Assembly: GCF_000423485.1 (NCBI RefSeq) | Contig: NZ_KE384026.1 | Location: 295,583-359,582, forward strand | Length of the DNA: 64,000 nucleotides | From: Propionimicrobium lymphophilum DSM 4903 | GTDB lineage: Bacteria > Actinomycetota > Actinomycetes > Propionibacteriales > Propionibacteriaceae | Direction of reading: 5' to 3' | Part shown: one piece after another, positions 1 to 64,000 of the stretch | Position numbering within the stretch: position 1 is the stretch's first letter | Layout: the number at the start of each line of letters is the position of its first letter | Made by a program: the position numbers and the translations under genes | Notes under the pieces: model-generated | Databases searched by the model: none | What the model was told of the DNA's origin: nothing | The model's input: the letters and a program-made list of their open reading frames with translations, nothing else

Positions 1-264
1 CCGTTCAGTGCCAACGGCAAGGCATGGGGCCTGGGGGAGGCTACTGGTTTCGTCAAGGTGATCGCAGATGGCACCTACAACGAAATTCTGGGTCTGACGA
101 TGATCGGACCCGACGTCACCGAACTTCTTCCAGAATTCCAGCTAGCTCAGCAGTGGGATCTGACTACCGCAGAGATTGCGCGCGTGATCCACGCTCACCC
201 GACTCTTTCCGAAGCCATGAAGGAAGCCGCGGAGGGCATCGAAGGACACATGATCAACCTCTAA
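1..264 (+). CDS. lpd: Dihydrolipoyl dehydrogenase, C-terminal part (cut by window edge)
   Basis: Only the last 87 residues are present, open from base 1 to a TAA stop. They form the dimerisation domain of the E3 flavoprotein that reoxidises lipoamide in 2-oxoacid dehydrogenase or glycine cleavage complexes in the cytoplasm. The diagnostic stretch HAHPTLSEA carries the His-Glu active-site pair that this domain donates to the partner subunit, and it is followed by the usual short C-terminal tail. The FAD-binding and redox-disulfide domains lie upstream of the window. A strong hairpin follows the stop. The other pyridine disulfide oxidoreductases share the fold, but the HPTLSEA pattern is typical of Lpd. 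Confidence 0.9.
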
Positions 265-276
265 GCTGGTCAAATT

Positions 277-310
277 AAAGTCTGGCTCGAGAATTCTCGA
301 GCCAGACTTT
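277..310. terminator. Bidirectional intrinsic terminator between lpd and yigZ
   Basis: A perfect 15-bp stem with an AATT loop lies in the 45-bp gap between two convergent genes. A T-rich run follows it on the plus strand and an A-rich run precedes it, so it can stop transcripts from both sides. It touches the yigZ stop codon. Confidence 0.85.
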
Positions 311-966
311 TATTTTTCGTATTCCACCCATTCGAAACCCTGTTTTTCGAGCATGGCTTTACCCGCTGAGAGCTCCGCAATCTTGGTTTGAAGTTTTTCG
401 TAAGTTCCAGAGGGATAGCAGATGGTCAGGATCGCACCGGAGGCACCATATTGGGTTTGCCGCAAAGTGAAGTTGTTTCTCAGATCTGTTTCGAGTCTTC
501 CTGCATCCTCGTAAGGAACGGTCAAACTGACGATGCCTAGTTTCGCCCGCTTCACCAATTTCGCAGAATCAAGCGCTCTTGCGGTGGAATCCGAATAAGC
601 CTGGACGAGCCCACCCGCGCCCAATTTGATTCCACCAAAATATCTCACGACCGCCACTGCCACATCGGATAGCTCCGTCTTCCCCTCACTAGTTTGACGA
701 TGAGTTATCGCTTCTAAGATGGGCGTTCCTGCGGTTCCGGATGGTTCTCCGTCATCGCTGAATCGCTGGGTTCGCCTATCTGCTCCGATCACGAAAGCAT
801 GGCAAACGTGCCTGGCCTGTGGATGCTCGTTGCGGATATTAGAGAGGAATTGCCTGGCGTCTTCTTCGTCTTCTACTCGAGCCACAAAACCAATGAATCG
901 AGAACGTTTTATCTCAACCTCGACTGGCCGATGTTTCATCTTTGCCGGAACTACGTAGGTGTCCAT
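310..966 (-). CDS. yigZ: YigZ/IMPACT family protein
   Basis: A 218-residue protein of the UPF0029/IMPACT family. The hallmark blocks DDGEPSGTAGTPIL (about residues 71-84) and RYFGGIKLGAGGLVQAYSD (about 109-127) are intact. The remaining C-terminal part matches the small ferredoxin-like DUF1949 domain. The eukaryotic relative IMPACT modulates Gcn2; the bacterial role is not settled, though a translation-linked or proline peptidase role has been discussed. The start ATG lies 6 nt after a TAGATT hexamer with no Shine-Dalgarno, so the mRNA is probably leaderless. The gene sits alone, convergent with lpd and downstream of the metNIQ terminator. Confidence 0.88.
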   Translation of the reverse strand: MDTYVVPAKMKHRPVEVEIKRSRFIGFVARVEDEEDARQFLSNIRNEHPQARHVCHAFVIGADRRTQRFSDDGEPSGTAGTPILEAITHRQTSEGKTELSDVAVAVVRYFGGIKLGAGGLVQAYSDSTARALDSAKLVKRAKLGIVSLTVPYEDAGRLETDLRNNFTLRQTQYGASGAILTICYPSGTYEKLQTKIAELSAGKAMLEKQGFEWVEYEK

Positions 967-972
967 TAAAAA

Positions 973-978
973 AATCTA
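973..978 (-). promoter_or_regulatory. Candidate -10 (TAGATT) of leaderless yigZ
   Basis: TAGATT on the minus strand ends 6 nt before the yigZ ATG. It directly follows the T-tract of the metQ terminator. No clear -35 was seen. Confidence 0.45.
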
Positions 979-990
979 ACAAAAAATAAT

Positions 991-1020
991 GGTGGTTAGC
1001 CCCAGCTGGGGCTAACCACC
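991..1020 (-). terminator. Intrinsic terminator of metNIQ
   Basis: A perfect 30-nt palindrome (15-bp arms, no loop bases as written, so a few terminal pairs open into the loop) is followed on the minus strand by ATTATTTTTTG. It lies 20 bp after the metQ stop. Confidence 0.85.
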
Positions 1021-1040
1021 AAAATATTAGCTATCACAAA

Positions 1041-1877
1041 TTAGCAAGCAGGTACCACGGTGCCTTGGTACTTGTCCTTGGTCCAATTTTGGGTGTCAGT
1101 GCTGCAGAGCAGATCCTTGAGCTTGAGGAGTTTCTCGTTGTCCTTGTCCTTGGTGCGAACGACGAGAATGTTTGCATAAGGGTTGCCCTCGACCTTTTCG
1201 GTCGCGATGGTACCATTTACGGGATCTAGGCCATTGATCAGCGCGAAGTTAGAGTTGATAATGGCTGCGTCAAGATCGCCAAGCGAACGGGCAACCTGCG
1301 GAGCCTCGAGCTCTACGATTTCGATGTTCTTGGGGTTGGAAGTGATGTCGATCGGAGTTGCGTTCAGGTCCTCCGGATCCTTCAACTCGATTACGCCCTC
1401 GTTAACCAGAAGCTTTAGTGCGCGCGCCTCGTTTGTGGGATCGTTCGGTACGCCAACCTTAGCGCCTTCCGGTAGATCTTTAAGGCTCTTGACCTTCTGC
1501 GAGTAGGCGCCCAGCGGCTCTAAGTGCACGGCTGCCAGCGAGGTCAGATCGTAGCCCTTCTTTTTTGAGTCCTCATCTAGGTAGGGCTTGTGCTGGAAGT
1601 AGTTAGCATCGATAGAACCGTCGGACAAAGCAGCATTAGGCTGAACGTAGTCGTTGAACTCCTTGATTTGGATGTCCAGCCCCGCGTCCTTTGCCTGGGT
1701 GTCGATGATGTGCTGGAGAATTTCTCCGTGCGGGGTAGGAGTGGCGCCGACAACCAGAGTGGTTAGGCCTTCGGCGTTAGTGGGGAATTCTTTTTCTTCT
1801 GCGTCGCCAGAAGAGGAGCATCCCGCTAATGCAAGAACGATTACCGAACCTGCTGCAATTAGTTTGTTGATTTTCAT
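1041..1877 (-). CDS. metQ: Methionine ABC transporter substrate-binding lipoprotein
   Basis: A 278-residue NlpA/MetQ family lipoprotein. It captures methionine (D- and L-forms in known members) outside the membrane and hands it to MetI-MetN. The N-terminus is a lipoprotein signal ending in LALAGC (Cys20 is the lipidated residue), followed by an acidic linker. The family block GATPTPHGEILQHI and the DANYFQHKPYL segment are both present. The start has a clear AAAGGAA Shine-Dalgarno. It is the last gene of metN-metI-metQ and is separated from metI by an 89-bp spacer with a hairpin, which could allow the binding protein to be made in excess. Confidence 0.93.
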   Translation of the reverse strand: MKINKLIAAGSVIVLALAGCSSSGDAEEKEFPTNAEGLTTLVVGATPTPHGEILQHIIDTQAKDAGLDIQIKEFNDYVQPNAALSDGSIDANYFQHKPYLDEDSKKKGYDLTSLAAVHLEPLGAYSQKVKSLKDLPEGAKVGVPNDPTNEARALKLLVNEGVIELKDPEDLNATPIDITSNPKNIEIVELEAPQVARSLGDLDAAIINSNFALINGLDPVNGTIATEKVEGNPYANILVVRTKDKDNEKLLKLKDLLCSTDTQNWTKDKYQGTVVPAC

Positions 1878-1925
1878 TTCGAGTTCCTTTCAAAAATAAG
1901 TCTAAGAAGATATAAAACTTCATGG

Positions 1926-1947
1926 CCAGCCCATAGAAGAGGGTTGG
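1926..1947 (-). other. Intercistronic hairpin between metI and metQ
   Basis: A 7-bp stem (CCAACCC with GGGCTGG, one G-T pair) with an 8-nt loop stands in the metI-metQ spacer. It lacks a T-tract, so it is more likely an RNA stability or processing element than a terminator. Function is inferred from position only. Confidence 0.35.
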
Positions 1948-1966
1948 TAAGGGCCGGGGATCAGCG

Positions 1967-2623
1967 TCAGCGGTGGGCTAGTGCGCGGGCGCATCGATCG
2001 CCGACCCACTGCATGCCCATGGTAAGCACGAGCAAAATTACTACCGCGATATAGGTGATCGTCCATTCGTTTCTCTGGTAGCCATAGCGCATGGCGATGT
2101 CACCGAGACCGCCGCCACCGATTGCGCCGGCCATCGCGGAGTAGCTAATCAAAGACACATACAGAACCGTCACATTGCTGACCAGGCTGGGCAATGCTTC
2201 AGGCAGCAAAACATGCCAGATCAACTGCCACAATGATGCCCCCATGACTTCGCCCGCGTCGATCTTGCCTTTGGCTACCTCACGTAGCGAAGTTTCAAAA
2301 AGCCTGGCGACGAACGGGGCAGCTGCAATAGTCAAAGGAACTATGGCTGCGATGGGTCCAATAGAAGTTCCAGTCAGCAGTTTTGTTAACGGCGTGACGA
2401 TGACCAGCATGATGATGAATGGAAGAGAACGCCCCATGTCAATTATTGCGCCGAGCACCTTGTTAACAACAAGATTAGGCCGAAGAGACCCGGGAGCAGT
2501 CAGGTAAGCACCGACGCCGAGGGGGAGTCCGAGCAAAGTCGCCAAAACTAGCGACGGCAAGACCATGACCAAGGTGTCTAATGTTCCTTGGCCGAGAAGG
2601 CTAAGCATTTGTTCGCCGGTCAT
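1967..2623 (-). CDS. metI: Methionine ABC transporter permease
   Basis: A 218-residue inner-membrane permease with about five hydrophobic segments, the normal length for MetI. The EAA-loop that contacts the ATPase is visible as EVMGASLWQLIWHVLLPEALPS, written here in two pieces: EVMGASLWQL then IWHVLLPEALPS. Its ATG overlaps the metN stop (ATGA), so translation is probably coupled. Together with MetN and MetQ it makes a MUT-family importer for methionine. Confidence 0.93.
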   Translation of the reverse strand: MTGEQMLSLLGQGTLDTLVMVLPSLVLATLLGLPLGVGAYLTAPGSLRPNLVVNKVLGAIIDMGRSLPFIIMLVIVTPLTKLLTGTSIGPIAAIVPLTIAAAPFVARLFETSLREVAKGKIDAGEVMGASLWQLIWHVLLPEALPSLVSNVTVLYVSLISYSAMAGAIGGGGLGDIAMRYGYQRNEWTITYIAVVILLVLTMGMQWVGDRCARALAHR

Positions 2624-3309
2624 GCTAGACCTCCTTTAGTCACGATCTTTCCAGCTCGGATCTCGCTGACCTGATCAGCCACCTTCGTTATGACTTCCAT
2701 CTGGTGGGAAATTAAGATCGTGGTTAGCGAATACTCGTCGGTCAAGTCACGAATCAATTTGATTATTGAGTCTGTCGTCGCAGGGTCGAGCGCGCTGGTC
2801 GCTTCGTCACTGATTAGGACGCTTGGCCTGGAAACTACGGCGCGAGCAATTGCCACACGCTGTTGCTGGCCACCTGATAAATGGGCCGGATGAACTTTCG
2901 CCTTATCTGCAAGCCCAACTCGCTCAAGCATCTCCATCGCCTTGTCACGGCGTTCTTCCTTAGCAACGCCAGACAGCTGGAGTGGCAGTTCGACGTTTCC
3001 GAGAGCACTGCGAGAATCAAGCAAATTGAAGGACTGAAAGATAACCCCGATACGACGACGAGCTTCTCTGAGTTTGGCACCATGAAGCGAGGTCATAACG
3101 ATGCCGTCAACAGTGATTGTTCCGGAAGTTGGCTTGGTAAGAAGAGTTAGGCAGCGGCCCAGCGTGCTCTTACCTGCACCAGAAGGGCCAATGATGCCCA
3201 TGACATTGCCGTGATCGACGGTAAGAGAGATGTTGTCTAGCGCTGTTACGGGTTCTTCGTCACGGCTAGCTGCCGGGTAAACCTTTGTAAGATTAGATAT
3301 TTCAATCAC
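2620..3309 (-). CDS. metN: Methionine ABC transporter ATP-binding protein (short form, no NIL domain)
   Basis: A 229-residue ABC ATPase that powers methionine import. Walker A GPSGAGKST (about residues 42-50), signature LSGGQQQR (about 145), Walker B VLISDEATSALD and the switch His in ISHQ are all intact. Typical MetN is about 340 residues long with a C-terminal NIL/ACT-like domain that binds methionine and inhibits transport. Here the chain stops right after the ATPase core, so direct trans-inhibition by internal methionine may be absent. The start is GTG with only a weak AAAGAG upstream. A structured leader with a small ORF precedes the gene. Confidence 0.9.
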   Translation of the reverse strand: MIEISNLTKVYPAASRDEEPVTALDNISLTVDHGNVMGIIGPSGAGKSTLGRCLTLLTKPTSGTITVDGIVMTSLHGAKLREARRRIGVIFQSFNLLDSRSALGNVELPLQLSGVAKEERRDKAMEMLERVGLADKAKVHPAHLSGGQQQRVAIARAVVSRPSVLISDEATSALDPATTDSIIKLIRDLTDEYSLTTILISHQMEVITKVADQVSEIRAGKIVTKGGLA

Positions 3310-3364
3310 TTTGAACTCTTTGTTGATAGGACCTACGAAGCATGGCTACACGTGCGGCATGACG

Positions 3365-3406
3365 CTATCGAGAGATAGCCCATCCCGCGCTGAGCATTCG
3401 CCGCAT
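3365..3406 (-). CDS. Candidate leader peptide upstream of metNIQ
   Basis: A 13-residue ORF, MRRMLSAGWAISR, begins with ATG 4 nt after a perfect GGAGG. Its start lies in one arm of a 6-bp pairing (TGCGGC with GCCGCA, 3400-3405 with 3353-3358), and an internal 6-bp hairpin with a 4-nt loop covers its stop (3364-3379). It ends 56 nt before the metN GTG. The position suggests attenuation or coupling control, but the peptide has only two Met codons. The sequence shows the ORF and pairings; the role is inference. Confidence 0.4.
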   Translation of the reverse strand: MRRMLSAGWAISR

Positions 3407-3415
3407 CGATCCTCC

Positions 3416-3427
3416 AAAGAATTCTTT
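3416..3427. promoter_or_regulatory. 12-bp palindrome in the metNIQ leader
   Basis: The perfect palindrome AAAGAATTCTTT lies directly upstream of the leader-peptide ribosome site. It could be an operator for a dimeric regulator of methionine uptake. No regulator is encoded nearby. Confidence 0.25.
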
Positions 3428-3457
3428 AAAACGCTACGGCTGAGAATACACGTATCA

Positions 3458-3516
3458 GCCAGAAAATTCGACTCTCATGTTTTATGCAACGATTCTTCGA
3501 GAGTCGATTTTCTGGC
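3458..3516 (-). terminator. Candidate terminator hairpin after ahpF
   Basis: Arms 3458-3476 and 3499-3516 pair over about 18 bp with one bulged base and a 22-nt loop, starting 12 bp after the ahpF stop. There is no T-tract after it on the minus strand, so it may work as a 3' end stabiliser or a Rho-assisted site. Confidence 0.45.
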
Positions 3517-3527
3517 CGACGGTTATT

Positions 3528-5096
3528 CTATCCTGCTCTGACTAGGTCATCCCAAGCTGCTAGTGCAGCAGTGGCTCCCGAAGATTGGGCGACAACAATC
3601 TGCTTGTATGCAGTATCTGCACAATCACCAGCAGCATATATGCCGGGGATGGAAGTCCTGCCACAACCGTCCGTAACGATCTCTTTTTTACTGTTCAGCT
3701 CACAAGTTTCTGCAAGCCATGCGGTGTTTGGCAGCAGACCGATTTGGATGAAAACGCCAGAGACGTCGATCCTCTTCGGTTCGCCGGTAGAACGGTCTGT
3801 ATACACGAGACCGGTAACCTGGTGGCCGTCACCAGCGATTTCCTTAGTGGCAGCATTCGTAACAACGGATGTGTTGGGCAGCGCATTTAGCTTTTCGAGA
3901 AGAACCTCGTCTGCTCGGCATTCTGGCATGAACTCGACGACCGTGACGTGGCTCGCATATACAGCGATATCGATAGCGGCCTCGATCCCAGAGTTTCCTC
4001 CTCCAACTACCGCGACCGGTTTGCCCTTGAATAGGGGAGCGTCGCAATGAGGGCAGAAAGTAACCCCGTTATTGCGGTACTCCTCTTCTCCTGGCACATT
4101 CAGCAGACGCCAATTAGCGCCAGTGGCAAGGATCACCTGCTTTGCCGAAAGCTTCGCTTCTCCCACCTCAACGGTGTGGTTACTGTCGGGAGTGCCTGCA
4201 GGAATCAAGCCTGTAGCAGTCTGCGAGTTGATAATTTCGATCGGGTAGGAAGCGACGTGCGCCTGCAGTTCTCGAGCCAGCTTCGGGCCTTCAGTGTACG
4301 GCTGAGAAATGTAGTTCTCGATTGCCATAGTGTCGTTAACCTGACCGCCAAATCGGTCGCCGATTATGCCAGTCCTGAGCCCTTTACGAGCCGAATAGAT
4401 TGCAGCAGACGCACCCGCTGGCCCCTGGCCCACAACGAGAACATCGAAGGGCTCCAAAGAAGAGAGCTTCTCCGCGGCAATAGTCGAATCGTTCTCATCC
4501 AATTTCGCCAAGAAATCCTCAATTGTCGCCCGTCCAGAACTGAATAGCTCACCATCAAGATAGAGGGCAGGAACTGAGAGGATCTTGTGCTCATCAATCT
4601 CGTCTTGGAATAAAGACCCCTCAACTGCAGTGTGCTTGATCCGAGGGTTAATGATGCTCATGGTGTTCAGAGCTTGAACCACCGTCGGGCAATTCTGACA
4701 ACTCAACGACATGTAAGTCACGAAGTTGAAGTCGCCGGGCAAGTTTTTAACCCGTTCGATAACTTCTGGATCTTCTTTAATTGGGTTTCCGCCCACTTGT
4801 AGAAGAGCCAGAACAAACGAGCTGAACTCGTGTCCCATCGGTATGCCGGCAAAGGTGACGGCTATTTCGGAGTTGACACGCCTAATCTGAAACCCAGGCT
4901 TGCGCTGATTAGCTTCGTCATCACGGCGAACGGAAATTTTATTCGACAGCGAGGCTACATCTTCAAGAAGTAGCTCGAGCTCTGCCGAGGCTTCCCTTTC
5001 GTCCAAGGAAACGACAAATTCAACGTCGTGAACTATCCGGGGGACGAGAGCCGAAAGTTGCGCCGAGAGGTTTTTGTCTAGAAGTTTTTTGGTCAT
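3528..5096 (-). CDS. ahpF: Alkyl hydroperoxide reductase subunit F
   Basis: A 522-residue flavoprotein disulfide reductase that passes electrons from NADH to AhpC. The N-terminal third is a tandem thioredoxin-like domain with the redox pair CQNC (about residues 133-136; CHNC in the textbook enzyme). The C-terminal part is thioredoxin-reductase-like, with the FAD motif GQGPAGASAA, the active CPHC pair (in CPHCDAPLFKGK), the NAD(P) motif GGGNSGIEAA and the late FAD motif AAGDCAD. The N-terminal domain separates it from a plain TrxB. It begins 3 bp after ahpC, so the two form one operon. Confidence 0.95.
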   Translation of the reverse strand: MTKKLLDKNLSAQLSALVPRIVHDVEFVVSLDEREASAELELLLEDVASLSNKISVRRDDEANQRKPGFQIRRVNSEIAVTFAGIPMGHEFSSFVLALLQVGGNPIKEDPEVIERVKNLPGDFNFVTYMSLSCQNCPTVVQALNTMSIINPRIKHTAVEGSLFQDEIDEHKILSVPALYLDGELFSSGRATIEDFLAKLDENDSTIAAEKLSSLEPFDVLVVGQGPAGASAAIYSARKGLRTGIIGDRFGGQVNDTMAIENYISQPYTEGPKLARELQAHVASYPIEIINSQTATGLIPAGTPDSNHTVEVGEAKLSAKQVILATGANWRLLNVPGEEEYRNNGVTFCPHCDAPLFKGKPVAVVGGGNSGIEAAIDIAVYASHVTVVEFMPECRADEVLLEKLNALPNTSVVTNAATKEIAGDGHQVTGLVYTDRSTGEPKRIDVSGVFIQIGLLPNTAWLAETCELNSKKEIVTDGCGRTSIPGIYAAGDCADTAYKQIVVAQSSGATAALAAWDDLVRAG

Positions 5097-5099
5097 CTT

Positions 5100-5669
5100 C
5101 TAGATCTTGCCGACCAGATCGATGCCTGGGGTCAGAGTGTCTTCACCTTGCTCCCACTTGGCCGGGCAGACTTCGCCCGGGTGCGCGTAAACGTACTGAG
5201 CAGCCTTAACCTTGCGCAGTAGTTCGGAAGCGCTACGGCCAATGCCCTCGGCAGTCTGTTCGATGTACTGGATGACTCCGTTCGGGTCCACCAGGAACGT
5301 AGCACGGTCTGCCTGGCCCTGGCCTTCGCGCATGACCTGGAAATTATTGGTCAGTTCGCCGTTGGAATCGCCAAGCATGAAGTACTGCACCTTGCCGACC
5401 TCTTCAGAGTCGTCACGCCAAGCCTTGTGCACGAAGTGCGAGTCGGTGGAAACGGAGTAGATCTCAACACCGAGCTTTTTGAACTCGTCATAGTGGTCCG
5501 CCAAATCGCCAAGCTCGGTGGGGCAGACGAATGTGAAATCACCGGGGTAGAAGAAGAAAATTGACCATTTTCCGGCAAGATCATCGGAGGAAACCTCGCA
5601 GAACTCACACTCACCAGCGTGGTAGGCCTGCGCCGTGAACGGCACTATTTCAGTATTTATCAGAGACAT
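5100..5669 (-). CDS. ahpC: Alkyl hydroperoxide reductase subunit C (typical 2-Cys peroxiredoxin)
   Basis: A 189-residue peroxiredoxin that reduces hydrogen peroxide and organic peroxides. The peroxidatic Cys lies in FTFVCPTELGD (about residue 49) and the resolving Cys in HPGEVCPAKW (about residue 168), the expected spacing for AhpC. A good AAAGG ribosome site precedes the ATG. It is followed after 3 bp by ahpF, which recycles it. No OxyR gene lies beside it; the 185-bp gap to the divergent CDF gene must hold its promoter. Confidence 0.96.
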   Translation of the reverse strand: MSLINTEIVPFTAQAYHAGECEFCEVSSDDLAGKWSIFFFYPGDFTFVCPTELGDLADHYDEFKKLGVEIYSVSTDSHFVHKAWRDDSEEVGKVQYFMLGDSNGELTNNFQVMREGQGQADRATFLVDPNGVIQYIEQTAEGIGRSASELLRKVKAAQYVYAHPGEVCPAKWEQGEDTLTPGIDLVGKI

Positions 5670-5773
5670 GGTTAGACCTTTCTTTGTCGATGACTCATCC
5701 GGTCAAAGAGACTAGTTGCTGTTTTGAAATTTTCAAGTCAGAGCACGGGTTTATTGATCCGGAAAAGTGATAT

Positions 5774-5788
5774 TGAAAATGAATCTAA
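5774..5788. promoter_or_regulatory. Zur/Fur-like box in the ahpC-CDF divergent region
   Basis: The 15-mer TGAAAATGAATCTAA agrees at 12 of 15 positions with a TGAAAATGATTTTCA-type Fur/Zur pattern and lies 67 bp upstream of the CDF start. The surrounding region is AT-rich, so a chance match is possible. Confidence 0.3.
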
Positions 5789-5854
5789 TTAACGTGTTGA
5801 TTATTTATATTCTGGCTTTTAGAGTTTTAAAAAAACGTAAAGGAAAATAGATAA

Positions 5855-6766
5855 ATGGGTCATCATAATCATTCTCATTCCGTACCCAAAGGGCACGTAG
5901 GAAGCAAATACAGAACTCGATTGGCGATAACATTTTCGCTGGTCGTTTCTTTCATGATTGTCGAATTTGTATTCGGATTTTTATCTGGGTCTTTAGCTCT
6001 AATTTCCGACGCCGGACACATGAGCGCAGATTCAATCACCCTCGGAGTTGCTTTATTAGCAACAGTCATCGCCACTAGAACAGATAAAACGGGGCGGAAA
6101 ACTTACGGCTCATTCAGGGCTGAAGTTTTTGCATCCGGGTTCACGGTTTTAGTGATGCTAGCCGTCTCTGTTTACGTTGTGGTGGAAGCCATTCAGCGCA
6201 TCGGACATCCCGCAGAAATTGCCACTGGCCAGATGATGGTGGTCGGCGTTCTCGGCCTGGCTATTAATGTGATTTCAATTTTCATTTTACATTCCGGTTC
6301 TAAAGAATCCTTGAATGTCAAAGGCGCTTATTTGGAAGTAATTTCTGACGCCGCAGGAAGCGTCGGAGTGATTCTTGCTGGAGTATTAATTAAGCTCACT
6401 GGAAACGGACTATGGGATGTTATTGTCGCCTTGGCGATAGGAATTTTCGTTGCCGCCAGAGCGCTAATTCTTGGGAAACACGTCTTGGCTGTTCTAGGCC
6501 AGCAGGCGCCGGAAGACATCGCAATCGAATCCGTGATTACTGATCTCGAGACAGTCCCCGGCGTCGAAGGAGTACACGACCTGCACGTTTGGACTCTAAC
6601 CAGCGGAATGAACGTGGCGACCGCACACCTCTTGATTGATGGTTCCGCTGACCCCCAAGACAGTCTCGAGATGGCGCAAAAGGTACTTCAGTCTAAACAC
6701 TCAATCGAGCACGCAACTTTGCAGACCGAGACTTCACCTACTGAGTACTGCCACTTGTCTTGGTAA
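5855..6766 (+). CDS. Cation diffusion facilitator metal exporter (zinc type)
   Basis: A 303-residue CDF transporter of the CzcD/ZitB group that exports zinc or a similar divalent metal in exchange for protons. It opens with a His-rich tail (MGHHNHSHS), has about six membrane segments and ends in a ferredoxin-like cytoplasmic domain (HDLHVWTLTSG). The TM2 metal motif is HMSAD. In TM5 the usual HxxxD appears as ExxxD (EVISD), with Glu in place of the first His; this could alter selectivity. An AGGAAA ribosome site precedes the start. It is transcribed divergently from ahpC and followed by a strong terminator. Confidence 0.92.
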   Translation: MGHHNHSHSVPKGHVGSKYRTRLAITFSLVVSFMIVEFVFGFLSGSLALISDAGHMSADSITLGVALLATVIATRTDKTGRKTYGSFRAEVFASGFTVLVMLAVSVYVVVEAIQRIGHPAEIATGQMMVVGVLGLAINVISIFILHSGSKESLNVKGAYLEVISDAAGSVGVILAGVLIKLTGNGLWDVIVALAIGIFVAARALILGKHVLAVLGQQAPEDIAIESVITDLETVPGVEGVHDLHVWTLTSGMNVATAHLLIDGSADPQDSLEMAQKVLQSKHSIEHATLQTETSPTEYCHLSW

Positions 6767-6773
6767 TCAGAAG

Positions 6774-6819
6774 GATTATTGGGCCAAGGAAAGTAATCGC
6801 CTCGGCCCATTAATCTTTT
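6774..6819 (+). terminator. Intrinsic terminator after the CDF gene
   Basis: Arms 6774-6785 and 6804-6815 pair over 12 bp with one mismatch and are followed by TTTT. It starts 8 bp after the CDF stop. Confidence 0.75.
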
Positions 6820-6839
6820 GTCGGCAGAAAAATATTCAT

Positions 6840-7145
6840 GTTCCGCAATTGTCCTACAATGAATCTGCACAGCATCTTGCATTTTTAGCTCAGCACAATT
6901 CACATAGTCTCGATTTTACGGTGCGAGACATTGTCCTTATGGGGCGTGAGCCGTACACGAAGACCCTCCAGCGAGACAATGCCGAGGACCTGAGAATAAA
7001 CGGACGAGTGGAGATGTCAGGCACGCCGGAGCAAGTTATTACGCCTCAGATAATCAAAAAGGTTTTTGAGGTAGACGCCGAGGTGTACAAAGACGAGACA
7101 GGGACCGTGAGGGTTATATTCCATTCCAACAGCACAAGGGCGTAG
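6840..7145 (+). pseudogene. Remnant of a siderophore/iron ABC transporter ATP-binding protein (FecE/FepC type)
   Basis: The frame is open and reads like two separated parts of a FecE-type ATPase. The first part, including QHLAFLAQHN and LDFTVRDIVLMGREPY, matches the Q-loop region. It then jumps directly to the C-terminal part, NGRVEMSGTPEQVITPQ and IIKKVFEVDAEV. Walker A (upstream), signature and Walker B are all missing, which indicates loss of the N-terminus and an in-frame internal deletion of roughly 100 residues. No transporter partners are nearby. It cannot work as an ATPase. Confidence 0.75.
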
Positions 7146-7179
7146 ATCTACCGCTTTCGCGAACACGTATCTTTGTCCG

Positions 7180-7193
7180 ATAATGTACATTAT
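7180..7193. promoter_or_regulatory. 14-bp palindrome upstream of the GH13 gene
   Basis: ATAATGTACATTAT is a perfect inverted repeat in the 187-bp gap between the ATPase remnant and the GH13 start, about 140 bp before the latter. A second, shorter repeat (CAAGTAGACTTG) lies at 7295-7306. Either could be an operator; no regulator gene adjoins. Confidence 0.3.
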
Positions 7194-7332
7194 GTCATTT
7201 TAAGGTGGTTTTCCGGTTCTGCCCGGCAAATCAGCTTCAGCACCTCTTCCCCAACTTCCAGTTGGCATCAACGAGCAACCTAGGCGTCGCTTTGCAAGTA
7301 GACTTGTTTGACCCAACGACAAAGGAATTTGG

Positions 7333-8538
7333 ATGACAGCTCAGCAGATCCTTACGGAAACCACCTGGTGGCACCTTTATCCATTAGGCGCCGTTGGCGC
7401 TCCCATTCGCGACCGTCAAGGAGACGATTCAGGACATCGTCTCCTCAAGCTGATTCCCTGGTTGAGCTACGCAAAAGAACTTGGCTGCTCAGGAATTCTT
7501 TTAGGCCCCATCTTCACATCAACGGCTCACGGATACGACACGCTCGATTACTTCGAACTAGACCCCAGGCTCGGAGATGCAAAAGATTGGCAGGTTTTCG
7601 TCTCGGAGGCAAAAACACTTGGCCTAAAGATTTGCTTGGACGGCGTTTTCAACCACGTAGGCGTACAAAACAAACTAGTTAGCGAGTCTCTGAGCGCAGG
7701 TCATGGCTTAGTGAAGCTAGCCGGCCCTAACCCGCAGCACTGGGAAGGCAATCTAGACCTCGCCGTTTTGGACCACGACTCCCCCGAGGTTAAAGAGCTG
7801 ATCATCTCTGTAATGAAGCATTGGCTAGCTTTGGGTGCAGATGCTTGGCGCCTAGATGCCGCCTATAGCGTCCCCGCAGACTTTTGGCGCGAGACCCTTT
7901 CTGAGGTACGTAAGGAATATCCAGACGCGCTATTCATCGGCGAAGTGATTCACGGGGACTATCCGAAGATCGTCGAAGAAACCACAATCGACTCACTAAC
8001 TCAGTATGAGCTTTGGAAGGCAATCTGGAGCAGCCTAAAAGAAACAAATATGTGGGAGCTGGCCCACGCATTAGAGCGCCATCAGCAGTTCTGCGAGAGT
8101 TTCATCCCCCAAACTTTCATCGGAAACCATGATGTGACACGCATCGCTAGCCAAGTTGGCGAATTAGCTAACGTGGCCGCGGTGTTGCTCTTCACGCTTC
8201 CGGGGTGCCCGAGCATCTACTACGGAGACGAAGTTGGCTACGTCGGAGCCAAGGGTGACGATCTTTCAGCCGACGACGCACTTCGCCCTCCCCTCCCCGA
8301 TTCCATCGAGGTAACTGGAGAGCAGCAAGGAATCTATTCGACCTACAAAAAATGCACGTCGATGAGAAACGCGAACACGTGGCTTTCTAACGGAAAACTG
8401 AGTGTCTTAGACAAGCAGAACGAATGGATTTCCTACCGGGTCGAGAATGGTAATAATTCGCTCGTGGCGCATATTCAGTTATCCCCTGAGGCCAGCGTAG
8501 ACGTGAAGATAAATGGAGTTCCGCAAGAACTCATCTGA
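7333..8538 (+). CDS. GH13 family alpha-glucosidase/amylase-like protein
   Basis: A 401-residue glycoside hydrolase family 13 protein acting on alpha-glucans or related sugars. The four conserved regions are visible: DGVFNHVG, WRLDAAY with the nucleophile Asp (about residue 175), IGEVIHG with the acid/base Glu (about 203) and FIGNHDVTR with the third Asp (about 268). No signal peptide is present, so it should act in the cytoplasm. It is shorter than most amylases. The start is supported by AAAGGA upstream. It is flanked by two transporter remnants and convergent with the MFS remnant. The exact substrate cannot be told from sequence. Confidence 0.88.
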   Translation: MTAQQILTETTWWHLYPLGAVGAPIRDRQGDDSGHRLLKLIPWLSYAKELGCSGILLGPIFTSTAHGYDTLDYFELDPRLGDAKDWQVFVSEAKTLGLKICLDGVFNHVGVQNKLVSESLSAGHGLVKLAGPNPQHWEGNLDLAVLDHDSPEVKELIISVMKHWLALGADAWRLDAAYSVPADFWRETLSEVRKEYPDALFIGEVIHGDYPKIVEETTIDSLTQYELWKAIWSSLKETNMWELAHALERHQQFCESFIPQTFIGNHDVTRIASQVGELANVAAVLLFTLPGCPSIYYGDEVGYVGAKGDDLSADDALRPPLPDSIEVTGEQQGIYSTYKKCTSMRNANTWLSNGKLSVLDKQNEWISYRVENGNNSLVAHIQLSPEASVDVKINGVPQELI

Positions 8539-8539
8539 C

Positions 8540-9186
8540 AGAAAGAGCTTTGGCTCTGGCACCACAAATCCTTAAGACTGATAAGCACATAACTGGTAGC
8601 GTGCAGCTCATTGCTGCACGCCAGCTGGTGGGGCTGTTTCCTATTAGCGCTAGCTCACTGCGGTGATTACCCACGCATGAAGTAAAAACACCGATAATCG
8701 GGCTAACGATTAAGCTTGAAATCACCAAGACGGTAAATAAGCCACTTGCCTGTTGCGGTGTCCTTGCTTGACCTTGCTCCAAATAGTTACATCCCCACAT
8801 CAGCGCAAACATCAGCAATGTTTATGCTCCTGACATGTACACGAAAAAACCAAGCCAGGCCCCAGGATTTCGTATAACTATTCGTAGATCATCTCTTGAA
8901 AGTCGAACGTCGCTTCGGGTTACCTGGCCCGTCGGAAAATCTTTGATAATCGCTGCGCTACAAATCATCGCAACGATAGCTACTGCCGCGATAGTTAGAA
9001 AAGAAGAAGTCCAGCCTTCGTAAGCAAGGATTTTCACTAACGCAACAGCCGACGCCAACTGCCCCAATTGGCCGAACATCGAACTTATCTGAGTCAAAAC
9101 TGGAACATGCCTGGAATCAGACGGAAAGCAGACATCCAAACGAGCGCGTCTCCCCCACCGATCAGGATGCGAGCAGTAAGTCCACC
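8540..9186 (-). pseudogene. Decayed MFS transporter
   Basis: Reading on the minus strand gives pieces of one 12-TM MFS protein in different frames. The first is ARILIGGGDALVWMSAFRLI, which shifts frame near 9100 to HVPVLTQISSMFGQLGQLAS. A TAA at about 8819-8821 interrupts GFFVYMSGA from FALMWGCNYLEQGQ, and the C-terminal part then fades. The N-terminal hundred or so residues are gone: the remnant begins right at the stop of the DUF1846 gene. At least one frameshift, one nonsense codon and an N-terminal deletion make it non-functional. Confidence 0.75.
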
Positions 9187-10701
9187 CTAGTGCTTTTTGT
9201 ACAAAGACTTTGACTGGTAAACCGGCTCGCAGGTGATCTGTACTCCGAGGTTACGCAGAATGTTCGTATCGACGCTGCCCAGGATAACCGTGGAGTGTGC
9301 ATCGCACCCGTTGAGTCCAGAGAGCTGATCGAGCGCTCTGCGCGCATTATCGTCCCTATTTGCGCTAACCGCCAGAGCAATCAGGACCTCGTCGGTGTGC
9401 AGCCTAGGGTTCTTGGAACCTAGATGCTGCGTTTTAAGCATTTGGATGGGCTCAATATTCTCGGAGGCAAGCAGTTTTACCGAATCATCGATGCCAGCGA
9501 GATATTTCAGCGAATCCAGAAGCATCGCAGAGCAGCAACCAAGTAGCTCCGAAGTCTTGCCAGTAATGATCTTTCCATCTGGCAACTGGATAGCTGAGGA
9601 CGGGCCTTTCGTTCGTTTTTGCGTATCTAGGGCGGGTTGCACGACCGGCCTGTCTATGCCGCTAATGCCCAAGGAGGACATGAGCAAAGCTATCTTGTCG
9701 GACTGCTCAGAGCCAGAGAGGTTCTGCCTCTCCTGGACAAGCGTCTTGTAGTAGCGACGAATTATCTCCTGTTTCGCGGCGTCTTGGCAGACCCGATCAT
9801 CGCTGATGCAGTAGCCCGCCATGTTAACGCCCATGTCGGTTGGCGACTTGTATGGAGAGGCGCCAAGAATCTTCTCGAAGAGCCTATTCAGCACAGGGAA
9901 AATCTCGACGTCCCTGTTGTAGTTGACCACTTGTTCGCCGTAAGCGGCCAGGTGATACGGGTCGATCATGTTGACGTCGTCGAGATCCGCTGTGGCTGCC
10001 TCATAGGCCATGTTCACGGGGTGGTTAAGCGAGAGATTCCAGATCGGAAATGTCTCAAACTTTGCGTAGCCAGAAGTGATTCCACGCTTGTAGTCGTGAT
10101 AGATCTGCGACAGACAAGTCGCCATTTTGCCGCTACCGGGGCCAGGAGCTGTCACGACAACAAGATTCCGAGTTGTTTCGATGTACTCGTTCTTGCCATA
10201 GCCCTCGTCACTTACGATTTTATCAACGTTTGAGGGGTATCCCTTTATCAAGAAATGACGGTATACCTTGATGCCTGCCCTTTCGAGCTTTCTCTTGAAG
10301 GTCTTGGCATCACGATTGTCCGGAGTTATGTGGCTGATCACCACGCTACCCACGTAGAGGCCTTTGCCACGGAAGGCATCGATTAGCCTGAGCACGTCTT
10401 CTTCGTAGGAGATTCCGAGGTCTGCGCGAACCTTGTTGTTCCCAAGATCGTTTGCGCTGATGACGATGACTATTTCGACGTCTTCGGCGACCTGCTCGAG
10501 CATCTTAATCTTGTTATCCGGCGTGAATCCCGGGAGAACCCGAGATGCATGCATATCATCGAATAGCTTGCCGCCAAATTCTAGGTACAGTTTGCCACCA
10601 AACTTCGACCTTCTCTTAAGGATCTTTTCGGTTTGAAGCTTTATGTACTTTTCGCGGTCGAAGCCGATCTCTCTAGCTAGTAACTGCACCTTAGATTCCA
10701 T
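9187..10701 (-). CDS. DUF1846 (UPF0371) family protein
   Basis: A 504-residue full-length member of the DUF1846 family, found in many Gram-positive bacteria; its biochemical role is not established, though the family shows a nucleotide-binding fold. A glycine-rich, P-loop-like stretch, [19 protein letters not shown] (about residues 180-198), and the [20 protein letters not shown] block near the N-terminus are typical. It has no signal peptide or membrane segments. A GGAG ribosome site lies 7-8 nt before the ATG. It is monocistronic and divergent from the M23 gene. Downstream lies only the MFS remnant. Confidence 0.85.
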
Positions 10702-10855
10702 AATGAATCTCCTAAAAGATTGCGATCCGCGTTATTAACAAGCGCAGGATAATAGTTCGATGCCTGTTGCCAAGTCAATCCGCCTTGGCCCCTAATCATT
10801 TATTGATGAGTACACGAGCGGATTGGGACGTTTCGCCACTAATAAGTTCTCACTC

Positions 10856-10861
10856 TATAAT
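10856..10861 (+). promoter_or_regulatory. Candidate promoter -10 (TATAAT) of the leaderless M23 gene
   Basis: A consensus TATAAT ends 7 nt before the chosen ATG. TCGCCA stands 17 bp upstream, agreeing with TTGACA at 4 of 6 positions. This decides the start over a longer frame beginning at 10767. Confidence 0.6.
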
Positions 10862-10868
10862 TGCAGAT

Positions 10869-12260
10869 ATGGCTAGGGGAATCAGATTTGTTTCAGGCGT
10901 CGCTTCGATCGCTCTTTTAGTTTCGGGGCTAACTTCAGTTTCGTGGGCTAATGAAACAGCTCAACCAGACACCCCAGCTCCTGCAGCCCCTTCTGCGGCA
11001 CCGCAAGAGCCTATCGTCCCAGCCCCGGACAACAATGATTCAGCCAACAACTCCAAAGATCATGATGGCACTGATTCTTCTGGACACCCAAATAAGCCGA
11101 ATCAAGACGAAGAAACGACAAAACCTGATTCCGGAACAACCAACAAGGATGAAAAGAAAGAAAACACAAAAAATTCTGAATCAGCTTCTGGCTCTAAAGG
11201 TTCCTCAGATATCAAACCGGTGGACGGATTCGACAAAATTACACTCGCAGACGCTGCTTCCGTAACAACGGATAAAAAGGTCATCGATGCCTTGAATGAG
11301 ATCCTCGAGATTCAGGGACGTGCGATGCGAGTAACGCAGAATCTCGAAAAGTCTAAGAAGGCTCAGGAGGAGGCCGAAAAGAAGCTTTCTCAAGCAGAAG
11401 ATCAGCTTTCAATTCAGCAAAAGAAAGTCGATGATGCGAAAGTCTCACTCGGACTGATTGCAATGTCCCAGCAGCAAGGGCACGAGACTATGGCGACGGC
11501 AAACGTCTTACTTAAGAGCGAAGACGCGCAAGGATTCCTGTCAAAGTTGGCCACCATGCGCAACGTGGGCGACATCACCAATGAGCAGCTTCGTCGAGGC
11601 CTGTCTGAATGCGAAAGGCTCGCTGACCTTAAGACAATTCGAAAAGAGCTCACTCAGAAAGCCGCCGATGAGGTTAACCGGCAGAAGGCTTTGAAGGCTG
11701 AGCACGAGGCAAAGATTAAACAGGCCGAAGAAGTGCTAGAAAAGCTCTCGCCGGGCCAATTGGATCTGTTAAAGAAGCTTAACGATACGACCATTAAGAA
11801 CAGGACTTCCAAGCTTCTAGAGGGCTCGCTTGCCGAGGGAAATTTCGATCTTAGCGGAGTAACCGGCTTACCTACAGGAAAGGGGCAGGGAATCTGGCCA
11901 GCGAGTGGCCCCCTCACTTCGCCATTTGGCTACCGGGTTAACCCCGTAGTCGGTTTTTCAGAACTTCACGACGGCACCGACATCGGCGCCCCCTGTGGTG
12001 CGCCGGTCCAGTCTGCATGGCCGGGTGTCGTCATCAGCGCTCGCTATCAAAGAGGCTACGGAAATAGGGTTCTCGTGGATTCCGGTATGTATAAGGCCAC
12101 ATACAATCACCTTTCTGGATTCGCCGTGCAGCCGGGCCAAACGGTAAAGGCTGGCCAGCTAATTGGAACGGTTGGCACAACAGGTTGGTCCACCGGATGC
12201 CACCTGCACTTTTCAACCTGGGTAAACGGCCAAATAACAGATCCGACGACAATTTTCTAA
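10869..12260 (+). CDS. Secreted M23 (LytM) peptidoglycan peptidase with coiled coil
   Basis: A 463-residue exported protein. Residues 1-30 form a Sec signal ending near SWA. A low-complexity Pro/Ala then Asp/Lys/Glu-rich linker follows to about residue 115. A long Lys/Glu/Gln coiled coil spans about 140-300, and a C-terminal M23 domain follows. The zinc and catalytic residues are present in LHDGTDIGAP (HxxxD, about residue 367), YNHLS and GCHLHF (HxH). The layout is EnvC/NlpD-like, and such proteins cut peptidoglycan or activate amidases at division sites. With the full metal set, this one is predicted to be an active enzyme. DUF421 follows after 10 bp. Confidence 0.9.
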   Translation: MARGIRFVSGVASIALLVSGLTSVSWANETAQPDTPAPAAPSAAPQEPIVPAPDNNDSANNSKDHDGTDSSGHPNKPNQDEETTKPDSGTTNKDEKKENTKNSESASGSKGSSDIKPVDGFDKITLADAASVTTDKKVIDALNEILEIQGRAMRVTQNLEKSKKAQEEAEKKLSQAEDQLSIQQKKVDDAKVSLGLIAMSQQQGHETMATANVLLKSEDAQGFLSKLATMRNVGDITNEQLRRGLSECERLADLKTIRKELTQKAADEVNRQKALKAEHEAKIKQAEEVLEKLSPGQLDLLKKLNDTTIKNRTSKLLEGSLAEGNFDLSGVTGLPTGKGQGIWPASGPLTSPFGYRVNPVVGFSELHDGTDIGAPCGAPVQSAWPGVVISARYQRGYGNRVLVDSGMYKATYNHLSGFAVQPGQTVKAGQLIGTVGTTGWSTGCHLHFSTWVNGQITDPTTIF

Positions 12261-12270
12261 AATACAAATC

Positions 12271-12807
12271 ATGAGTTTTTGGGGACAGTTTTGGCATCAA
12301 GTCGGTATTTCTCCTGCACAGCTGCTGGGTGTGGCTGTGGCTACGGTGGTCATCTACTTAGCGATTACCGCATTGCTTTACACGCTTGGCCAGCGGTTTT
12401 ACGCCAACAGGCGAAGCAGTGGCCTTGTCGTAACTCTCGTCTTGGGCTCTATCTCCGCCCGTGCCATGCTGGGAAATGCCCCTACCCTATTCGGGTGGAT
12501 GGTGGCACTAACCATAGTGATCATCATGGAAAGCATATTCGGTGTACGTCACCTTCTTGGTTTCAGGCGTAGGGCTCGCAGAGCAGAAATTATTTATGCG
12601 AACGGCGAGCCGGTAGATCGCACTATGCGTCGCTACCACATCACGCCCAGCCAGCTTCGCTCCAACCTTCGCGAAAAAGGCATCCACGACTTGTCTGAGG
12701 TGAACTTCATTTTGCTCGAGCCGAGCGGCCACCTGTCAGTCGTTAAGGGCGACTTGGATGATTCGTTGAAAGTGGATATCCGCGACGACGAGGGTTTGAT
12801 CAACTAG
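12271..12807 (+). CDS. DUF421 family membrane protein (YetF-like)
   Basis: A 178-residue protein with three N-terminal membrane segments (about residues 18-38, 48-65 and 70-90). A basic stretch (RRRARRAE) and a small cytoplasmic alpha/beta domain follow, with the family blocks IIYANGEPVDRTMRRYHIT and REKGIHDLSEVNFILLEPSG. These are typical of DUF421/YetF; the biochemical function is unknown, though Bacillus relatives such as SpoVA-linked proteins occur in sporulation. It starts 10 bp after the M23 stop with no clear Shine-Dalgarno, so it likely depends on upstream translation. Confidence 0.82.
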   Translation: MSFWGQFWHQVGISPAQLLGVAVATVVIYLAITALLYTLGQRFYANRRSSGLVVTLVLGSISARAMLGNAPTLFGWMVALTIVIIMESIFGVRHLLGFRRRARRAEIIYANGEPVDRTMRRYHITPSQLRSNLREKGIHDLSEVNFILLEPSGHLSVVKGDLDDSLKVDIRDDEGLIN

Positions 12808-12817
12808 GCTCTCTGGA

Positions 12818-12855
12818 ATAGTTAACTCGCATCTTACGTTGATGTAAGTAACTAT
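12818..12855 (+). promoter_or_regulatory. Nested hairpin just upstream of the PAC2 ribosome site
   Basis: Outer arms 12818-12824 and 12849-12855 (ATAGTTA/TAACTAT) and inner arms 12833-12837 and 12844-12848 (CTTAC/GTAAG) can fold into one stem with a left-side bulge of 8 nt. It ends 1 nt before AGGAGG, so folding could alter ribosome access or mark a processing site. There is no T-tract. Confidence 0.35.
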
Positions 12856-12867
12856 CAGGAGGTGAGT

Positions 12868-13836
12868 ATGTCTGGTTATAACTTGTTTGAATTCGCTGAT
12901 CACATCAGTCAGTCAGAGTTGGCTGCTGATGAGCGCCTGAAAACGTTGGTCGTAACCCTAAACGCTTTCGGAGATACGGGTCATACCCAGCGACTTCTGA
13001 ACAATCACATATTGAACTCTTTGCCTAATCATGAGGTCGGCAAGTTCGATTTCGACCAGCTGCACGATTACACGGATAACCGTCCAGGAATTGTTTTTGA
13101 GTTTGATCATTTTACCGACTACCAGACTCCGCAAATAGTGCTACATGAGGTCACTGACGATCAGGGCGTCCCATTTTTGCTTTTAACTGGTCCAGAGCCC
13201 TCCCTCCGTTGGGAACGGATGGCCTCTAGTATCGAGGCGCTCAATGAGCAGCTAGGTATAGAGCAGACGATCTTTCTGCAGGCTATACCCGCGCCCACGC
13301 CTCACACACGTCCTGTCTTCATTAACGCGTACGCTTCTAGGCCTGGCCTGATATCGGACTGGGACAAGCTACCCGCAACCATTCAGCTTCAGTCTTCCTT
13401 TACTGCCATGTTGGCTGTGCGCCTTGGCGAGGCTTCCCAAGACGTTTTGGGATTGGTTGCTCACATCCCGCACTATCTGGCAGACCTCGAATTCGTCGAT
13501 GGTCCGCTAGCGCTAATCAAAACTCTTCGAAAGATGGAGGAGCTCGATTTGCCGGAGGGCGAGCTGCACAAGATCTCGGAGACTACCCATGCCGCCATCG
13601 ATTCTCAGGTGGAAAGCTCCGAAGAGCTTAGAGAGGTCATCGAACAGTTAGAACGCCGCTACGACGAGTTCGTTGCCAGGCGCACACTAACCGAATCAGG
13701 TGACGAGATTCCGACGGCCGATCAGATCGGAGCTGAGGTCGAGGAATTCTTGCGTCAGATAACTGAAGATGAATCTTCGCTTAACGATGCGGATTCTGAA
13801 GACTTTGAGGGTAAAAGCGACTCCGATACCGGCTAA
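12868..13836 (+). CDS. PAC2 family protein
   Basis: A 322-residue PAC2-fold protein of the actinobacterial type. Archaeal and eukaryotic PAC2 proteins are proteasome assembly chaperones, but the bacterial role is unproven. Recognisable segments are LVVTLNAFGDTGHTQRLL, RPGIVFEFDHFTDY, LLLTGPEPSLRWE and GLVAHIPHYLADLEF. The C-terminus is a Glu-rich helical region, ending in an acidic tail. A perfect AGGAGG 5 nt before ATG fixes the start over a GTG two codons earlier. sqdB begins 38 bp downstream, suggesting co-transcription. No proteasome genes are in the window. Confidence 0.85.
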   Translation: MSGYNLFEFADHISQSELAADERLKTLVVTLNAFGDTGHTQRLLNNHILNSLPNHEVGKFDFDQLHDYTDNRPGIVFEFDHFTDYQTPQIVLHEVTDDQGVPFLLLTGPEPSLRWERMASSIEALNEQLGIEQTIFLQAIPAPTPHTRPVFINAYASRPGLISDWDKLPATIQLQSSFTAMLAVRLGEASQDVLGLVAHIPHYLADLEFVDGPLALIKTLRKMEELDLPEGELHKISETTHAAIDSQVESSEELREVIEQLERRYDEFVARRTLTESGDEIPTADQIGAEVEEFLRQITEDESSLNDADSEDFEGKSDSDTG

Positions 13837-13873
13837 GGTGGTTTGAGAGACTTTCAGTTAGGAGTTGCGCACT

Positions 13874-15094
13874 ATGAAGATCTTCGTGCTCGGTGGCGAC
13901 GGATTCTGCGGCTGGCCCGCGGCGTTGCATCTTTCAGCGATTGGTCACGACATCACGATCGTAGATAACTTTTCTCGCCGGGTAATCGACGAGGAATTAG
14001 GTGTGCAGTCTCTTACCCCTATCCGTTCCATGGTCGAGCGCAAGAAGGCCTGGAAGGAAGTTAGCGGCAAAGATCTGAATGTTGTGACGCTGAACGTAGC
14101 CAAGGAATACGACAGGTTCCTTAAGCTGCTTATCGACGAGCGCCCCGATGTCATCATCCACTTTGCCGAGCAGCGAGCAGCCCCTTATTCGATGAAGGGC
14201 AGCAAGCAGAAGCGCTACACGGTGGACAACAACACCAATGCAACCAGCAACACGCTCTGCGCGATTGTAGAGTCAGGCCTCGACATTCACCTAGTTCACT
14301 TGGGCACGATGGGTGTCTACGGTTATGGCACTGCCGGCATGAAGATCCCCGAAGGCTACCTCGACATTCAGGTCATGAGCGATGAGGATGAGCACGGCAA
14401 CCAGGTTGAGCCTCACGTCATCGAAACCCAGATCCTCTACCCCACTAACCCGGGGTCTATCTACCACATGACCAAGGTGCTGGATCAGACGCTATTCGCG
14501 TACTATGCCAAAAACGATTCGCTGCGCATTACCGACCTTCACCAGGGCATCATCTGGGGCACCCACACCGAAGAGACCCAGCTGGATGATCGTCTCATCA
14601 ACCGCTTCGACTACGACGGCGATTACGGAACTGTTTTGAACAGGTTCCTAATGCAGGCCGCGGTGGGCTACCCCTTGACCGTCCATGGGACGGGCGGCCA
14701 GACCAGGGCGTTCATTCACCTGCAAGACAGCGTTCGATGCATAGAACTAGCTATTAACAACCCGCCCCAGCGTGGGGACCGAGTCAAGATCTTCAACCAG
14801 ATGACCGAGACTCACAGGGTTCGCGATCTTGCTGCGCTGGTTTCAAAACTGACAGGCGCGAAGATCGCTAACGTTCCGGATCCGCGCAACGAGGCTCAGG
14901 AAAATGAGCTCCACGTTAAGAATGACAACTTCTTGGCTCTTGGCCTCAACCCGACGACTCTTTCCGAGGGTCTGCTCATGGAGATCAACGAGATCGCCAT
15001 GAAGTACAAGGATCGTGCGGATCTAAGAAAGATTCCTGCTCGGTCTTTGTGGACCAAGAATCAAAAGGCCGGCGTTCCCGACAATCTGGGTTAA
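13874..15094 (+). CDS. sqdB: UDP-sulfoquinovose synthase-like protein (SqdB/SQD1)
   Basis: A 406-residue extended short-chain dehydrogenase, full length for SqdB/SQD1, which makes UDP-sulfoquinovose from UDP-glucose, NAD+ and sulfite. The dinucleotide motif is GGDGFCGWPAALHLS (a distinctive SQD1 form). HFAEQRAAPYSMKG, LVHLGTMGVYGYG (the catalytic Thr/Tyr region), YHMTKVLDQ, TRAFIHLQDSVRCIELA and FNQMTETHRV all read like plant and cyanobacterial SQD1. AGGAG precedes ATG by 9 nt. The stop overlaps the start of a GT4 glycosyltransferase of SqdX type (TAATG), so the two are coupled. A generic epimerase is less likely given the number of SQD1-specific blocks. Confidence 0.88.
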   Translation: MKIFVLGGDGFCGWPAALHLSAIGHDITIVDNFSRRVIDEELGVQSLTPIRSMVERKKAWKEVSGKDLNVVTLNVAKEYDRFLKLLIDERPDVIIHFAEQRAAPYSMKGSKQKRYTVDNNTNATSNTLCAIVESGLDIHLVHLGTMGVYGYGTAGMKIPEGYLDIQVMSDEDEHGNQVEPHVIETQILYPTNPGSIYHMTKVLDQTLFAYYAKNDSLRITDLHQGIIWGTHTEETQLDDRLINRFDYDGDYGTVLNRFLMQAAVGYPLTVHGTGGQTRAFIHLQDSVRCIELAINNPPQRGDRVKIFNQMTETHRVRDLAALVSKLTGAKIANVPDPRNEAQENELHVKNDNFLALGLNPTTLSEGLLMEINEIAMKYKDRADLRKIPARSLWTKNQKAGVPDNLG

Positions 15095-16248
15095 TGCGGA
15101 TAGCGATTTTCACCGAGGTCTTCCTGCCGAAGATCGACGGTGTAGTGACTCGAGTAGTTAGAACTCTCGACGAGTTGGCTGAGCTGGGACACGAAGCTAT
15201 TGTCTTCGCGCCCGGCTCCCCTCCCCCGTCATACAAAGGGTTCAAGATAGTCAGGGTTAGGTCGTTCTCTTTTAGACCGTGGTATCCGGAGATCAAGGTT
15301 GGTCTGCCAACCCCGAATACCGCACGGAAGATGGTCAAGTTCGCCCCCGACGTAGTGCACGCAGTAAATCCAGCTGCTTTAGCAGCGTATGGTGTGCTAT
15401 CTGCAAAGCGAAGGGATATACCTCTCCTAGCCAGTTATCACACCCAGCTGAGCAGCTATACGAAGAAGCTGCATCTTGGATTGCTCACAAATACCGCCAC
15501 TAAGTGGACCAGGTATTTGCACAATAAGGCCGAGGTCAATCTCTGCACGTCTCCTCAAATGGTGGAGCGCGCCCAACAGATAGGCGTGGAGCGGGTGGAT
15601 CTTTGGCCCAAGGGCGTGGACACTAAGACCTATAGCCCCGACGCGTTTTCGAAGAAGATGCGCCGTCGCCTGACCGATGGGCATCCGGATGAGCCCCTGG
15701 CTATTTACGCTGGCCGCTTGTCCAGCGAGAAAAATCTTGAAGACCTTTTGCCAGTCGTTCACCAGATGCCGAATGTTCGATTCGCTTTCATAGGTTCCGG
15801 CCCGGCCTCCGACCGTCTGAAATCGATGTTTAGCGGCACCAAGACCGTCTTCACCGGCTATCTGCGCGGCCACGAGCTAGCGGCGGCCTATGCCAGCGCC
15901 GACGTCTTTTTGTTTCCGTCGACCACCGAGACTCTCGGTTTTGCGGGTCTGGAGTCCATGGCTTCCGGCGTTCCCGTCATCGGCGCTAACGCGGGTGGGA
16001 TTCCCGATCTCATCGATGAAGGCGTGACCGGTTTTCTCGTCCCGCCCGAGGGCGAAGAAAAAACTAATGCCTATGTTGATCGGCTGAATCAGTTAATCGA
16101 AGATCCTGGCAAGAGGGCAGAAATGTCTAAGCTCGCCCGTGCAGAGGCCGAACGTCACTCGTGGCGCGGTGCCACGGAAAAGCTCGTCGAGTTCTACCGC
16201 TTGGCGATCGATCGTCATGGCAGTTACAAGCAGGCTTTACCCGAGTAA
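15094..16248 (+). CDS. sqdX: GT4 glycosyltransferase, SqdX/SQD2-like (sulfoquinovosyl diacylglycerol synthase)
   Basis: A 384-residue GT-B retaining glycosyltransferase. It would transfer sulfoquinovose from UDP-sulfoquinovose to diacylglycerol at the inner face of the membrane. The N-terminal acceptor half opens with MRIAIFTEVFLPKIDGVV. The donor half carries LWPKGVD, YAGRLSSEKNLEDL, VFTGYLRGHELAAAYASADV and the EX7E motif in ETLGFAGLE (about residue 279), followed by GIPDLI. The order and spacing match SQD2. The closest alternative is a PimB/MgtA-type mannosyltransferase, which has the same opening motif; the adjacent sqdB favours the sulfolipid role. Start ATG shares a base with the sqdB stop. 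Confidence 0.8.
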   Translation: MRIAIFTEVFLPKIDGVVTRVVRTLDELAELGHEAIVFAPGSPPPSYKGFKIVRVRSFSFRPWYPEIKVGLPTPNTARKMVKFAPDVVHAVNPAALAAYGVLSAKRRDIPLLASYHTQLSSYTKKLHLGLLTNTATKWTRYLHNKAEVNLCTSPQMVERAQQIGVERVDLWPKGVDTKTYSPDAFSKKMRRRLTDGHPDEPLAIYAGRLSSEKNLEDLLPVVHQMPNVRFAFIGSGPASDRLKSMFSGTKTVFTGYLRGHELAAAYASADVFLFPSTTETLGFAGLESMASGVPVIGANAGGIPDLIDEGVTGFLVPPEGEEKTNAYVDRLNQLIEDPGKRAEMSKLARAEAERHSWRGATEKLVEFYRLAIDRHGSYKQALPE

Positions 16249-16377
16249 AGTGCTGGACCTTGCTAGGGCTGATTTTGTCACTAAATAACTGATAATTCAG
16301 AGCTTGTTTTATTGATGAGACAGGGTGTCGCGCTAGGATTGTTTAAGCGAATTATCCACTACTTTAGCGAGTCTGTA

Positions 16378-16812
16378 ATGAACGATTGCCCACATTTTCG
16401 TATCTCTAAGCCCTTTCTAATTGCACTAGCAGGAATTGTCTGGTGTATTGCGGGCTTCAATGTGACTCGGATCGGCGTTTCAGCGCTGTCCAGCAGCACG
16501 TTGCCGGCCCCGTGGATTTGTCTCATGCCAGTTGTGGTGTTTGCGGCGTTCGGGGCGATGTTCACAAAGTCAGCGGGCAAGCACGTGAACCGGATCCGAT
16601 CGAACCCTGCCAAGGCAAGACCCTTTTGGCATTTCTTTGATGCTCGCGCCTACTTGATCATGGCAATCATGATGACGGCTGGCTTCGGGCTTCGCGGTGC
16701 AGGAGTGCTGCCAGACACTTTCGTTTCGTTCTTCTATACAGGGCTGGGAGCGGCGCTGGCTTGTGCTGGTGGCTTTTTCTTGGTCAAGTCCCTAACGTAC
16801 CGTCGCTCATAG
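16378..16812 (+). CDS. Small four-helix membrane protein, unrecognised
   Basis: A 144-residue protein that I do not recognise. It has four hydrophobic segments (about residues 12-34, 42-60, 85-105 and 112-135) joined by short loops, one rich in basic residues (KHVNRIRSNPAKARP). The sequence IAGFNVTRIG near the first helix and FFYTGLGAALACAGGFF in the last look like conserved family blocks. The chosen ATG removes a poorly hydrophobic extension; ATG at 16315 in the same frame is possible. It lies 130 bp after sqdX in the same direction and may share its transcript. No function is proposed. Confidence 0.6.
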   Translation: MNDCPHFRISKPFLIALAGIVWCIAGFNVTRIGVSALSSSTLPAPWICLMPVVVFAAFGAMFTKSAGKHVNRIRSNPAKARPFWHFFDARAYLIMAIMMTAGFGLRGAGVLPDTFVSFFYTGLGAALACAGGFFLVKSLTYRRS

Positions 16813-16872
16813 AGCTGACCAAGCGCAATAAATAAAGCCTTTTTGCTAACGACTATTCGCCGCTACAACCGC

Positions 16873-16878
16873 TAAGGT
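16873..16878 (+). promoter_or_regulatory. Candidate -10 (TAAGGT) of the leaderless MmeI-like gene
   Basis: TAAGGT ends 7 nt before the GTG start and there is no Shine-Dalgarno. It supports GTG at 16886 as the first codon of a leaderless mRNA. Confidence 0.5.
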
Positions 16879-16885
16879 ACACAGG

Positions 16886-19684
16886 GTGGATGTTTCGTGG
16901 AATGTGGCGGCGAGAAACAGAAAGCTGACCGCTAAGGAATTTGCTGATAAGTGGGCTGACAGGGGCTACGAGAAGGGCGATACGGGTTCTTTTTGGCTAG
17001 AACTCCTCGGAGACGTCATCGGCATGGAGGACGTTACCTCGAACGTCCATTTCGAGCACCGCACCTCCAAAAAAGGCTTTGTGGACGTCATAGTCCCCGA
17101 CGCCAAAACTTTCATCGAGCAGAAGTCCTTAGGAGTCGATCTCGATAGGCCAGAAGAGCGGCAGGGCCGCCTGGTCACGCCTTTTGAGCAGGCAAAGGCC
17201 TACGCCGACTCCATGCCGAACTCGCAGCGCCCCGACACCATCATCGTCTGCAACTTCGAGACCTTCAGAATCCACAGTCTCGAGAGCGAGGACCCGGCGA
17301 ACGAATACGTCGAATTCCAGCTTTCCGAGCTTCCCGAGCAGATCTACCTGCTCGATTTCCTAATCGATCCGCAGCGTTCACGTCGTAAGCGCGAAGAGAA
17401 GGTTTCGTTAGATGCAGGCGCCCTAATCGGTAAGATCTACGAGATGCTGCGTGGGCAATACCACGACCCGGACACGCCGGAAAGCCAGCACAGCCTTAAC
17501 GTGCTCTGCGTGCGCCTGGTCTTTTGCTTGTTTGCCGAGGACGCGGAGATCTTTCCTAAGGATGCTTTCTACAACTATCTCCAGGGCCTGCCTGCCAGAC
17601 AGGTGCGGGTAGCCCTGAAGGAATTGTTCAGATACTTGGACACAAAGCCGGAAGATCGCGACCCGTACGTTTCCGAAGAGCTAAAACGCTTCCCTTACGT
17701 AAACGGCGGTCTTTTCGCGCAAGATGTGGAGATACCGCAGTTCACCGAAGAGATCTTGGGCGTACTGCTCAACGAGGTGAGCGAAGGCACGAACTGGTCA
17801 CAAATCTCCCCCACGATTTTCGGTGGCGTATTCGAGTCCACCCTCAACCCCGAGACGCGCCGCAGCGGTGGAATGCACTACACGTCTCCGGAGAACATCC
17901 ACAAGGTCATCGACCCTCTTTTCTTGGACGATCTGAAAGGTGAGCTTGCCGGCATCCTCAATGATTCTTCATTGGGTGAGAGGGCTCGAAGGAACAGGCT
18001 GGAAAAGTACCACGACAAGTTGGCGTCGCTAACGTTTTTCGATCCAGCATGTGGATCCGGAAATTTTCTTTCGGAGACTTACATCTCTCTGCGCAGGCTC
18101 GAGACCAAGGTTCTAAGCGAATTGAGCCACGGCCAGACCTCGATGGTCTTCGATGAGAGCCATTCGCCGCTGAAGGTTTCGCTGAGTCAATTCCACGGCA
18201 TCGAGATAAATGATTTCGCGGTTCAGGTTTCGAACACCGCGCTGTGGATCGCCGAGCTTCAAGCAAATGCGGAGGCCCAGGTGGTGGTGACCCAAGACAT
18301 CGAGGATCTACCGCTCAAAGACAACGCCCGAGTGACTCGCGCAAACGCGCTACGGGTCGATTGGGCCGATATTCTGCCCGTCAAAGAGTGCAATTACATA
18401 ATCGGGAACCCACCGTTTATCGGTTATTCGAATCACTCGGCCGAGCAGAAAAAGGATCGCGCCGAGCTGTTCGGCAAAGGCGGTGGCGTGCTCGACTACG
18501 TGGCCTGCTGGTACAAGAAGGCCGCCGATTACATGCAAGGCACTCACATCCGCGCCGCACTGGTGTCCACCAACAGCATCTGCCAGGGCCAACAGGTAAC
18601 GCCACTCTGGCGGCTGCTATTCGATCAGGGAATCCGCTTCAACTTCGCCCACCGCAGTTTTGTGTGGGGCAACGAGGCCGAAGATCAGGCGCACGTGCAC
18701 GTGGTAATCATCGGCTTCTCCTACGACGACGTGACTCCTAAATACCTGTTCGCCTACCCCAAGGGCGAGAAGGAGATTCGTCGCCAGGTGAGCCACATCA
18801 ACGGATATCTGGCAGAGGCGCCTGATGTGTTCGTGGATAAACAAACAAAACCTTTATCTGACGTTCCGGCTATGGCCCAGGGGTTTAAACCGGCAGACGG
18901 CCAAAATCTGCTCCTCACTTCCGAGCAGAAAGACGAGCTGCTGGCGAAAGAACCTGAGGCAGAAAAATGGGTCAGACCATTCTCGATGGGCGCCGAATTC
19001 ATTAAAGGGGTCGACCGATACTGTTTGTGGCTACCCGAGATAATAGGCGCTGAATTGCAGAAAGTTCCTGAGGTTCGCAAGCACGTTGACGCCTGTCGTG
19101 AGTGGCGTCTACAGCAGACACCAACAGGCGACGCGTTCAAGCTTGCTGATCGACCACACCTGCTAAGGCCATGCGGGAAGTTCAGGGATGGAACCTACAT
19201 CGGCTTCCCTGTAGTTTCTTCAGAACGCCGAGAGTACGTTCCTATCGGCTTTGTCGACAACGGCATGATCCCTGGAAATCAGCTCTATTTCATACCGACA
19301 GGCGAGATCTATTTTTTCGGCGTTATTAGTTCTCAGTTCCACAACGCCTGGATGCGAACTGTCGCGGGAAGACTCGAGATGCGCTATAGATACGGCAACA
19401 CCACCGTCTACAACACGTTCGTCTGGCCCTCCCCCACGCCTGCTCAGCGAAACGAGATCGAGTCCGCGGCAACCGCCGTGCTGGAAGCCAGGGAGAAGTA
19501 CTCACCGGCCACGCTGGCAGACCTTTACGATCCCGACAGCGACTGGCTATATCCAGAGCTGACTTCTGCCCACAAACGCCTGGATCGTGCCGTCGAGGCG
19601 GCCTACGGAGTCGACTTCGACGGTGACGAGACGGCAATCGTTGCTCACCTCTTCTCGCTGTATGCAAAGGCAACCGCCGAATAA
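16886..19684 (+). CDS. MmeI-like (Type IIL) restriction-modification enzyme
   Basis: A 932-residue single polypeptide, close to MmeI (919 residues). The N-terminal endonuclease domain shows FWLELLGDVIG and the D-EXK core in VDVIVPDAKTFIEQKSLG (Glu and Lys near residues 78-80). A helical spacer and then a gamma-class N6-adenine methyltransferase follow, with motif I FDPACGSGNF (about 386) and motif IV NPPF (about 508). A C-terminal target-recognition part contains RYRYGNTTVYNTFVWP. Such enzymes methylate one adenine of a short asymmetric site and cut about 20 nt away, one subunit doing all three tasks. No separate specificity or helicase gene adjoins. Recognition sequence cannot be told from here. 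Confidence 0.88.
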   Translation: MDVSWNVAARNRKLTAKEFADKWADRGYEKGDTGSFWLELLGDVIGMEDVTSNVHFEHRTSKKGFVDVIVPDAKTFIEQKSLGVDLDRPEERQGRLVTPFEQAKAYADSMPNSQRPDTIIVCNFETFRIHSLESEDPANEYVEFQLSELPEQIYLLDFLIDPQRSRRKREEKVSLDAGALIGKIYEMLRGQYHDPDTPESQHSLNVLCVRLVFCLFAEDAEIFPKDAFYNYLQGLPARQVRVALKELFRYLDTKPEDRDPYVSEELKRFPYVNGGLFAQDVEIPQFTEEILGVLLNEVSEGTNWSQISPTIFGGVFESTLNPETRRSGGMHYTSPENIHKVIDPLFLDDLKGELAGILNDSSLGERARRNRLEKYHDKLASLTFFDPACGSGNFLSETYISLRRLETKVLSELSHGQTSMVFDESHSPLKVSLSQFHGIEINDFAVQVSNTALWIAELQANAEAQVVVTQDIEDLPLKDNARVTRANALRVDWADILPVKECNYIIGNPPFIGYSNHSAEQKKDRAELFGKGGGVLDYVACWYKKAADYMQGTHIRAALVSTNSICQGQQVTPLWRLLFDQGIRFNFAHRSFVWGNEAEDQAHVHVVIIGFSYDDVTPKYLFAYPKGEKEIRRQVSHINGYLAEAPDVFVDKQTKPLSDVPAMAQGFKPADGQNLLLTSEQKDELLAKEPEAEKWVRPFSMGAEFIKGVDRYCLWLPEIIGAELQKVPEVRKHVDACREWRLQQTPTGDAFKLADRPHLLRPCGKFRDGTYIGFPVVSSERREYVPIGFVDNGMIPGNQLYFIPTGEIYFFGVISSQFHNAWMRTVAGRLEMRYRYGNTTVYNTFVWPSPTPAQRNEIESAATAVLEAREKYSPATLADLYDPDSDWLYPELTSAHKRLDRAVEAAYGVDFDGDETAIVAHLFSLYAKATAE

Positions 19685-19705
19685 CCGATATTGCGCACAC
19701 AACGG

Positions 19706-19711
19706 TAGCCT
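19706..19711 (+). promoter_or_regulatory. Candidate -10 (TAGCCT) of the leaderless SGNH gene
   Basis: TAGCCT ends 7 nt before ATG at 19719. It supports this start over an in-frame one 132 nt upstream that would lie inside the MmeI-like gene. Confidence 0.5.
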
Positions 19712-19718
19712 GGATCCC

Positions 19719-20372
19719 ATGAAAAACATCCTGTGCTTCGGAGATTCAAACACCTTTGGCTACGACGGTGAGAACGAGGGAGCCAGGTTCCCCCGAGACG
19801 TGCGCTGGACCGGAAGGCTTCAAAAGCTGCTCGGCGACGACTACTTCGTCATTGAGGAAGGCCTCTCGGGCAGGACGATCGTCAATGACGATCCGGTGAC
19901 CGGCAGGATGTCCGGTATCTCATATCTACCTGCATGCCTAGAATCGCATAGGCCAATCGACCTTGTGATCTTCATGCTGGGCACCAACGACCTGAAAAAT
20001 CGCTTCAGCATGAGCCCCGGAGAGGTTGGAAGAGCTGCTCAACGAGCGGTAAAGCTGATCCAAAACAGTGAATGTGGCCGAAGCGGCGAGCCCGAGATTC
20101 TCCTAGTCGCTCCCGTCGAGGGCAAACGAGTCGAGATGGAAAGCGACCCGTATTGGCCTTGGTCGACGAATTCCGTTCAGGACATGACCGGAAAGAATGT
20201 TGAGCTTTCCGAGGTGCTGATGTGGACCGCGCAATACACCAACACACATTTCGCGAGCGTCTGCGACGATGAACGATTCCCAACCAATAATGTAGACGGC
20301 ATTCACCTGACTCCTGAAGGACACAGCGCGGTCGCCGACTTCCTCGCACAGAAAGTGCGAGAGATTCTGTAG
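19719..20372 (+). CDS. SGNH/GDSL hydrolase family protein
   Basis: A 217-residue esterase or arylesterase-like enzyme. Block I is CFGDSNTFGYD (nucleophile Ser about residue 10), the oxyanion Gly is in EEGLSGRT, block III is MLGTNDLKNRF and block V is DGIHLTPEGH, giving the Asp-His pair. There is no signal peptide, so it should be cytoplasmic; the closest named relatives are multifunctional acyl-CoA thioesterase/arylesterase proteins. The natural ester is unknown. The TauE/SafE gene begins at the base after its stop (TAGATG), so the two are almost certainly co-transcribed. Confidence 0.88.
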   Translation: MKNILCFGDSNTFGYDGENEGARFPRDVRWTGRLQKLLGDDYFVIEEGLSGRTIVNDDPVTGRMSGISYLPACLESHRPIDLVIFMLGTNDLKNRFSMSPGEVGRAAQRAVKLIQNSECGRSGEPEILLVAPVEGKRVEMESDPYWPWSTNSVQDMTGKNVELSEVLMWTAQYTNTHFASVCDDERFPTNNVDGIHLTPEGHSAVADFLAQKVREIL

Positions 20373-21140
20373 ATGTCTATCGTCTTTGCGCTCGTCATCG
20401 GCCTGGTCATCGGCCTGGTCGTCGGTGCCCTGGGCGCTGGCGGCGGAATCCTTTCGATACCCGCGCTTGTTTTCCTGCTGGGGCAACCTCCGCATGAGGC
20501 ATCAGTTGGTTCTTTGATCATCGTGGGAACCACCTCGCTGATATCGCTAATTCCCAGGTCCATGGACAATCAGGTGCGATGGAAAGAGGGCATCACCTTT
20601 GGAGCCCTATCTACCGTCGCAACCTTTTTCGGTTCCAGGCTTTCGTTACTTGTCAGCGCGGATCTTCTGATGCTAGCACTGGGGATTCTCCTAGCCGTGG
20701 TCGGAATCATCCTTTTCCGCAGCACTTTCAAAAACAAGAAGCCGGCAGACGATTCGATGAAAGGCAAAGCTAAAAAGAGCGTTTTGGCTCTCATCGCGTG
20801 CGCAAGCCTGACAGGGCTGTTGACCGGTTTCTTCGGTGTGGGCGGAGGGTTCGTCGTCGTTCCCATGCTGATCCTAGCGCTCGGCTTCAACATCAGAGAC
20901 GCTTCAGGCACCTCTCTTCTGGTCATGGTTATCTCATCTGCAACAGGTTTGATCTCGCGTATCGGGGCAGATTTCACCATGGAATGGCCGATCATCATCG
21001 CCTTCGCCCTGGCATCAATGGTGGGCGGGCTGGTTGGAGCTCCGGCGTCTCGAAAGGTCAAGGAAAATATACTCACCAGAATCTTCGCGTTGCTGCTTCT
21101 GGGCGTCTCGACGGGGACTCTCTACTCCGTCCTGCCATAA
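20373..21140 (+). CDS. TauE/SafE family sulfite/anion exporter
   Basis: A 255-residue membrane protein with about eight helices. It has the two-fold family repeat: GLVVGALGAGGGILSIPAL in the first half and TGLLTGFFGVGGGFVVVP in the second. Family members export sulfite, sulfoacetate or other small anions, and some are of unknown substrate. It starts directly at the SGNH stop. The sqdB gene 5 kb upstream uses sulfite, which makes sulfur handling a tempting but unproven link. A strong terminator follows. Confidence 0.88.
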   Translation: MSIVFALVIGLVIGLVVGALGAGGGILSIPALVFLLGQPPHEASVGSLIIVGTTSLISLIPRSMDNQVRWKEGITFGALSTVATFFGSRLSLLVSADLLMLALGILLAVVGIILFRSTFKNKKPADDSMKGKAKKSVLALIACASLTGLLTGFFGVGGGFVVVPMLILALGFNIRDASGTSLLVMVISSATGLISRIGADFTMEWPIIIAFALASMVGGLVGAPASRKVKENILTRIFALLLLGVSTGTLYSVLP

Positions 21141-21170
21141 AAAATGCGGGAGCTAAAGCCCCCGCATTTT
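21141..21170. terminator. Bidirectional intrinsic terminator between TauE/SafE and DUF981-like genes
   Basis: Arms 21141-21150 and 21161-21170 (AAAATGCGGG with CCCGCATTTT) pair perfectly around a 10-nt loop, and are T-flanked on both strands. It separates two convergent genes. Confidence 0.88.
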
Positions 21171-21185
21171 TGAAGTTACGAAATA

Positions 21186-21941
21186 CTACATAGTGTTCAT
21201 GATGAGTCCGATGTGCGTGTAGAAGTTCAGGCAGCCGAACAGGCCGATCAGAATTCCACAAACCATCCAGAAACGCATCACGAGAGCCATTAGGCCGCCG
21301 CCCTTAGCCTCGCTGTTGGCCTCATTCGAGGCGCGGAAAACGCCGAACGGGAACAACAGGCAAGCCAGGCCGATGACGAAGAAGAAGGCCGACATGAAGA
21401 TTGCCTCAAACCAGGGCCAGGTAGCGAAGAAACCGGAGATTGGTTCCTGAGGCGGTGCGGTGAACAGTCTATACATGACGCCGGCCAAGGAGCAGCCCCA
21501 AAGGCCCAAGCCCAAGCCACCTGCGAAGATAGAAAGCGGCTTAGCGGTGCTCAACAGATCTGAGTAAGCGTCCTCAGACTCCAGAAGGTCACTGCGACGC
21601 TTCCAAAGGTAAAAACAAGCGAAAATCAACAACGCACCGAAACCGAGGCAGGTCTCACCGAAGATGATGTTGTCGTACGGGAAGCCGCCAGCTGCTAGTG
21701 GCCAAGTAGTGGTCATGTGGAAACCAGTGGTCAACAGAATCAGCCCGAGAGCACCGAACGCCATCGAGTAGCCATCAGCCTTAAACGGCTTGCCCTCCAG
21801 CGACTTCCTCAGATCCCCCAGCATCATCGCCAAAGCAATCAGCGCAGCACCTGCTGCCACCGCCATAATCGTGTTATATGTCGGCATAACCGACCAATCG
21901 ATCATGCCAGGGCTCTCAACGCCCTTAAAGAACTCTTCCAT
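21186..21941 (-). CDS. Polytopic membrane protein, probably DUF981 family
   Basis: A 251-residue integral membrane protein with seven predicted helices and a 30-residue amphipathic loop after helix 4. Characteristic stretches are FGALGLILLTTGFHMTTTWP, FGETCLGFGALLIFACFYLW and LGLWGCSLAGVMYRLFTAPP, which I associate with DUF981, a family without known function; this assignment is from memory. A perfect AGGAGG precedes the ATG. It is a single gene convergent with the TauE/SafE gene. The conserved His and Met residues within helices could bind a metal or haem, but this is speculation. Confidence 0.6.
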   Translation of the reverse strand: MEEFFKGVESPGMIDWSVMPTYNTIMAVAAGAALIALAMMLGDLRKSLEGKPFKADGYSMAFGALGLILLTTGFHMTTTWPLAAGGFPYDNIIFGETCLGFGALLIFACFYLWKRRSDLLESEDAYSDLLSTAKPLSIFAGGLGLGLWGCSLAGVMYRLFTAPPQEPISGFFATWPWFEAIFMSAFFFVIGLACLLFPFGVFRASNEANSEAKGGGLMALVMRFWMVCGILIGLFGCLNFYTHIGLIMNTM

Positions 21942-22075
21942 GACGCCTCCTACTAAAAAACGTCTATTAAACGAATGACCACCACGGTCACAGTTTGATA
22001 CTATCCCGAAAAATTCAAAACTATGAATGCACTATGAATGATCAGTGCCTAGAGAAAAGAGAGAAGAAAAATTTA

Positions 22076-24385
22076 CTAAGCCTGCTGTCGCTTTCTGAAT
22101 CTTTGAAGAAGCCTCCAGGTGACCTCGATCAACCCGGCACCGATAGCCCCGACAACCGTTCCAAGAATAATCATCTGAATATTGCTCGTGTCGAGCTTGA
22201 ACAATGAATGCAGAACTCGAAGAGCAAAAATTGCGCCGTAAGCAAAATAGGCGGCAAGGATAAGACAAATTCGCCACCAGTTATACGGACGAGCTACAAC
22301 CGCGAGTAGCCATGTGGCGGAGAAAATGAGGCACACAAGCGCACCAGTCGAAATAGTCAGTTGATTCGCCTGCTGCGGGAAAAAGTGACGCCCCAACAGA
22401 TAAGTGACGAATGTGGCCGCCCCTACAATGCAGCCGGCTGGCAGCCCGAACGCAAGAACGCGTTTTACGAAACCAGGCCGAGCTCGGTCGTTATTAGGCG
22501 CAAGCGAAAGCAAGAAAGCCGGAATTCCGATAGTGAACCAACCTGTGATGGTGATGTGAATCGGTTGGAACGGAAACGGTAGCCGCCAGATAACCACTAA
22601 GAGCGCCAAAATCGCTGAGTATACGGTCTTTGTGAGGAAGAGCTTCGCCACTCTCTCGATATTTCCTATTACCCTTCTCCCCTCGCCGACGACGTGTGGA
22701 AGAGTCGAAAATTTGTCGTCAAGAAGAACTATCTTTGCGGCGGAACGCGTTGCCGGCGCACCCGAGCCCATGGCGATGCCAAGGTCCGAATCTTTTAGCG
22801 CGAGGATATCGTTAACTCCGTCACCTGTCATTGCGACGGTGTGCCCTGCTTTTTGGAGAGCTTTGACTAGCATGCGCTTCTGCTGAGGCTTAACACGGCC
22901 AAAAACCTTGTGGGAGGTGGCTGCTTCGACCAAATCATCGTCTTTGACTTCCGCCAGATCTAGCGGATTTTCCTCATCTATTCCCAGCTCATTGGTGACC
23001 GCACCTACTGCCCTGGCGTTATCACCGGAGATCACTTTTACCTCCACACCCTGATCGGCGAAGTAGTCGAGGGTCTCTTGCGCGTCAGACCGAATCGTTT
23101 GGCTAAGCACGACGAGCGCGGCCGGTTCACACCGTGCTGGAGACCCCATCCCGAGCAGCAACACCCTCAAGCCAGTTTTCCCCCACTCCTCAGCGCGGAT
23201 CTCTGCTGGCCCATCAGCAAGAATGTCTGGGGCACCAAGTATCCAGCTTTCGCCGTTTGAAAGTTCGATTCCAGAGAACTTGTTTACGGAACTGAACGGA
23301 ATCCTGCTGACGACTTCAAGCTGATCAGATGGGATACCAACCGCATTCTTGATCGCCTGCATAGATGAGTTCGGGTAAGGATCCGCCGCAGCCATAGTCG
23401 CCAATACATCGTTTACGAGCAACTCATCGAAGTTGCCTAGAATCTCGATGCTTCGCAGGCTCATCTTGTTGTCAGTTAGAGTGCCAGTCTTGTCGGCACA
23501 AAGAACGTCCACTCGCGCTAGACCTTCGATGGCTGGTAGTTCCTGAACCAGGCACTTCCTCTTTCCCAGTCGAATGATTCCCAAGGCGAAGGCGGTCGCT
23601 GTTATGAGCACTAGACCCTCCGGAACCATGGGAACGATGGCTCCGGCCATTCGGAGAACAGCGGATCGCCAGCCACTGGTGGTCTGCATCAGCTGGACAG
23701 CGATCGTCGCGATGCCCACCGGAATTAGGATCCAGGTGATCACCCTAAGAATTTTGTTGATTCCGGCCTGTAATTCTGAATGAGCTAACGAGAATTTAGC
23801 GGCCTGTTCGGTAATCTGAGCCGCATAAGACGCGCTACCAACTTTTGTGGCTCTGTAAGCTCCAGAACCGGATATGACGTAGCTACCAGAAAGTACTTCG
23901 TCACCGAGAGCTTTAGATTCAGGCTCGGACTCCCCAGTCAGCAGAGATTCGTCGATGTTCAGGTTTTCTGATTCTACGAGTACTCCGTCGACAACGATCT
24001 GATCTCCGGGACCGACTTCGATTATGTCGTCGACCACGACGGCTGTCTTATCTATCCTCCGGGTTGCCTCTGCTCGCCTAACCATTGGTTTCGTGTCAGC
24101 TACAACCGCAAGTTTGTCCAGAGTCTTTTTAGCGCGAAGTTCTTGGATTATGCCGATGATCGAGTTGGCGATGATGAGTAAACCGAATGCGCAGTTCATC
24201 CATGAGCCAGTCAGGGCGACAATCACTAAAAGCACACCGAGGATCGCATTAATGCGAGTGAAAATGTTGCTTCTAAGAATGTCCCCGACGCTTTTACCAC
24301 TGTTGCTCGGCAAGTCATTTGAAAGCCCTTTTCCCAAGCGCTCAGCAACTTCTCGCCTAGTTAGACCATCAAGATTTGCAATCAC
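22076..24385 (-). CDS. ctpE: P-type cation ATPase, CtpE-like
   Basis: A 769-residue P-type ATPase resembling mycobacterial CtpE, reported to take part in calcium uptake. The actuator loop is LLTGES, the ion-binding helix M4 carries VPMVPEGLVL, the phosphorylated Asp is in CADKTGTLT (about residue 297) and the hinge is TGDGVNDILALKDSD. There is no N-terminal heavy-metal domain. The start is GTG at 24385, placed 5 nt after GAAAGGGG. An in-frame ATG 54 nt upstream would overlap the divergent Hsp70 gene and lacks a ribosome site. The ion cannot be proven from sequence alone. Confidence 0.85.
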   Translation of the reverse strand: MIANLDGLTRREVAERLGKGLSNDLPSNSGKSVGDILRSNIFTRINAILGVLLVIVALTGSWMNCAFGLLIIANSIIGIIQELRAKKTLDKLAVVADTKPMVRRAEATRRIDKTAVVVDDIIEVGPGDQIVVDGVLVESENLNIDESLLTGESEPESKALGDEVLSGSYVISGSGAYRATKVGSASYAAQITEQAAKFSLAHSELQAGINKILRVITWILIPVGIATIAVQLMQTTSGWRSAVLRMAGAIVPMVPEGLVLITATAFALGIIRLGKRKCLVQELPAIEGLARVDVLCADKTGTLTDNKMSLRSIEILGNFDELLVNDVLATMAAADPYPNSSMQAIKNAVGIPSDQLEVVSRIPFSSVNKFSGIELSNGESWILGAPDILADGPAEIRAEEWGKTGLRVLLLGMGSPARCEPAALVVLSQTIRSDAQETLDYFADQGVEVKVISGDNARAVGAVTNELGIDEENPLDLAEVKDDDLVEAATSHKVFGRVKPQQKRMLVKALQKAGHTVAMTGDGVNDILALKDSDLGIAMGSGAPATRSAAKIVLLDDKFSTLPHVVGEGRRVIGNIERVAKLFLTKTVYSAILALLVVIWRLPFPFQPIHITITGWFTIGIPAFLLSLAPNNDRARPGFVKRVLAFGLPAGCIVGAATFVTYLLGRHFFPQQANQLTISTGALVCLIFSATWLLAVVARPYNWWRICLILAAYFAYGAIFALRVLHSLFKLDTSNIQMIILGTVVGAIGAGLIEVTWRLLQRFRKRQQA

Positions 24386-24421
24386 GCGTGCCCCTTTCAC
24401 AACAAGGCGGTGTTTCCCCGG

Positions 24422-24427
24422 TAAGTT
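24422..24427 (+). promoter_or_regulatory. Candidate -10 (TAAGTT) of the leaderless Hsp70-like gene
   Basis: TAAGTT ends 6 nt before ATG. The divergent ctpE start is only 36 bp away, so the two promoters overlap. Confidence 0.45.
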
Positions 24428-24433
24428 TAAGGC

Positions 24434-25900
24434 ATGCATGTGGGTATTGATCTAGGTACGACTCGAACAGTCGTCGTATATGCCGACCGCGGAAACTATC
24501 CCGTGGTTACCTTTTGCGACACCAGCGGAGATGTTCACGAGTTTTTTCCGTCGGTAATAGCTTTTAACGACGGTGAACTAGTGACAGGTTTCGAGGCAAT
24601 GGACCTTGCCCAATCAGGCGCGCCCGTTCTTCGGTCTTTGAAGCGACACTTCGCAGATGAGAACCTGACCACTCAAGACGAGATCGAATTCGCCGGCAGA
24701 AAATACCCACTCCTAGAGTTGTTTACTACCTTTCTTAAGGGCCTGGTCGAGGCGCTCCATACTGATTCCTATATTGCAGATCAGTTGGAAACCGACCCAA
24801 TCGAAAATGTGGTGGCGGCCGTCCCCGCGCATGCAGGCAGCACACAGCGTTTTTTGACCCTCGAAGCATTCAAAACGGCAGGTTTGCCAGTCAGCGTGTT
24901 ACTCAACGAGCCTTCAGCAGCAGGTTTCGAATACACGCACAGAAAACCGAAAACGATCACCTCCAGGCGCAACCGTGTCGTCGTTTACGATCTTGGGGGC
25001 GGCACATTCGACGCCTCCCGCATCGATGTTGAAGATCTGAGCCACAACGTGATGGACACAGTCGGCATCAACAACATTGGCGGCGATGATTTTGACGAGG
25101 TTCTAGCAGACCTAGCCTTGAAGGCCGCGGGCAATCCAGAACTCGACGAACACCAGCGAAGCGAGTTGATCGCCGACACCCAGATCGCTAAGGAAGGCTT
25201 GGCGCCTCAATCCAGGCGAATCGCGATTGACGTTGCCGGTGAAACAGTAATCATCGCCGTTCAAGATTTCTACGATGCGGTAACTGGCCTTGTCGGGCGA
25301 ACACTGGAAGCTATGGCCCCACTACTGGAAAACCTAGATGACTTAGCGGGCATATACCTCGTCGGCGGTGCCAGCTCGCTGCCCATTGTTCCGAGGCTCC
25401 TGAGAAATAAATTCGGACGACGCGTTCAGCGCTCTCCCTACCCCAGCGCATCGACAGCGATAGGACTTGCAATTGCTGCCGACCCAGATAGCGGTTTTGC
25501 CCTGCGCGACCGAGTCTCAAGAGGTTTCGGAGTTTTCCGTGAGGGTAAAGAGGGCACGGAAGTCACCTTCGACCCGATTTTCAGCAGGGACGAAGTTTTG
25601 GGAGCCAATGGATTAGAAAAACGCAGGACCTACCGACCCATTCACAACATCGGAAAATTCCGGTTCGTCGAATACAGCAAGCTGCGCGATTGGCAGCCCA
25701 TCGGCGACATCATGCCGTTCGCCACCGTGACGTTCCCGTACGACGCCAGTCTGCAGGGCAAAGACTCATCCGAGACGGACATAGAGCGAATCAGTGAGAT
25801 GGACACGATCGAAGAGCTCTACCGAATCGATTCCAATGGAATCATTTCGCTTCAGATAACCGACTTGAGCACCGGTTATTCACAGCATCATCACATGTAG
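24434..25900 (+). CDS. Hsp70-family ATPase with an atypical C-terminal part
   Basis: A 488-residue actin-fold ATPase of the Hsp70 family. The phosphate-1 motif GIDLGTT, VPAHAGSTQR, NEPSAAG, phosphate-2 VYDLGGGTFD (about residue 186) and the adenosine motif YLVGGASSLPIV are intact, so it should bind and split ATP. DnaK is about 610-640 residues. Here only about 140 residues follow the ATPase domain, they do not resemble the usual peptide-binding sheet, and the alpha-helical lid is missing. It ends in HHH. No DnaJ or GrpE is nearby. It heads a row with rhomboid, lipoprotein, PP2C and M16 genes, suggesting an envelope-linked client rather than general folding. Confidence 0.85.
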   Translation: MHVGIDLGTTRTVVVYADRGNYPVVTFCDTSGDVHEFFPSVIAFNDGELVTGFEAMDLAQSGAPVLRSLKRHFADENLTTQDEIEFAGRKYPLLELFTTFLKGLVEALHTDSYIADQLETDPIENVVAAVPAHAGSTQRFLTLEAFKTAGLPVSVLLNEPSAAGFEYTHRKPKTITSRRNRVVVYDLGGGTFDASRIDVEDLSHNVMDTVGINNIGGDDFDEVLADLALKAAGNPELDEHQRSELIADTQIAKEGLAPQSRRIAIDVAGETVIIAVQDFYDAVTGLVGRTLEAMAPLLENLDDLAGIYLVGGASSLPIVPRLLRNKFGRRVQRSPYPSASTAIGLAIAADPDSGFALRDRVSRGFGVFREGKEGTEVTFDPIFSRDEVLGANGLEKRRTYRPIHNIGKFRFVEYSKLRDWQPIGDIMPFATVTFPYDASLQGKDSSETDIERISEMDTIEELYRIDSNGIISLQITDLSTGYSQHHHM

Positions 25901-25917
25901 CGCTTAGACACCTTAGG

Positions 25918-25923
25918 TAATGT
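25918..25923 (+). promoter_or_regulatory. Candidate -10 (TAATGT) of the leaderless rhomboid gene
   Basis: TAATGT ends 7 nt before GTG at 25931. It favours this start over the GTG at 25922, which would lie within the hexamer. Confidence 0.45.
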
Positions 25924-25930
25924 GGAAATT

Positions 25931-26728
25931 GTGACTAACCACCAAAGTGATTCCTGGCCTGATTTCCTTCCGCCTAGTCAAGGAGGCTTATCCGGGCAGT
26001 CGTATAACCCTCATTACGACGAAGAGGTCCAGCGAAGCAGTTATCACGACCAGCGCGATCGTCAGGAAACAAACGAACGGTTCTGGAGACAAGCCCGCAG
26101 TAATGTCCCGACACAGTCACGTCCTGTGGTGACCACTGCAATCATCTCGATTTGTTTCGTGGTGTGGTTGCTCCAGCTGGTCGTTCCATCCTTCACTGGT
26201 GACATCGCACTCAACAGAGCGCTTTCGGCAGGACAGCCTTGGCGTTTGCTTACCTCCGCATTCGCACATGGTGGCCTGGCTCACATCGCATGTAACATGC
26301 TTACGCTGTGGGTAATGGGAAAGAATCTAGAACCGCTGCTCGGCAGAGCAAAGTTTTTAGCTCTCTATCTCGTCTCGGCATTGGGCGGTTCCGTCTGTTT
26401 CTTGCTTCTTGCGAGCCCGATGAGTTTCGCAGTAGGCGCTTCCGGCGCCATCTTCGGCTTGTTCGGAACTTACGCAGTGATTTATCGAGCCATGAAACTG
26501 CCTATGACCAGCATCTGGACCTTACTCGGGGTTAACCTGGTTATTACGTTAATCTCGCCGGGAATCGCTTGGCAAGCACATCTAGGCGGTTTGATATGTG
26601 GCGCACTTGCCTCTGCATTGATTTTTTACGAGATGAAATCTGGCAAAAAGACGGCCTGGCCGGGAATTATCGTGCTAGTGATCGCTCTGGCAGCGCTGTC
26701 TTACGTAACGCTTCGGATAGGGTTTTAA
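25931..26728 (+). CDS. Rhomboid family intramembrane serine protease
   Basis: A 265-residue protein with a polar N-terminal region of about 65 residues, then six or seven membrane helices. The catalytic Ser is in GASGAIFGLFG and the His in WQAHLGGLICG; the family loop AFAHGGLAHIACNML is also present. Rhomboids cut membrane-anchored substrates within the bilayer. The N-terminal region is rich in Gln, Arg and Ser and has no zinc ribbon. A lipoprotein gene follows after 4 bp, and could be a substrate or partner. The start at 25931 is chosen by the leaderless -10; 25922 is the alternative. Confidence 0.9.
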   Translation: MTNHQSDSWPDFLPPSQGGLSGQSYNPHYDEEVQRSSYHDQRDRQETNERFWRQARSNVPTQSRPVVTTAIISICFVVWLLQLVVPSFTGDIALNRALSAGQPWRLLTSAFAHGGLAHIACNMLTLWVMGKNLEPLLGRAKFLALYLVSALGGSVCFLLLASPMSFAVGASGAIFGLFGTYAVIYRAMKLPMTSIWTLLGVNLVITLISPGIAWQAHLGGLICGALASALIFYEMKSGKKTAWPGIIVLVIALAALSYVTLRIGF

Positions 26729-26732
26729 AAAT

Positions 26733-27632
26733 ATGAGCAAGAATTCAAAAAAACTTTCGCTTCTGGCTCTGTGCATTTCTGGCGCCTTGTTAACCGGCTG
26801 CTCTAGCTCGCCTAAGGCTCCTTCTTCGGACGCTTATTCTTCCGAAACCGCTGTCTTCTTAGCCGAGCAGATCACCCCCCAGGTAGCAGAAGGCTCAAGC
26901 ATATGGCAGGTGCAGTTGAGCTCCAATAAACTGTCTACGAATTACTCTGGCCCCGACAAAAGCTATACCGCTGAGATCGACGAAAACCAGCGTGTAAAGA
27001 CCGCTTCTGAAGACCTGGCTGCTAGCGGATCCAAGAGCCTTAGTAAATCGCTTCAGGATTATGCGAGCGATTTGGCTACGTTCGCAACGGACGCAAAAAA
27101 CAACTGCGCTCAGCCAGACCTTCGTGTCTACGCTCATGAGGCAATCTCTCAAGAAATTTATCTCGGCACCTGCGGGCTGAGCGATGATCAGCTAAAAATC
27201 GGCGACTTGAACCTCTCGAAGAGCACAGACTTTTACGATCACACCCAATTTGCAGGCCTGATTCAGCAGTTCAGCGCGTTGACTGATAAGCCCCTCACCG
27301 GTGTACGAATCGGTCAGATAGAAGAAGGAAAGCAGGGAATTTACGTTGAATACGCCAACGAATTCTCCATCGGCTACTCGGTAGGCACCACAAGCGCCTT
27401 CTCCCTGAAGAAAGTCGATTCGGATAAGAAACGACCCGAGTTCTCGGCTTCTGACCTCTCTGCAGAGGCTATCGCGAAGGTTTATGGCTCCGAGGCAGAG
27501 GCAGCTGGTGGCCCGGTGCAGCTACTTATCTATAAGGACTCTGGTCAAGACAAAATCGTCATTGCGGCTAAGCACTCCGACGGGACAACTAGGGTGTTCG
27601 ATAACGCAGGTGAGCACCTCGTCGACGCCTAA
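26733..27632 (+). CDS. Lipoprotein of unknown function
   Basis: A 299-residue exported protein with a lipoprotein signal ending in LLTGC (Cys23). Nothing in the mature part matches a family that I recognise. It is mostly polar with several short repeats of Ser/Asp and two Cys residues (NNCAQPD and GTCGLSDD) about 45 residues apart that could form a disulfide outside the cell. It lies 4 bp after the rhomboid gene and is followed by a 13-bp hairpin, so these two genes seem to be one unit. A role as a sensor or chaperone partner in the envelope is only a guess. Confidence 0.8.
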   Translation: MSKNSKKLSLLALCISGALLTGCSSSPKAPSSDAYSSETAVFLAEQITPQVAEGSSIWQVQLSSNKLSTNYSGPDKSYTAEIDENQRVKTASEDLAASGSKSLSKSLQDYASDLATFATDAKNNCAQPDLRVYAHEAISQEIYLGTCGLSDDQLKIGDLNLSKSTDFYDHTQFAGLIQQFSALTDKPLTGVRIGQIEEGKQGIYVEYANEFSIGYSVGTTSAFSLKKVDSDKKRPEFSASDLSAEAIAKVYGSEAEAAGGPVQLLIYKDSGQDKIVIAAKHSDGTTRVFDNAGEHLVDA

Positions 27633-27644
27633 AATTAATTAAGT

Positions 27645-27683
27645 GCAATGGACGTCTCAACCTTAGGTTTAGACGTCCATTGC
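27645..27683 (+). terminator. Strong hairpin after the lipoprotein gene
   Basis: Arms 27645-27657 and 27671-27683 pair over 13 bp with a 13-nt loop. There is no T-tract on the plus strand. It may end the transcript imperfectly and allow read-through to the PP2C gene. Confidence 0.5.
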
Positions 27684-27704
27684 GCTATATAAGACTAACT
27701 AAGA

Positions 27705-27710
27705 TAACCT
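27705..27710 (+). promoter_or_regulatory. Candidate -10 (TAACCT) of the leaderless PP2C gene
   Basis: TAACCT ends 7 nt before GTG at 27718. TTGCGC at 27680-27685 could be a -35 with a 19-bp spacer, and lies in the hairpin arm. Confidence 0.5.
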
Positions 27711-27717
27711 CTTGCTC

Positions 27718-28536
27718 GTGAATCAAGTCGATCCTAAAGCGCTCCAACTGCATAGTTTCGGGCGCTCTGAGATTGGCCCTGTCAGGCGTGATAACCAAGA
27801 TTCTGGATTTTTCAGTTCAAAAAGTGCGTTCATCGCTGACGGAGTTGGCGGCTGCAGCGCCGGAGACGTCGCTTCTTCGACGATCTGCTCCCTGATGGCT
27901 GAGTACACAAATGCATTAGAGAAAATAAATATGCGCACCCTTCGCGCGGCCTTGACGAAGGCAAACCGTGAACTCTCAGAAATAGCATTCAAGAATCCAG
28001 ATTACCGAGGAATGGCCACAACGTTTTCTGGCCTCTTCTACAACGGAACAGCCCTATTCGCGGTCCACATCGGGGACTCTAGGATCTACCGGCTTCGAGG
28101 CGAGCGTTTAGAGCAGATAACAAGAGACGACACCTGGGTGCAGATGCTCATCGAGCAAGGCATGCTCACCGAAGAAGAGATCGCAACCCACCCGATGCGT
28201 AACATGCTCCTGCATTCCATCAGTGGAGCCCCTCAGGACGCCTCTTTGGCAGCTATCGCTCCAATCAGCTGCAAAGTTGGTGACCGCTGGCTAATTGCCA
28301 CGGACGGGTTGAGCAGCTATCTGACATACAGTGAAATACTCAACGCGGTTAGAGCTAAAAATGCACCACAAGATTGCGTCGATGAGCTAATGGATAAGGC
28401 GCTATCTAAAACAAGAGATAACGTCACGGTCATTGTCGCAGATGTAGAGGACAACATTGATTCTCCGCAAAATGGCACTTTGATAGGCTCGGCTGCCAAT
28501 CAAGTAACATGGCCGGCATGGGAGATTCGCGCCTGA
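27718..28536 (+). CDS. PP2C-family serine/threonine phosphatase
   Basis: A 272-residue metal-dependent phosphatase of the PstP/Stp1 type, which reverses Hanks-type kinase phosphorylation. All metal and phosphate-binding motifs are intact: RRDNQDSGFF, IADGVGG, HIGDSRIYRL, IATDGLSSYL and RDNVTVIVAD. There is no membrane segment, unlike PstP of division clusters, so it is a soluble stand-alone enzyme. No kinase gene is in the window. The first M16 gene begins inside its last codons. The GTG start is fixed by the leaderless -10. Confidence 0.9.
   Translation: MNQVDPKALQLHSFGRSEIGPVRRDNQDSGFFSSKSAFIADGVGGCSAGDVASSTICSLMAEYTNALEKINMRTLRAALTKANRELSEIAFKNPDYRGMATTFSGLFYNGTALFAVHIGDSRIYRLRGERLEQITRDDTWVQMLIEQGMLTEEEIATHPMRNMLLHSISGAPQDASLAAIAPISCKVGDRWLIATDGLSSYLTYSEILNAVRAKNAPQDCVDELMDKALSKTRDNVTVIVADVEDNIDSPQNGTLIGSAANQVTWPAWEIRA
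28505..28510 (+). promoter_or_regulatory. Candidate -10 (TAACAT) inside the PP2C gene
   Basis: TAACAT ends 7 nt before ATG at 28518, inside the last codons of the PP2C gene. It suggests an internal leaderless promoter for the M16 pair. Confidence 0.4.
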
Positions 28537-29789
28537 GCGTTCCGGTACACACCCATACGCTCTCTAATGGTCTAAAAGTTCAAGTAAGCCCCGATCCGAA
28601 TGCGGCTTCTACCGCCGTAAACCTTTGGTATCGAGTGGGTTCGGGTGAAGAAAAACCAGGTGCTACAGGCTTTGCTCATCTATTCGAGCATCTCATGTTC
28701 CAAGGCTCACAGCAGGTTTCTTCTGGTGAGCACTTGACCCAAATTCAGGCCATCGGCGGAGAGTGCAACGCAACGACGAGCTTCGATCGAACAAACTATT
28801 TCGAGACCGTTCCTCCCACGGCATTGGAGCTAGCTCTCTGGCTAGAATCCGATCGGCTTTCGAGTCTAAAGGTGAACCAAGAAAACCTGGATAACCAACG
28901 CGAAGTCGTTAAGGAAGAAAAGCGCCAGCGTTACGACAATGTTCCTTACGGCGACATGCTCCGGCTTTTGTTAGAGCTAAATTTCCCTGCAGCACATCCG
29001 TACGGTCATCCGACGATTGGCTCCATGGATGATCTCGACGCGGCCAGCCTAGACGACGTGCGGGCATTCTTTGATCGCTGGTATCGCCCGGATGGACTAG
29101 TACTTTCGATCGCTGGCCCGGTTAAACCTGAGGAGGGCTTCGAGTTAGTAGAAAAATACTTCGGCCATCTCGAGGCCGGGAATGTGCCCAGCCAAACTCG
29201 TCCTAAGCGCCTAGATAAGCATTCTGGGCACCCCGCGCAAAGAGTAAGCCGCGACGTCCCAAGAGACGCAGTCATCTTGACTTGGCGAACCCCAGCTTGC
29301 ACTCACGAGGACGCGCCCGCCGTGCAGCTGGCGCTGGACGTGCTGGCCTCCGGAGAATCCTCAAGGCTCGTACGCAAGTTGGTGCGTGATGAGCAAATTG
29401 CCGAATACGTTAGCGGAGCAGATTTTGATTTAGTGCGTGGCACCTCTATGGCGATGATCAGCGCGGGAGCTCCTCTGGGAATCAATACTGACGCGTTGGC
29501 AGAAAAGATGCTCAACGACGTTTCCGAAATAATTGAAAATGGGCCAACCGAAAAAGAACTATCCCGGGTCATGGCAAACCTGGAACATAGTGCCCTAGCG
29601 CTATTGGGTACCGTCTCGGGCAAGGCAGACGAATTAGGCGAAGCAGCCACGATTTACGGTGATCCAGAACACGTCAATACTCAGCTACCGAAGCTTCTGT
29701 CTATAACTCCTGAACAGATATCTGACGCGTCGGCCAAATGGCTATCGCCAGAAAATGTAGCTGAGCTTCATTACGAAAGGCAGGACTAA
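28518..29789 (+). CDS. M16 zinc peptidase, catalytic subunit
   Basis: A 423-residue M16B (PqqL/processing peptidase-like) protease. The inverted zinc motif HxxEH is in FAHLFEHLMFQG (about residues 55-66), with the third ligand Glu about 75 residues later in REVVKEEKRQR. The second half is the non-catalytic M16 domain. There is no signal peptide, so it should be cytoplasmic unless exported differently. Its partner follows after 1 bp. Heterodimeric M16 enzymes clamp and degrade short peptides. ATG 28509 in the same frame is an alternative start. Confidence 0.92.
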   Translation: MGDSRLSVPVHTHTLSNGLKVQVSPDPNAASTAVNLWYRVGSGEEKPGATGFAHLFEHLMFQGSQQVSSGEHLTQIQAIGGECNATTSFDRTNYFETVPPTALELALWLESDRLSSLKVNQENLDNQREVVKEEKRQRYDNVPYGDMLRLLLELNFPAAHPYGHPTIGSMDDLDAASLDDVRAFFDRWYRPDGLVLSIAGPVKPEEGFELVEKYFGHLEAGNVPSQTRPKRLDKHSGHPAQRVSRDVPRDAVILTWRTPACTHEDAPAVQLALDVLASGESSRLVRKLVRDEQIAEYVSGADFDLVRGTSMAMISAGAPLGINTDALAEKMLNDVSEIIENGPTEKELSRVMANLEHSALALLGTVSGKADELGEAATIYGDPEHVNTQLPKLLSITPEQISDASAKWLSPENVAELHYERQD

Positions 29790-29790
29790 T

Positions 29791-31125
29791 ATGCCTATCG
29801 CCCGCCCAGAATTGGCAAAACCTACTCCATACTCTTTCCCCAAACCGTGCATTGATGAATCTCTTAGCAACGGAATACGAGTGTTGGGCTTTAACCTGCC
29901 AGGACAATACATAATCTCCTGCAGGCTCGTAGTTCCTGTTCCCTTATCCGCCGAGCCCACCGGGAAAGAAGGAATTTCTGCTTTATCCCAGAACGTGGCT
30001 CTATCTGGAACGAATCAGCACCCCGGTATCTCATTCGCCGAAGCGGTCGAGGATCAAGGCATGAGTTTGAGCTCTAAGCCTGGGCATTTCGCCACCTTCT
30101 TCCAGGCTGATTTCGCCGCTAGCCGTCTCGAAGCCGCGCTCGGCCTCTTCGCGGAGGTAGTGAGCGCTCCTGAAACTGCTGCGCAAGAGGTAGAAAGGCA
30201 GAGGAAACTTCAACTCGCCAACATCGACCAGCTGAACTCTAACCCGAGTTATTTGTGCTCAAAGACGTTCACTTCGACGTTTTTAGCCGAAAAGATGAGG
30301 ATGAGCCGACCGAATCTAGGCGATGCGGAACAGTTAAATCGAATTAGCGTCGATGACGTGGTTGATTTCCAAGGTCTCTGGTCCCCTACAGGTTCGACAC
30401 TCGTCATAGCGGGTGAATTGCCAGACGACCTGTTGGAAGTGGCTGAAAAAGCATTTTCTGTCTGGCAAAAGAAAACTCTCGGTCCCCTGACTCCTGAAAA
30501 AATCGAGGAACGTGCAGACGGTCCGTTCATTTGGGTGGTAGATAGGCCCGAAGCCGTGCAGGCGAACGTCCAAATTGGCGCAATGGGAATCGGCCGAGAC
30601 GACAAGCGCTGGCCCGCGTTCTCAGTGGCTTGTCTGGCCGTAGGCGGTTCCTTTGGCTCGCGCCTGAACAGCCTTTTAAGAGAAGACCTCGGATACACTT
30701 ACGGCGCAAGGCTGTCCGCAGCTCCAGTCGGTGACAGAGGAATGTACAACTTTTCCTCTAGCTTTAGAACTGAGGTGACTGCCGACGCGATCGACCAAAC
30801 GCTCAAACAACTGAGCATCGAAGCCAACCCGCTGACTGAACAAGAAGTAGAAGACGCGAAAAACTACATCTTGGGAATCTCGCCCATGGTCTACAACACA
30901 TCCGGCGCGATAGCTTCTCAGGTTGGCGCTCTGATAGCAGCTGGCTTAGAAACCGACTATATTTCGCGGTTCGACTCGCTCATCCAAAAGGTGAATCCAG
31001 CAGCTGCTAACACTGCATTTACCAGCGTGGTTTCGCCGAAGGATTGCAACATCGTGATCGTGGGAAATGCAGAAAAAATTGTCCCCGCGATGGCTCAGAT
31101 AGGTTACAAGGCTGAACTTATCTAG
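29791..31125 (+). CDS. M16 peptidase, non-catalytic partner subunit
   Basis: A 444-residue M16-fold protein without an HxxEH motif (the equivalent segment is GISALSQNVALSGT). It keeps the substrate-contact region of the second domain, LREDLGYTYGARLSA, which carries the Arg/Tyr pair that supports catalysis by the partner. Together with the upstream subunit it would make a heterodimeric peptidase like bacterial M16B pairs. A strong terminator follows. Confidence 0.9.
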   Translation: MPIARPELAKPTPYSFPKPCIDESLSNGIRVLGFNLPGQYIISCRLVVPVPLSAEPTGKEGISALSQNVALSGTNQHPGISFAEAVEDQGMSLSSKPGHFATFFQADFAASRLEAALGLFAEVVSAPETAAQEVERQRKLQLANIDQLNSNPSYLCSKTFTSTFLAEKMRMSRPNLGDAEQLNRISVDDVVDFQGLWSPTGSTLVIAGELPDDLLEVAEKAFSVWQKKTLGPLTPEKIEERADGPFIWVVDRPEAVQANVQIGAMGIGRDDKRWPAFSVACLAVGGSFGSRLNSLLREDLGYTYGARLSAAPVGDRGMYNFSSSFRTEVTADAIDQTLKQLSIEANPLTEQEVEDAKNYILGISPMVYNTSGAIASQVGALIAAGLETDYISRFDSLIQKVNPAAANTAFTSVVSPKDCNIVIVGNAEKIVPAMAQIGYKAELI

Positions 31126-31131
31126 GCATAT

Positions 31132-31170
31132 TTTTTGGGCGGGTGATCTAACTGGCCACCCGCCCAAAAA
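31132..31170. terminator. Bidirectional intrinsic terminator
   Basis: Arms 31132-31144 and 31157-31170 (GGGCGGGTG with CACCCGCCC at the core) pair around a 12-nt loop, with T and A runs at each edge. It separates the convergent M16 and UPF0182 genes. Confidence 0.88.
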
Positions 31171-31186
31171 TTTTATTCAAACCGCT

Positions 31187-34042
31187 TTAGCCAAGCGCTT
31201 TATCGGCTTCTTCCATCCTTTGCCTGGCGATACCGATCTGCTTTTGGTATTCGCCTAGGTTTCCATCCCTAAGGGCCTTGTCAGCAGCCTGATATGCGCT
31301 GGCTGCTTCCTGCAACTTAGCCTTAGACGCTTCGCGGCCGACCTTGGGTTGTTCCGTCTGCCCGGCATTACCCTCGCTCGGGGTGATCTTCTCACCGGTA
31401 TCGACGCCAGCATCACCCTCGAAAACCATATCTAGGGATTCCTGAAGGGTTTCACCAATTCCGATATGGTCGCCGAATCTAACCGCGATGAACCTTAGAA
31501 CAGGGTAAGCGCCCTGTGTCTTGCCTCGGGTATAAATCGGCTCGACATAGATCAAACCGCCGCCCAACGGAAGCGTTAGCAGATTGCCGTACACTGCCTC
31601 TGCAGCACCCTGAGTGGTGAACGGCAGCAAAGCCTGCTGCACGCGTTGATCAGTCTGGATCGCATTGTAGGTCTGGTTAGGACCGGGCACCTGATGGGTG
31701 TCAGAAAGCCTCAAGACACGGATCTTTCCGTAATCCTCGTCCGCCGCATCTGCAACTACAGCCATGTAAGCGCCAAGGTTCTCTCGTTCGTTAGGAACGA
31801 AAACCGCAGTCTGACTGAAGACTGCTTTTTCTTCGCCTGGCCACTTAATGGACAGGAAGTAAGGCGGTTCCTTGGTGTCTTTTGCACGAGGATCGTTAGG
31901 AATGACCCAAAGATCGGACTGCTGGTACCAGGCCATCGGGTCGGTCATGTGGTAGCGACCAAGAACCTGACGCTGCACCTTAAACATGTCCTGCGGGTAG
32001 CGCAGGTGGTTCAGCATGTCATCGCTGATCTCGGACTTATTCTTCAAGATGCCCGGATAAGCTTTGTTCCAGGTCTGAAGAATCGGATCTTCCTCGTCCC
32101 ATGCGTACAGCGAGACCGTGCCGTCGTATGCATCCACAACGGCCTTAACGGAATTCCTCATGTAGTTGACGTCTTCGCGGGCGACTCCTGTAGAACTCCA
32201 GCTAGAGCTGGAATCGGAGGTCGCATCGCGCAGATCCACCCTCTGAGAGTTCGGGAAGGTGTTCGAAGTCGTGTAGCCATCGAGTAGCCAGACCACCCTG
32301 CCATTGACGACGGCCGGGTAAGGATCCTGGTCAATGTTGAGCCAAGGGGCGATCTGCCTAACTCGCTCGGCGGGAGTGCGGTCGTAAAGGATCTGAGACT
32401 CGGAGTTAACTCGAGAGCTCAGCAGCATGTTGATGTCGCCAAAGCGAGCTGCGTACGCGGCTCGTGTTAGAAGGTTACCAATCGGCACGCCGCCCTTACC
32501 GTTGTAAGTGGTGTAGGTCTCGCCACCGCTTTCCTCGTTACCACCGGGAGTATCGAGCTCAACAGGTTCGGTTCCTTCATGTGCACCGACGATCGAATAT
32601 GTATCGGTCTTTTCACCGAAGTAGACCCTCGCCTGATCCTGATCCAACTCGCCAACCGGAGGAATGTCCCGAGTGATCCATTCAGGCTCACCACTTGCCT
32701 GCCTACGGTTACCGTATGCGCCAACTAGAGCGTAACCGTGAGTGTAAACCGTGTGGATGTTGTTCCATGTCTGGTTCTGTTCAGGAAGGCCCTTGCGATC
32801 AATCTCGCGTACCGCAACGATCGCGTCAGTCTCCTGACCGTCGATCGTGTAGCGGTCAACGTCCAAGACATCAGGGAACGAGTAGTAACCACGAACCTGC
32901 TGCAACTGCTCGAAGGTAGGTGCGATGACCTCGGGGTCCATCAATCGAATGCCGGGAAGTGCTACGGCATCGGCACGTAGCTGACCTGCGCTGACGTCGG
33001 TTTTAGCCTGGTAGTCAACAACTTCAGTGTCCTCGATGCCATAAGCAAATCTAGTTTCGTCGATCTGCTTTTCAATGTATGGCCGCTCCATAACAGGTTC
33101 GCTCGGGTTAACCCGCAGGCTCTGAATAAGCCCAGGAACGATCATCTGCGCGATTAGTGAGGTCACCAAAGCGACAGCGATACCGGCACCAGGAATCAGC
33201 CAGCGCCGCAGCTTAATGTTCGCGAAAAACGCAATGGCGATGACCAGCAAGACTGCAGCCATGATCGTCGTGGCAACGATCCTGCTGTGGTGATCGGTAT
33301 AGCCGACACCAGTGAATAGCGCATCATTATCGCTGAATGCGAATGACAGTCTGTGCAGCACCATCCAGGCGCTCAAAACTAGGAAGAGAATGCCCGCTAG
33401 CGCAGACAAGTGAGATTGAGCCTTCGCATTAAACGGATTGTTCAGCTGCATCTGAGGCATCTGACCGCGCTGCAGCTGAATCGGATCAATCTTTATGGAT
33501 CCCGAGTTAGCCCTCATGAAGTAATAGACAGCTGCGGCCATCAAGCCAAAGACAAAGATCCAGCCGACTTGCTGAACCACAAACCGCCACCAGGGAATAT
33601 CGAATACGAAGAACGACGCATCAAGCGATTCAAAGAAAGGCGCGGGGCGGCCGAAATCTGTTTTGTTGCGCCAGCCCAGGAACGTGTCCAGCTGGTTTAT
33701 CGCGGAAAGTCCGTTAACCACACCGACAGCTATCGAGACAAGAACAAAAAGTCCAGTCTGCTGCTTGTTTTTGGCTCTTTTGCCTGCATCGAGCCTTCTT
33801 GCAACCAGCAGGTTAATCAGCACCACAGCGACGCTTAGGGCGAAGAAAACGGCAAACAGAAGAATCGTGTTTGTCCACCTAATCGTGAATACCTGCGGAG
33901 TCTCTACCGACCTGAACCACAAGAAATCGGTCCAGATTCTAGAGAACAATAAAAAACCGATTATCAGGACCGCGAGCACAGCCAACGTTGGCGCTAGTGC
34001 CCTGCCTCCCCTTCTCGGTTGCGCATTCGGTTGGGTCGTCAT
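31187..34042 (-). CDS. UPF0182 family large membrane protein
   Basis: A 951-residue member of UPF0182, a family spread through actinobacteria and cyanobacteria, with no established function. Seven helices lie within the first 330 residues, ending near VALVTSLIAQMIVPGLIQSL. The large remainder is predicted to be outside the membrane and contains the family blocks ERPYIEKQIDETRFAYG, NNIHTVYTHGYALVGAYG and TRAAYAARFGDINMLLSS. The last 60 residues are a Lys/Glu/Ala helix. AAAGG stands 5 nt before ATG. It lies 55 bp after PPA1309 in the same direction, as in mycobacteria where I recall Rv3193c next to the PDZ-Lon gene Rv3194c. Confidence 0.92.
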   Translation of the reverse strand: MTTQPNAQPRRGGRALAPTLAVLAVLIIGFLLFSRIWTDFLWFRSVETPQVFTIRWTNTILLFAVFFALSVAVVLINLLVARRLDAGKRAKNKQQTGLFVLVSIAVGVVNGLSAINQLDTFLGWRNKTDFGRPAPFFESLDASFFVFDIPWWRFVVQQVGWIFVFGLMAAAVYYFMRANSGSIKIDPIQLQRGQMPQMQLNNPFNAKAQSHLSALAGILFLVLSAWMVLHRLSFAFSDNDALFTGVGYTDHHSRIVATTIMAAVLLVIAIAFFANIKLRRWLIPGAGIAVALVTSLIAQMIVPGLIQSLRVNPSEPVMERPYIEKQIDETRFAYGIEDTEVVDYQAKTDVSAGQLRADAVALPGIRLMDPEVIAPTFEQLQQVRGYYSFPDVLDVDRYTIDGQETDAIVAVREIDRKGLPEQNQTWNNIHTVYTHGYALVGAYGNRRQASGEPEWITRDIPPVGELDQDQARVYFGEKTDTYSIVGAHEGTEPVELDTPGGNEESGGETYTTYNGKGGVPIGNLLTRAAYAARFGDINMLLSSRVNSESQILYDRTPAERVRQIAPWLNIDQDPYPAVVNGRVVWLLDGYTTSNTFPNSQRVDLRDATSDSSSSWSSTGVAREDVNYMRNSVKAVVDAYDGTVSLYAWDEEDPILQTWNKAYPGILKNKSEISDDMLNHLRYPQDMFKVQRQVLGRYHMTDPMAWYQQSDLWVIPNDPRAKDTKEPPYFLSIKWPGEEKAVFSQTAVFVPNERENLGAYMAVVADAADEDYGKIRVLRLSDTHQVPGPNQTYNAIQTDQRVQQALLPFTTQGAAEAVYGNLLTLPLGGGLIYVEPIYTRGKTQGAYPVLRFIAVRFGDHIGIGETLQESLDMVFEGDAGVDTGEKITPSEGNAGQTEQPKVGREASKAKLQEAASAYQAADKALRDGNLGEYQKQIGIARQRMEEADKALG

Positions 34043-34097
34043 TTCTACCTTTACTTTTCGTTACTTACTACACAAAGCACAATTACCTACAAGTTTA

Positions 34098-34610
34098 TTA
34101 GTTTAGAGTCTGTTTCAAGACAGACGTCAGGGCTGGCACGAGATCACCATGCAGAATTTCCTCCGGTTGCTTGCGCAGCCTTGCGATGCAGATTGAGGTC
34201 CCGTCTCTAAGAGCGCCTGCAACGATCCTCAGATCTTGGCGCTCGGGATGGTTAGTCACAAAATCAGCTGCTTGTGCGGGGTCTTCGGGAATCTGCCCCT
34301 CGTATTCGCTCGAAAGAAAAGCCCTCTCTGTTACCAAAGCGCAACCTTTTACCGCAGATGGCCAGGTCAGGTTAATCAAGTCGCTGAACAGGTCGGTACT
34401 CGAATGGAAATCTTCCTGTTCCACAGATGAAAAAGACCCGGGAGAGTTTTCTGTGATCTGGTCCGCCAGCTCTGGTGAGCTAGCCAGCAATTCTGCCGTC
34501 GGAACAAGTGCAAACAGCCTGGCAGGTTGATCCCAACCAAATCTGCCCGCGTATCGTTCAATCTCTAGTAGGCAAGCCTCTAGGGAAGCTGAGCTATCTG
34601 AATTTAGCAA
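34098..34610 (-). CDS. PPA1309 family protein
   Basis: A 170-residue protein of the PPA1309 family, conserved in actinobacteria with unknown function. Recognisable parts are GWDQPARLFALVPTAELL, LTWPSAVKGCALVTERAFL and HPERQDLRIVAGALRDGTSICIARL, given here in parts no longer than the motif: HPERQDLRIVAGALRDGTSI then CIARLR. The start is TTG, 7 nt after AGAAGG and overlapping the end of the PDZ-Lon gene by 7 nt. The overlap implies translational coupling. Confidence 0.85.
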   Translation of the reverse strand: MLNSDSSASLEACLLEIERYAGRFGWDQPARLFALVPTAELLASSPELADQITENSPGSFSSVEQEDFHSSTDLFSDLINLTWPSAVKGCALVTERAFLSSEYEGQIPEDPAQAADFVTNHPERQDLRIVAGALRDGTSICIARLRKQPEEILHGDLVPALTSVLKQTLN

Positions 34611-35689
34611 GTTGGCACCTTCTCAAGGTTATTCGGATCTTCTAATAGTTTGAGACTCGATACGGCATCGTCGAGCTTTGAAACCTTTATTAATTTCATT
34701 GATGTTTCTGTGTCGATATCCGCACAGTTGCCGGCAGGAACAAGGAAATATTCAGCCCCGGCAGATTCCGCCGCAGATATTTTTTGACGAATTCCACCCA
34801 CCGCGCGGACATCTCCTGAAGGAGAGATTTTGCCAGTCCCTGAGACGCTACGTCCTGCGATAATGTCTTCGGGGGTAATCGAATCGTAGATCCCCAAGGC
34901 GAACAATAGCCCCGCACTAGGTCCGGTTACGTCTTTATTTATGCGGTATTTTGCAGACGCAGGATGCTGATAGCTGTCTTCGAACTCGGCCCCAATTCGT
35001 GCAGCCTGAGGATTCTCGTTCCCGGCAACCGTAGAAATCTTCACGGTAAGCGCCTCCCCCTGTCTGGTTAAGGCAATCTCTAACTCATCGCCAGGACGAA
35101 GACCTTTGATAATGGCCTGGGAATCGGTTTTTGTCTTAACCTCAATCCCATTCAGGCTTCTCACCGTGTCGCCCGCATTTAGTTTGTCTGCGGCGGGCCC
35201 TGAACTCGAGACCCGTTTGACCTTAACTGTTTGCTGAACCGGCTGCCCCGCAAGGCTCAACGCAGCTACCAAAGCTGCATCCTGGGAATCAGACATCTGT
35301 TTGTTGCGTTCATCCTCTAGACGGTTCTTGGTGTCTTTGCCAGATTTGGAAGGCTCAAGAGGATAAACATAGTCGCGCGGAAGCACCGAACTGTCTTTTT
35401 TGAAATAAGAGATAACAGCCTGTGGAAGGCTAAGGAACGTTTGAGAGCTGGTTACCGATACGGTCGGAACGATCAACTCGCCAGTGGTGTCATAGGTCTT
35501 AGTACCCTCAACCTGGACGAGCCGCCCGTTATTGTCAGAGCCAAAAACGTCGATGGTCTGGCCGGGCTGCCAACTCACGAAAGGTATGGGAGTTAGGCCA
35601 ATAATCAGGCTACAAACGACCAGCAGGAAAGCAGCCGTTAAAGTTACGAAAAACCGTTTGTTTCGAGTCATTCCTCGGGTCTTTCCCAT
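34604..35689 (-). CDS. PDZ domain and Lon-type (S16) serine protease, YlbL family
   Basis: A 361-residue membrane-anchored protease. An N-terminal helix (about residues 11-33) anchors it outside the cell. A PDZ domain lies at about 150-220 (SSGPAADKLNAGDTVRSLNG). The C-terminal S16 domain has the Ser-Lys dyad, with Ser in DVTGPSAGLLFAL and Lys in GGIRQKISAAESAGA. There is no AAA+ domain, so it degrades or cuts clients without ATP. The Bacillus homologue YlbL acts on a division regulator. It is first in a minus-strand row with PPA1309 and UPF0182, and divergent from the zincin gene. The start could also be the ATG at 35671. Confidence 0.92.
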   Translation of the reverse strand: MGKTRGMTRNKRFFVTLTAAFLLVVCSLIIGLTPIPFVSWQPGQTIDVFGSDNNGRLVQVEGTKTYDTTGELIVPTVSVTSSQTFLSLPQAVISYFKKDSSVLPRDYVYPLEPSKSGKDTKNRLEDERNKQMSDSQDAALVAALSLAGQPVQQTVKVKRVSSSGPAADKLNAGDTVRSLNGIEVKTKTDSQAIIKGLRPGDELEIALTRQGEALTVKISTVAGNENPQAARIGAEFEDSYQHPASAKYRINKDVTGPSAGLLFALGIYDSITPEDIIAGRSVSGTGKISPSGDVRAVGGIRQKISAAESAGAEYFLVPAGNCADIDTETSMKLIKVSKLDDAVSSLKLLEDPNNLEKVPTC

Positions 35690-35794
35690 CTAATCGTTTA
35701 AGACTTACAAGAATAAGCGTAGCCGAGCATCTGCATTAGGCTGTAGATAACTTGGTGCCATGCGGTTCAATTGAATCTGAGACTAAGGAGCAAT

Positions 35795-37132
35795 ATGTCG
35801 CAACAGAACAATCCCGGCGACGACGAGAGCCCGGAAGAGTTCCTTAAAAAGATATTCGAATCTGCCGGATTCGGCGTAAGCGGAGGCAGCTTCTCAGAGA
35901 TTTTGGACCAGATAGCAAAAAGTTTCGAGCAGGCCGCGAGTTCAACCCCCGATGATGTGGAAGACGTCAACTGGAATGCCATGAAGATGGCTATTAACCG
36001 TGTCGTATCCCAATCTGGTCCAGATCCAAGTGTCGATTATCAGACCCAAAGAGCTTTAGGAGAGGCGGATCGGCTTGCCCAACAATGGTTGGACGAAGTC
36101 ACTGCTATGACCCCGCCAGCAAACCCAGCTAAGGCCATGAGCAGATCCGACTGGGTCGAATCGACCATGCCAGCTTGGCGAAAGATAGTCTCGCCAATTG
36201 TCACCGCATTGGCTGATGCGATGGGAAAAATGCTTGGCTCCGGAAACGAGTTCGGAGACGATCAGCTTACCCAGTTGAACAAGTTGATGGCTCCGCTGCT
36301 TAGGAATGCTGCAGCTTCGATGTATGCAATGCAGCTTTCTCAAGCAATCGGTAATTTGGCGACCTCCACGCTTTCTGGTAGCGAGATCGGGCTTCAGCTT
36401 TTGGAGAAACCACAGGTTGCTCTGATCCCCACGAACATCGGAGAGTTCTCTGAGGGTTTAGAGAATAGCCCTGAAGACATTCTCATCTATCTGACCGTGA
36501 GAGAAGCGGCCAGACAAAGACTGTTTAGTTCCGTTGGCTGGCTCGGGCCACAACTGCTCACGATGCTCGAACACTATGCCCGCGAAATTCAGATTGACTC
36601 TTCTGCGCTGACGCAAGAATTCGATCCACAAGATTTAGAGACAATGAACCCAGAAAAGCTTGCTGAAATCGGCGAGAAAATGCAGGGTCGGCTCTTCTCC
36701 CCCACAAAAACGCCTGAACAGGAAGAGATTCTCGGACGGCTAGAGACGCTTCTGGCGCTCATCGAGGGGTGGGTGGACGAAATCACCTCGCGAGCAACTA
36801 CCCCTTGGATGCAAGAAACTGCCAATCAGCTCACTGAGACTATAAAAAGAAGAAGGGTCACAAACGATCCTTCATCAGAGGCGTTCTCTAATCTAGTGGG
36901 CATGGAAATTAGCCCGCGCAGAATTCGTGATGCAGCGAACTTGTGGGCGGCTCTCACCGAGAAAAGGGGGGCGGAGAAGAGGGATCAGACCTGGTCTCAC
37001 CCAGACCTAATCCCAACCGCCGAAGACCTGGACGATCCAATCGGCTATGCAAACGGCGAACATTCTTCCAGCACCGATGACGAACTTGATGAGGCGCTGC
37101 GAAAGATTCTCGACGATAGCGAAAATAACTAG
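35795..37132 (+). CDS. Zincin-like protein (DUF2342/Zincin_2 family)
   Basis: A 445-residue member of the actinobacterial DUF2342 family, annotated as zinc-dependent metalloproteases. Family blocks are AEIGEKMQGRLFSPTKTPEQ, LETLLALIEGWVDEI, TIKRRRVTNDPSSEAFSNLVG and HPDLIPTAEDLDDPIGY. In homologues as I recall them the sequence REAAHxRLF supplies a conserved His; here it reads REAARQRLF, which may mean loss of activity. AAGGAG lies before ATG 35795, so an in-frame start 24 nt upstream is rejected. SppA follows after 9 bp. Confidence 0.82.
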   Translation: MSQQNNPGDDESPEEFLKKIFESAGFGVSGGSFSEILDQIAKSFEQAASSTPDDVEDVNWNAMKMAINRVVSQSGPDPSVDYQTQRALGEADRLAQQWLDEVTAMTPPANPAKAMSRSDWVESTMPAWRKIVSPIVTALADAMGKMLGSGNEFGDDQLTQLNKLMAPLLRNAAASMYAMQLSQAIGNLATSTLSGSEIGLQLLEKPQVALIPTNIGEFSEGLENSPEDILIYLTVREAARQRLFSSVGWLGPQLLTMLEHYAREIQIDSSALTQEFDPQDLETMNPEKLAEIGEKMQGRLFSPTKTPEQEEILGRLETLLALIEGWVDEITSRATTPWMQETANQLTETIKRRRVTNDPSSEAFSNLVGMEISPRRIRDAANLWAALTEKRGAEKRDQTWSHPDLIPTAEDLDDPIGYANGEHSSSTDDELDEALRKILDDSENN

Positions 37133-37141
37133 GTAGGAAAT

Positions 37142-38383
37142 ATGGACGAAAACACAAACGCACAAACTCCTGGTGCGCGCCCAGAACTTCAGGGCGCCCC
37201 ATCGTGGGATCCGCCGGAAACCGCAACTCAAATTCCGCCGACTCAGCTCCCGCCTCTCGTTTCCCCGCAGGTGCCTAACTCATCTAAACCCCGCAAGAGC
37301 TCGTTTTTCAAAGGATTTGGCGTCGGTCTTGGCGCATCAATCGGATTTGGGATACTGAGCGTCGTCATGTCTATAGTCATGATGCTCGGCCTGATTGTCA
37401 CCGCTGCTAGCGTCGCGAAGAGCATCGGCACAACCGCCGACACGGGCGCCACGACTCACGTGTGGGGCCCCAGTAACGCCAAGAACACTCTTTTCGCGAT
37501 TGCTATTAACGGCGCGATCATGACGAATTCTGGGGCAAGCGCCTTCAATTCTGGCGTATACGGATACGAGATCGCCAAGCAAATCGATCAGATCGAAGCA
37601 GACGATTACGCAGGCCTTGTTCTCCTCATGGACACTCCCGGAGGCACCATCACGGGCTCCAGAGCGATCCACGATGCAGTCGCACGCTACCAAGAGCGCA
37701 CAGGCCGTAAAGTTTTCGCATATGTCCAGTCGATGTCGGCTTCAGGCGGTATGTACTCAATGGCCGGCGCGGACTACATTGCTGCCGACTACGGCACACT
37801 CACCGGCTCCATAGGCGTAATCATGGGCCCAATAATGCATTACAAAGACGTGACTGCGACCACTGGAAACATCCTGGAATCTGGAGTCACAACCTCTGGT
37901 GGAATCACTCAGGAATACCTGACTCAAGGCAAAGGTAAAGACTTTGGAAACCCCTTCAGGGAGATGTCTGAAGAAGAACGGGCAAATTACACCCACAATC
38001 TTGAACTCGCTTACGACGATTTCGTGAATATCGTTTCCCAAGGACGAGGAATCGATCCGGAAACCATTCGTAACGACTTGGGAGCATTCATGTTCGACGA
38101 GCATCGTGCGGTGGAAAAGAAACTTATAGACGAGGTTATGCCAAGAGAAGCTGCCTTCCGAAAAGCCGCAGAGATCAATAACGTCGATCCCGAGGATACA
38201 AAAGTTATTACGCCTTCTGCCCCAACTGGACTAGCTTCGCTATTGGGCGTAAAGACTCGAGTGTACGGACACAGCATCCCGTTAAGCACAAATGACGGCT
38301 TAAAGCCGACTACTTCGCTGTGCTCCGGTTCCCCAAGCATTGTTGCGTATGCGGGCAATATCACTTCGCTCTGTGGCGCATAA
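37142..38383 (+). CDS. sppA: Signal peptide peptidase SppA (S49 family)
   Basis: A 413-residue membrane serine protease that clears cut signal peptides. The Pro-rich N-terminal tail (about 60 residues) stays in the cytoplasm and a long helix spans about 64-90. A single S49 domain follows with LLMDTPGGTITGSRAIHDAV, the nucleophile Ser in QSMSASGGMYSM (about residue 200) and GTLTGSIGVIMG. The Lys partner probably lies in the TQGKGKDFGNPFREMS region about 55 residues later. This single-domain size matches Gram-positive SppA. It starts 9 bp after the zincin gene with TAGGAAAT upstream. Confidence 0.92.
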   Translation: MDENTNAQTPGARPELQGAPSWDPPETATQIPPTQLPPLVSPQVPNSSKPRKSSFFKGFGVGLGASIGFGILSVVMSIVMMLGLIVTAASVAKSIGTTADTGATTHVWGPSNAKNTLFAIAINGAIMTNSGASAFNSGVYGYEIAKQIDQIEADDYAGLVLLMDTPGGTITGSRAIHDAVARYQERTGRKVFAYVQSMSASGGMYSMAGADYIAADYGTLTGSIGVIMGPIMHYKDVTATTGNILESGVTTSGGITQEYLTQGKGKDFGNPFREMSEEERANYTHNLELAYDDFVNIVSQGRGIDPETIRNDLGAFMFDEHRAVEKKLIDEVMPREAAFRKAAEINNVDPEDTKVITPSAPTGLASLLGVKTRVYGHSIPLSTNDGLKPTTSLCSGSPSIVAYAGNITSLCGA

Positions 38384-38547
38384 TTGATCGATATGGCTTT
38401 GACTTCGGATTCCAGGTTGAGCAAATATACAGCTGGTAATTTTCGTAGGTCTGGGTCATGGGCTATATGCTTATGAGATGCAAGGGGTTGGCAGCAGCCA
38501 CAAGAGTCGCTAATGTCAACCGAGTTTGAAAGTAACTAGGAGGAAGC

Positions 38548-38709
38548 ATGGCTGACGAGACTTACAGTGGCGAGTTCTACTGCGTTAAGTGCAAGCAGAA
38601 GCGTCAGGCGGAGGGCCGCGTTGTTGTTAACGATCGTGGCACCAAGATGGCCAAGTCGAAGTGCCCTGAGTGCGGCACCAACCTGAACCGCATTCTTGGA
38701 CGCGCTTAA
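38548..38709 (+). CDS. DUF5679 zinc-ribbon protein
   Basis: A 53-residue protein with two CxxC pairs (FYCVKCKQKRQ and SKCPECGTNLNRILGRA), a classical zinc ribbon. The sequence matches the small actinobacterial DUF5679 family, of unknown function; its C-terminal NRILGRA resembles zinc ribbons of nucleic-acid binding proteins. AGGAGG lies 5-6 nt before ATG, a very strong ribosome site, so it is probably well translated. The 164-bp gap upstream holds its promoter, in which I saw nothing else. A strong terminator follows. Confidence 0.88.
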   Translation: MADETYSGEFYCVKCKQKRQAEGRVVVNDRGTKMAKSKCPECGTNLNRILGRA

Positions 38710-38726
38710 TTTATTAAGTTCTTTAC

Positions 38727-38762
38727 GGAGGCGACGTAATAATTCACGTCGCCTCCTTTTTT
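38727..38762. terminator. Bidirectional intrinsic terminator
   Basis: Arms 38727-38737 and 38746-38756 (GGAGGCGACGT with ACGTCGCCTCC) pair perfectly, followed by six T that run into the uvrD2 stop codon on the other strand. Confidence 0.88.
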
Positions 38763-40824
38763 AGTTTTGAGCTACTAGGTCTAAAACCTTTTCCCCGTAC
38801 TTTTCAGCCTTAACTGGGCCGATTCCAGAGATTCTTTTAAGCTCAGTCATGCTTTGAGGTTTGCGTTCGGCGATAGCCTGAAGCGTTTTGTCGGTAAATA
38901 CTACAAATGCAGGAACTTTTTCTGAATCCGCCTGGGCTTTTCTCCACTCTTTGAGTTCTTCCAAAAACTCTTCGTCGAAGGTCGCTTCGCAATATTCGTG
39001 TCTGCCAAGTTTATTTTGGCTGCCACCTGTCAGTGCCCTCCCACACACGTAACATGTGCGAGAGGTTTTCTTCATTTTCTCTTTTTTAAGGTTCTTATCT
39101 TGTTTTTGGGAATGGAAATTATTCAGGAACCTGGATTTTCTATTTGCCCCGGTCCAAGAAATTCGTAGAGATTCTTCTGCTCTGGTCAGAGCTACGTAAA
39201 GCAGCCTTCGTTCCTCAGCCAACTGGGCTGGCGTTTTAGCCATGGAAAATGGAACCATGCCTTCTCGGACACCGATAACGGCAACCGCAGGCCATTCGAG
39301 CCCTTTAGCTGAATGCATTGTCGAAAGTGTGACAGCCTGTGAGGTCGGGATCTGTTTGATACTGGCAAGTTTTAAGAGCTCTTCGACTAGCTGTCTGAAC
39401 GAACATTTCTTTTCATCAAGAATCTGTGTGGCTCTATCACGCAAAGCGTTTAGAGCCTCCCAACGCGCTCGAACCAGTCCTGCGCCTTCCGGTGCTCGCG
39501 GTTTCCAACCAAGCGAAGCTAGAATCTCAGCTATTTGGTTCTTGGCATCGTCACCCGTTAGTTCCGGCGACTTCACGCCGCTGTTCTTCAAAAGCTTGAG
39601 AGCACGTAGGATCTCTGGCCGTTCATAGAAATTTTCCGAATCTTTGACGGTATATGGAACCCTTGCGTCGTTAAGGCAAGTTTCAAGCGCCATGGACTGC
39701 GCATTAATTCTGAATAGGATGGCGCATTGATTCCAATCAAGACCGTTGCGGTGTTTCTCGATGAGCCATTCAACAACCTGGCTAGCTTCCTCGCTCTCAT
39801 CAGAATTACTGACCAACTCAACTACATGCCCAGGGCCTTTAGTTGCCACTAGCGGAACCCTGTTCTTCTGGTGAGCCAAGAGACCATTAGCCGTTTCAAG
39901 AATCTGTGGTGTTGATCTGTAATTCTTCGATAGATGCAAAACAACTGCATTCGGATAGTACTTTTTAAAATTTGTTAATAACCCTCTATCGGCCCCCGCA
40001 AAAGCGTGAATTGACTGATCAGGGTCTCCTACTACGCAAAGATCCTGCCTGTCACCAACCCATAGTTCAAGAAGCGTGTGCTGTAGAGGGCTTACGTCTT
40101 GGAATTCGTCGACCGTAAAGTGCTTGTATCCCTCTCTAACCTGCTCGGCGACTTCTCGATGTTCGTGAAGCATTGCGACCGTGCATAGAAGTATGTCGTC
40201 AAAATCAATCACTGAACGACGGCGCTTGAAAATCTCGTAGTTTTTAAAGACCGTTGCAACTTGTTCGGGATCCAAGTCGGCCACTTTGCGCGAGAGTTTT
40301 TCAGCAATTTGTGGATACCGTTCTGCAGTTACGTTTGATACTTTCGCCCAACTAATTTCGCCCGCTAGGTCTCTGAGCAGAGATAGATCGTCTCCTAAAC
40401 CCATATATTTGCAGGCCTGAGAAACGATGCCGATAGTTTTACTCGTCACTTCGGGCAATTCGGTTTTTTCCACGATCGGCCAAAAGTATCTGAGTTGTCT
40501 CAACGCTGCAGAATGAAAAGTCCTTGCGGAAACCTGCGGAAGGCCTAACTTAGCTAATCGAGCTCGAAGCTCCCCCGCTGCTCTGGTGGTAAAAGTCACG
40601 GCTAAACTTGCGTTTGCCTTTTGCCTTCCACTAGCAACTGCATATGCGATCCGATGCGTAATGGCGCGGGTTTTTCCACTTCCTGCTCCTGCTAAAACCG
40701 CCACGGGCCCGCCGAAAGTAGTCGCTACTTGTCTCTGCTCGTCGTTCAGTCCTGCCAGCATTTGATCCGGATCGATACTCATGCCACCAAGGATATGTCT
40801 TGCCACTGACACATTCTTTTCCAC
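38761..40824 (-). CDS. uvrD2: UvrD2-type SF1 helicase with zinc motif and HRDC domain
   Basis: A 687-residue 3'-5' helicase like mycobacterial UvrD2. Walker A is AGAGSGKT (about residue 45), motif II VDEFQD, motif III GDPDQSIHAF, motif IV SKNYRS and motif VI VALTRAEE. A linker with CYVCGRALTG and HEYC supplies a CxxC-HxxC metal site where mycobacterial UvrD2, as I recall it, has four Cys. A C-terminal HRDC domain (SMTELKRISGIGPVKAEKYG) ends the protein. It unwinds DNA at stalled or damaged sites. The start is uncertain: GTG 40824 or ATG 40782. It is divergent from recC, with only 54 bp between the starts. Confidence 0.92.
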   Translation of the reverse strand: MEKNVSVARHILGGMSIDPDQMLAGLNDEQRQVATTFGGPVAVLAGAGSGKTRAITHRIAYAVASGRQKANASLAVTFTTRAAGELRARLAKLGLPQVSARTFHSAALRQLRYFWPIVEKTELPEVTSKTIGIVSQACKYMGLGDDLSLLRDLAGEISWAKVSNVTAERYPQIAEKLSRKVADLDPEQVATVFKNYEIFKRRRSVIDFDDILLCTVAMLHEHREVAEQVREGYKHFTVDEFQDVSPLQHTLLELWVGDRQDLCVVGDPDQSIHAFAGADRGLLTNFKKYYPNAVVLHLSKNYRSTPQILETANGLLAHQKNRVPLVATKGPGHVVELVSNSDESEEASQVVEWLIEKHRNGLDWNQCAILFRINAQSMALETCLNDARVPYTVKDSENFYERPEILRALKLLKNSGVKSPELTGDDAKNQIAEILASLGWKPRAPEGAGLVRARWEALNALRDRATQILDEKKCSFRQLVEELLKLASIKQIPTSQAVTLSTMHSAKGLEWPAVAVIGVREGMVPFSMAKTPAQLAEERRLLYVALTRAEESLRISWTGANRKSRFLNNFHSQKQDKNLKKEKMKKTSRTCYVCGRALTGGSQNKLGRHEYCEATFDEEFLEELKEWRKAQADSEKVPAFVVFTDKTLQAIAERKPQSMTELKRISGIGPVKAEKYGEKVLDLVAQN

Positions 40825-40865
40825 GCTACGGGATGCATCGTCCTAAATTTGTCAGTGCCAGACAC

Positions 40866-40871
40866 TAGGGT
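40866..40871 (+). promoter_or_regulatory. Candidate -10 (TAGGGT) of the leaderless recCBD operon
   Basis: TAGGGT ends 7 nt before the recC GTG. The gap to the divergent uvrD2 start is only 54 bp, so the two promoters must overlap. Confidence 0.5.
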
Positions 40872-40878
40872 GTAATTC

Positions 40879-43800
40879 GTGAATGAAATCGAAGCGCAAT
40901 CACGACTAGTCGCCACATGGGCGCAGATAGAAGACGCGATATTTTCTCAGCTTAATTCTGGGATTTCCGATCCTCTTCAGCAGGCTCTAGTCATCGTTCC
41001 TTCGGTCGGTCATGGCCGAAAATTGTCGCAAAAAATCGCTACGCAAAACGGCTTCGGTATTTGCTCTGGGATCGATTTCGTTACTCTACATAGTTTTAAG
41101 CGTAAGCTTTACGAAGACTACCTGGCCATAGCACCTGATACAGACCCCTGGTCTGTATCAAACCTTTCTTTGCGCATAGCTGAGATACTTCAAAAAAGTA
41201 ATGGCCAAAGCTGGTTTGCCCCGCTATCTAAGCACCTAGGGGACGCCGCTACCCGGCCGGGTCGGATAAGTTCAACAGCCCGTCGTATCGCCAGATTGTT
41301 TCTTCACTACTGCGAAGAAGCGCCACTAATGCTCGCATCATGGCAAAAAAACGAAGATGCCGATTTCGACGGATCGGCAGTCCCCGATCATCAAGAATGG
41401 CAGCCACAAATTTGGCGGCGTCTTGTCGAATCGACAAAAGTTCTTAACCCTTTTGAGCGTCAAGACGCTTTGATCGAGTCGATCCCAAAGATATCTGAAA
41501 ATATCCCAGCACCTTTCCTAGCTGGAATTATTACCTCGCTTTCGGAATCTGACTCAAAGTTGCTGAAGTCGCTGTCAGAATATGCCGGCCTGATGACCTG
41601 GCAGCTTGGCTTACCTGTTACAGCTAATAATGACTTCTTAGCTAGATATGGCGTCGAACGGCCAAACGGAAAAATCGACCCTCCGGAATCTGGCGTCTCG
41701 ACCATGCTGCGAGCAGTCCAGGCAAGCATTTTTAATGATTCCGGACCCGGAGATTTAACCGCGGATGGCACGATCCAGATCCACGCCAGTCACGGCCCTA
41801 ACCGACAAGTCGAGGTGCTAAGGGACGCGCTTTCAAAAATATTTGAAGACGACCGTTCACTGGAACCTCGGGATGTGCTGGTTTTAGTCCCCAACCTCGA
41901 AAGGTTCGCCACCTACCTGAAATCCGCTTTCCAGAACGATTTCTCGACAAAGCTGAGTCATCCAGCAAAACAACTTAGGGTCCAGCTGGCGACAGCATCG
42001 CTAATGCAGACGAATCCGATTCTCGACATGATCGATCAGCTATTGGCTATGTCCATGGGCCGAGGACATGTCTCAGAACTACTCGATTTCTTGACGCTGC
42101 CTACAGTCTCGGCATTGTTCGATTTTTCTGCTGACGAAATCGAGCTAATTCAGGAGCTGTTTGAAAAGGCAAACGTCAGTTGGGGAATCGACTCCCCGCA
42201 CAGAAGCCGCTACGGGCTGAGCTCTCAGACTCTCGGAACCTGGTGGAACGGCGTTCAGAGGATGTTGACGGGCGTTTTATTCGCTGACGAGCCTCCCACC
42301 GCTGTTAAAGAAGTAGCTCCGCTGCCCCAGATCGAATCGAGCATGCTCTCAACGATTGGAAAATTAGCAGAAGCCGTGGCAAGGATACGCAAGAGCATTT
42401 ACCTGTTTGGTCAGCCCGGCTCTACAACTGATTGGATCGACCGGCTCACAACTGCAGCCCGCGAATTATCATTCGTAGGCCCACTTGATGAATGGCAGAT
42501 GTCACAGGCAATCAGCAAAATATCCACGCTTAGTGGCCCAGATAGCTCCTCTAGCTTCACATTAACCGCGGCAGACGTGAAAGGTTGGATTGCTGAGGCG
42601 AATAGGCCTTATTCAGCCCGCCCCAATTTTGGTAACGGTTCATTGCTGGTTGCGCAATTAGGCCAATTGCAGGCAGTAGAGCACAGAGTTATTTGCGTAC
42701 TCGGATTGAACGATTCAGATTTTCCTGCACGAAACAAGCTGCTTGGTGACGATCTAGTCACGAGCAAAAGCAGCATAAACGATGCAAAACGTAAGTCTAG
42801 GCAGCAATTGTTGGATGCTTTGCTAGCAGCAAAAGATAAATTCGTGGTTATAACGCAAGCCGCTAGCCCGAGGACGGGCCAAAAGTTAGCTCCCCCGATC
42901 GCTATTCTCGATCTGTTGGCAGCCTGCGGTATCGATAACCCGCAAGAGCTTTGGGACAGTCCGGACGAACGCCTCCTGATCTCCCACCCGCTTTCTTCTC
43001 AAAGCAAAACCAATTTCGACGGCGCAAATGCGAGTTTCGACAAACTTGCATTTTCTGGGGCGAACATCGAAACCGACTTGGAGAAACAGAATCAAGAAAC
43101 TGCACTGTGGAAAATTGAATTTGGAAATGAGATTCTCAGCGAGCTTTCTCTACCGCGAATACTCAAGTTCTTGAGGAATCCTGCAGCCGAATTACTGTCG
43201 AGCGCGAGTAACTTAAACTTAAACACCTACGAAGACGAGACAGCAAACGAGCTTCCGATAGCTCCCGACGGCTTATCTACTTATTCGATTCGTTCAAAGA
43301 TCATCGACGATTTGCTGTCTGGCGTCGATATAAACACCTCGATATACGTCGCTGGGCTCTCCGGGAAAGTGCTACTCAACGATCAAGGAAAAGAACTGAT
43401 CGATGCGATTGCCGATGAAGCCGCAGATATCGCAAAAGATGTTCTTTCTGCCAGAGGAACAGATTCCGGTAAAGACATTAACCTGACTACGCCTTTCTCC
43501 GGAAGAAGAACTGAATCTATATTCTTGAGCGCAGATATTAGGACTTGGAACGATCGTGTAGTGATTTTTCGGGCAGGGAAGCTAAAAGCAATCACTCTAA
43601 TAGAGGCATGGATTCAGCTATGCCTATTGGCCGTTAACGGCGAAAGCGCTAAAGGCGCGACAATCGTGTGCACGGATTCAACGGTCAAGCTTTCTGTCCC
43701 AGATTCAGTCAGTGCAGAGCACTGGCTGAGCGATTTGGTGCTTCTCGTTGAGGACGGTTTGAAGAAACTAATCCCGCTTCCCATCGAAACGGCAGCTGCT

Positions 43801-44061
43801 TACACAGGGGCCATATTCAAAGGCAGAGCGTCTGATTCTCCGGACTGGAGGATGAAGTCTGCATGGCACAATTTCAAAGGCTTCGGAGAATATGACTCCG
43901 ATCCGTCCTGGCAGCATTTCTTCTCCGCACCCGAGGAACTTTTCGTAGCGCGTCCAGAACCGCTGGACCCAACCCCCTTCAATACTGACCACTTCGATTG
44001 CAGATTTAAACAGCTAGCTGCTTGGCTGTTTCAACCGATAAGGAGGGCGATGCTGAAATGA
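40879..44061 (+). CDS. recC: Exodeoxyribonuclease V subunit gamma (RecC)
   Basis: A 1060-residue RecC, the subunit that splits duplex ends and scans for Chi in the RecBCD helicase-nuclease. It is an inactivated helicase fold without Walker A. Typical RecC blocks are HGRKLSQKIATQNGFGICSG near the N-terminus, IQIHASHGPNRQVEVLRDAL (about residue 300) and HRVICVLGLNDSDFPARNK (about 600). The gene starts at GTG with a leaderless promoter and overlaps recB by ATGA. Order recC-recB-recD with two 4-nt overlaps indicates one operon. Confidence 0.92.
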   Translation: MNEIEAQSRLVATWAQIEDAIFSQLNSGISDPLQQALVIVPSVGHGRKLSQKIATQNGFGICSGIDFVTLHSFKRKLYEDYLAIAPDTDPWSVSNLSLRIAEILQKSNGQSWFAPLSKHLGDAATRPGRISSTARRIARLFLHYCEEAPLMLASWQKNEDADFDGSAVPDHQEWQPQIWRRLVESTKVLNPFERQDALIESIPKISENIPAPFLAGIITSLSESDSKLLKSLSEYAGLMTWQLGLPVTANNDFLARYGVERPNGKIDPPESGVSTMLRAVQASIFNDSGPGDLTADGTIQIHASHGPNRQVEVLRDALSKIFEDDRSLEPRDVLVLVPNLERFATYLKSAFQNDFSTKLSHPAKQLRVQLATASLMQTNPILDMIDQLLAMSMGRGHVSELLDFLTLPTVSALFDFSADEIELIQELFEKANVSWGIDSPHRSRYGLSSQTLGTWWNGVQRMLTGVLFADEPPTAVKEVAPLPQIESSMLSTIGKLAEAVARIRKSIYLFGQPGSTTDWIDRLTTAARELSFVGPLDEWQMSQAISKISTLSGPDSSSSFTLTAADVKGWIAEANRPYSARPNFGNGSLLVAQLGQLQAVEHRVICVLGLNDSDFPARNKLLGDDLVTSKSSINDAKRKSRQQLLDALLAAKDKFVVITQAASPRTGQKLAPPIAILDLLAACGIDNPQELWDSPDERLLISHPLSSQSKTNFDGANASFDKLAFSGANIETDLEKQNQETALWKIEFGNEILSELSLPRILKFLRNPAAELLSSASNLNLNTYEDETANELPIAPDGLSTYSIRSKIIDDLLSGVDINTSIYVAGLSGKVLLNDQGKELIDAIADEAADIAKDVLSARGTDSGKDINLTTPFSGRRTESIFLSADIRTWNDRVVIFRAGKLKAITLIEAWIQLCLLAVNGESAKGATIVCTDSTVKLSVPDSVSAEHWLSDLVLLVEDGLKKLIPLPIETAAAYTGAIFKGRASDSPDWRMKSAWHNFKGFGEYDSDPSWQHFFSAPEELFVARPEPLDPTPFNTDHFDCRFKQLAAWLFQPIRRAMLK

Positions 44062-47000
44062 GTACGCCTGAAAAGTTCGAGTTAACCGGTCCCCTGCCAG
44101 ATCAAGGAGTAACGATTCTGGAGGCGAGCGCCGGAACTGGAAAGACTTATGCAATTGCTGCGCTGGCCACAAGATTCATTGCCGAAGATTTTCCCATTGA
44201 ATCCCTTCTAATCGTCACTTTTAGCCGGGCCGCTGCTGGAGAGCTTAAATCGAGAGTGCACCAAAGGTTGGCGAGCACGCTTTCTAGTTTGGTGTCTTTT
44301 TCTAGCACCGGAAAGCAGCCTGAGGATGAAATAGACAAGGCTCTTGCAGAAGGTGACGTCGAATCAATTTGTGAGCGGTTAAATACAGCTTTGGGAAAAA
44401 TTGACGAAGCCACTATTGCGACAATTCACGAATATAGCTCTCGGATGATTGCCGAGCTCGGTGTTCTTGTAGATCACGACGATTCGAGCACTTTCGCTGA
44501 CGACATGAGCGAGCTGATCGAAGATGTGGTAGCTGACACATACCTGACCTCTTGGGAGCACAAAGCAAAGGGAGATTGGAAGCGTGCACAAACAATCGGC
44601 AAAGAGGTTTGCTTCAAACCCAGTTTCAAAATCATCCCCTCTGATACTGAGGAGGGGATATTCGCTCATAAGGTTCGTTCGGAATTCGACAGACGTAAGC
44701 GCTCCATGCGCATATATGGCTACGACGATATGGTGGATCGGCTAACGAATGCTCTTGATGACCCAGAGACCGGGAACATGGCAGCTCGAGTGCTATCAAA
44801 AAGATTCCCTATCGTGATGGTCGATGAGTTCCAAGATACAGATCCGCAGCAGTGGCGAATTATTGAGAAAGCATTCGCCAAGCATTGCAGAGTTATTCTT
44901 ATCGGTGACCCAAAACAGGCTATTTATGGGTTCCGTGGCGGCGACGTAGAAACCTATCAAAAAGCAAAATCCCAAAAAGACGGGGTCCCAGTTTCGATCC
45001 GTACGATGAGCGTCAATTATCGATCGGATCCGGGTGTTGCAGACGGAGTTCTAGAACTATTCGGTTCGGCAAATCTTGGGGTTGATTCCTCCCCAATTCA
45101 GTTGCCTCCAGTATCCGCTAACCGGAAATCAAACCGTATTTTTCGATCTTCAGAACGCCTAGACAAACCAGTCCTAGTACGTAGAATTCCGGGCTCTCGT
45201 CTTTCTGCTTCGGATTCTAGAGAGGCTATCGATAGGGATGTTATTGCCCAGATTTATGATCTGGTCGAAAACTATGAACTCGAATCAAATGATTCTTTAA
45301 GGCCTATCAAGCTAAACGACATAGCGGTATTAGTGAGAAGGAATAAGCGAGGAGAGCAAATACTTAGCTCTCTTCAAGAAGCAGGAATACCGGCTACCTT
45401 TTCCGGATCCGACAGTGTCTACGCATCTACGGCTGCTTACGAATGGAACACGTTGCTGACCGCTCTCGCCACGCAGCGTACACAGGACATGACGAGGGCG
45501 ACCCTAACGTCGTTTTTCGGGCTAACCAGTGTGGAGCTAGCCAACGACGAAACAAGTCGAACTAGAGCATTCATGCTTATGCGCGAGTATGCCAATCTGA
45601 TGGATGAGTTCGGACCAATCGCGGTTCTCGAGAAAATCGTAGAAGAAAGTGACTTCTATTCAAGTCTTTTAGCTGAGCCTTCCGGCAGAAGACAAGTTAC
45701 CGACTTTCAGCATGTAGCGGAATTATTAGACGAGGCTGCACGCAAACATCATTTAGGCTCAGCAGGACTATCAGCGTGGCTAAGCGAGCAAATTACCAAG
45801 TCAAAGGAACAAAGCGACGAGATTACTAGAAGGTTGGAGACCGACAGGCCAACTGTCACTTTAACTACAATCCACCAAGCAAAAGGCCTCGAATTTCCGA
45901 TTGTCTTGCTTCCAGAAGCTAGCGAGTATTACTGGTCTGGAAAGCCACAGCCCGGTAGGCTCTCCACCGGCCACTGGAACGGCGAAAGGGTAATCGATCT
46001 GGACTTCGGATCTGAACGCTCATCCAGTTATTTCGAAGAAGAGCTAGCCGAGAGCTTACGACTGTTCTACGTTTCTGCGACGCGAGCGGCTAGCTTCCTC
46101 GTATGTTGGTATTCATCTACAAAGACGAACACGCTCAAGTCTCCGCTTCATCGACTTCTGTACGAGCTAAGCCCCGGAACCGATCGAAAACATGTTCTTT
46201 TCTGTGATTCCTTTACGAGCGCTCCCCCTAAACGCGTCTTATTCGACCAAGCTGAGGGAACCCAGAAATCTCTTCATGTCAATCAGTTCACACGCGTCAT
46301 CGATAATTCGTTCCGTAGAACTTCGTACTCAGGGTTAACTGCAGAAATTCATGGCGTACCTCTACTTGAAGATGTTGATGAACCACTAGAAGAAGTGGTC
46401 AATGCGGAATCCGCTATGCACGAAAAGACCGATAAACCTATCTCGGCCCTAGCTGGTCTTCCGGGTGGGGTTAACTTTGGCACATTGGTCCACTCGATTC
46501 TTGAAAAGAACGATCCTGCAGCCAAAGATCTGAAAGCGGATCTGCTTGAAAAAAGCAGCACCGCTCTTAACCGACTCCCTATCGAAGGAGTTGACGCAGA
46601 CACACTAGCTGCGGGACTATCCCAAGTTGTGACAACCGGACTTGGAGATCTCACTGAGGGTTTTTCGCTCCGAGACATCGGCGCAAAAAACAGGCTCGCA
46701 GAATTGGAATTCGAGATGTCTATGGGAAGTGATAGAGGCTATTCGACTCTAAAACAGTTGGCTGGGCTCTTCGACGATGAGTCTCTGGCAGACCCTAGCG
46801 GAGTGCTAGTTGGCTATGGCAAACAACTTGCTGCGACTAGCGCGGCGAGCAGCACGCTGCACGGTTTCCTAACAGGTTCGATAGATGCGGTTTTAAAGGT
46901 GAAAGACGCATTCGCGGTGGTTGACTACAAGACGAACCGCATTCCCTTGCAAGGCGACGAAGTTTTGACAGCCGATAAATACGATTCAGCTGGCATGGAG

Positions 47001-47252
47001 AAGATCATGCGCGAATCTCACTATCCCCTTCAAGCACTCATATACATGGTTGCTCTGCACAGATTCCTTAGCTGGAGACTTCCTTCGTACGATCCGGCAA
47101 AGCATCTTCGCGGCGCAGGTTACTTATTCGTCCGTGGAATGGTGGGACAATCGAGCACTGAATCGGATATGCATTACGGCGTCTTCACGTGGCGTCCCAA
47201 CCCCGAGATAGCTGTACGAGCTTCCGAAATAATCTCTGGAGCGCAATTATGA
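44058..47252 (+). CDS. recB: Exodeoxyribonuclease V subunit beta (RecB)
   Basis: A 1064-residue SF1A helicase plus nuclease. Walker A is EASAGTGKTYAIA (about residues 24-36), motif II VMVDEFQDTDPQQW, motif III IGDPKQAIYGFRGGD, motif V TLTTIHQAKGLEFPIVLLP and motif VI RLFYVSATRA. The C-terminal PD-(D/E)XK nuclease is intact, with the core FAVVDYKTNRI (about residue 952) and HSILEK upstream as the His ligand. ATG 44058 overlaps the recC stop; GGAGG stands 11 nt before. It provides the 3'-5' motor and the only nuclease site of RecBCD. Confidence 0.95.
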   Translation: MSTPEKFELTGPLPDQGVTILEASAGTGKTYAIAALATRFIAEDFPIESLLIVTFSRAAAGELKSRVHQRLASTLSSLVSFSSTGKQPEDEIDKALAEGDVESICERLNTALGKIDEATIATIHEYSSRMIAELGVLVDHDDSSTFADDMSELIEDVVADTYLTSWEHKAKGDWKRAQTIGKEVCFKPSFKIIPSDTEEGIFAHKVRSEFDRRKRSMRIYGYDDMVDRLTNALDDPETGNMAARVLSKRFPIVMVDEFQDTDPQQWRIIEKAFAKHCRVILIGDPKQAIYGFRGGDVETYQKAKSQKDGVPVSIRTMSVNYRSDPGVADGVLELFGSANLGVDSSPIQLPPVSANRKSNRIFRSSERLDKPVLVRRIPGSRLSASDSREAIDRDVIAQIYDLVENYELESNDSLRPIKLNDIAVLVRRNKRGEQILSSLQEAGIPATFSGSDSVYASTAAYEWNTLLTALATQRTQDMTRATLTSFFGLTSVELANDETSRTRAFMLMREYANLMDEFGPIAVLEKIVEESDFYSSLLAEPSGRRQVTDFQHVAELLDEAARKHHLGSAGLSAWLSEQITKSKEQSDEITRRLETDRPTVTLTTIHQAKGLEFPIVLLPEASEYYWSGKPQPGRLSTGHWNGERVIDLDFGSERSSSYFEEELAESLRLFYVSATRAASFLVCWYSSTKTNTLKSPLHRLLYELSPGTDRKHVLFCDSFTSAPPKRVLFDQAEGTQKSLHVNQFTRVIDNSFRRTSYSGLTAEIHGVPLLEDVDEPLEEVVNAESAMHEKTDKPISALAGLPGGVNFGTLVHSILEKNDPAAKDLKADLLEKSSTALNRLPIEGVDADTLAAGLSQVVTTGLGDLTEGFSLRDIGAKNRLAELEFEMSMGSDRGYSTLKQLAGLFDDESLADPSGVLVGYGKQLAATSAASSTLHGFLTGSIDAVLKVKDAFAVVDYKTNRIPLQGDEVLTADKYDSAGMEKIMRESHYPLQALIYMVALHRFLSWRLPSYDPAKHLRGAGYLFVRGMVGQSSTESDMHYGVFTWRPNPEIAVRASEIISGAQL

Positions 47253-49093
47253 AAAACAAAGAAAGTGTAATCGCACGCGGCTTGCTGGCCCGCTTCAATT
47301 CCGCTGGACTGATCGGGCAGGCCGCGGTTCACGCTTCACGCTCGATCGAATTGCTCTACGGAGAATCTGACGAGTTAGTGCTGCTAGCCACTAGCCTGTG
47401 TGTCCAGGCAGCGCAACTTGGCTCTGCATGTTTGCCGATGGAATCTAAAGACTCCCTAAGAGATTTATTGCTTTCCGAAGAAGAATTGTCTGATCCGGAA
47501 CGCCTCAATCTTCTTTACGAATTGGACTGGCCCGATTTTTCTAGTTGGCGTGCAGTTCTCTGCTCATCAAAGATAGTCTCCACTTCACAAGAAGACGCTC
47601 CTAACCAACTGCCTCTTCGTTTTATTGACAGCAACTTGTATTTAGAGAGTAACTGGCTTTATCAGTCAGATGTTGTTGACGACCTGGTAGAAAAAATTAA
47701 AACTCCCCCGCCCGAGGTCGACGAGGCTGCTCTGGAAAAAGAGTTAGAAGAAATATTCGACGGAGCTGAGAAACCTGAGCCCCTACGCAGTGCGCTCGTC
47801 GATCAGCGCAATGCAGTAAGAAACTGCATTACCAGTTGGATATCAGTAATCGCAGGTGGCCCAGGTACTGGAAAAACTCATACTCTTGCAGCGCTGTTAT
47901 CTGCGCTATCAGCTTCTAGCCCTACCAAACTGCACGTCGCGTTGACGTCGTTCAGTGGTAAAGCGGCGGCACGTATGAACGAGTCGTTAGCCCAGAACGT
48001 CCTTTCGACCGGTTTAGCTAACATCCGGATAGATAGAGGCGTTACTCTCCATAAGCTTCTTGGCTCCAGAGGGACGCTGAACGGGTTCACGTACGATGCA
48101 ACTAACCGGCTCCCTCATGATGTAGTCATCGTTGACGAAGTTTCTATGTTGTCGTTACCGATGATGAAGCGGCTTCTGTCTGCGCTACGCAGTAATACCC
48201 GGCTGATCCTGATCGGAGACCCAGATCAGCTGACATCAATCGATGTCGGAACCGTCCTTGCCGACATCGTGGATGCAGATGTTCCAGGCAATAAATTCAA
48301 TGAAATTCCCCTAGTCTCGAGACTAGAAATCAATTTACGGAGTTCGGGCAATATCCCTGAGCTCGCAGAGAGAATTCGCTTGGGTGATTGTGAGGGTGCC
48401 ATTGAGATCCTCAATAAGAACGAGGGAGGGATCGAATACATCGATACCGATGCCAGCGAAATCTCATTTAGCACAAACGAATCCGCCGCTAGCGACGTGC
48501 TAGTTTCTGCTCGACAAATGCTCAAATGCGCTAATTCGGGGCTCGTCAGTGAGGCGCTACAGGCCCTAGATTCGCACAGGTTACTGTGCGCACACGCAAA
48601 TGGAATTTATGGAGCTAGCAATTGGCAGGCAACTATCGATGCGTTCTTGCGAACCCAATTAGCTGGCTGGTCCAGCACAGAAGAGATTTATCCTGGAATG
48701 CCTTTGATAATTACTTCGAATTCTCCAGATCTAGGGATTTTCAATGGCGACACTGGAGTGGTGGTTCTCAAAGACGGAACGCTGCAGGCGGCAATAGGTT
48801 CTAAGGAAGATTTCAAGCTGATACCGCCATCGATGTTGGACTCTTATCAGTTAGTACACGCAATGACTGTTCACAAATCTCAGGGAAGTCAGTACGGAAA
48901 AGTCACTCTTATTCTCCCCAGCCATGAGTCCCCGATTCTCACCAGAGAACTGCTTTATACAGCAGTGACTAGGGCGAAGAAAGCTATCCGAATTATCGGC
49001 ACTCAGCAAGCGGTCGCCGCGGCAATCGAGAACCCTGCTAGGCGAGCTTCTGGTCTAACGAATCGGCTCCTGGCCTTCAAGCCAAGCCTTTAA
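47249..49093 (+). CDS. recD: Exodeoxyribonuclease V subunit alpha (RecD)
   Basis: A 614-residue SF1B 5'-3' helicase. An N-terminal domain that contacts RecC/RecB spans to about residue 180, then come Walker A AGGPGTGKTHTL (about 203-214), motif II VIVDEVSMLSL, motif III ILIGDPDQLTSIDVG and motif VI ELLYTAVTRAKK. The length equals E. coli RecD (608), so this is RecD1 and not RecD2. ATG overlaps the recB stop (ATGA). The 3' end overlaps the convergent nudC gene by 39 nt. Confidence 0.94.
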   Translation: MKNKESVIARGLLARFNSAGLIGQAAVHASRSIELLYGESDELVLLATSLCVQAAQLGSACLPMESKDSLRDLLLSEEELSDPERLNLLYELDWPDFSSWRAVLCSSKIVSTSQEDAPNQLPLRFIDSNLYLESNWLYQSDVVDDLVEKIKTPPPEVDEAALEKELEEIFDGAEKPEPLRSALVDQRNAVRNCITSWISVIAGGPGTGKTHTLAALLSALSASSPTKLHVALTSFSGKAAARMNESLAQNVLSTGLANIRIDRGVTLHKLLGSRGTLNGFTYDATNRLPHDVVIVDEVSMLSLPMMKRLLSALRSNTRLILIGDPDQLTSIDVGTVLADIVDADVPGNKFNEIPLVSRLEINLRSSGNIPELAERIRLGDCEGAIEILNKNEGGIEYIDTDASEISFSTNESAASDVLVSARQMLKCANSGLVSEALQALDSHRLLCAHANGIYGASNWQATIDAFLRTQLAGWSSTEEIYPGMPLIITSNSPDLGIFNGDTGVVVLKDGTLQAAIGSKEDFKLIPPSMLDSYQLVHAMTVHKSQGSQYGKVTLILPSHESPILTRELLYTAVTRAKKAIRIIGTQQAVAAAIENPARRASGLTNRLLAFKPSL

Positions 49094-49939
49094 CATTCGG
49101 CTTGCGATCGAGGCTTTCGTCGGAAGGATGAGTTTCCCACTTTTTGCCAATTCAATTATTTCTTCCCTGGTATAGAAGTCTCCCCACTCGAGCTCTGTGC
49201 CATCAGTCTCAGCTTTCGCTGCATCGCGATTTGATATTCGAGCAAAGAATCCGAGCATCAGCGACCGAGGAAAAGGCCACGGCTGGCTACCAAAGAAGGT
49301 TAGTTTGTTGATTTTCAACTTGGCCTCTTCCTCGACCTCGCGGAAACAAGCCTGTTCTGCGGATTCTCCAGACTCGACAAAACCAGCGAGGATAGAGACT
49401 TGATTCTTTTTCCACATCGAGTTGTGAGCCAGGTAAATTCTTTCGTCTTCGTCGAGGATCGCGACGATTACGGCCGGATCCGTACGTGGGAAGTGCAGCT
49501 TATTGCAGGCTTCGCATTCGCCCTCGAATCCTCCGTGTCTAGGCTTGATTTCACCAGTGCATTCGGGGCAATATTTCGCTCTATCCCACCAATTCAAAAT
49601 AGCAATTGCAGACGTAGCAGCCTGTAACTCTGCATCGCTTAATTCTGCATCCCGAAGCGCTACTCCTGTTTTAGTTTCGTCCCTTTTTGCGAACCAGTAT
49701 TCGTCTTTGGTTTTCCCAATAAATATGCAGTCAGACGAATAACTAGTTCCAGCAGCAACCTTGTGTGAAGAAAATTCGATCAAATTTTTATCATCAACTT
49801 TGATTAATCTAGCTTTTCCACTGGCGAAAAAGTCTTCGTATTCGCCATTGGCTCTAGCGTCTTGCGCATGATCCAATAGTGCTGGTGCGTACCAAGAATT
49901 TACCCCTGATTGGCCTTTAAAAAATTGATCTAAAATCAT
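49055..49939 (-). CDS. nudC: NAD+ diphosphatase/NADH pyrophosphatase, Nudix family
   Basis: A 294-residue NudC that splits NAD(H) to NMN(H) and AMP and can remove NAD caps from RNA. A four-Cys zinc site is present (CPEC and CEAC). The Nudix box is GFVESGESAEQACFREVEEE with the catalytic Glu residues kept; the usual late Gly is Lys (EEAKL). The NudC-specific SQPWPFPRSLMLGF follows. ATG 49939 is chosen over an in-frame extension that would run into adnB. nudC follows adnB by 28 bp, and its 3' end overlaps recD tail to tail. Confidence 0.93.
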   Translation of the reverse strand: MILDQFFKGQSGVNSWYAPALLDHAQDARANGEYEDFFASGKARLIKVDDKNLIEFSSHKVAAGTSYSSDCIFIGKTKDEYWFAKRDETKTGVALRDAELSDAELQAATSAIAILNWWDRAKYCPECTGEIKPRHGGFEGECEACNKLHFPRTDPAVIVAILDEDERIYLAHNSMWKKNQVSILAGFVESGESAEQACFREVEEEAKLKINKLTFFGSQPWPFPRSLMLGFFARISNRDAAKAETDGTELEWGDFYTREEIIELAKSGKLILPTKASIASRMLKAWLEGQEPIR

Positions 49940-49967
49940 TAAAATCCGACTTTTCTCCTGGCAAGGT

Positions 49968-52900
49968 TTAATTAATTTCTGGTAGCTGCGGGCGCTCGAT
50001 TTTTTTCGAAGCAACGTGATAGAAAACTGCGTCAATTCTACCTTCGGGAACACCTGTCATGTCAGACCATGCCGCCCGGTAAAGACTTAGCTGCATCGGT
50101 TCTCCAGGAGAATCAAAAGTCTTCCAGTCGACCACCTGATAATCAAAATCCGGTTCTTCTGAGGGGAAAACCGCGTCGATCCGTCCCCTAATCTGCTGGC
50201 CATTTTTCTTCACTAGGACGAAGCCAGCTTCGATGGCTACTGGAACCCTGTCCGCGTAAGGCCCGTTTTCGAAATCATGTAACAGTTTTTGGAATCGTTG
50301 TTCGGAAAAATCGTTTTCCGAAACAACGAAATCTTCATAATCTTCATCGAACGGTTTTGATAGACCGAATCTTTTTTCTAGCCATTCATGAAACCTGGTT
50401 CCAACCGAAGACATCTTGTTAACTTTTCGCGGCATTGGCCTTGTAATGTCTGCCCAGAATTTTTCAGGATCTTTCTCGTAAAGAATGCTCTGGCTAGCAG
50501 AGATAGATTTCGGCATCACCTTTCGCATTGCTCCTTTTCGATTTTCGAGGGCTTCCTCCAGAAGCATTTTCACGGAATCAGACCAGGAATCAGCGATTAT
50601 TTGTTCATCAAAATTGAGTTGAATCGTTTGATCCTCTTCCCACTCACTTACGGCTAACGCGACTTCCTGCTGCTCTAATGCTTCTGAATCGTCTAATGGA
50701 GGCGGCCAAGCACTCGAGCCTTGATCAGACGAGAGTGGATCTTCTTCAGTTAGTTCAGCGATACTCATCTTGCCTGCTATGGGTTGGCGATCTTCAAATG
50801 ACGTGATGACCTTTTCAAAATACTCAGATGGTTGTTTCGGAGATTTTCCACCGTTCCACTGACTGCATGTAAGCACGAGCCTATTTTTTGCTCTCGATGC
50901 GGCGACGTATGCTAACCGGTCCTCTGAATACATAGTCTTTTGTTTCAACTCATCCGCGAATTCGCCAAGTTCTTCTCGAGATAGACCGTTCAGTTGAGGT
51001 ATCCATTCCGCGTCCCTACGCAGCGGTCCCGGTATCTCGACCGGATTTTTAACCCAGTTATCTGTGACTCTGGAAGAAGGAAAAGTTCCGTCTACAAGGC
51101 GAGGAATGAAAACCACGTCCCATTCAAGGCCCTTAGCCTTGTGCATAGTCAGTAGCTTCACAGAATCTTCTTCAGAGACCGCAGCTTGCTCCAGGCCATC
51201 GCCGTTCTCGATCTCAGAGTTAAGCCATGCAACGAGGCCGCTCAGATTCGATTTCTGATCGTTTAACGCAAACGAGTTAATCTCGTCGGTGAGCTTTCTG
51301 AGCTGCAAGGATTGCGCCTTACTTAATCTGGCTTCCGAAGAAAGTCCCATCTTATTTATGACCCTGCCAACCAGATCTACGACATGCTCATCTTTGTATC
51401 TCAACAAGTAATTAAAGACGCCGAGGAAATTCCTTAACCGCTCGAGCCCTTCTGAAGAAATTTTGTCTCCCGCAGACTCGCTTAGCTCAACTACTCGGTC
51501 CAGAAGACACAGCTCTTTCTTCCTACGACCGAGCTCGGCCAATTCGGCTGGCCCTAGACGCCATCTCAACCCCGTTAGCAAACGAGCAGCAGCAGGATCG
51601 TCGGTTACGTCATTGAGCAGACGCAACATATCTACCAAATCACTGATTCCGGGCAACACCAAAAGTCCGTTTAGACCGACCAGCTCGGTTGGAATCTGTG
51701 CCTGATCCAAGTTCTTAAAGATCTGCGCAACTGAGGAATTGTCTCTGAGCAGAATTGCTATATCACTCCAACTAGCTACTTCCCCTGATTCGTAGCAGTC
51801 CCTGATCTGCTCAACAACCCAAGATGCCTCTTCGGGCCATGAGACAAAGCTGTGGGCTTCTACTACACCCATGACGCGTGGGTCTGATTTGCTCAAAGAC
51901 TCCCCTGAGACATCGGGAGGCGTGAGATAGATGCTTATCTGGTTATTCTCCTCGTCAAATGCCTGCGGAAGGTTTTCTCCTCTAAGCGGTTGCGCATAAG
52001 CGTTAGCGACCTTGAGAATATCGGGCTTACTGCGCCTGTTTACCTGGAGAGTGTAGATAGATGCTGGTTTTCCAGCCACACAAAAATCTTGCGGAAACTT
52101 CAAGATATTACTGGGGGATGCTCCCCGCCACTCATAAATTGCCTGGTACGGATCCCCGACCGCAGTTACTGCATGCCCGCCATGTTGCGGATCAACGAAT
52201 AGGCCAGTTAATAGTTTTGCCTGTGCGCTAGATGTGTCTTGGTATTCATCAAGAAGTACTACTTTGAATGTATCGCGTAGTCTTTTTCCGATCACCGGAG
52301 CTTCTTCTACCATCTTTGCCGCGGTAGCCATCTGATCATAGAACTCTGTTAGCCGTCTATTGGACTTAAGTTCCTGATATTTTTCGGCTAAGCGAAGTAA
52401 TTCCAGTCTCTCTAACGCTGTTGCCTTTGCATCTCTAATATGAGCAAAAACCTTCTTTTGCCTGTTCAACGGCTCCTGGTCAAGCTCTTTGATGAATTCT
52501 TCGGAAAATTCTCGAATCTCTGAATAACTCAATAGATTGGATTCAACATTTTCGGATAAGTTGATCAATCTTTCTATAATCGTCGACGGATTTATCCTCT
52601 TCAAATATTCGAAATCACATGATGAATCATTAACGATTTCAGATGCTGTTAAGAAGCTTTGCCCCCTAGTCAGCAGCCTTGAATCAGAATCTATTCCTGC
52701 GTGGAATCCAAACTCTCTCACCAACCAGGCAGCGAAAGAATCATAAGTCGCGATAAAAGGCTCATTGCTTGCCACTGTCTCCGCAGAATTCTCGAAACCG
52801 GCATTTTTCAAAGATGCGCTGATCCGGTCGCTAAGCTCGGCCGTAGCTTTCCTGGTAAAGGTAAGGCCGAGAACTTCTCCTGGCGCGACTTGCCCAGTGG

Positions 52901-53063
52901 CAACCAGCCAAACGACGCGCGCTGCCATAACTGTGGTTTTCCCGGTGCCCGCTCCAGCAATAATTACGTTAGGGCTCAGGGGTGCCGTTATAGCTTTTAG
53001 CTGTTCATCGCTAAATGGAATGCCTAGGGCTTCGCAGAGTTCGGCTTCACTGACTATTTTCAT
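49968..53063 (-). CDS. adnB: AdnB, helicase-nuclease subunit
   Basis: A 1031-residue SF1A helicase with a C-terminal nuclease, the lead motor of the actinobacterial AdnAB resection enzyme. Walker A is AGAGTGKTTVMAA (about residue 36), motif II LLDEYQDTSSAQA, motif III VGDPYQAIYEWRGA, motif V TMHKAKGLEWDVVFIP and motif VI YVAASRAKNR. The RecB-type nuclease core is YQVVDWKTFDSP (about residue 977). Its start overlaps the adnA stop by ATGA with AAGGAA before it. adnA-adnB-nudC is the conserved actinobacterial order. Confidence 0.95.
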   Translation of the reverse strand: MKIVSEAELCEALGIPFSDEQLKAITAPLSPNVIIAGAGTGKTTVMAARVVWLVATGQVAPGEVLGLTFTRKATAELSDRISASLKNAGFENSAETVASNEPFIATYDSFAAWLVREFGFHAGIDSDSRLLTRGQSFLTASEIVNDSSCDFEYLKRINPSTIIERLINLSENVESNLLSYSEIREFSEEFIKELDQEPLNRQKKVFAHIRDAKATALERLELLRLAEKYQELKSNRRLTEFYDQMATAAKMVEEAPVIGKRLRDTFKVVLLDEYQDTSSAQAKLLTGLFVDPQHGGHAVTAVGDPYQAIYEWRGASPSNILKFPQDFCVAGKPASIYTLQVNRRSKPDILKVANAYAQPLRGENLPQAFDEENNQISIYLTPPDVSGESLSKSDPRVMGVVEAHSFVSWPEEASWVVEQIRDCYESGEVASWSDIAILLRDNSSVAQIFKNLDQAQIPTELVGLNGLLVLPGISDLVDMLRLLNDVTDDPAAARLLTGLRWRLGPAELAELGRRKKELCLLDRVVELSESAGDKISSEGLERLRNFLGVFNYLLRYKDEHVVDLVGRVINKMGLSSEARLSKAQSLQLRKLTDEINSFALNDQKSNLSGLVAWLNSEIENGDGLEQAAVSEEDSVKLLTMHKAKGLEWDVVFIPRLVDGTFPSSRVTDNWVKNPVEIPGPLRRDAEWIPQLNGLSREELGEFADELKQKTMYSEDRLAYVAASRAKNRLVLTCSQWNGGKSPKQPSEYFEKVITSFEDRQPIAGKMSIAELTEEDPLSSDQGSSAWPPPLDDSEALEQQEVALAVSEWEEDQTIQLNFDEQIIADSWSDSVKMLLEEALENRKGAMRKVMPKSISASQSILYEKDPEKFWADITRPMPRKVNKMSSVGTRFHEWLEKRFGLSKPFDEDYEDFVVSENDFSEQRFQKLLHDFENGPYADRVPVAIEAGFVLVKKNGQQIRGRIDAVFPSEEPDFDYQVVDWKTFDSPGEPMQLSLYRAAWSDMTGVPEGRIDAVFYHVASKKIERPQLPEIN

Positions 53064-55981
53064 CGCGATTCCTTCCCTGACATAACCGGGCAATCAACTG
53101 AAAAAACGCATGTCCTGCACAGATCGCATTTGACCGCATCGAAATTGTCTCGCTGGATTATTGACACGGCCTGTTCTAAAAGTTCGTGCACCCACGTTTC
53201 GCTTTCGGTTTGTTGATCTTTCAGTTTTGGACGGGAATCAAGTGATGGCTGAGTTAAGACTTTCGGCAGTGTCCCAGACCTATCTTTATCGCTCAGGTAG
53301 ACAAGGTGGGCATCGGCCAGAGCATTGCTCTGTGCGATATCCTCAAATGCTCCCAGCTTCGCAGCAAGTTGATAAATGCCAAGCTGCACATGAGACTCTG
53401 CTTCTTTTTTGGACGGAACGCTATTTCCAGTCTTGAAATCGATAATCCGAAGATTATTATCACGGTCTTTTTCTAATCTGTCGACGACACCAACTAGCTT
53501 CACTTCTTCACCCGAAACATGGGTCGTGACCTCAAAGCGCTTCTCAGTGCCGACTAACTCAAAATCATCCTCTTCGATCCAGGCTTTTAGACGTTGCACC
53601 ATTAACTGAGCCTTCTGGTACTGAGCATTCGAGTACCATTCAACTTCAGGGGCAATTTTTGGCCAGGTCTCAGAAAGAATTTTTTCAAGACCAGAAAGAT
53701 CCAGATCGTCCGCTTTGGCGGCTAGCTCGTGTATCAGCATTCCCAAGCTGGATGAAAACTCATTACTCGGGTTTGCATTAGCTTTTCTAGTAAGCAGCCA
53801 CCGTCTCGGGCATTTGATCAATACTTCGACATCGCTTCCACTAAGCCGAATGGGGGCACCTTTTTTGAAAACACACCGATCCTGACCAGATATGGGCAGT
53901 ATTCCCCACCAATTCTGGGGATCAGCAACCTCAACAAGCGGATTCCCGAAACTATCTTTTGCGTCTTTTAGTTCAACGAGCTTCGAGATAGCCACCTTTC
54001 TCAGACCTTCGGATATTGATCTATCGCTCACCGCGGTTCTGAGAAGGGCAACCATGCCGGGCAGACTATTCACTTCTTCGGCCTTGTGACGCTCCACATC
54101 AACGCCCAGTTCGTACAAAAATCTTGATTCTTTAGCGCCTGAACCGTCATCTCCGTTTGCAGCCACAAGATAAAGCTGTTCGCTTGCTCTAGTAATCGAT
54201 AAGAGGTAGGCCCTGCGCTCAGCAGCAACTTGCTCTGCCGCGCTCATCGCGTCATCGAAAATTTTGACTTGCGGCGCAGTCCTCGGCCACTGGCCGTCTT
54301 GCAGCCCAGTTACTACCACCAAACGCCATTGACGGCCGACAGCCCTGTGTGTGGTCAACACGGAAACGCCTTCCCTGGCATGATCGGATTCGCGAGTGGT
54401 ATCGGCGGCGATCTGCTGACTATCTAACTCGTCCAAAAATTGTGAAACTGCCTTTTCACCGCTCAAATGCGATCTTTCGGCAAGATCGAAAAGAGCGATT
54501 ACTGCGTCTAAGTCTCGATTAGCCCGTTGAGAATCTTCGTCGTTACGAAGAGCAGCAGATCTTAGCTGAATCGGCCAATCAGTATGAGTCCAAATTCGCC
54601 ACAAAAGGTTTGACAGATCTTGGCCTTCTTCGATCATTTTCGCCAATTGGGAAAGCAGTTCGTCAACAGGAGTCACCTGCTTTGAGAAGTCCTCTTCCTG
54701 ACGCAAAAGTTTTCGTGCCTCAATCGTGTCGACCGAACCGATCGGACTGGTTAAGAGCCAGAAACGATCTTCATCTCGAAGTTTCTGCCCACGCATCAGA
54801 TCCAAGGCCAGACGTAGGGAGAAAATAAGTGGACGAACCGCTAATTCTTGGCCAAGAGCCAGTTCGTCTCCCCTAGCAATAACCGGTATCCCAGCTGAAG
54901 TGAAGGCTCGAGAAAGACGACTGATTTCTGATCGCCCTTCCCTGATGATCACAGCCATTTCGTCCCAAGCAATCCCGTTTTTCGCATGCGCCTGTCTTAA
55001 GATTCCGGCAATTTCGTCGTATATGAAATTTTCATTATCAATTGTTATGGCTCGCACAACGCCGGAATCATCTTTTTCTGAAACGACATAGTCACTAGGT
55101 CGGACCCCGCCACGATAAGGCAATTTTGCTGCGACGCTTTTCGCAGCCAGGGCGATCTTCGAATCAGAACGAAAATTCTTCACCAATTCGATTCTTTTAA
55201 AGTCGCTACTGAAAATTTTCCCGAAATCGCTGATGGCCCTGGGATAGGCGCCGCGAAACCCGAAAACACTCGTATCTGGATTAGCGAATGCGATTATCTG
55301 TGAACCGGCAGCGTGTAAATCGGATAACAGCCTGATTTGGGATTCGTCCAATTCGGAGAAATCGTCTACGAAGACGGCAGATATCTCCCCCGCCAGAATC
55401 TGGGCTGCACCATCAGCAAGAATCAGCCGGACACGGTGAATAAGTTCTGAGTAATCAAGCGCGCCCTCGCTATCGAGCACATCAAGATACTCGGAGAAAA
55501 ATCTGCCTACGCTTCGATCAAGTTCGCTCCCTGCCATTAGATCCTCGGGGTCGAGGCCGCGATGCCGAAGCTCAGAGAGTTTATCTCGTAATTGCCTGGT
55601 GAACGTCTTAGTTTTAACACCGGGTCTTAGCCACTGTGGCCAGTTTTCGATAGGAAAGTTGGCCAACAGCTCGCGAAGTCTGAATTCTTGCTGTGGAGCA
55701 GTAAGCATCACGGGGACTTTATCCGACTCTGGCGTGAATCTTTCAAGCACACTTCTTGCCCAAGCATGCATAGTCATGATTTTCGGACTGCCTTGGGTCC
55801 GACCTATCTTGTCCAAGATTTGAGTCCGTAGTTCCTGAGCAAGCGACCTTGATGCGGCAAAGATCAGAAGATTGGTGAGCCCTTCTCCGGATATAACACG
55901 CGTAGAAACACCATCTATCAGCATCGTAGTCTTACCGCTGCCTGCCGCCCCTACAACCAAGGTCGCCTTTGAAAACTGCAT
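53060..55981 (-). CDS. adnA: AdnA, helicase-nuclease subunit with Fe-S nuclease domain
   Basis: A 973-residue partner of AdnB. It keeps a Walker A (VGAAGSGKTTML, about residues 11-22) and degenerate helicase motifs (VFVDDFSELD in place of DExxQ). The C-terminal nuclease core is LRIIDFKTGNSVP (about residue 847). An AddB-type Fe-S cluster is expected from CPRRWLL plus CDLCRTCVFSVDC at the C-terminus. Two starts are possible: ATG 55981, or an in-frame TTG at 55993; neither has a clear ribosome site. It is divergent from the cold-shock gene. Confidence 0.93.
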   Translation of the reverse strand: MQFSKATLVVGAAGSGKTTMLIDGVSTRVISGEGLTNLLIFAASRSLAQELRTQILDKIGRTQGSPKIMTMHAWARSVLERFTPESDKVPVMLTAPQQEFRLRELLANFPIENWPQWLRPGVKTKTFTRQLRDKLSELRHRGLDPEDLMAGSELDRSVGRFFSEYLDVLDSEGALDYSELIHRVRLILADGAAQILAGEISAVFVDDFSELDESQIRLLSDLHAAGSQIIAFANPDTSVFGFRGAYPRAISDFGKIFSSDFKRIELVKNFRSDSKIALAAKSVAAKLPYRGGVRPSDYVVSEKDDSGVVRAITIDNENFIYDEIAGILRQAHAKNGIAWDEMAVIIREGRSEISRLSRAFTSAGIPVIARGDELALGQELAVRPLIFSLRLALDLMRGQKLRDEDRFWLLTSPIGSVDTIEARKLLRQEEDFSKQVTPVDELLSQLAKMIEEGQDLSNLLWRIWTHTDWPIQLRSAALRNDEDSQRANRDLDAVIALFDLAERSHLSGEKAVSQFLDELDSQQIAADTTRESDHAREGVSVLTTHRAVGRQWRLVVVTGLQDGQWPRTAPQVKIFDDAMSAAEQVAAERRAYLLSITRASEQLYLVAANGDDGSGAKESRFLYELGVDVERHKAEEVNSLPGMVALLRTAVSDRSISEGLRKVAISKLVELKDAKDSFGNPLVEVADPQNWWGILPISGQDRCVFKKGAPIRLSGSDVEVLIKCPRRWLLTRKANANPSNEFSSSLGMLIHELAAKADDLDLSGLEKILSETWPKIAPEVEWYSNAQYQKAQLMVQRLKAWIEEDDFELVGTEKRFEVTTHVSGEEVKLVGVVDRLEKDRDNNLRIIDFKTGNSVPSKKEAESHVQLGIYQLAAKLGAFEDIAQSNALADAHLVYLSDKDRSGTLPKVLTQPSLDSRPKLKDQQTESETWVHELLEQAVSIIQRDNFDAVKCDLCRTCVFSVDCPVMSGKESR

Positions 55982-56102
55982 AGTTTCATTCAATCAGGTC
56001 GCACTGACATTTTTAACGACCACTTAGGCCTCCCCAGTTAGGTTGAGGCAACCAAGTCACATAAGATTAAAGCGCCAACGACACTATTGAATGGAGAAAG
56101 TC

Positions 56103-56309
56103 ATGGCTAACGGAATCGTTAAGTGGTTCAATGCAGACAAAGGTTTCGGTTTTATCAGCGTGGAGGGCTCCTCAGAAGATGTATTCGTACACTTCAGCGC
56201 GATTGAGGCGGACGGGTTCCGCAAACTAGATGAAGGACAGAAGGTAGAATTCGATATCGTCAGCGGCCCAAAGGGGAACCAGGCTGATCACGTAAAAATT
56301 GTAGATTAA
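56103..56309 (+). CDS. Cold-shock domain protein (CspA family)
   Basis: A 68-residue single-stranded nucleic acid binding protein. The RNA-binding motifs KGFGFI and VFVHF and the opening [11 protein letters not shown] are textbook CspA. It acts as an RNA chaperone in the cytoplasm. GGAGAAAG lies before ATG 56103; the in-frame ATG 12 nt upstream has no site. TAAGAT at 56062-56067 is a likely -10, leaving a 5' leader of about 30 nt. Confidence 0.96.
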
Positions 56310-56353
56310 TAACCACGCTGACCTTATTGGGTTTTTCTACTTGCATGATCTTG

Positions 56354-56359
56354 TAGATT
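56354..56359 (+). promoter_or_regulatory. Candidate -10 (TAGATT) of the leaderless DUF3107 gene
   Basis: TAGATT ends 7 nt before GTG at 56367, with no Shine-Dalgarno. Confidence 0.5.
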
Positions 56360-56366
56360 TGAACTC

Positions 56367-56588
56367 GTGGATATCAAAATTGGCGTAACTCAAATTGCTC
56401 GAGAGCTAGAAATAGAAACTGAGTTGACCTCCGAGCAGATCATCGAAAAGATTCAGGAATCTCGCAACAGCGGCAACCCGTTAGTCCTTGATGGATCTAA
56501 CGGCAGGCGGCTGGTCGTTCCGGTAGAAAAAATCGGATACATAGACATGGGTGCCCAGAATCAACGCCCGGTAGGTTTCGGCGTTTAA
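56367..56588 (+). CDS. DUF3107 family protein
   Basis: A 73-residue protein of the actinobacterial DUF3107 family (mycobacterial TB9.4/Rv3208A group, from memory), of unknown function. The opening DIKIGVTQIARELEIET and the closing VEKIGYIDMGAQNQRPVGFG are characteristic. It begins with GTG on a predicted leaderless transcript and ends before an intrinsic terminator that lies within the convergent ferritin-like gene. Confidence 0.9.
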   Translation: MDIKIGVTQIARELEIETELTSEQIIEKIQESRNSGNPLVLDGSNGRRLVVPVEKIGYIDMGAQNQRPVGFGV

Positions 56589-56600
56589 AAATTTAATAGA

Positions 56601-57230
56601 TTAGGCCCGCAACCCAAGATGCCTCATCCTGGAGCGGGCTTTTTCTAACAGTTGATCCATCAGATTACTCACGCCAGCAATGTCGGCTAAACCATCGTCC
56701 TTAGTTCCACTAAGGATGTTGCTTAGCTCCTGATCGGCAGCAGCGAGGCTCTGTACGGTCAGAGTTAGTTCCGAGATAACTCGACGGCCGTACAACGACA
56801 AAACGTCAACCGCTCCTTCGTCGTCGAGAGAACTAACTACCTTCGAACTAGCGAAATCGTGGCTACGCCAAAGTTGCGTGCTAACTTTCAAGGCATCTTT
56901 GTCTTTGTTGGATAAATTTTGCTCAACGGCTTTCACCAGATCCGCCATAAATCCGACGACCAGGCACACCCTCAGCATTGCCTCGACATCATCCTTAGGA
57001 TCTGTGAGCCTACCGAACTCATTTATAGGACCAGCTATCGGTTCAAACCTCGCCTTCATGGTTTTTAACGTGCCCGCGTGTTCAGCGAATCGAGCGAAGT
57101 GTCCTGCACCGAGAGTGTTCAGTCGGAGCCTATCCTCTAGTTCGCCTGCCCTTGCAGCACGAGAAACTAGTTCTTCGTGCAGACAAAGATTGGCGTAGGA
57201 CATCAGGCTCACCAGTTTGTTTTCGCTCAC
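56601..57230 (-). CDS. Ferritin-like fold protein
   Basis: A 209-residue helical protein of the actinobacterial ferritin-like group seen next to DUF3107 and RhlE (Rv3210c in mycobacteria, as I recall). Recognisable parts are LNTLGAGHFARFAEH, FEPIAGPINEFGRLTDPKDD and LRVCLVVGFMADLVKAVEQN. Few of the Glu/His residues expected of a di-iron site are obvious, so metal binding is uncertain. The GTG start is 7 nt after TAAACT, so it is probably leaderless. It is convergent with DUF3107 and divergent from the DEAD-box gene. Confidence 0.75.
   Translation of the reverse strand: MSENKLVSLMSYANLCLHEELVSRAARAGELEDRLRLNTLGAGHFARFAEHAGTLKTMKARFEPIAGPINEFGRLTDPKDDVEAMLRVCLVVGFMADLVKAVEQNLSNKDKDALKVSTQLWRSHDFASSKVVSSLDDEGAVDVLSLYGRRVISELTLTVQSLAAADQELSNILSGTKDDGLADIAGVSNLMDQLLEKARSRMRHLGLRA
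56605..56645 (+). terminator. Terminator of DUF3107, inside the convergent gene
   Basis: Arms 56605-56610 and 56634-56639 (GCCCGC/GCGGGC) are followed by TTTTTT. It lies within the last codons of the ferritin-like gene on the other strand. Confidence 0.55.
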
Positions 57231-57237
57231 AGATAAA

Positions 57238-57243
57238 AGTTTA
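57238..57243 (-). promoter_or_regulatory. Candidate -10 (TAAACT) of the leaderless ferritin-like gene
   Basis: TAAACT on the minus strand ends 7 nt before the GTG start. Confidence 0.45.
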
Positions 57244-57320
57244 ACGGGAAAATGAGCGTATTTACCGAGGCGCGCAGACAGCGGTTAGGCATGTTATAGG
57301 AAGTATCTGAAGTTTACGAG

Positions 57321-57326
57321 TAGCAT
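57321..57326 (+). promoter_or_regulatory. Candidate -10 (TAGCAT) of the DEAD-box gene
   Basis: TAGCAT ends 8 nt before ATG 57335 and 5 nt before GTG 57332. The first spacing is more usual for a leaderless start. Confidence 0.4.
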
Positions 57327-57334
57327 CGTTAGTG

Positions 57335-58708
57335 ATGAATGAAAGCAAAACTACTAAAGAATATGAGGACAAAGACTCGAAGACCTTCGCTTCTTTGGGC
57401 ATCAATCCTCTCCTTTGCGAGGCTCTTGCAGAGCAAAACATTAATGAACCCTTCCCGATTCAGGAAATGGCCATTCCGATCGCTCTTAGCGGTTCCGACC
57501 TGATTGGTCAGGCACGGACCGGAACGGGTAAGACTCTCGCCTTCGGGCTACCGTTGCTGCAGCGAATTATTCTTCCAGGCAATGAAGGCTTCGATGAGTT
57601 CGAGCATTACGGTAAGCCGCAGGCTTTAGTCATGGCCCCCACCCGCGAGCTTGCACAGCAGGTCTCTGGAGATCTTAGTTCTGCAGCTCGAAAGACCGGA
57701 GCCAAGTTCGTGACTATCTACGGTGGCGTTTCATACGATGAGCAACTAGCCCAGCTTAAAAAAGGTGTAGACGTCGTAGTGGGCACTCCCGGACGACTAC
57801 TTGACCTGGCTAACCAGCGGGCGCTCGATTTATCGCACGTGCGAATTCTCGTGTTAGACGAGGCAGACGAGATGCTCGATCTAGGGTTCTTGCCCGACGT
57901 CGAGAACCTGACAGACCGAACTCCCAACGATAGGCAGTCGCTTCTTTTCTCTGCGACGATGCCCGCCGCAATCATGGCTCTGGTCCGTTCCAGACTGCAT
58001 AATCCGGTACACATCCGCGCTGAGGGACAAGACGCACAGGCGACCGTGCCCGACATCAAACAGCTGATTTATCAGGCGCACGAACTAGATAAGCCAGAGA
58101 TGATTGGCAAAATGCTCCAGGCCCCGAACGTCGGCAAAGTGATGATTTTCACTCACACCAAGCGTTCGGCGCAGAGGCTGACCGACGAATTAGTTGATAG
58201 AGGCTTCAACGCCCGTACGATCCACGGGGACCTTAACCAGTCACAGCGTGAACGTACCCTTAAGAAGTTCCGCAACAACCAGACGAAGATCCTTGTTTGC
58301 ACAGATGTTGCAGCCCGCGGAATCGACGTCAGTGATGTCACTCACGTTGTCAACTTTGAGGTTCCGGACGACGCAAAGGAATACGTCCACAGGATTGGTC
58401 GCACCGGACGCGCTGGCGCATCCGGCTTCGCAGTGACACTTGTCGATTGGCAGGACGTGACTCGCTGGAACGTAATCAACAAATCTCTGGGAATGGATCT
58501 TGCAGACCCTCCCGAGACTTACTCGACCAGCGAAAACTTCTTGAACGACCTGCAGATCCCCAAGGGCACCAAGGGACGCCTCAAGAAGTCATCCGATGAG
58601 GACGACAAGAAGCCGGCTGAGAAGAAGACTCGGAACGCCAAGCCGCGCCCCAAGAGGACGCGGCGGCGTACCAAGAACGGAAAAGTTGTTCGCGAACGAA
58701 GCAACTAA
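57335..58708 (+). CDS. DEAD-box RNA helicase (RhlE-like)
   Basis: A 457-residue ATP-dependent RNA helicase with all motifs: Q motif FPIQEMAIPI, I ARTGTGKT, Ia PTRELAQQ, II VLDEADEMLD, III FSATMP, IV MIFTHTKRSAQRL, V TDVAARGIDV and VI HRIGRTGRAG. A basic tail rich in Lys/Arg follows from about residue 410 and should bind RNA. It remodels structured RNA in ribosome assembly or decay. The position after the ferritin-like gene equals mycobacterial RhlE (Rv3211). The last 4 nt overlap the convergent ddh gene. Confidence 0.94.
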   Translation: MNESKTTKEYEDKDSKTFASLGINPLLCEALAEQNINEPFPIQEMAIPIALSGSDLIGQARTGTGKTLAFGLPLLQRIILPGNEGFDEFEHYGKPQALVMAPTRELAQQVSGDLSSAARKTGAKFVTIYGGVSYDEQLAQLKKGVDVVVGTPGRLLDLANQRALDLSHVRILVLDEADEMLDLGFLPDVENLTDRTPNDRQSLLFSATMPAAIMALVRSRLHNPVHIRAEGQDAQATVPDIKQLIYQAHELDKPEMIGKMLQAPNVGKVMIFTHTKRSAQRLTDELVDRGFNARTIHGDLNQSQRERTLKKFRNNQTKILVCTDVAARGIDVSDVTHVVNFEVPDDAKEYVHRIGRTGRAGASGFAVTLVDWQDVTRWNVINKSLGMDLADPPETYSTSENFLNDLQIPKGTKGRLKKSSDEDDKKPAEKKTRNAKPRPKRTRRRTKNGKVVRERSN

Positions 58709-59667
58709 ACGTTTTTAGAAATCAATTCGCTAAGCGGTGCTGGGTGGATCAAGTAAGGAGCCACCTCCAGCACCGTTTTCGCACCACTGACACCCTGCAC
58801 TTTCATCCGTACCGCGGCACGTCCGTATGCAACAGCAACAGCGGCGGTGAAGTCGGCGTTTTTTTCAAGCTTCAGGCTGTACTCGATGGTGTCTTGGGTG
58901 CCGTTTGCCTGGCCAGTCGTGATCACATATCCGCCGTGTGGCATCCCTGCGTGATCTCGGTCGAACTCTTCAGAAGAGATGAAATTGATCTCTACCTCGT
59001 AGCCAACGAAATAATCGGGCATCTCCCTGATCTCTTTTTCGATGCGGGCGTGTTCGCTCTCATCAGCAACAACGAAACATTGACGCTTGTGAGCCTGCTG
59101 ACCAGTCAAACCTTGAGCGTTGCCCTGGCGAGCCTTATCTAACGCGCCCTCGTCCGGCAAAGTGTACTGGACTGCTTTCTGCACCCCGTCGATCCGACGC
59201 AATGCGTCAGAGTGTCCCTGAGATACCCCCGGCCCCCAGAAGGTGTGCTGATCGGAGTTCGGCAATACTGCCGAGGCGTATACCCTATTCAGGCTAAACA
59301 TGCCCGGGTCCCAGCCGGTGGAGACGATAGAAACGTTGCCAGAGGCCTTTGCTATCTCGTCCATCTGCTCGTAGTGCTTAGCTACATAGTGGTGATTATC
59401 GTACGTGTCTACGGTGCAGGCCAGCCTTGCGAATTTCTCAGACATTTCCGGAATATCAGTAGCGCTTCCAAGGCATAGGTAAAAGACGTCAATATTTTCG
59501 GAATGTTTCTCCACGTCGGCTACATTGAAAACAGGGCTACCGGTATCAAGGCTGTCGCGTCGGGAGAAAATTCCGTAGAGGTCAATGTCAGAACTCGAGG
59601 CAATAACTTTCTCAGCGCTCTTTCCGAGATTTCCGTACCCTACGATTGCTGCAGATATCTTTCTCAT
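58705..59667 (-). CDS. ddh: meso-Diaminopimelate D-dehydrogenase
   Basis: A 320-residue NADPH-dependent enzyme that converts tetrahydrodipicolinate to meso-diaminopimelate in one step, as in Corynebacterium. The nucleotide motif is VGYGNLGKSAEK, followed by the signature ACTVDTYDNHHYVAKH, VSTGWDPGMFSLNR and TFWGPGVSQGHSDALRRIDG, written in parts: TFWGPGVSQGHSD then ALRRIDG. Length equals that of known Ddh. ATG 59667 with GAGAGG before it is preferred to an extension of 8 codons. It follows the MFS gene by 20 bp, so it is likely in one operon with panE and the transporter. Confidence 0.94.
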   Translation of the reverse strand: MRKISAAIVGYGNLGKSAEKVIASSSDIDLYGIFSRRDSLDTGSPVFNVADVEKHSENIDVFYLCLGSATDIPEMSEKFARLACTVDTYDNHHYVAKHYEQMDEIAKASGNVSIVSTGWDPGMFSLNRVYASAVLPNSDQHTFWGPGVSQGHSDALRRIDGVQKAVQYTLPDEGALDKARQGNAQGLTGQQAHKRQCFVVADESEHARIEKEIREMPDYFVGYEVEINFISSEEFDRDHAGMPHGGYVITTGQANGTQDTIEYSLKLEKNADFTAAVAVAYGRAAVRMKVQGVSGAKTVLEVAPYLIHPAPLSELISKNV

Positions 59668-59687
59668 CAGATGTCCTCTCAAAAAAA

Positions 59688-60854
59688 TCAACGAACAGAT
59701 TGTATTCGAGTTTTTCCTGCAAGCGCTACAATGACCAAACCTGAAACGAGCATTAATGACATGGCCGCACGCAATGAAGTAGCTTGCGAAATGAGACCAA
59801 CAATTGGCGGATTAAGAAGCAGCCCGATTCTTAGCATCCAGCTCGCGACGGTGATGCCGAAGCCTTCCGGGAGACCAGGAATTCTACCGGCCGAAGCATA
59901 GGCAGTCGGAACCACTGTGGCGCAGCCGTAGCCTGCAAATAGATAGCCCAACATGACGGTCCAGGTAGTTGGGAATCCGACAACTAGAACTCCACCTACG
60001 CAAATTGCTAAACCACCAACCAGCAGAATTCTTCTTCGCCCATACTTATCGATTAGCAGGTCGCCCAAGATCCTGCCTACGAACTGCGCTCCGATGATGG
60101 CGGTATATCCCAGTCCAGCTATACCGATTGGTGCGCTTACCTCTCGTATCAAATAAAGGATGGACCACCCGCTCCCGAGATCTTCGATCACCACACCAGC
60201 GATGGCTAAAACGCCCAGAGCTAGAAGAGTCACAAGCACCGGCCGTGGCAACCGGAATTTAAGCTTTTGCTCAGGATTCTGATTAGAGCTGACGCTGAAG
60301 CCCTCAGGTATTTTTGCCATTTTGCAGGCAAAGAATGCCACAATAGCCAGGGCCAAAGCTACGACACTCAGATGTACTCCGCGGCCTATACCCAATCCTG
60401 CACAAGCAGATCCCATAAGGGAGCCGAGGGCAGCTCCCAAGCTCCATAAGGCGTGCAACGAATTCATTATCGAACGGTCGTTGTAATCTTCTACGCGCAC
60501 TCCGTGGACGTTCTGAGCGGAATCGACGATTGCGTCCAGAAAACCAAAAGACGCGAAAGCTAACGCGAGGACTATGAGGTTTGAAGCCCACCCAATTAGT
60601 GCAGCGCTTGCGCACAGCAAAAACGTCCCGCAAAGTCCGGTATTTATCGCTCCGAAACGCTTTAGCAGCTGCACCGTGACGCTTACAGCCAGCAAGGAGC
60701 CAACAGAGATCAAGGCGATCATAAAGCCATAGGCGCTGTCGCCAAGGAGAAAGTCTCGTTTTATCTCTGGCAGCCTAGGAACGATGTTTGTGAAAATCGC
60801 TCCATTGGTGAAGAAGAAAAGCGATATTCCTATCCGTGCTTTGACCGGGCTCAT
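59688..60854 (-). CDS. MFS transporter
   Basis: A 388-residue major facilitator protein with 12 predicted helices. It is the short type related to FucP/YbjJ-like proteins: FFFTNGAIFTNIVPRLPEIK, DSAQNVHGVRVEDYNDR and NSLHALWSLGAALGSLMGS. The substrate is unknown. Its start overlaps the panE stop (ATGA). The neighbours, PanE and Ddh, would suggest an amino acid or keto acid substrate, but this is only context. Confidence 0.88.
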   Translation of the reverse strand: MSPVKARIGISLFFFTNGAIFTNIVPRLPEIKRDFLLGDSAYGFMIALISVGSLLAVSVTVQLLKRFGAINTGLCGTFLLCASAALIGWASNLIVLALAFASFGFLDAIVDSAQNVHGVRVEDYNDRSIMNSLHALWSLGAALGSLMGSACAGLGIGRGVHLSVVALALAIVAFFACKMAKIPEGFSVSSNQNPEQKLKFRLPRPVLVTLLALGVLAIAGVVIEDLGSGWSILYLIREVSAPIGIAGLGYTAIIGAQFVGRILGDLLIDKYGRRRILLVGGLAICVGGVLVVGFPTTWTVMLGYLFAGYGCATVVPTAYASAGRIPGLPEGFGITVASWMLRIGLLLNPPIVGLISQATSLRAAMSLMLVSGLVIVALAGKTRIQSVR

Positions 60855-61750
60855 TTTGCGATTCGTTTTAACGTTTCATATGCAAGGTCATGGATAGGCA
60901 CGTCTACTCCCGACTCCCCAGCTAATCGCACTACAGCACCCGGCTGGCCTTCGAATTCGCTTGGCACACCTGTCAATAGGTCTCGTTGCAGGCTGGATGT
61001 CGAATCTTTTGGCTGCGCATCGAGGAATTTCATTATCTGGTCTAGGGAAGCATCGGGGACGTCCACTCCCCTAGCAGTAGCTAAATTCAGCACCTCTGAA
61101 ACTGCAGCACCTAAGCTGCACCGAAGTTCTTTCCGGAGGAATCCGATCGGTTTTTGCGTCATAGCACCCAAAACACCGAATGGCTCCACGAAAGCAAACT
61201 TAAGCCATACGTCCAACCACTCATTGTCGAATCTCGGCACCGGAATACCAGCAGACTTTGCGGCCTGAACTAACCGCTCAGATCTGCCGGATTGGCTGCC
61301 ATCCCATTCACCGAAAGATAGCGAGCCTGGTCCCCCTCTATGGGATATAACGCCGGGCTGATCCGCATTGGCAAAAACTCTTGCAACACCAGGCATAATA
61401 TGGTTTTCACCAATTTCGGTGGCGACAATCGAAGGCGCTTCAACTCCATTTTGGAGTGTGACTACGCCCGTTTCTTTCCCGACTAACGGCTTCAGATGCC
61501 TCAACGCGTCAGGCAGCTGATGAAGCTTAGGAGTGCAAAATACGTAATCTACCTCACCGATTTCGTCAGCATCAGTTGTGGCAAAGACATCTAAATGTAG
61601 CTCGGTATCACCAATAACCCTCAGACCATTGTTCCGAATCGCATCAACAGTGCGCTGTCTAGCTATTAGGGCAACTTCATTTCCGGCTGCGAACAGTTTG
61701 GCGCCATAAAAACCGCCTAGCCCGCCAGCTCCGATCATCGCAAAACGCAT
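60851..61750 (-). CDS. panE: Ketopantoate reductase family (PanE/ApbA)
   Basis: A 299-residue NADPH-dependent 2-dehydropantoate 2-reductase family enzyme, making pantoate for coenzyme A. The N-terminal motif GAGGLGGFYGAKL binds NADPH, VVTLQNGVEAP is the family core, and KFAFVEPFGVLGAMT and ATARGVDVPDA belong to the C-terminal helical domain. Some members act on other 2-keto acids, so the pathway is not sure. ATG is 6 nt after TAAAGT, leaderless. The MFS gene is coupled behind it. Confidence 0.85.
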   Translation of the reverse strand: MRFAMIGAGGLGGFYGAKLFAAGNEVALIARQRTVDAIRNNGLRVIGDTELHLDVFATTDADEIGEVDYVFCTPKLHQLPDALRHLKPLVGKETGVVTLQNGVEAPSIVATEIGENHIMPGVARVFANADQPGVISHRGGPGSLSFGEWDGSQSGRSERLVQAAKSAGIPVPRFDNEWLDVWLKFAFVEPFGVLGAMTQKPIGFLRKELRCSLGAAVSEVLNLATARGVDVPDASLDQIMKFLDAQPKDSTSSLQRDLLTGVPSEFEGQPGAVVRLAGESGVDVPIHDLAYETLKRIAK

Positions 61751-61756
61751 GCTTCA

Positions 61757-61762
61757 ACTTTA
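61757..61762 (-). promoter_or_regulatory. Candidate -10 (TAAAGT) of the leaderless panE operon
   Basis: TAAAGT on the minus strand ends 6 nt before ATG of panE. Confidence 0.45.
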
Positions 61763-61797
61763 ATTCAGAGCTGGCGGAAGGCTAATTTAGACGTTTT

Positions 61798-62940
61798 CTA
61801 GTAGTAAATCATCTGCATGGCAGAGCGAACCTCGTTGAGTGTCTTGTTGCCAACCTCGTTCGCGACCTCGTTACCGTCTGCAAGGATCTTCTCTAGATAA
61901 CCGTGATCTGCCACCAATTCTGCCCTGCGGGCACGAATCGGAGCGAAGTACTCGTTGACGGACTCGGTAACCAGCTTCTTCAGCTGGCCGGCTCCGCCAT
62001 CGCCGATTTCCTCAGCAATTGCTACGGGATCTTGATCAGCGCATAGCGCAGCCAAATTAACCAGATTAGATACCTCAGGACGGTTCTTCGGGTCGAAAGT
62101 GATGTGACGTTCGGAATCGGTGACGGCCTTCTTGATCCGTTTAGCGGTCTCGTCAGAGCTCATGCCGATCTCAATCGTGTTTCCATGAGACTTGCTCATC
62201 TTTTTACCGTCGAGACCGAGAATGCTTGAAGCCCCGCTCAGCAAAGCCTCCGGAGACGGAAATACTGGCTTGTCTTTATCAACACGACCGTAACGCTCAT
62301 CAAATCTACGAGCGATCACGCGAGCCTGTTCCAGGTGAGGCAACTGGTCTTTGCCTACAGGCACCAAATTTGCCTTGCAAAACAGGATGTCTGCCGCCTG
62401 ATGGACCGGATAGGTGAGCAAAAGACCGCTCATCGGACGACCGCCAGTCGCCTCGTGTTCAGACTTCACAGTTGGGTTGCGGTAGAGCTCCGAGTCTGTG
62501 ACGACAGACAAGAAAGGAAGCATCAACTGGTTAAGAGCCGGCACTGCAGAGTGCGTGAAGATAGTGCTCTTGTCAGGGTCGATCCCGACTGCTATGTAGT
62601 TAGCAAGCGCCGAGTAGACACGGTCCTTGATAGGGCCGACGCCATCGCGGTCTGTAATAACCTGGTAATCAGCAATCAGTACAAAGCTCTCGACACCCGC
62701 GTTTTGAAGACGCACGCGATTAGCGAGCGAACCAAAATAGTGCCCAATGTGCAGCTCACCGGTTGGCCTGTCGCCCGTTAGCATTCGGTATTTTTCAGGA
62801 TTAACTGAGAGGTCGTCCTCAATTGCCTTGCTGCGAGACAAGCTAGCCTGTAAAGAAGCCTCAGAAGTCGAATCAGCCAGGTTTTTTTCCACGCTATCTT
62901 CGGTAATTGGCTCTTTGTTATCTTTGTACTGATCTGTCAT
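61798..62940 (-). CDS. trpS: Tryptophan-tRNA ligase
   Basis: A 380-residue class I aminoacyl-tRNA synthetase that charges tRNA-Trp. The HIGH motif is HIGHYFGSL (about residue 64), the KMSKS loop is GKKMSKSHGN, and GGRPMSGLLLTYPVHQAADI is a TrpS signature. There is an N-terminal extension of about 50 polar residues of unknown use. The start ATG is 7 nt after TAGAAT and has no ribosome site, so a longer frame starting at 62976 is rejected. The upstream PHP gene ends within this -10. Confidence 0.95.
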   Translation of the reverse strand: MTDQYKDNKEPITEDSVEKNLADSTSEASLQASLSRSKAIEDDLSVNPEKYRMLTGDRPTGELHIGHYFGSLANRVRLQNAGVESFVLIADYQVITDRDGVGPIKDRVYSALANYIAVGIDPDKSTIFTHSAVPALNQLMLPFLSVVTDSELYRNPTVKSEHEATGGRPMSGLLLTYPVHQAADILFCKANLVPVGKDQLPHLEQARVIARRFDERYGRVDKDKPVFPSPEALLSGASSILGLDGKKMSKSHGNTIEIGMSSDETAKRIKKAVTDSERHITFDPKNRPEVSNLVNLAALCADQDPVAIAEEIGDGGAGQLKKLVTESVNEYFAPIRARRAELVADHGYLEKILADGNEVANEVGNKTLNEVRSAMQMIYY

Positions 62941-62947
62941 GGCAATC

Positions 62948-62953
62948 ATTCTA
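62948..62953 (-). promoter_or_regulatory. Candidate -10 (TAGAAT) of trpS, containing the PHP stop codon
   Basis: TAGAAT on the minus strand ends 7 nt before the trpS ATG. Its first three bases are the TAG stop of the PHP gene. Confidence 0.55.
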
Positions 62954-63808
62954 GAGCACAGAGATTTTTCCGCCATGACTGCGGATTCGAGTCACCAACC
63001 CCTGCAGAGCGCTATGCCTTGTGGTCTCGCTGCCTAAGGCGTGACCGATCTTGCCGGTGCCGTGATAGTCGCTTCCACCAGTGCGCATCAGGCCAAGTCG
63101 ATGCCCGAGTTGCCAAAGAAGATCCCTGCTCACGTTATCTTGGTCCGGGTGGTCGACCTCTATCCCGTCCAAGCCATTTTCCAGCGTCAATTTTTCGATG
63201 AGTTCGGTACTGATATTTTCACCTCTGCCCTTAATAAGTGGGTGAGCCAAAACAGCTGCCCCGCCAGCAGAATGGACAAGATCAATAGCCTTTTCGACAG
63301 GAATTTCGTAGCGTCCCACGTAAGCGGGTTTGCCGTAGGCGAGATACTTTTCAAAGGCCTCATTGCGATGCTTCACATAGCCCGCTGTGACCATTGCGTC
63401 GGCCACATGGGGCCTACCTATAGAATTGCCTGCTGCCTTTTCCTGAACGTCCTCAACTGAGATCTTTATACCCTCTTCGGTTAGCTTTGAAACGATCTGA
63501 GGGATGCGCTCTTGGCGGCTTTTCAGGCACTTGCTTAACTCTCCGAGCAAATCAGCATTGTGAATGTCAGTACCGTAGCCAAGCAGGTGAACCGAATCTT
63601 CTCCCGAGCAAGCACTTATTTCAATTCCGGGGATGACTCTGACGCCAATGCGCCTGCCCATCTCCATGGCCTCGGATAAACCGTCGAAAGTGTCATGATC
63701 GCAAAGTGCTACAACGCCGACACCGGCTTTCTGCGCATTAGCAACAAGCATGGTTGGCGTGTCGGTGCCATCGGAAAACGTTGAGTGTGTATGTAAGTCG
63801 ATTTTCAT
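62951..63808 (-). CDS. PHP-domain phosphoesterase (RNase AM/3',5'-nucleotide bisphosphate phosphatase-like)
   Basis: A 285-residue PHP protein with the metal motifs DLHTHSTFSDGTD at the N-terminus, VALCDHDTFDG, PGIEISA, GRPHVADAM, VLAHPL and GGSDYHG. It is the trinuclear-metal type related to YciV/RNase AM, which removes 5'-end nucleotides and dephosphorylates nucleotide bisphosphates. ATG 63808 shares a base with the stop of the upstream gene (TGATG) and sits 6 nt after GGGGG. ATG 63811 is also possible. Confidence 0.9.
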   Translation of the reverse strand: MKIDLHTHSTFSDGTDTPTMLVANAQKAGVGVVALCDHDTFDGLSEAMEMGRRIGVRVIPGIEISACSGEDSVHLLGYGTDIHNADLLGELSKCLKSRQERIPQIVSKLTEEGIKISVEDVQEKAAGNSIGRPHVADAMVTAGYVKHRNEAFEKYLAYGKPAYVGRYEIPVEKAIDLVHSAGGAAVLAHPLIKGRGENISTELIEKLTLENGLDGIEVDHPDQDNVSRDLLWQLGHRLGLMRTGGSDYHGTGKIGHALGSETTRHSALQGLVTRIRSHGGKISVL

Positions 63809-64000
63809 CATTGTCCCCCAGTAACATTTTCGAACCTGAAGCTTGCCTCTAACGCAGACATAAATTTTTGCCTGTCGCCATAAGGCCACTCTTCGATTCT
63901 AGAGACTCCTGCGGGCAGGCTCAGCCCGAAGTCATAGACAACCGCCGGTTTTCCTCTCAATTTCACCTTGAACGGAAATTCATCGACGATATCGACGCCA
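63808..64000 (-). CDS. C-terminal part of an unrecognised protein (cut by window edge)
   Basis: The last 63 residues of a minus-strand gene, open to the window edge and ending in TGA that overlaps the PHP start. The visible segment includes VDEFPFKVKLRGKPAVVYD, LSLPAGVSRIEEWPYGD and FMSALEASFRFENVTGGQ; no family is recognised. Coupling suggests it is co-transcribed with the PHP gene. Confidence 0.6.
   Translation of the reverse strand, partial: GVDIVDEFPFKVKLRGKPAVVYDFGLSLPAGVSRIEEWPYGDRQKFMSALEASFRFENVTGGQ

Follow-up and report, generated by a model that had tools for sequence, protein, structure and literature searches.

Does a non-photosynthetic propionibacterium possess the genes for making the sulfolipid SQDG, and from where could it obtain the sulfite? 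This question is raised by two adjacent genes (Table 1) in the window, i.e., the stretch of 64,000 nucleotides of Propionimicrobium lymphophilum DSM 4903 that was analysed here. No Photo_RC gene was found in this genome, in agreement with the preliminary description, which regarded the host as apparently non-photosynthetic, and a 2026 review associates SQDG chiefly with photosynthetic membranes (PMC12890257). The preliminary description also read the gene pair as a sulfolipid operon, and this reading is most likely right. We estimate at roughly 80% the probability that positions 13874-16248 constitute a two-gene sqdBX operon for SQDG synthesis, a prediction based on the integrity and coupling of the genes, their homology, residues and phylogeny, and the conservation of the pair, all of which were observed here.

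Table 1. Features of the predicted sqdBX locus (positions in the window)
Feature	Position	Strand	Details
sqdB-like gene, UDP-sulfoquinovose synthase, rhizobial/Prochlorococcus class	13874..15094	+	406 aa, ATG 13874, TAA 15094
sqdX-like gene, GT4 glycosyltransferase, predicted sulfoquinovosyl-diacylglycerol synthase	15094..16248	+	384 aa, ATG 15094, TAA 16248
Gap of 37 bases separating sqdB from the upstream PAC2-family gene	13837..13873	+	AGGAG at 13860-13864, 5' of the start codon

The two reading frames are intact and overlap by one base, the junction reading TAATG, so the genes are indeed coupled, as first described; the seven motifs quoted at that time were all located in the two translations. 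The genome, however, is not "Actinomycetaceae-like", as it belongs to the Propionibacteriaceae. A scan detected no terminator-like site in the gap upstream of sqdB, and over positions 12200-16900 the counts of promoter-like and terminator-like sites did not exceed those of shuffled controls. The limits of the system were examined by comparing 35 distinct loci, most of them spanning 6 kb on each side of the GT4 gene and some less (L194, listed twice, was counted once). Only sqdB and the GT4 gene are common between genera, not the other neighbours in the window, whose wider neighbourhood is shared by L059 alone. The PAC2 gene, which is present only in this 81% relative, was rejected as a part of the system, and the TauE/SafE gene at 20373-21140 was rejected as a linked sulfite transporter, being matched in none of the 35 loci. 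GC content was likewise rejected as a sign of recent transfer: the GC3 of sqdB is 70%, from which nothing follows, since that of the nearby MTase and TauE genes is 68% and 65%, respectively.

With regard to the identity of the proteins, the first matches Arabidopsis SQD1, a protein of solved structure (phmmer, E 6.4e-95, residues 2-395 of 406), and the second matches the GT4 domains PF13439 and PF00534 of Pfam (best E 1e-31 and 4e-29), matches that are not due to chance. SqdB is 63% identical to the SqdB-like protein of the S. meliloti record, whose gene we take to be the genetically characterised sqdB, about 63% identical to Prochlorococcus SqdB, and 63-66% identical to proteins of Sinorhizobium, Loktanella and Pelagovum. 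According to the preliminary description, a placement with other sugar epimerases would have contradicted the reading as SqdB; in a tree of SqdB sequences only, built with no further outgroup, it falls in one class with the Sinorhizobium and Prochlorococcus SqdB with a support of 100/100 (rows L010, L069, L091, L099, L111 and L157 were left out, and the long row L014 was kept, its placement being unsure). On the NCBIfam model of UDP-sulfoquinovose synthase, NF041015, SqdB scores 334 bits, which is under the cut-off of 575. We do not consider this as evidence against its identity, as the S. meliloti protein also misses the cut-off, with 332 bits; thus, the cut-off does not cover the rhizobial/Prochlorococcus class.

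The residues expected for NAD binding and catalysis (PMC4388408) can be recognised in SqdB, which exhibits a GxxGxxG NAD motif at positions 7-13 (G7, G10 and G13) as well as H96, R101, T145, M146, Y197 and K201. When the HFAEQR, GTMG and YxxxK motifs are mapped by eye, H96, R101, M146, Y197 and K201 correspond to His95, Arg101, Met145, Tyr182 and Lys186 of Agl3, whose alanine mutants are inactive (PMC4388408). The position of Glu147 in Agl3, where the E147A mutant retains 12.4% activity, is occupied by Val148 in the window SqdB, and the S. meliloti protein also exhibits a valine. This glutamate or valine distinguishes SqdB classes and was not treated as defining.

The GT4 protein contains an E-x7-E motif, formed by E279 and E287 of ETLGFAGLE. 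Its mean identity is 46.4% (range 45-48%) with 14 cyanobacterial SqdX rows, most of which are named from their position beside SqdB and not by assay, and 34.4% (range 32-37%) with nine paralogues, which we presume to be MgtA-like from their NGVTxSV start. Twenty-one positions are kept in no fewer than 36 of the 37 SqdX rows but in no more than one of the nine MgtA-like rows, a rule applied to the same alignment that supplied the positions. In the careful tree, comprising 56 rows, the GT4 clade joins the cyanobacterial SqdX (support 96/90), and the nine MgtA-like rows form one clade (100/100) that does not contain the window GT4. The GT4 tree drew on 32 of the best 80 GT4 loci in named genomes. 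The long row L257, labelled MgtA-like, fell near SqdX in one tree and was omitted from the 56-row tree; when it is kept, the grouping with SqdX is 90/84. The support is 86 in a quick tree including remote GT4s of the same genome, namely L250, L251 and L253, which were left out of both later trees (the fourth, L252, had no hit). Placing the GT4 relative to mannosyltransferases, as the preliminary description had advised, thus favours SqdX, whereas the alternative tree, in which the actinobacterial and Trueperaceae SqdX rows group with the MgtA-like rows, was not rejected by an AU test (p 0.25). Judging from these comparisons, membership of the SqdX clade is well supported, although not proven, and an MgtA or PimB identity is rejected on identity, tree and signature positions, with the AU result leaving the door open.

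By analogy with characterised relatives, from which we infer the two reactions, diacylglycerol as the acceptor and what the lipid does, SqdB would bind NAD+ and UDP-glucose, and the sugar would be oxidised and dehydrated to a 4-keto-5,6-ene, to which SqdB would add sulfite, yielding UDP-sulfoquinovose. SqdX would then transfer the sulfoquinovose to diacylglycerol, and the resulting anionic sulfolipid, SQDG, could possibly replace phosphatidylglycerol or other anionic phospholipids. Alternatively, SqdB makes UDP-sulfoquinovose and the acceptor of the GT4 is a different glycolipid, phosphatidylglycerol, or a glycan of the wall or cell surface. The choice of acceptor is not readable from sequence, and in NCBIfam the GT4 is matched best by a phosphatidylglycerol glycosyltransferase (N-acetylglucosaminyl phosphatidylglycerol synthase, NF053787; 152.6 bits, under the cut-off of 480). 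In other Actinomycetota, moreover, the same SqdB class adjoins GT2 genes, at L048 with a DUF2304 domain and at L054 followed by an LPG_synthase_TM protein, which suggests that sulfoquinovose is put to varied uses. Nevertheless, the grouping with cyanobacterial SqdX, the 21 positions missing in MgtA-like enzymes and the cyanobacterial order of the locus make another acceptor unlikely. As these GT2 enzymes are paired with the same SqdB class, sqdB alone is no proof of SQDG; this suggests that the transferase partner, and not sqdB, predicts the lipid.

The distribution of the pair in relatives, another check suggested at the outset, is consistent with a sqdBX operon. We searched 117 Propionibacteriaceae genomes for SqdB and 114 for the GT4. 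Among the 18 genomes carrying this SqdB class, as checked by an identity of 66-82% to the window SqdB, the two genes are adjacent in 16, and an adjacent GT4 is missing beside SqdB in the other two (G106 and G113). The SqdB gene of G085 (locus L274, with the same match numbers as L168) was counted as present; it is truncated at the contig start, with a frame break near its end. In this family, GT4s at least 58% identical to the window GT4 occur beside SqdB only (16/16). Of the best 80 GT4 loci in named genomes, 68 have SqdB in the fetched stretch, i.e., 21/21 actinobacterial, 5/7 Trueperaceae and 42/52 cyanobacterial loci, and among the matches listed the pair recurs in Kocuria, Citricoccus, Brevibacterium, Serinicoccus, Gulosibacter, Corynebacterium and Trueperaceae (Deinococcota). 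The case for rarity outside phototrophs, which the preliminary description had made, is weaker than claimed: an SqdB-like gene is found at E <= 1e-70 in 96 of 396 sampled genomes of Actinomycetota, and an SqdB from the same family, PFREUD_00050 of Propionibacterium freudenreichii, is already known from a published tree legend, which gives it, from databases, as UDP-sulfoquinovose synthase (PMC4388408). Among the matches listed for titles and abstracts of the open-licence literature, none reported a measurement of SQDG in Propionibacteriaceae, Corynebacterium, Kocuria or Brevibacterium.

What is less expected is the presence of sqdBX in a genome with neither a PAPS/APS-reductase-family gene nor a sulfite-reductase domain. 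Profile searches of this genome gave no match for PF01507 or for NIR_SIR, which matched 14/14 and 11/14 control genomes, respectively. Among the 19 SqdB-bearing Propionibacteriaceae genomes searched, PF01507 is also missing from G012 and G071 and is matched only weakly in G016 and G085. These observations would fit a relic, in which sqdBX is intact yet idle, sulfate reduction having been lost and no sulfite being left to feed it. We regard this as quite unlikely: both genes are intact with their catalytic residues present, G012 (2.0 Mb) keeps the pair at 81% and 72% identity to the window SqdB and GT4 despite the lack of PF01507, and uptake or the two rhodanese-family genes of this genome could provide sulfite. 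Very unlikely, finally, is an MgtA/PimB-type reading of the GT4, as an actinobacterial enzyme transferring mannose or glucose and placed beside sqdB by chance, for although it shares the GT4 family with the MgtA-like paralogues at the identity given above and the AU test tolerates them as its nearest relatives, the MgtA-like rows cluster without it, its close homologues in the family sit beside SqdB only, and a distinct MgtA-like gene is present in this genome (G000:C6:33533-34633).

Returning to the sqdBX operon for SQDG, a more specific proposal can be made, for which we consider the odds to be even. SQDG would be made from scavenged sulfite, or from sulfite freed from thiosulfate or cysteine, as a standing anionic membrane lipid by a non-photosynthetic 2.0 Mb propionibacterium devoid of sulfate- and sulfite-reduction genes, its synthesis outlasting sulfate assimilation, and sqdBX would represent a branch of non-photosynthetic SQDG makers comprising Propionibacteriaceae, Corynebacterium, Micrococcaceae, Brevibacterium and Trueperaceae. 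Propionibacteria, corynebacteria and their kin are genera of skin and dairy. If the proposal is true, SQDG would be a membrane lipid of such ordinary heterotrophs, which would supply sulfoquinovose locally to the bacteria that break it down. The sqdBX genes of this genome pose a testable question, that of the origin of the sulfite.

In comparison with known systems, Agl3 of Sulfolobus acidocaldarius is a UDP-sulfoquinovose synthase that has its catalytic residues in common with the window SqdB, except at Glu147, and it supplies glycoprotein glycans and not a lipid (PMC4388408). For plant SQD1 and SQD2, the same reactions are proposed as for the window pair, and the homology with SQD1 is nearly full length; in the tree, however, SQD1 and seven of the 11 cyanobacterial SqdB rows form the other SqdB class, the window SqdB being about 42-43% identical to these seven rows. 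The sulfolipid occurs in some rhizobia (PMC3972451, referring to Weissenmayer 2000), and Rba. sphaeroides has sqdBDC (PMC11346425). Sinorhizobium and the Rhodobacterales (sqdBDC) share the SqdB class of the window, whereas in the Sinorhizobium and Loktanella loci SqdB is followed by a GT8 gene instead of a GT4 gene. Unlike cyanobacteria, the host of the window is non-photosynthetic, exhibits no sulfate- or sulfite-reduction gene in our searches and has an SqdX just 45-48% identical to theirs. Like the window, cyanobacterial sqdBX loci exhibit sqdB followed by sqdX with short spacing and a GT4 of the SqdX clade, and the SqdB class of the window, defined here by a score above 500 bits to the window SqdB, is shared by loci of Prochlorococcus, Cyanobium and Synechococcus (26 of the 42 cyanobacterial SqdB-bearing loci among the best 80). 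Prochlorococcus makes SQDG. The same sqdB-sqdX order is described for Synpcc7942_0578/0579 of Synechococcus elongatus PCC 7942 (PMC7401256).

The two genes of the predicted sulfolipid operon have unbroken frames and share one base in the sequence TAATG, which comprises the stop codon of the sqdB-like gene and the start codon of the GT4 gene. The preliminary description had read them as a coupled pair encoding UDP-sulfoquinovose synthase (SqdB) and the GT4 sulfoquinovosyl-diacylglycerol (SQDG) synthase (SqdX); the coupling is borne out, and every motif that it quoted was found in the two translations.

Features of the predicted operon and its surroundings
Feature	Position	Remarks
PAC2-family gene		ends 37 bases 5' of the sqdB-like gene
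sqdB-like gene (P0001)	13874-15094	406 residues, frame intact
GT4 (sqdX-like) gene (P0002)	15094-16248	384 residues, frame intact
Open frame	16312-16812	166 residues, directly 3' of the operon, no Pfam match
MmeI-like restriction-modification gene	16886-19684	shortly downstream of the operon
TauE/SafE-family membrane protein gene	20373-21140	4.1 kb downstream of sqdX

With regard to the first gene, P0001 aligns over residues 2-395 with Arabidopsis SQD1 (1i24; E 6e-95) and matches the NCBIfam UDP-sulfoquinovose synthase model (E 1e-99) at 334 bits, under the cut-off of 575. The missed cut-off is a weak argument against P0001, as the S. meliloti protein, which is 63% identical to it, scores 332 bits, and the range for the homologues from Pelagovum, Loktanella and Rhodococcus is 317-344. 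We take the S. meliloti gene to be the sqdB that has been characterised genetically; a GT8 gene comes next, as expected for sqdB-sqdD. In Agl3, the UDP-sulfoquinovose synthase of Sulfolobus acidocaldarius, alanine mutants of several residues are inactive, according to PMC4388408. The counterparts of these residues in P0001 are H96, R101, M146, Y197 and K201, and T145 and a GxxGxxG motif are also present. Glu147 of Agl3, whose E147A mutant retains 12.4% activity, is replaced by Val148 in P0001 and also by a valine in the S. meliloti protein.

The phylogenetic check proposed for SqdB in the preliminary description favours this assignment. A careful tree with 60 rows places P0001 in a class (stem 100/100) comprising Sinorhizobium, Loktanella, Prochlorococcus, Cyanobium, Trueperaceae and many Actinomycetota, the other class comprising SQD1 and seven cyanobacterial rows. 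The 14 actinobacterial rows having an adjacent GT4 form a single group (96/99). Four loci of Prochlorococcus, Synechococcus and Cyanobium (L200, L219, L242 and L244) have an SqdX grouping with other cyanobacteria and an SqdB of the rhizobial/actinobacterial class; on that branch, it looks as if sqdB was exchanged within the sqdBX operon.

P0002 is a GT4 whose nearest curated model, N-acetylglucosaminyl phosphatidylglycerol synthase, gives 152.6 bits, far under the cut-off of 480. Identity to P0002 averages 46.4% for 14 cyanobacterial SqdX rows, named mostly from their position beside SqdB, 44.5% for 10 further actinobacterial GT4s and 34.4% for 9 paralogues, which we take to be MgtA-like from their sequence start. 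A rule applied to that same alignment picked 21 positions, each conserved in 36 or more of the 37 SqdX rows and in no more than one of the MgtA-like rows. Careful trees unite the actinobacterial rows with those of Trueperaceae at 100/99, and this group then joins cyanobacterial SqdX at 96/90 (90/84 with the long row L257 included). The grouping with SqdX stands in the best tree, but separation from the MgtA-like rows is less firm: a tree uniting these with the actinobacterial and Trueperaceae rows has a log-likelihood 8.35 lower and was not rejected by the AU test (p 0.25). The tree thus gives the placement of P0002 with SqdX good support, short of proof.

Within the Propionibacteriaceae, the window's SqdB class was found in 18 of 117 genomes, at 66-82% identity to P0001 (the window's own aside). 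A GT4 adjoins it in 16 of them, the exceptions being G106 and G113. Matches to P0002 at 58-75% identity, each adjoining SqdB, occur in 15 of 114 genomes besides the window's own; across the 114, a second GT4, 33-39% identical to P0002, is widespread. G027 carries the other SqdB class and a GT4 41% identical to P0002. In a comparison of the window's neighbourhood with 35 distinct loci, nothing but the pair was common to different genera, and L059 was the one locus sharing the wider neighbourhood.

The host genome (2.04 Mb, rated 100% complete) belongs to the same family as a genome identified as Propionibacterium cyclohexanicum through an exact sequence match. It contains no photosynthetic reaction-centre gene, the control being positive only in Synechococcus. 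The genome also gave zero matches to PF01507, the PAPS/APS-reductase family (control positive in 14/14 genomes), and to the sulfite-reductase domain NIR_SIR (11/14). Either sulfite would therefore be imported or set free in some other way, or the operon would be idle. Two rhodanese-family matches are present, and the TauE/SafE-family gene has no match in the 35 compared loci. PF01507 is found in 16 of the 19 SqdB-bearing family genomes, with no more than weak matches in G016 and G085, and is absent from the window's genome, G012 and G071. G106 and G113 have PF01507 genes at a distance of 1.3-3.9 kb from SqdB, and on a Pelagovum plasmid a PAPS reductase gene directly follows SqdB; this proximity would fit with sulfite use. 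The sulfite source is the best single question raised by the operon.

According to PMC4388408, UDP-sulfoquinovose synthase genes occur in non-photosynthetic bacteria; the paper counts Propionibacterium freudenreichii PFREUD_00050, Mycobacterium vanbaalenii and Saccharopolyspora erythraea among such synthases. Among the papers listed in a limited search of open-licence literature, none reported a measurement of SQDG in Propionibacteriaceae or described this sqdBX pair from Actinomycetota. Based on the sequence comparisons, a predicted sqdBX operon in a non-photosynthetic propionibacterium is well supported, of an ordinary kind in a mildly surprising host.

Beyond the family, a GT4 scan of named genomes with alignment A2, of which the best 80 loci were kept, yielded 21 actinobacterial loci (Propionibacterium, Kocuria, Citricoccus, Brevibacterium, Serinicoccus, Corynebacterium, Zimmermannella and Gulosibacter), 7 Trueperaceae and 52 cyanobacterial loci. 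SqdB lies in the fetched stretch of 21/21, 5/7 and 42/52 of these, respectively. Four of the 12 loci lacking it (L193, L201, L203 and L243) are cut by contig ends to less than 9 kb, and the other eight show no SqdB within 5-6 kb. A more distant branch (family f19), whose GT4s share 44-49% identity with the G027 enzyme, occurs in 34 of 396 genomes of the phylum sample besides the window's; by coordinates, the GT4 directly adjoins SqdB in 13 of the 34.

SqdB relatives are also encoded by 96 of 124 pattern matches among IMG/VR phage contigs. In the fetched stretches of the 80 kept, no P0002-like GT4 or SqdD-like gene was found (E <= 1e-15). One of them, L111, has phage genes for PhoH and an exonuclease, and next to its SqdB is a GT8 match that falls short of the Pfam cut-off. 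On a Rhodococcus qingshengii plasmid, SqdB is accompanied by two large downstream genes, encoding a hypothetical protein (BcsB match below cut-off) and a glycosyltransferase; an alkyl sulfatase and a SulP transporter are encoded close by.

Among 10 chosen neighbour proteins from 8 loci of other Actinomycetota, SqdB adjoins a GT2 in L048, L054, L055 and L061, accompanied by DUF2304 in L048 and L061 (the latter's SqdB being outside the window's class), while in L054 an LPG_synthase_TM protein comes after the GT2; an aldo/keto reductase is the neighbour in L051. The four GT2 loci suggest that sulfoquinovose may be routed to other products. In the two Alphaproteobacteria loci read, those of Sinorhizobium and Loktanella, the gene after this SqdB class encodes a GT8 in place of a GT4. 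As SqdB is thus paired with different neighbours, sqdB alone does not predict SQDG, and the SqdX partner is a better sign of it. The order of the two genes in the window is that of Synechococcus elongatus, where, according to PMC7401256, sqdX comes directly after sqdB and the two probably form an operon.
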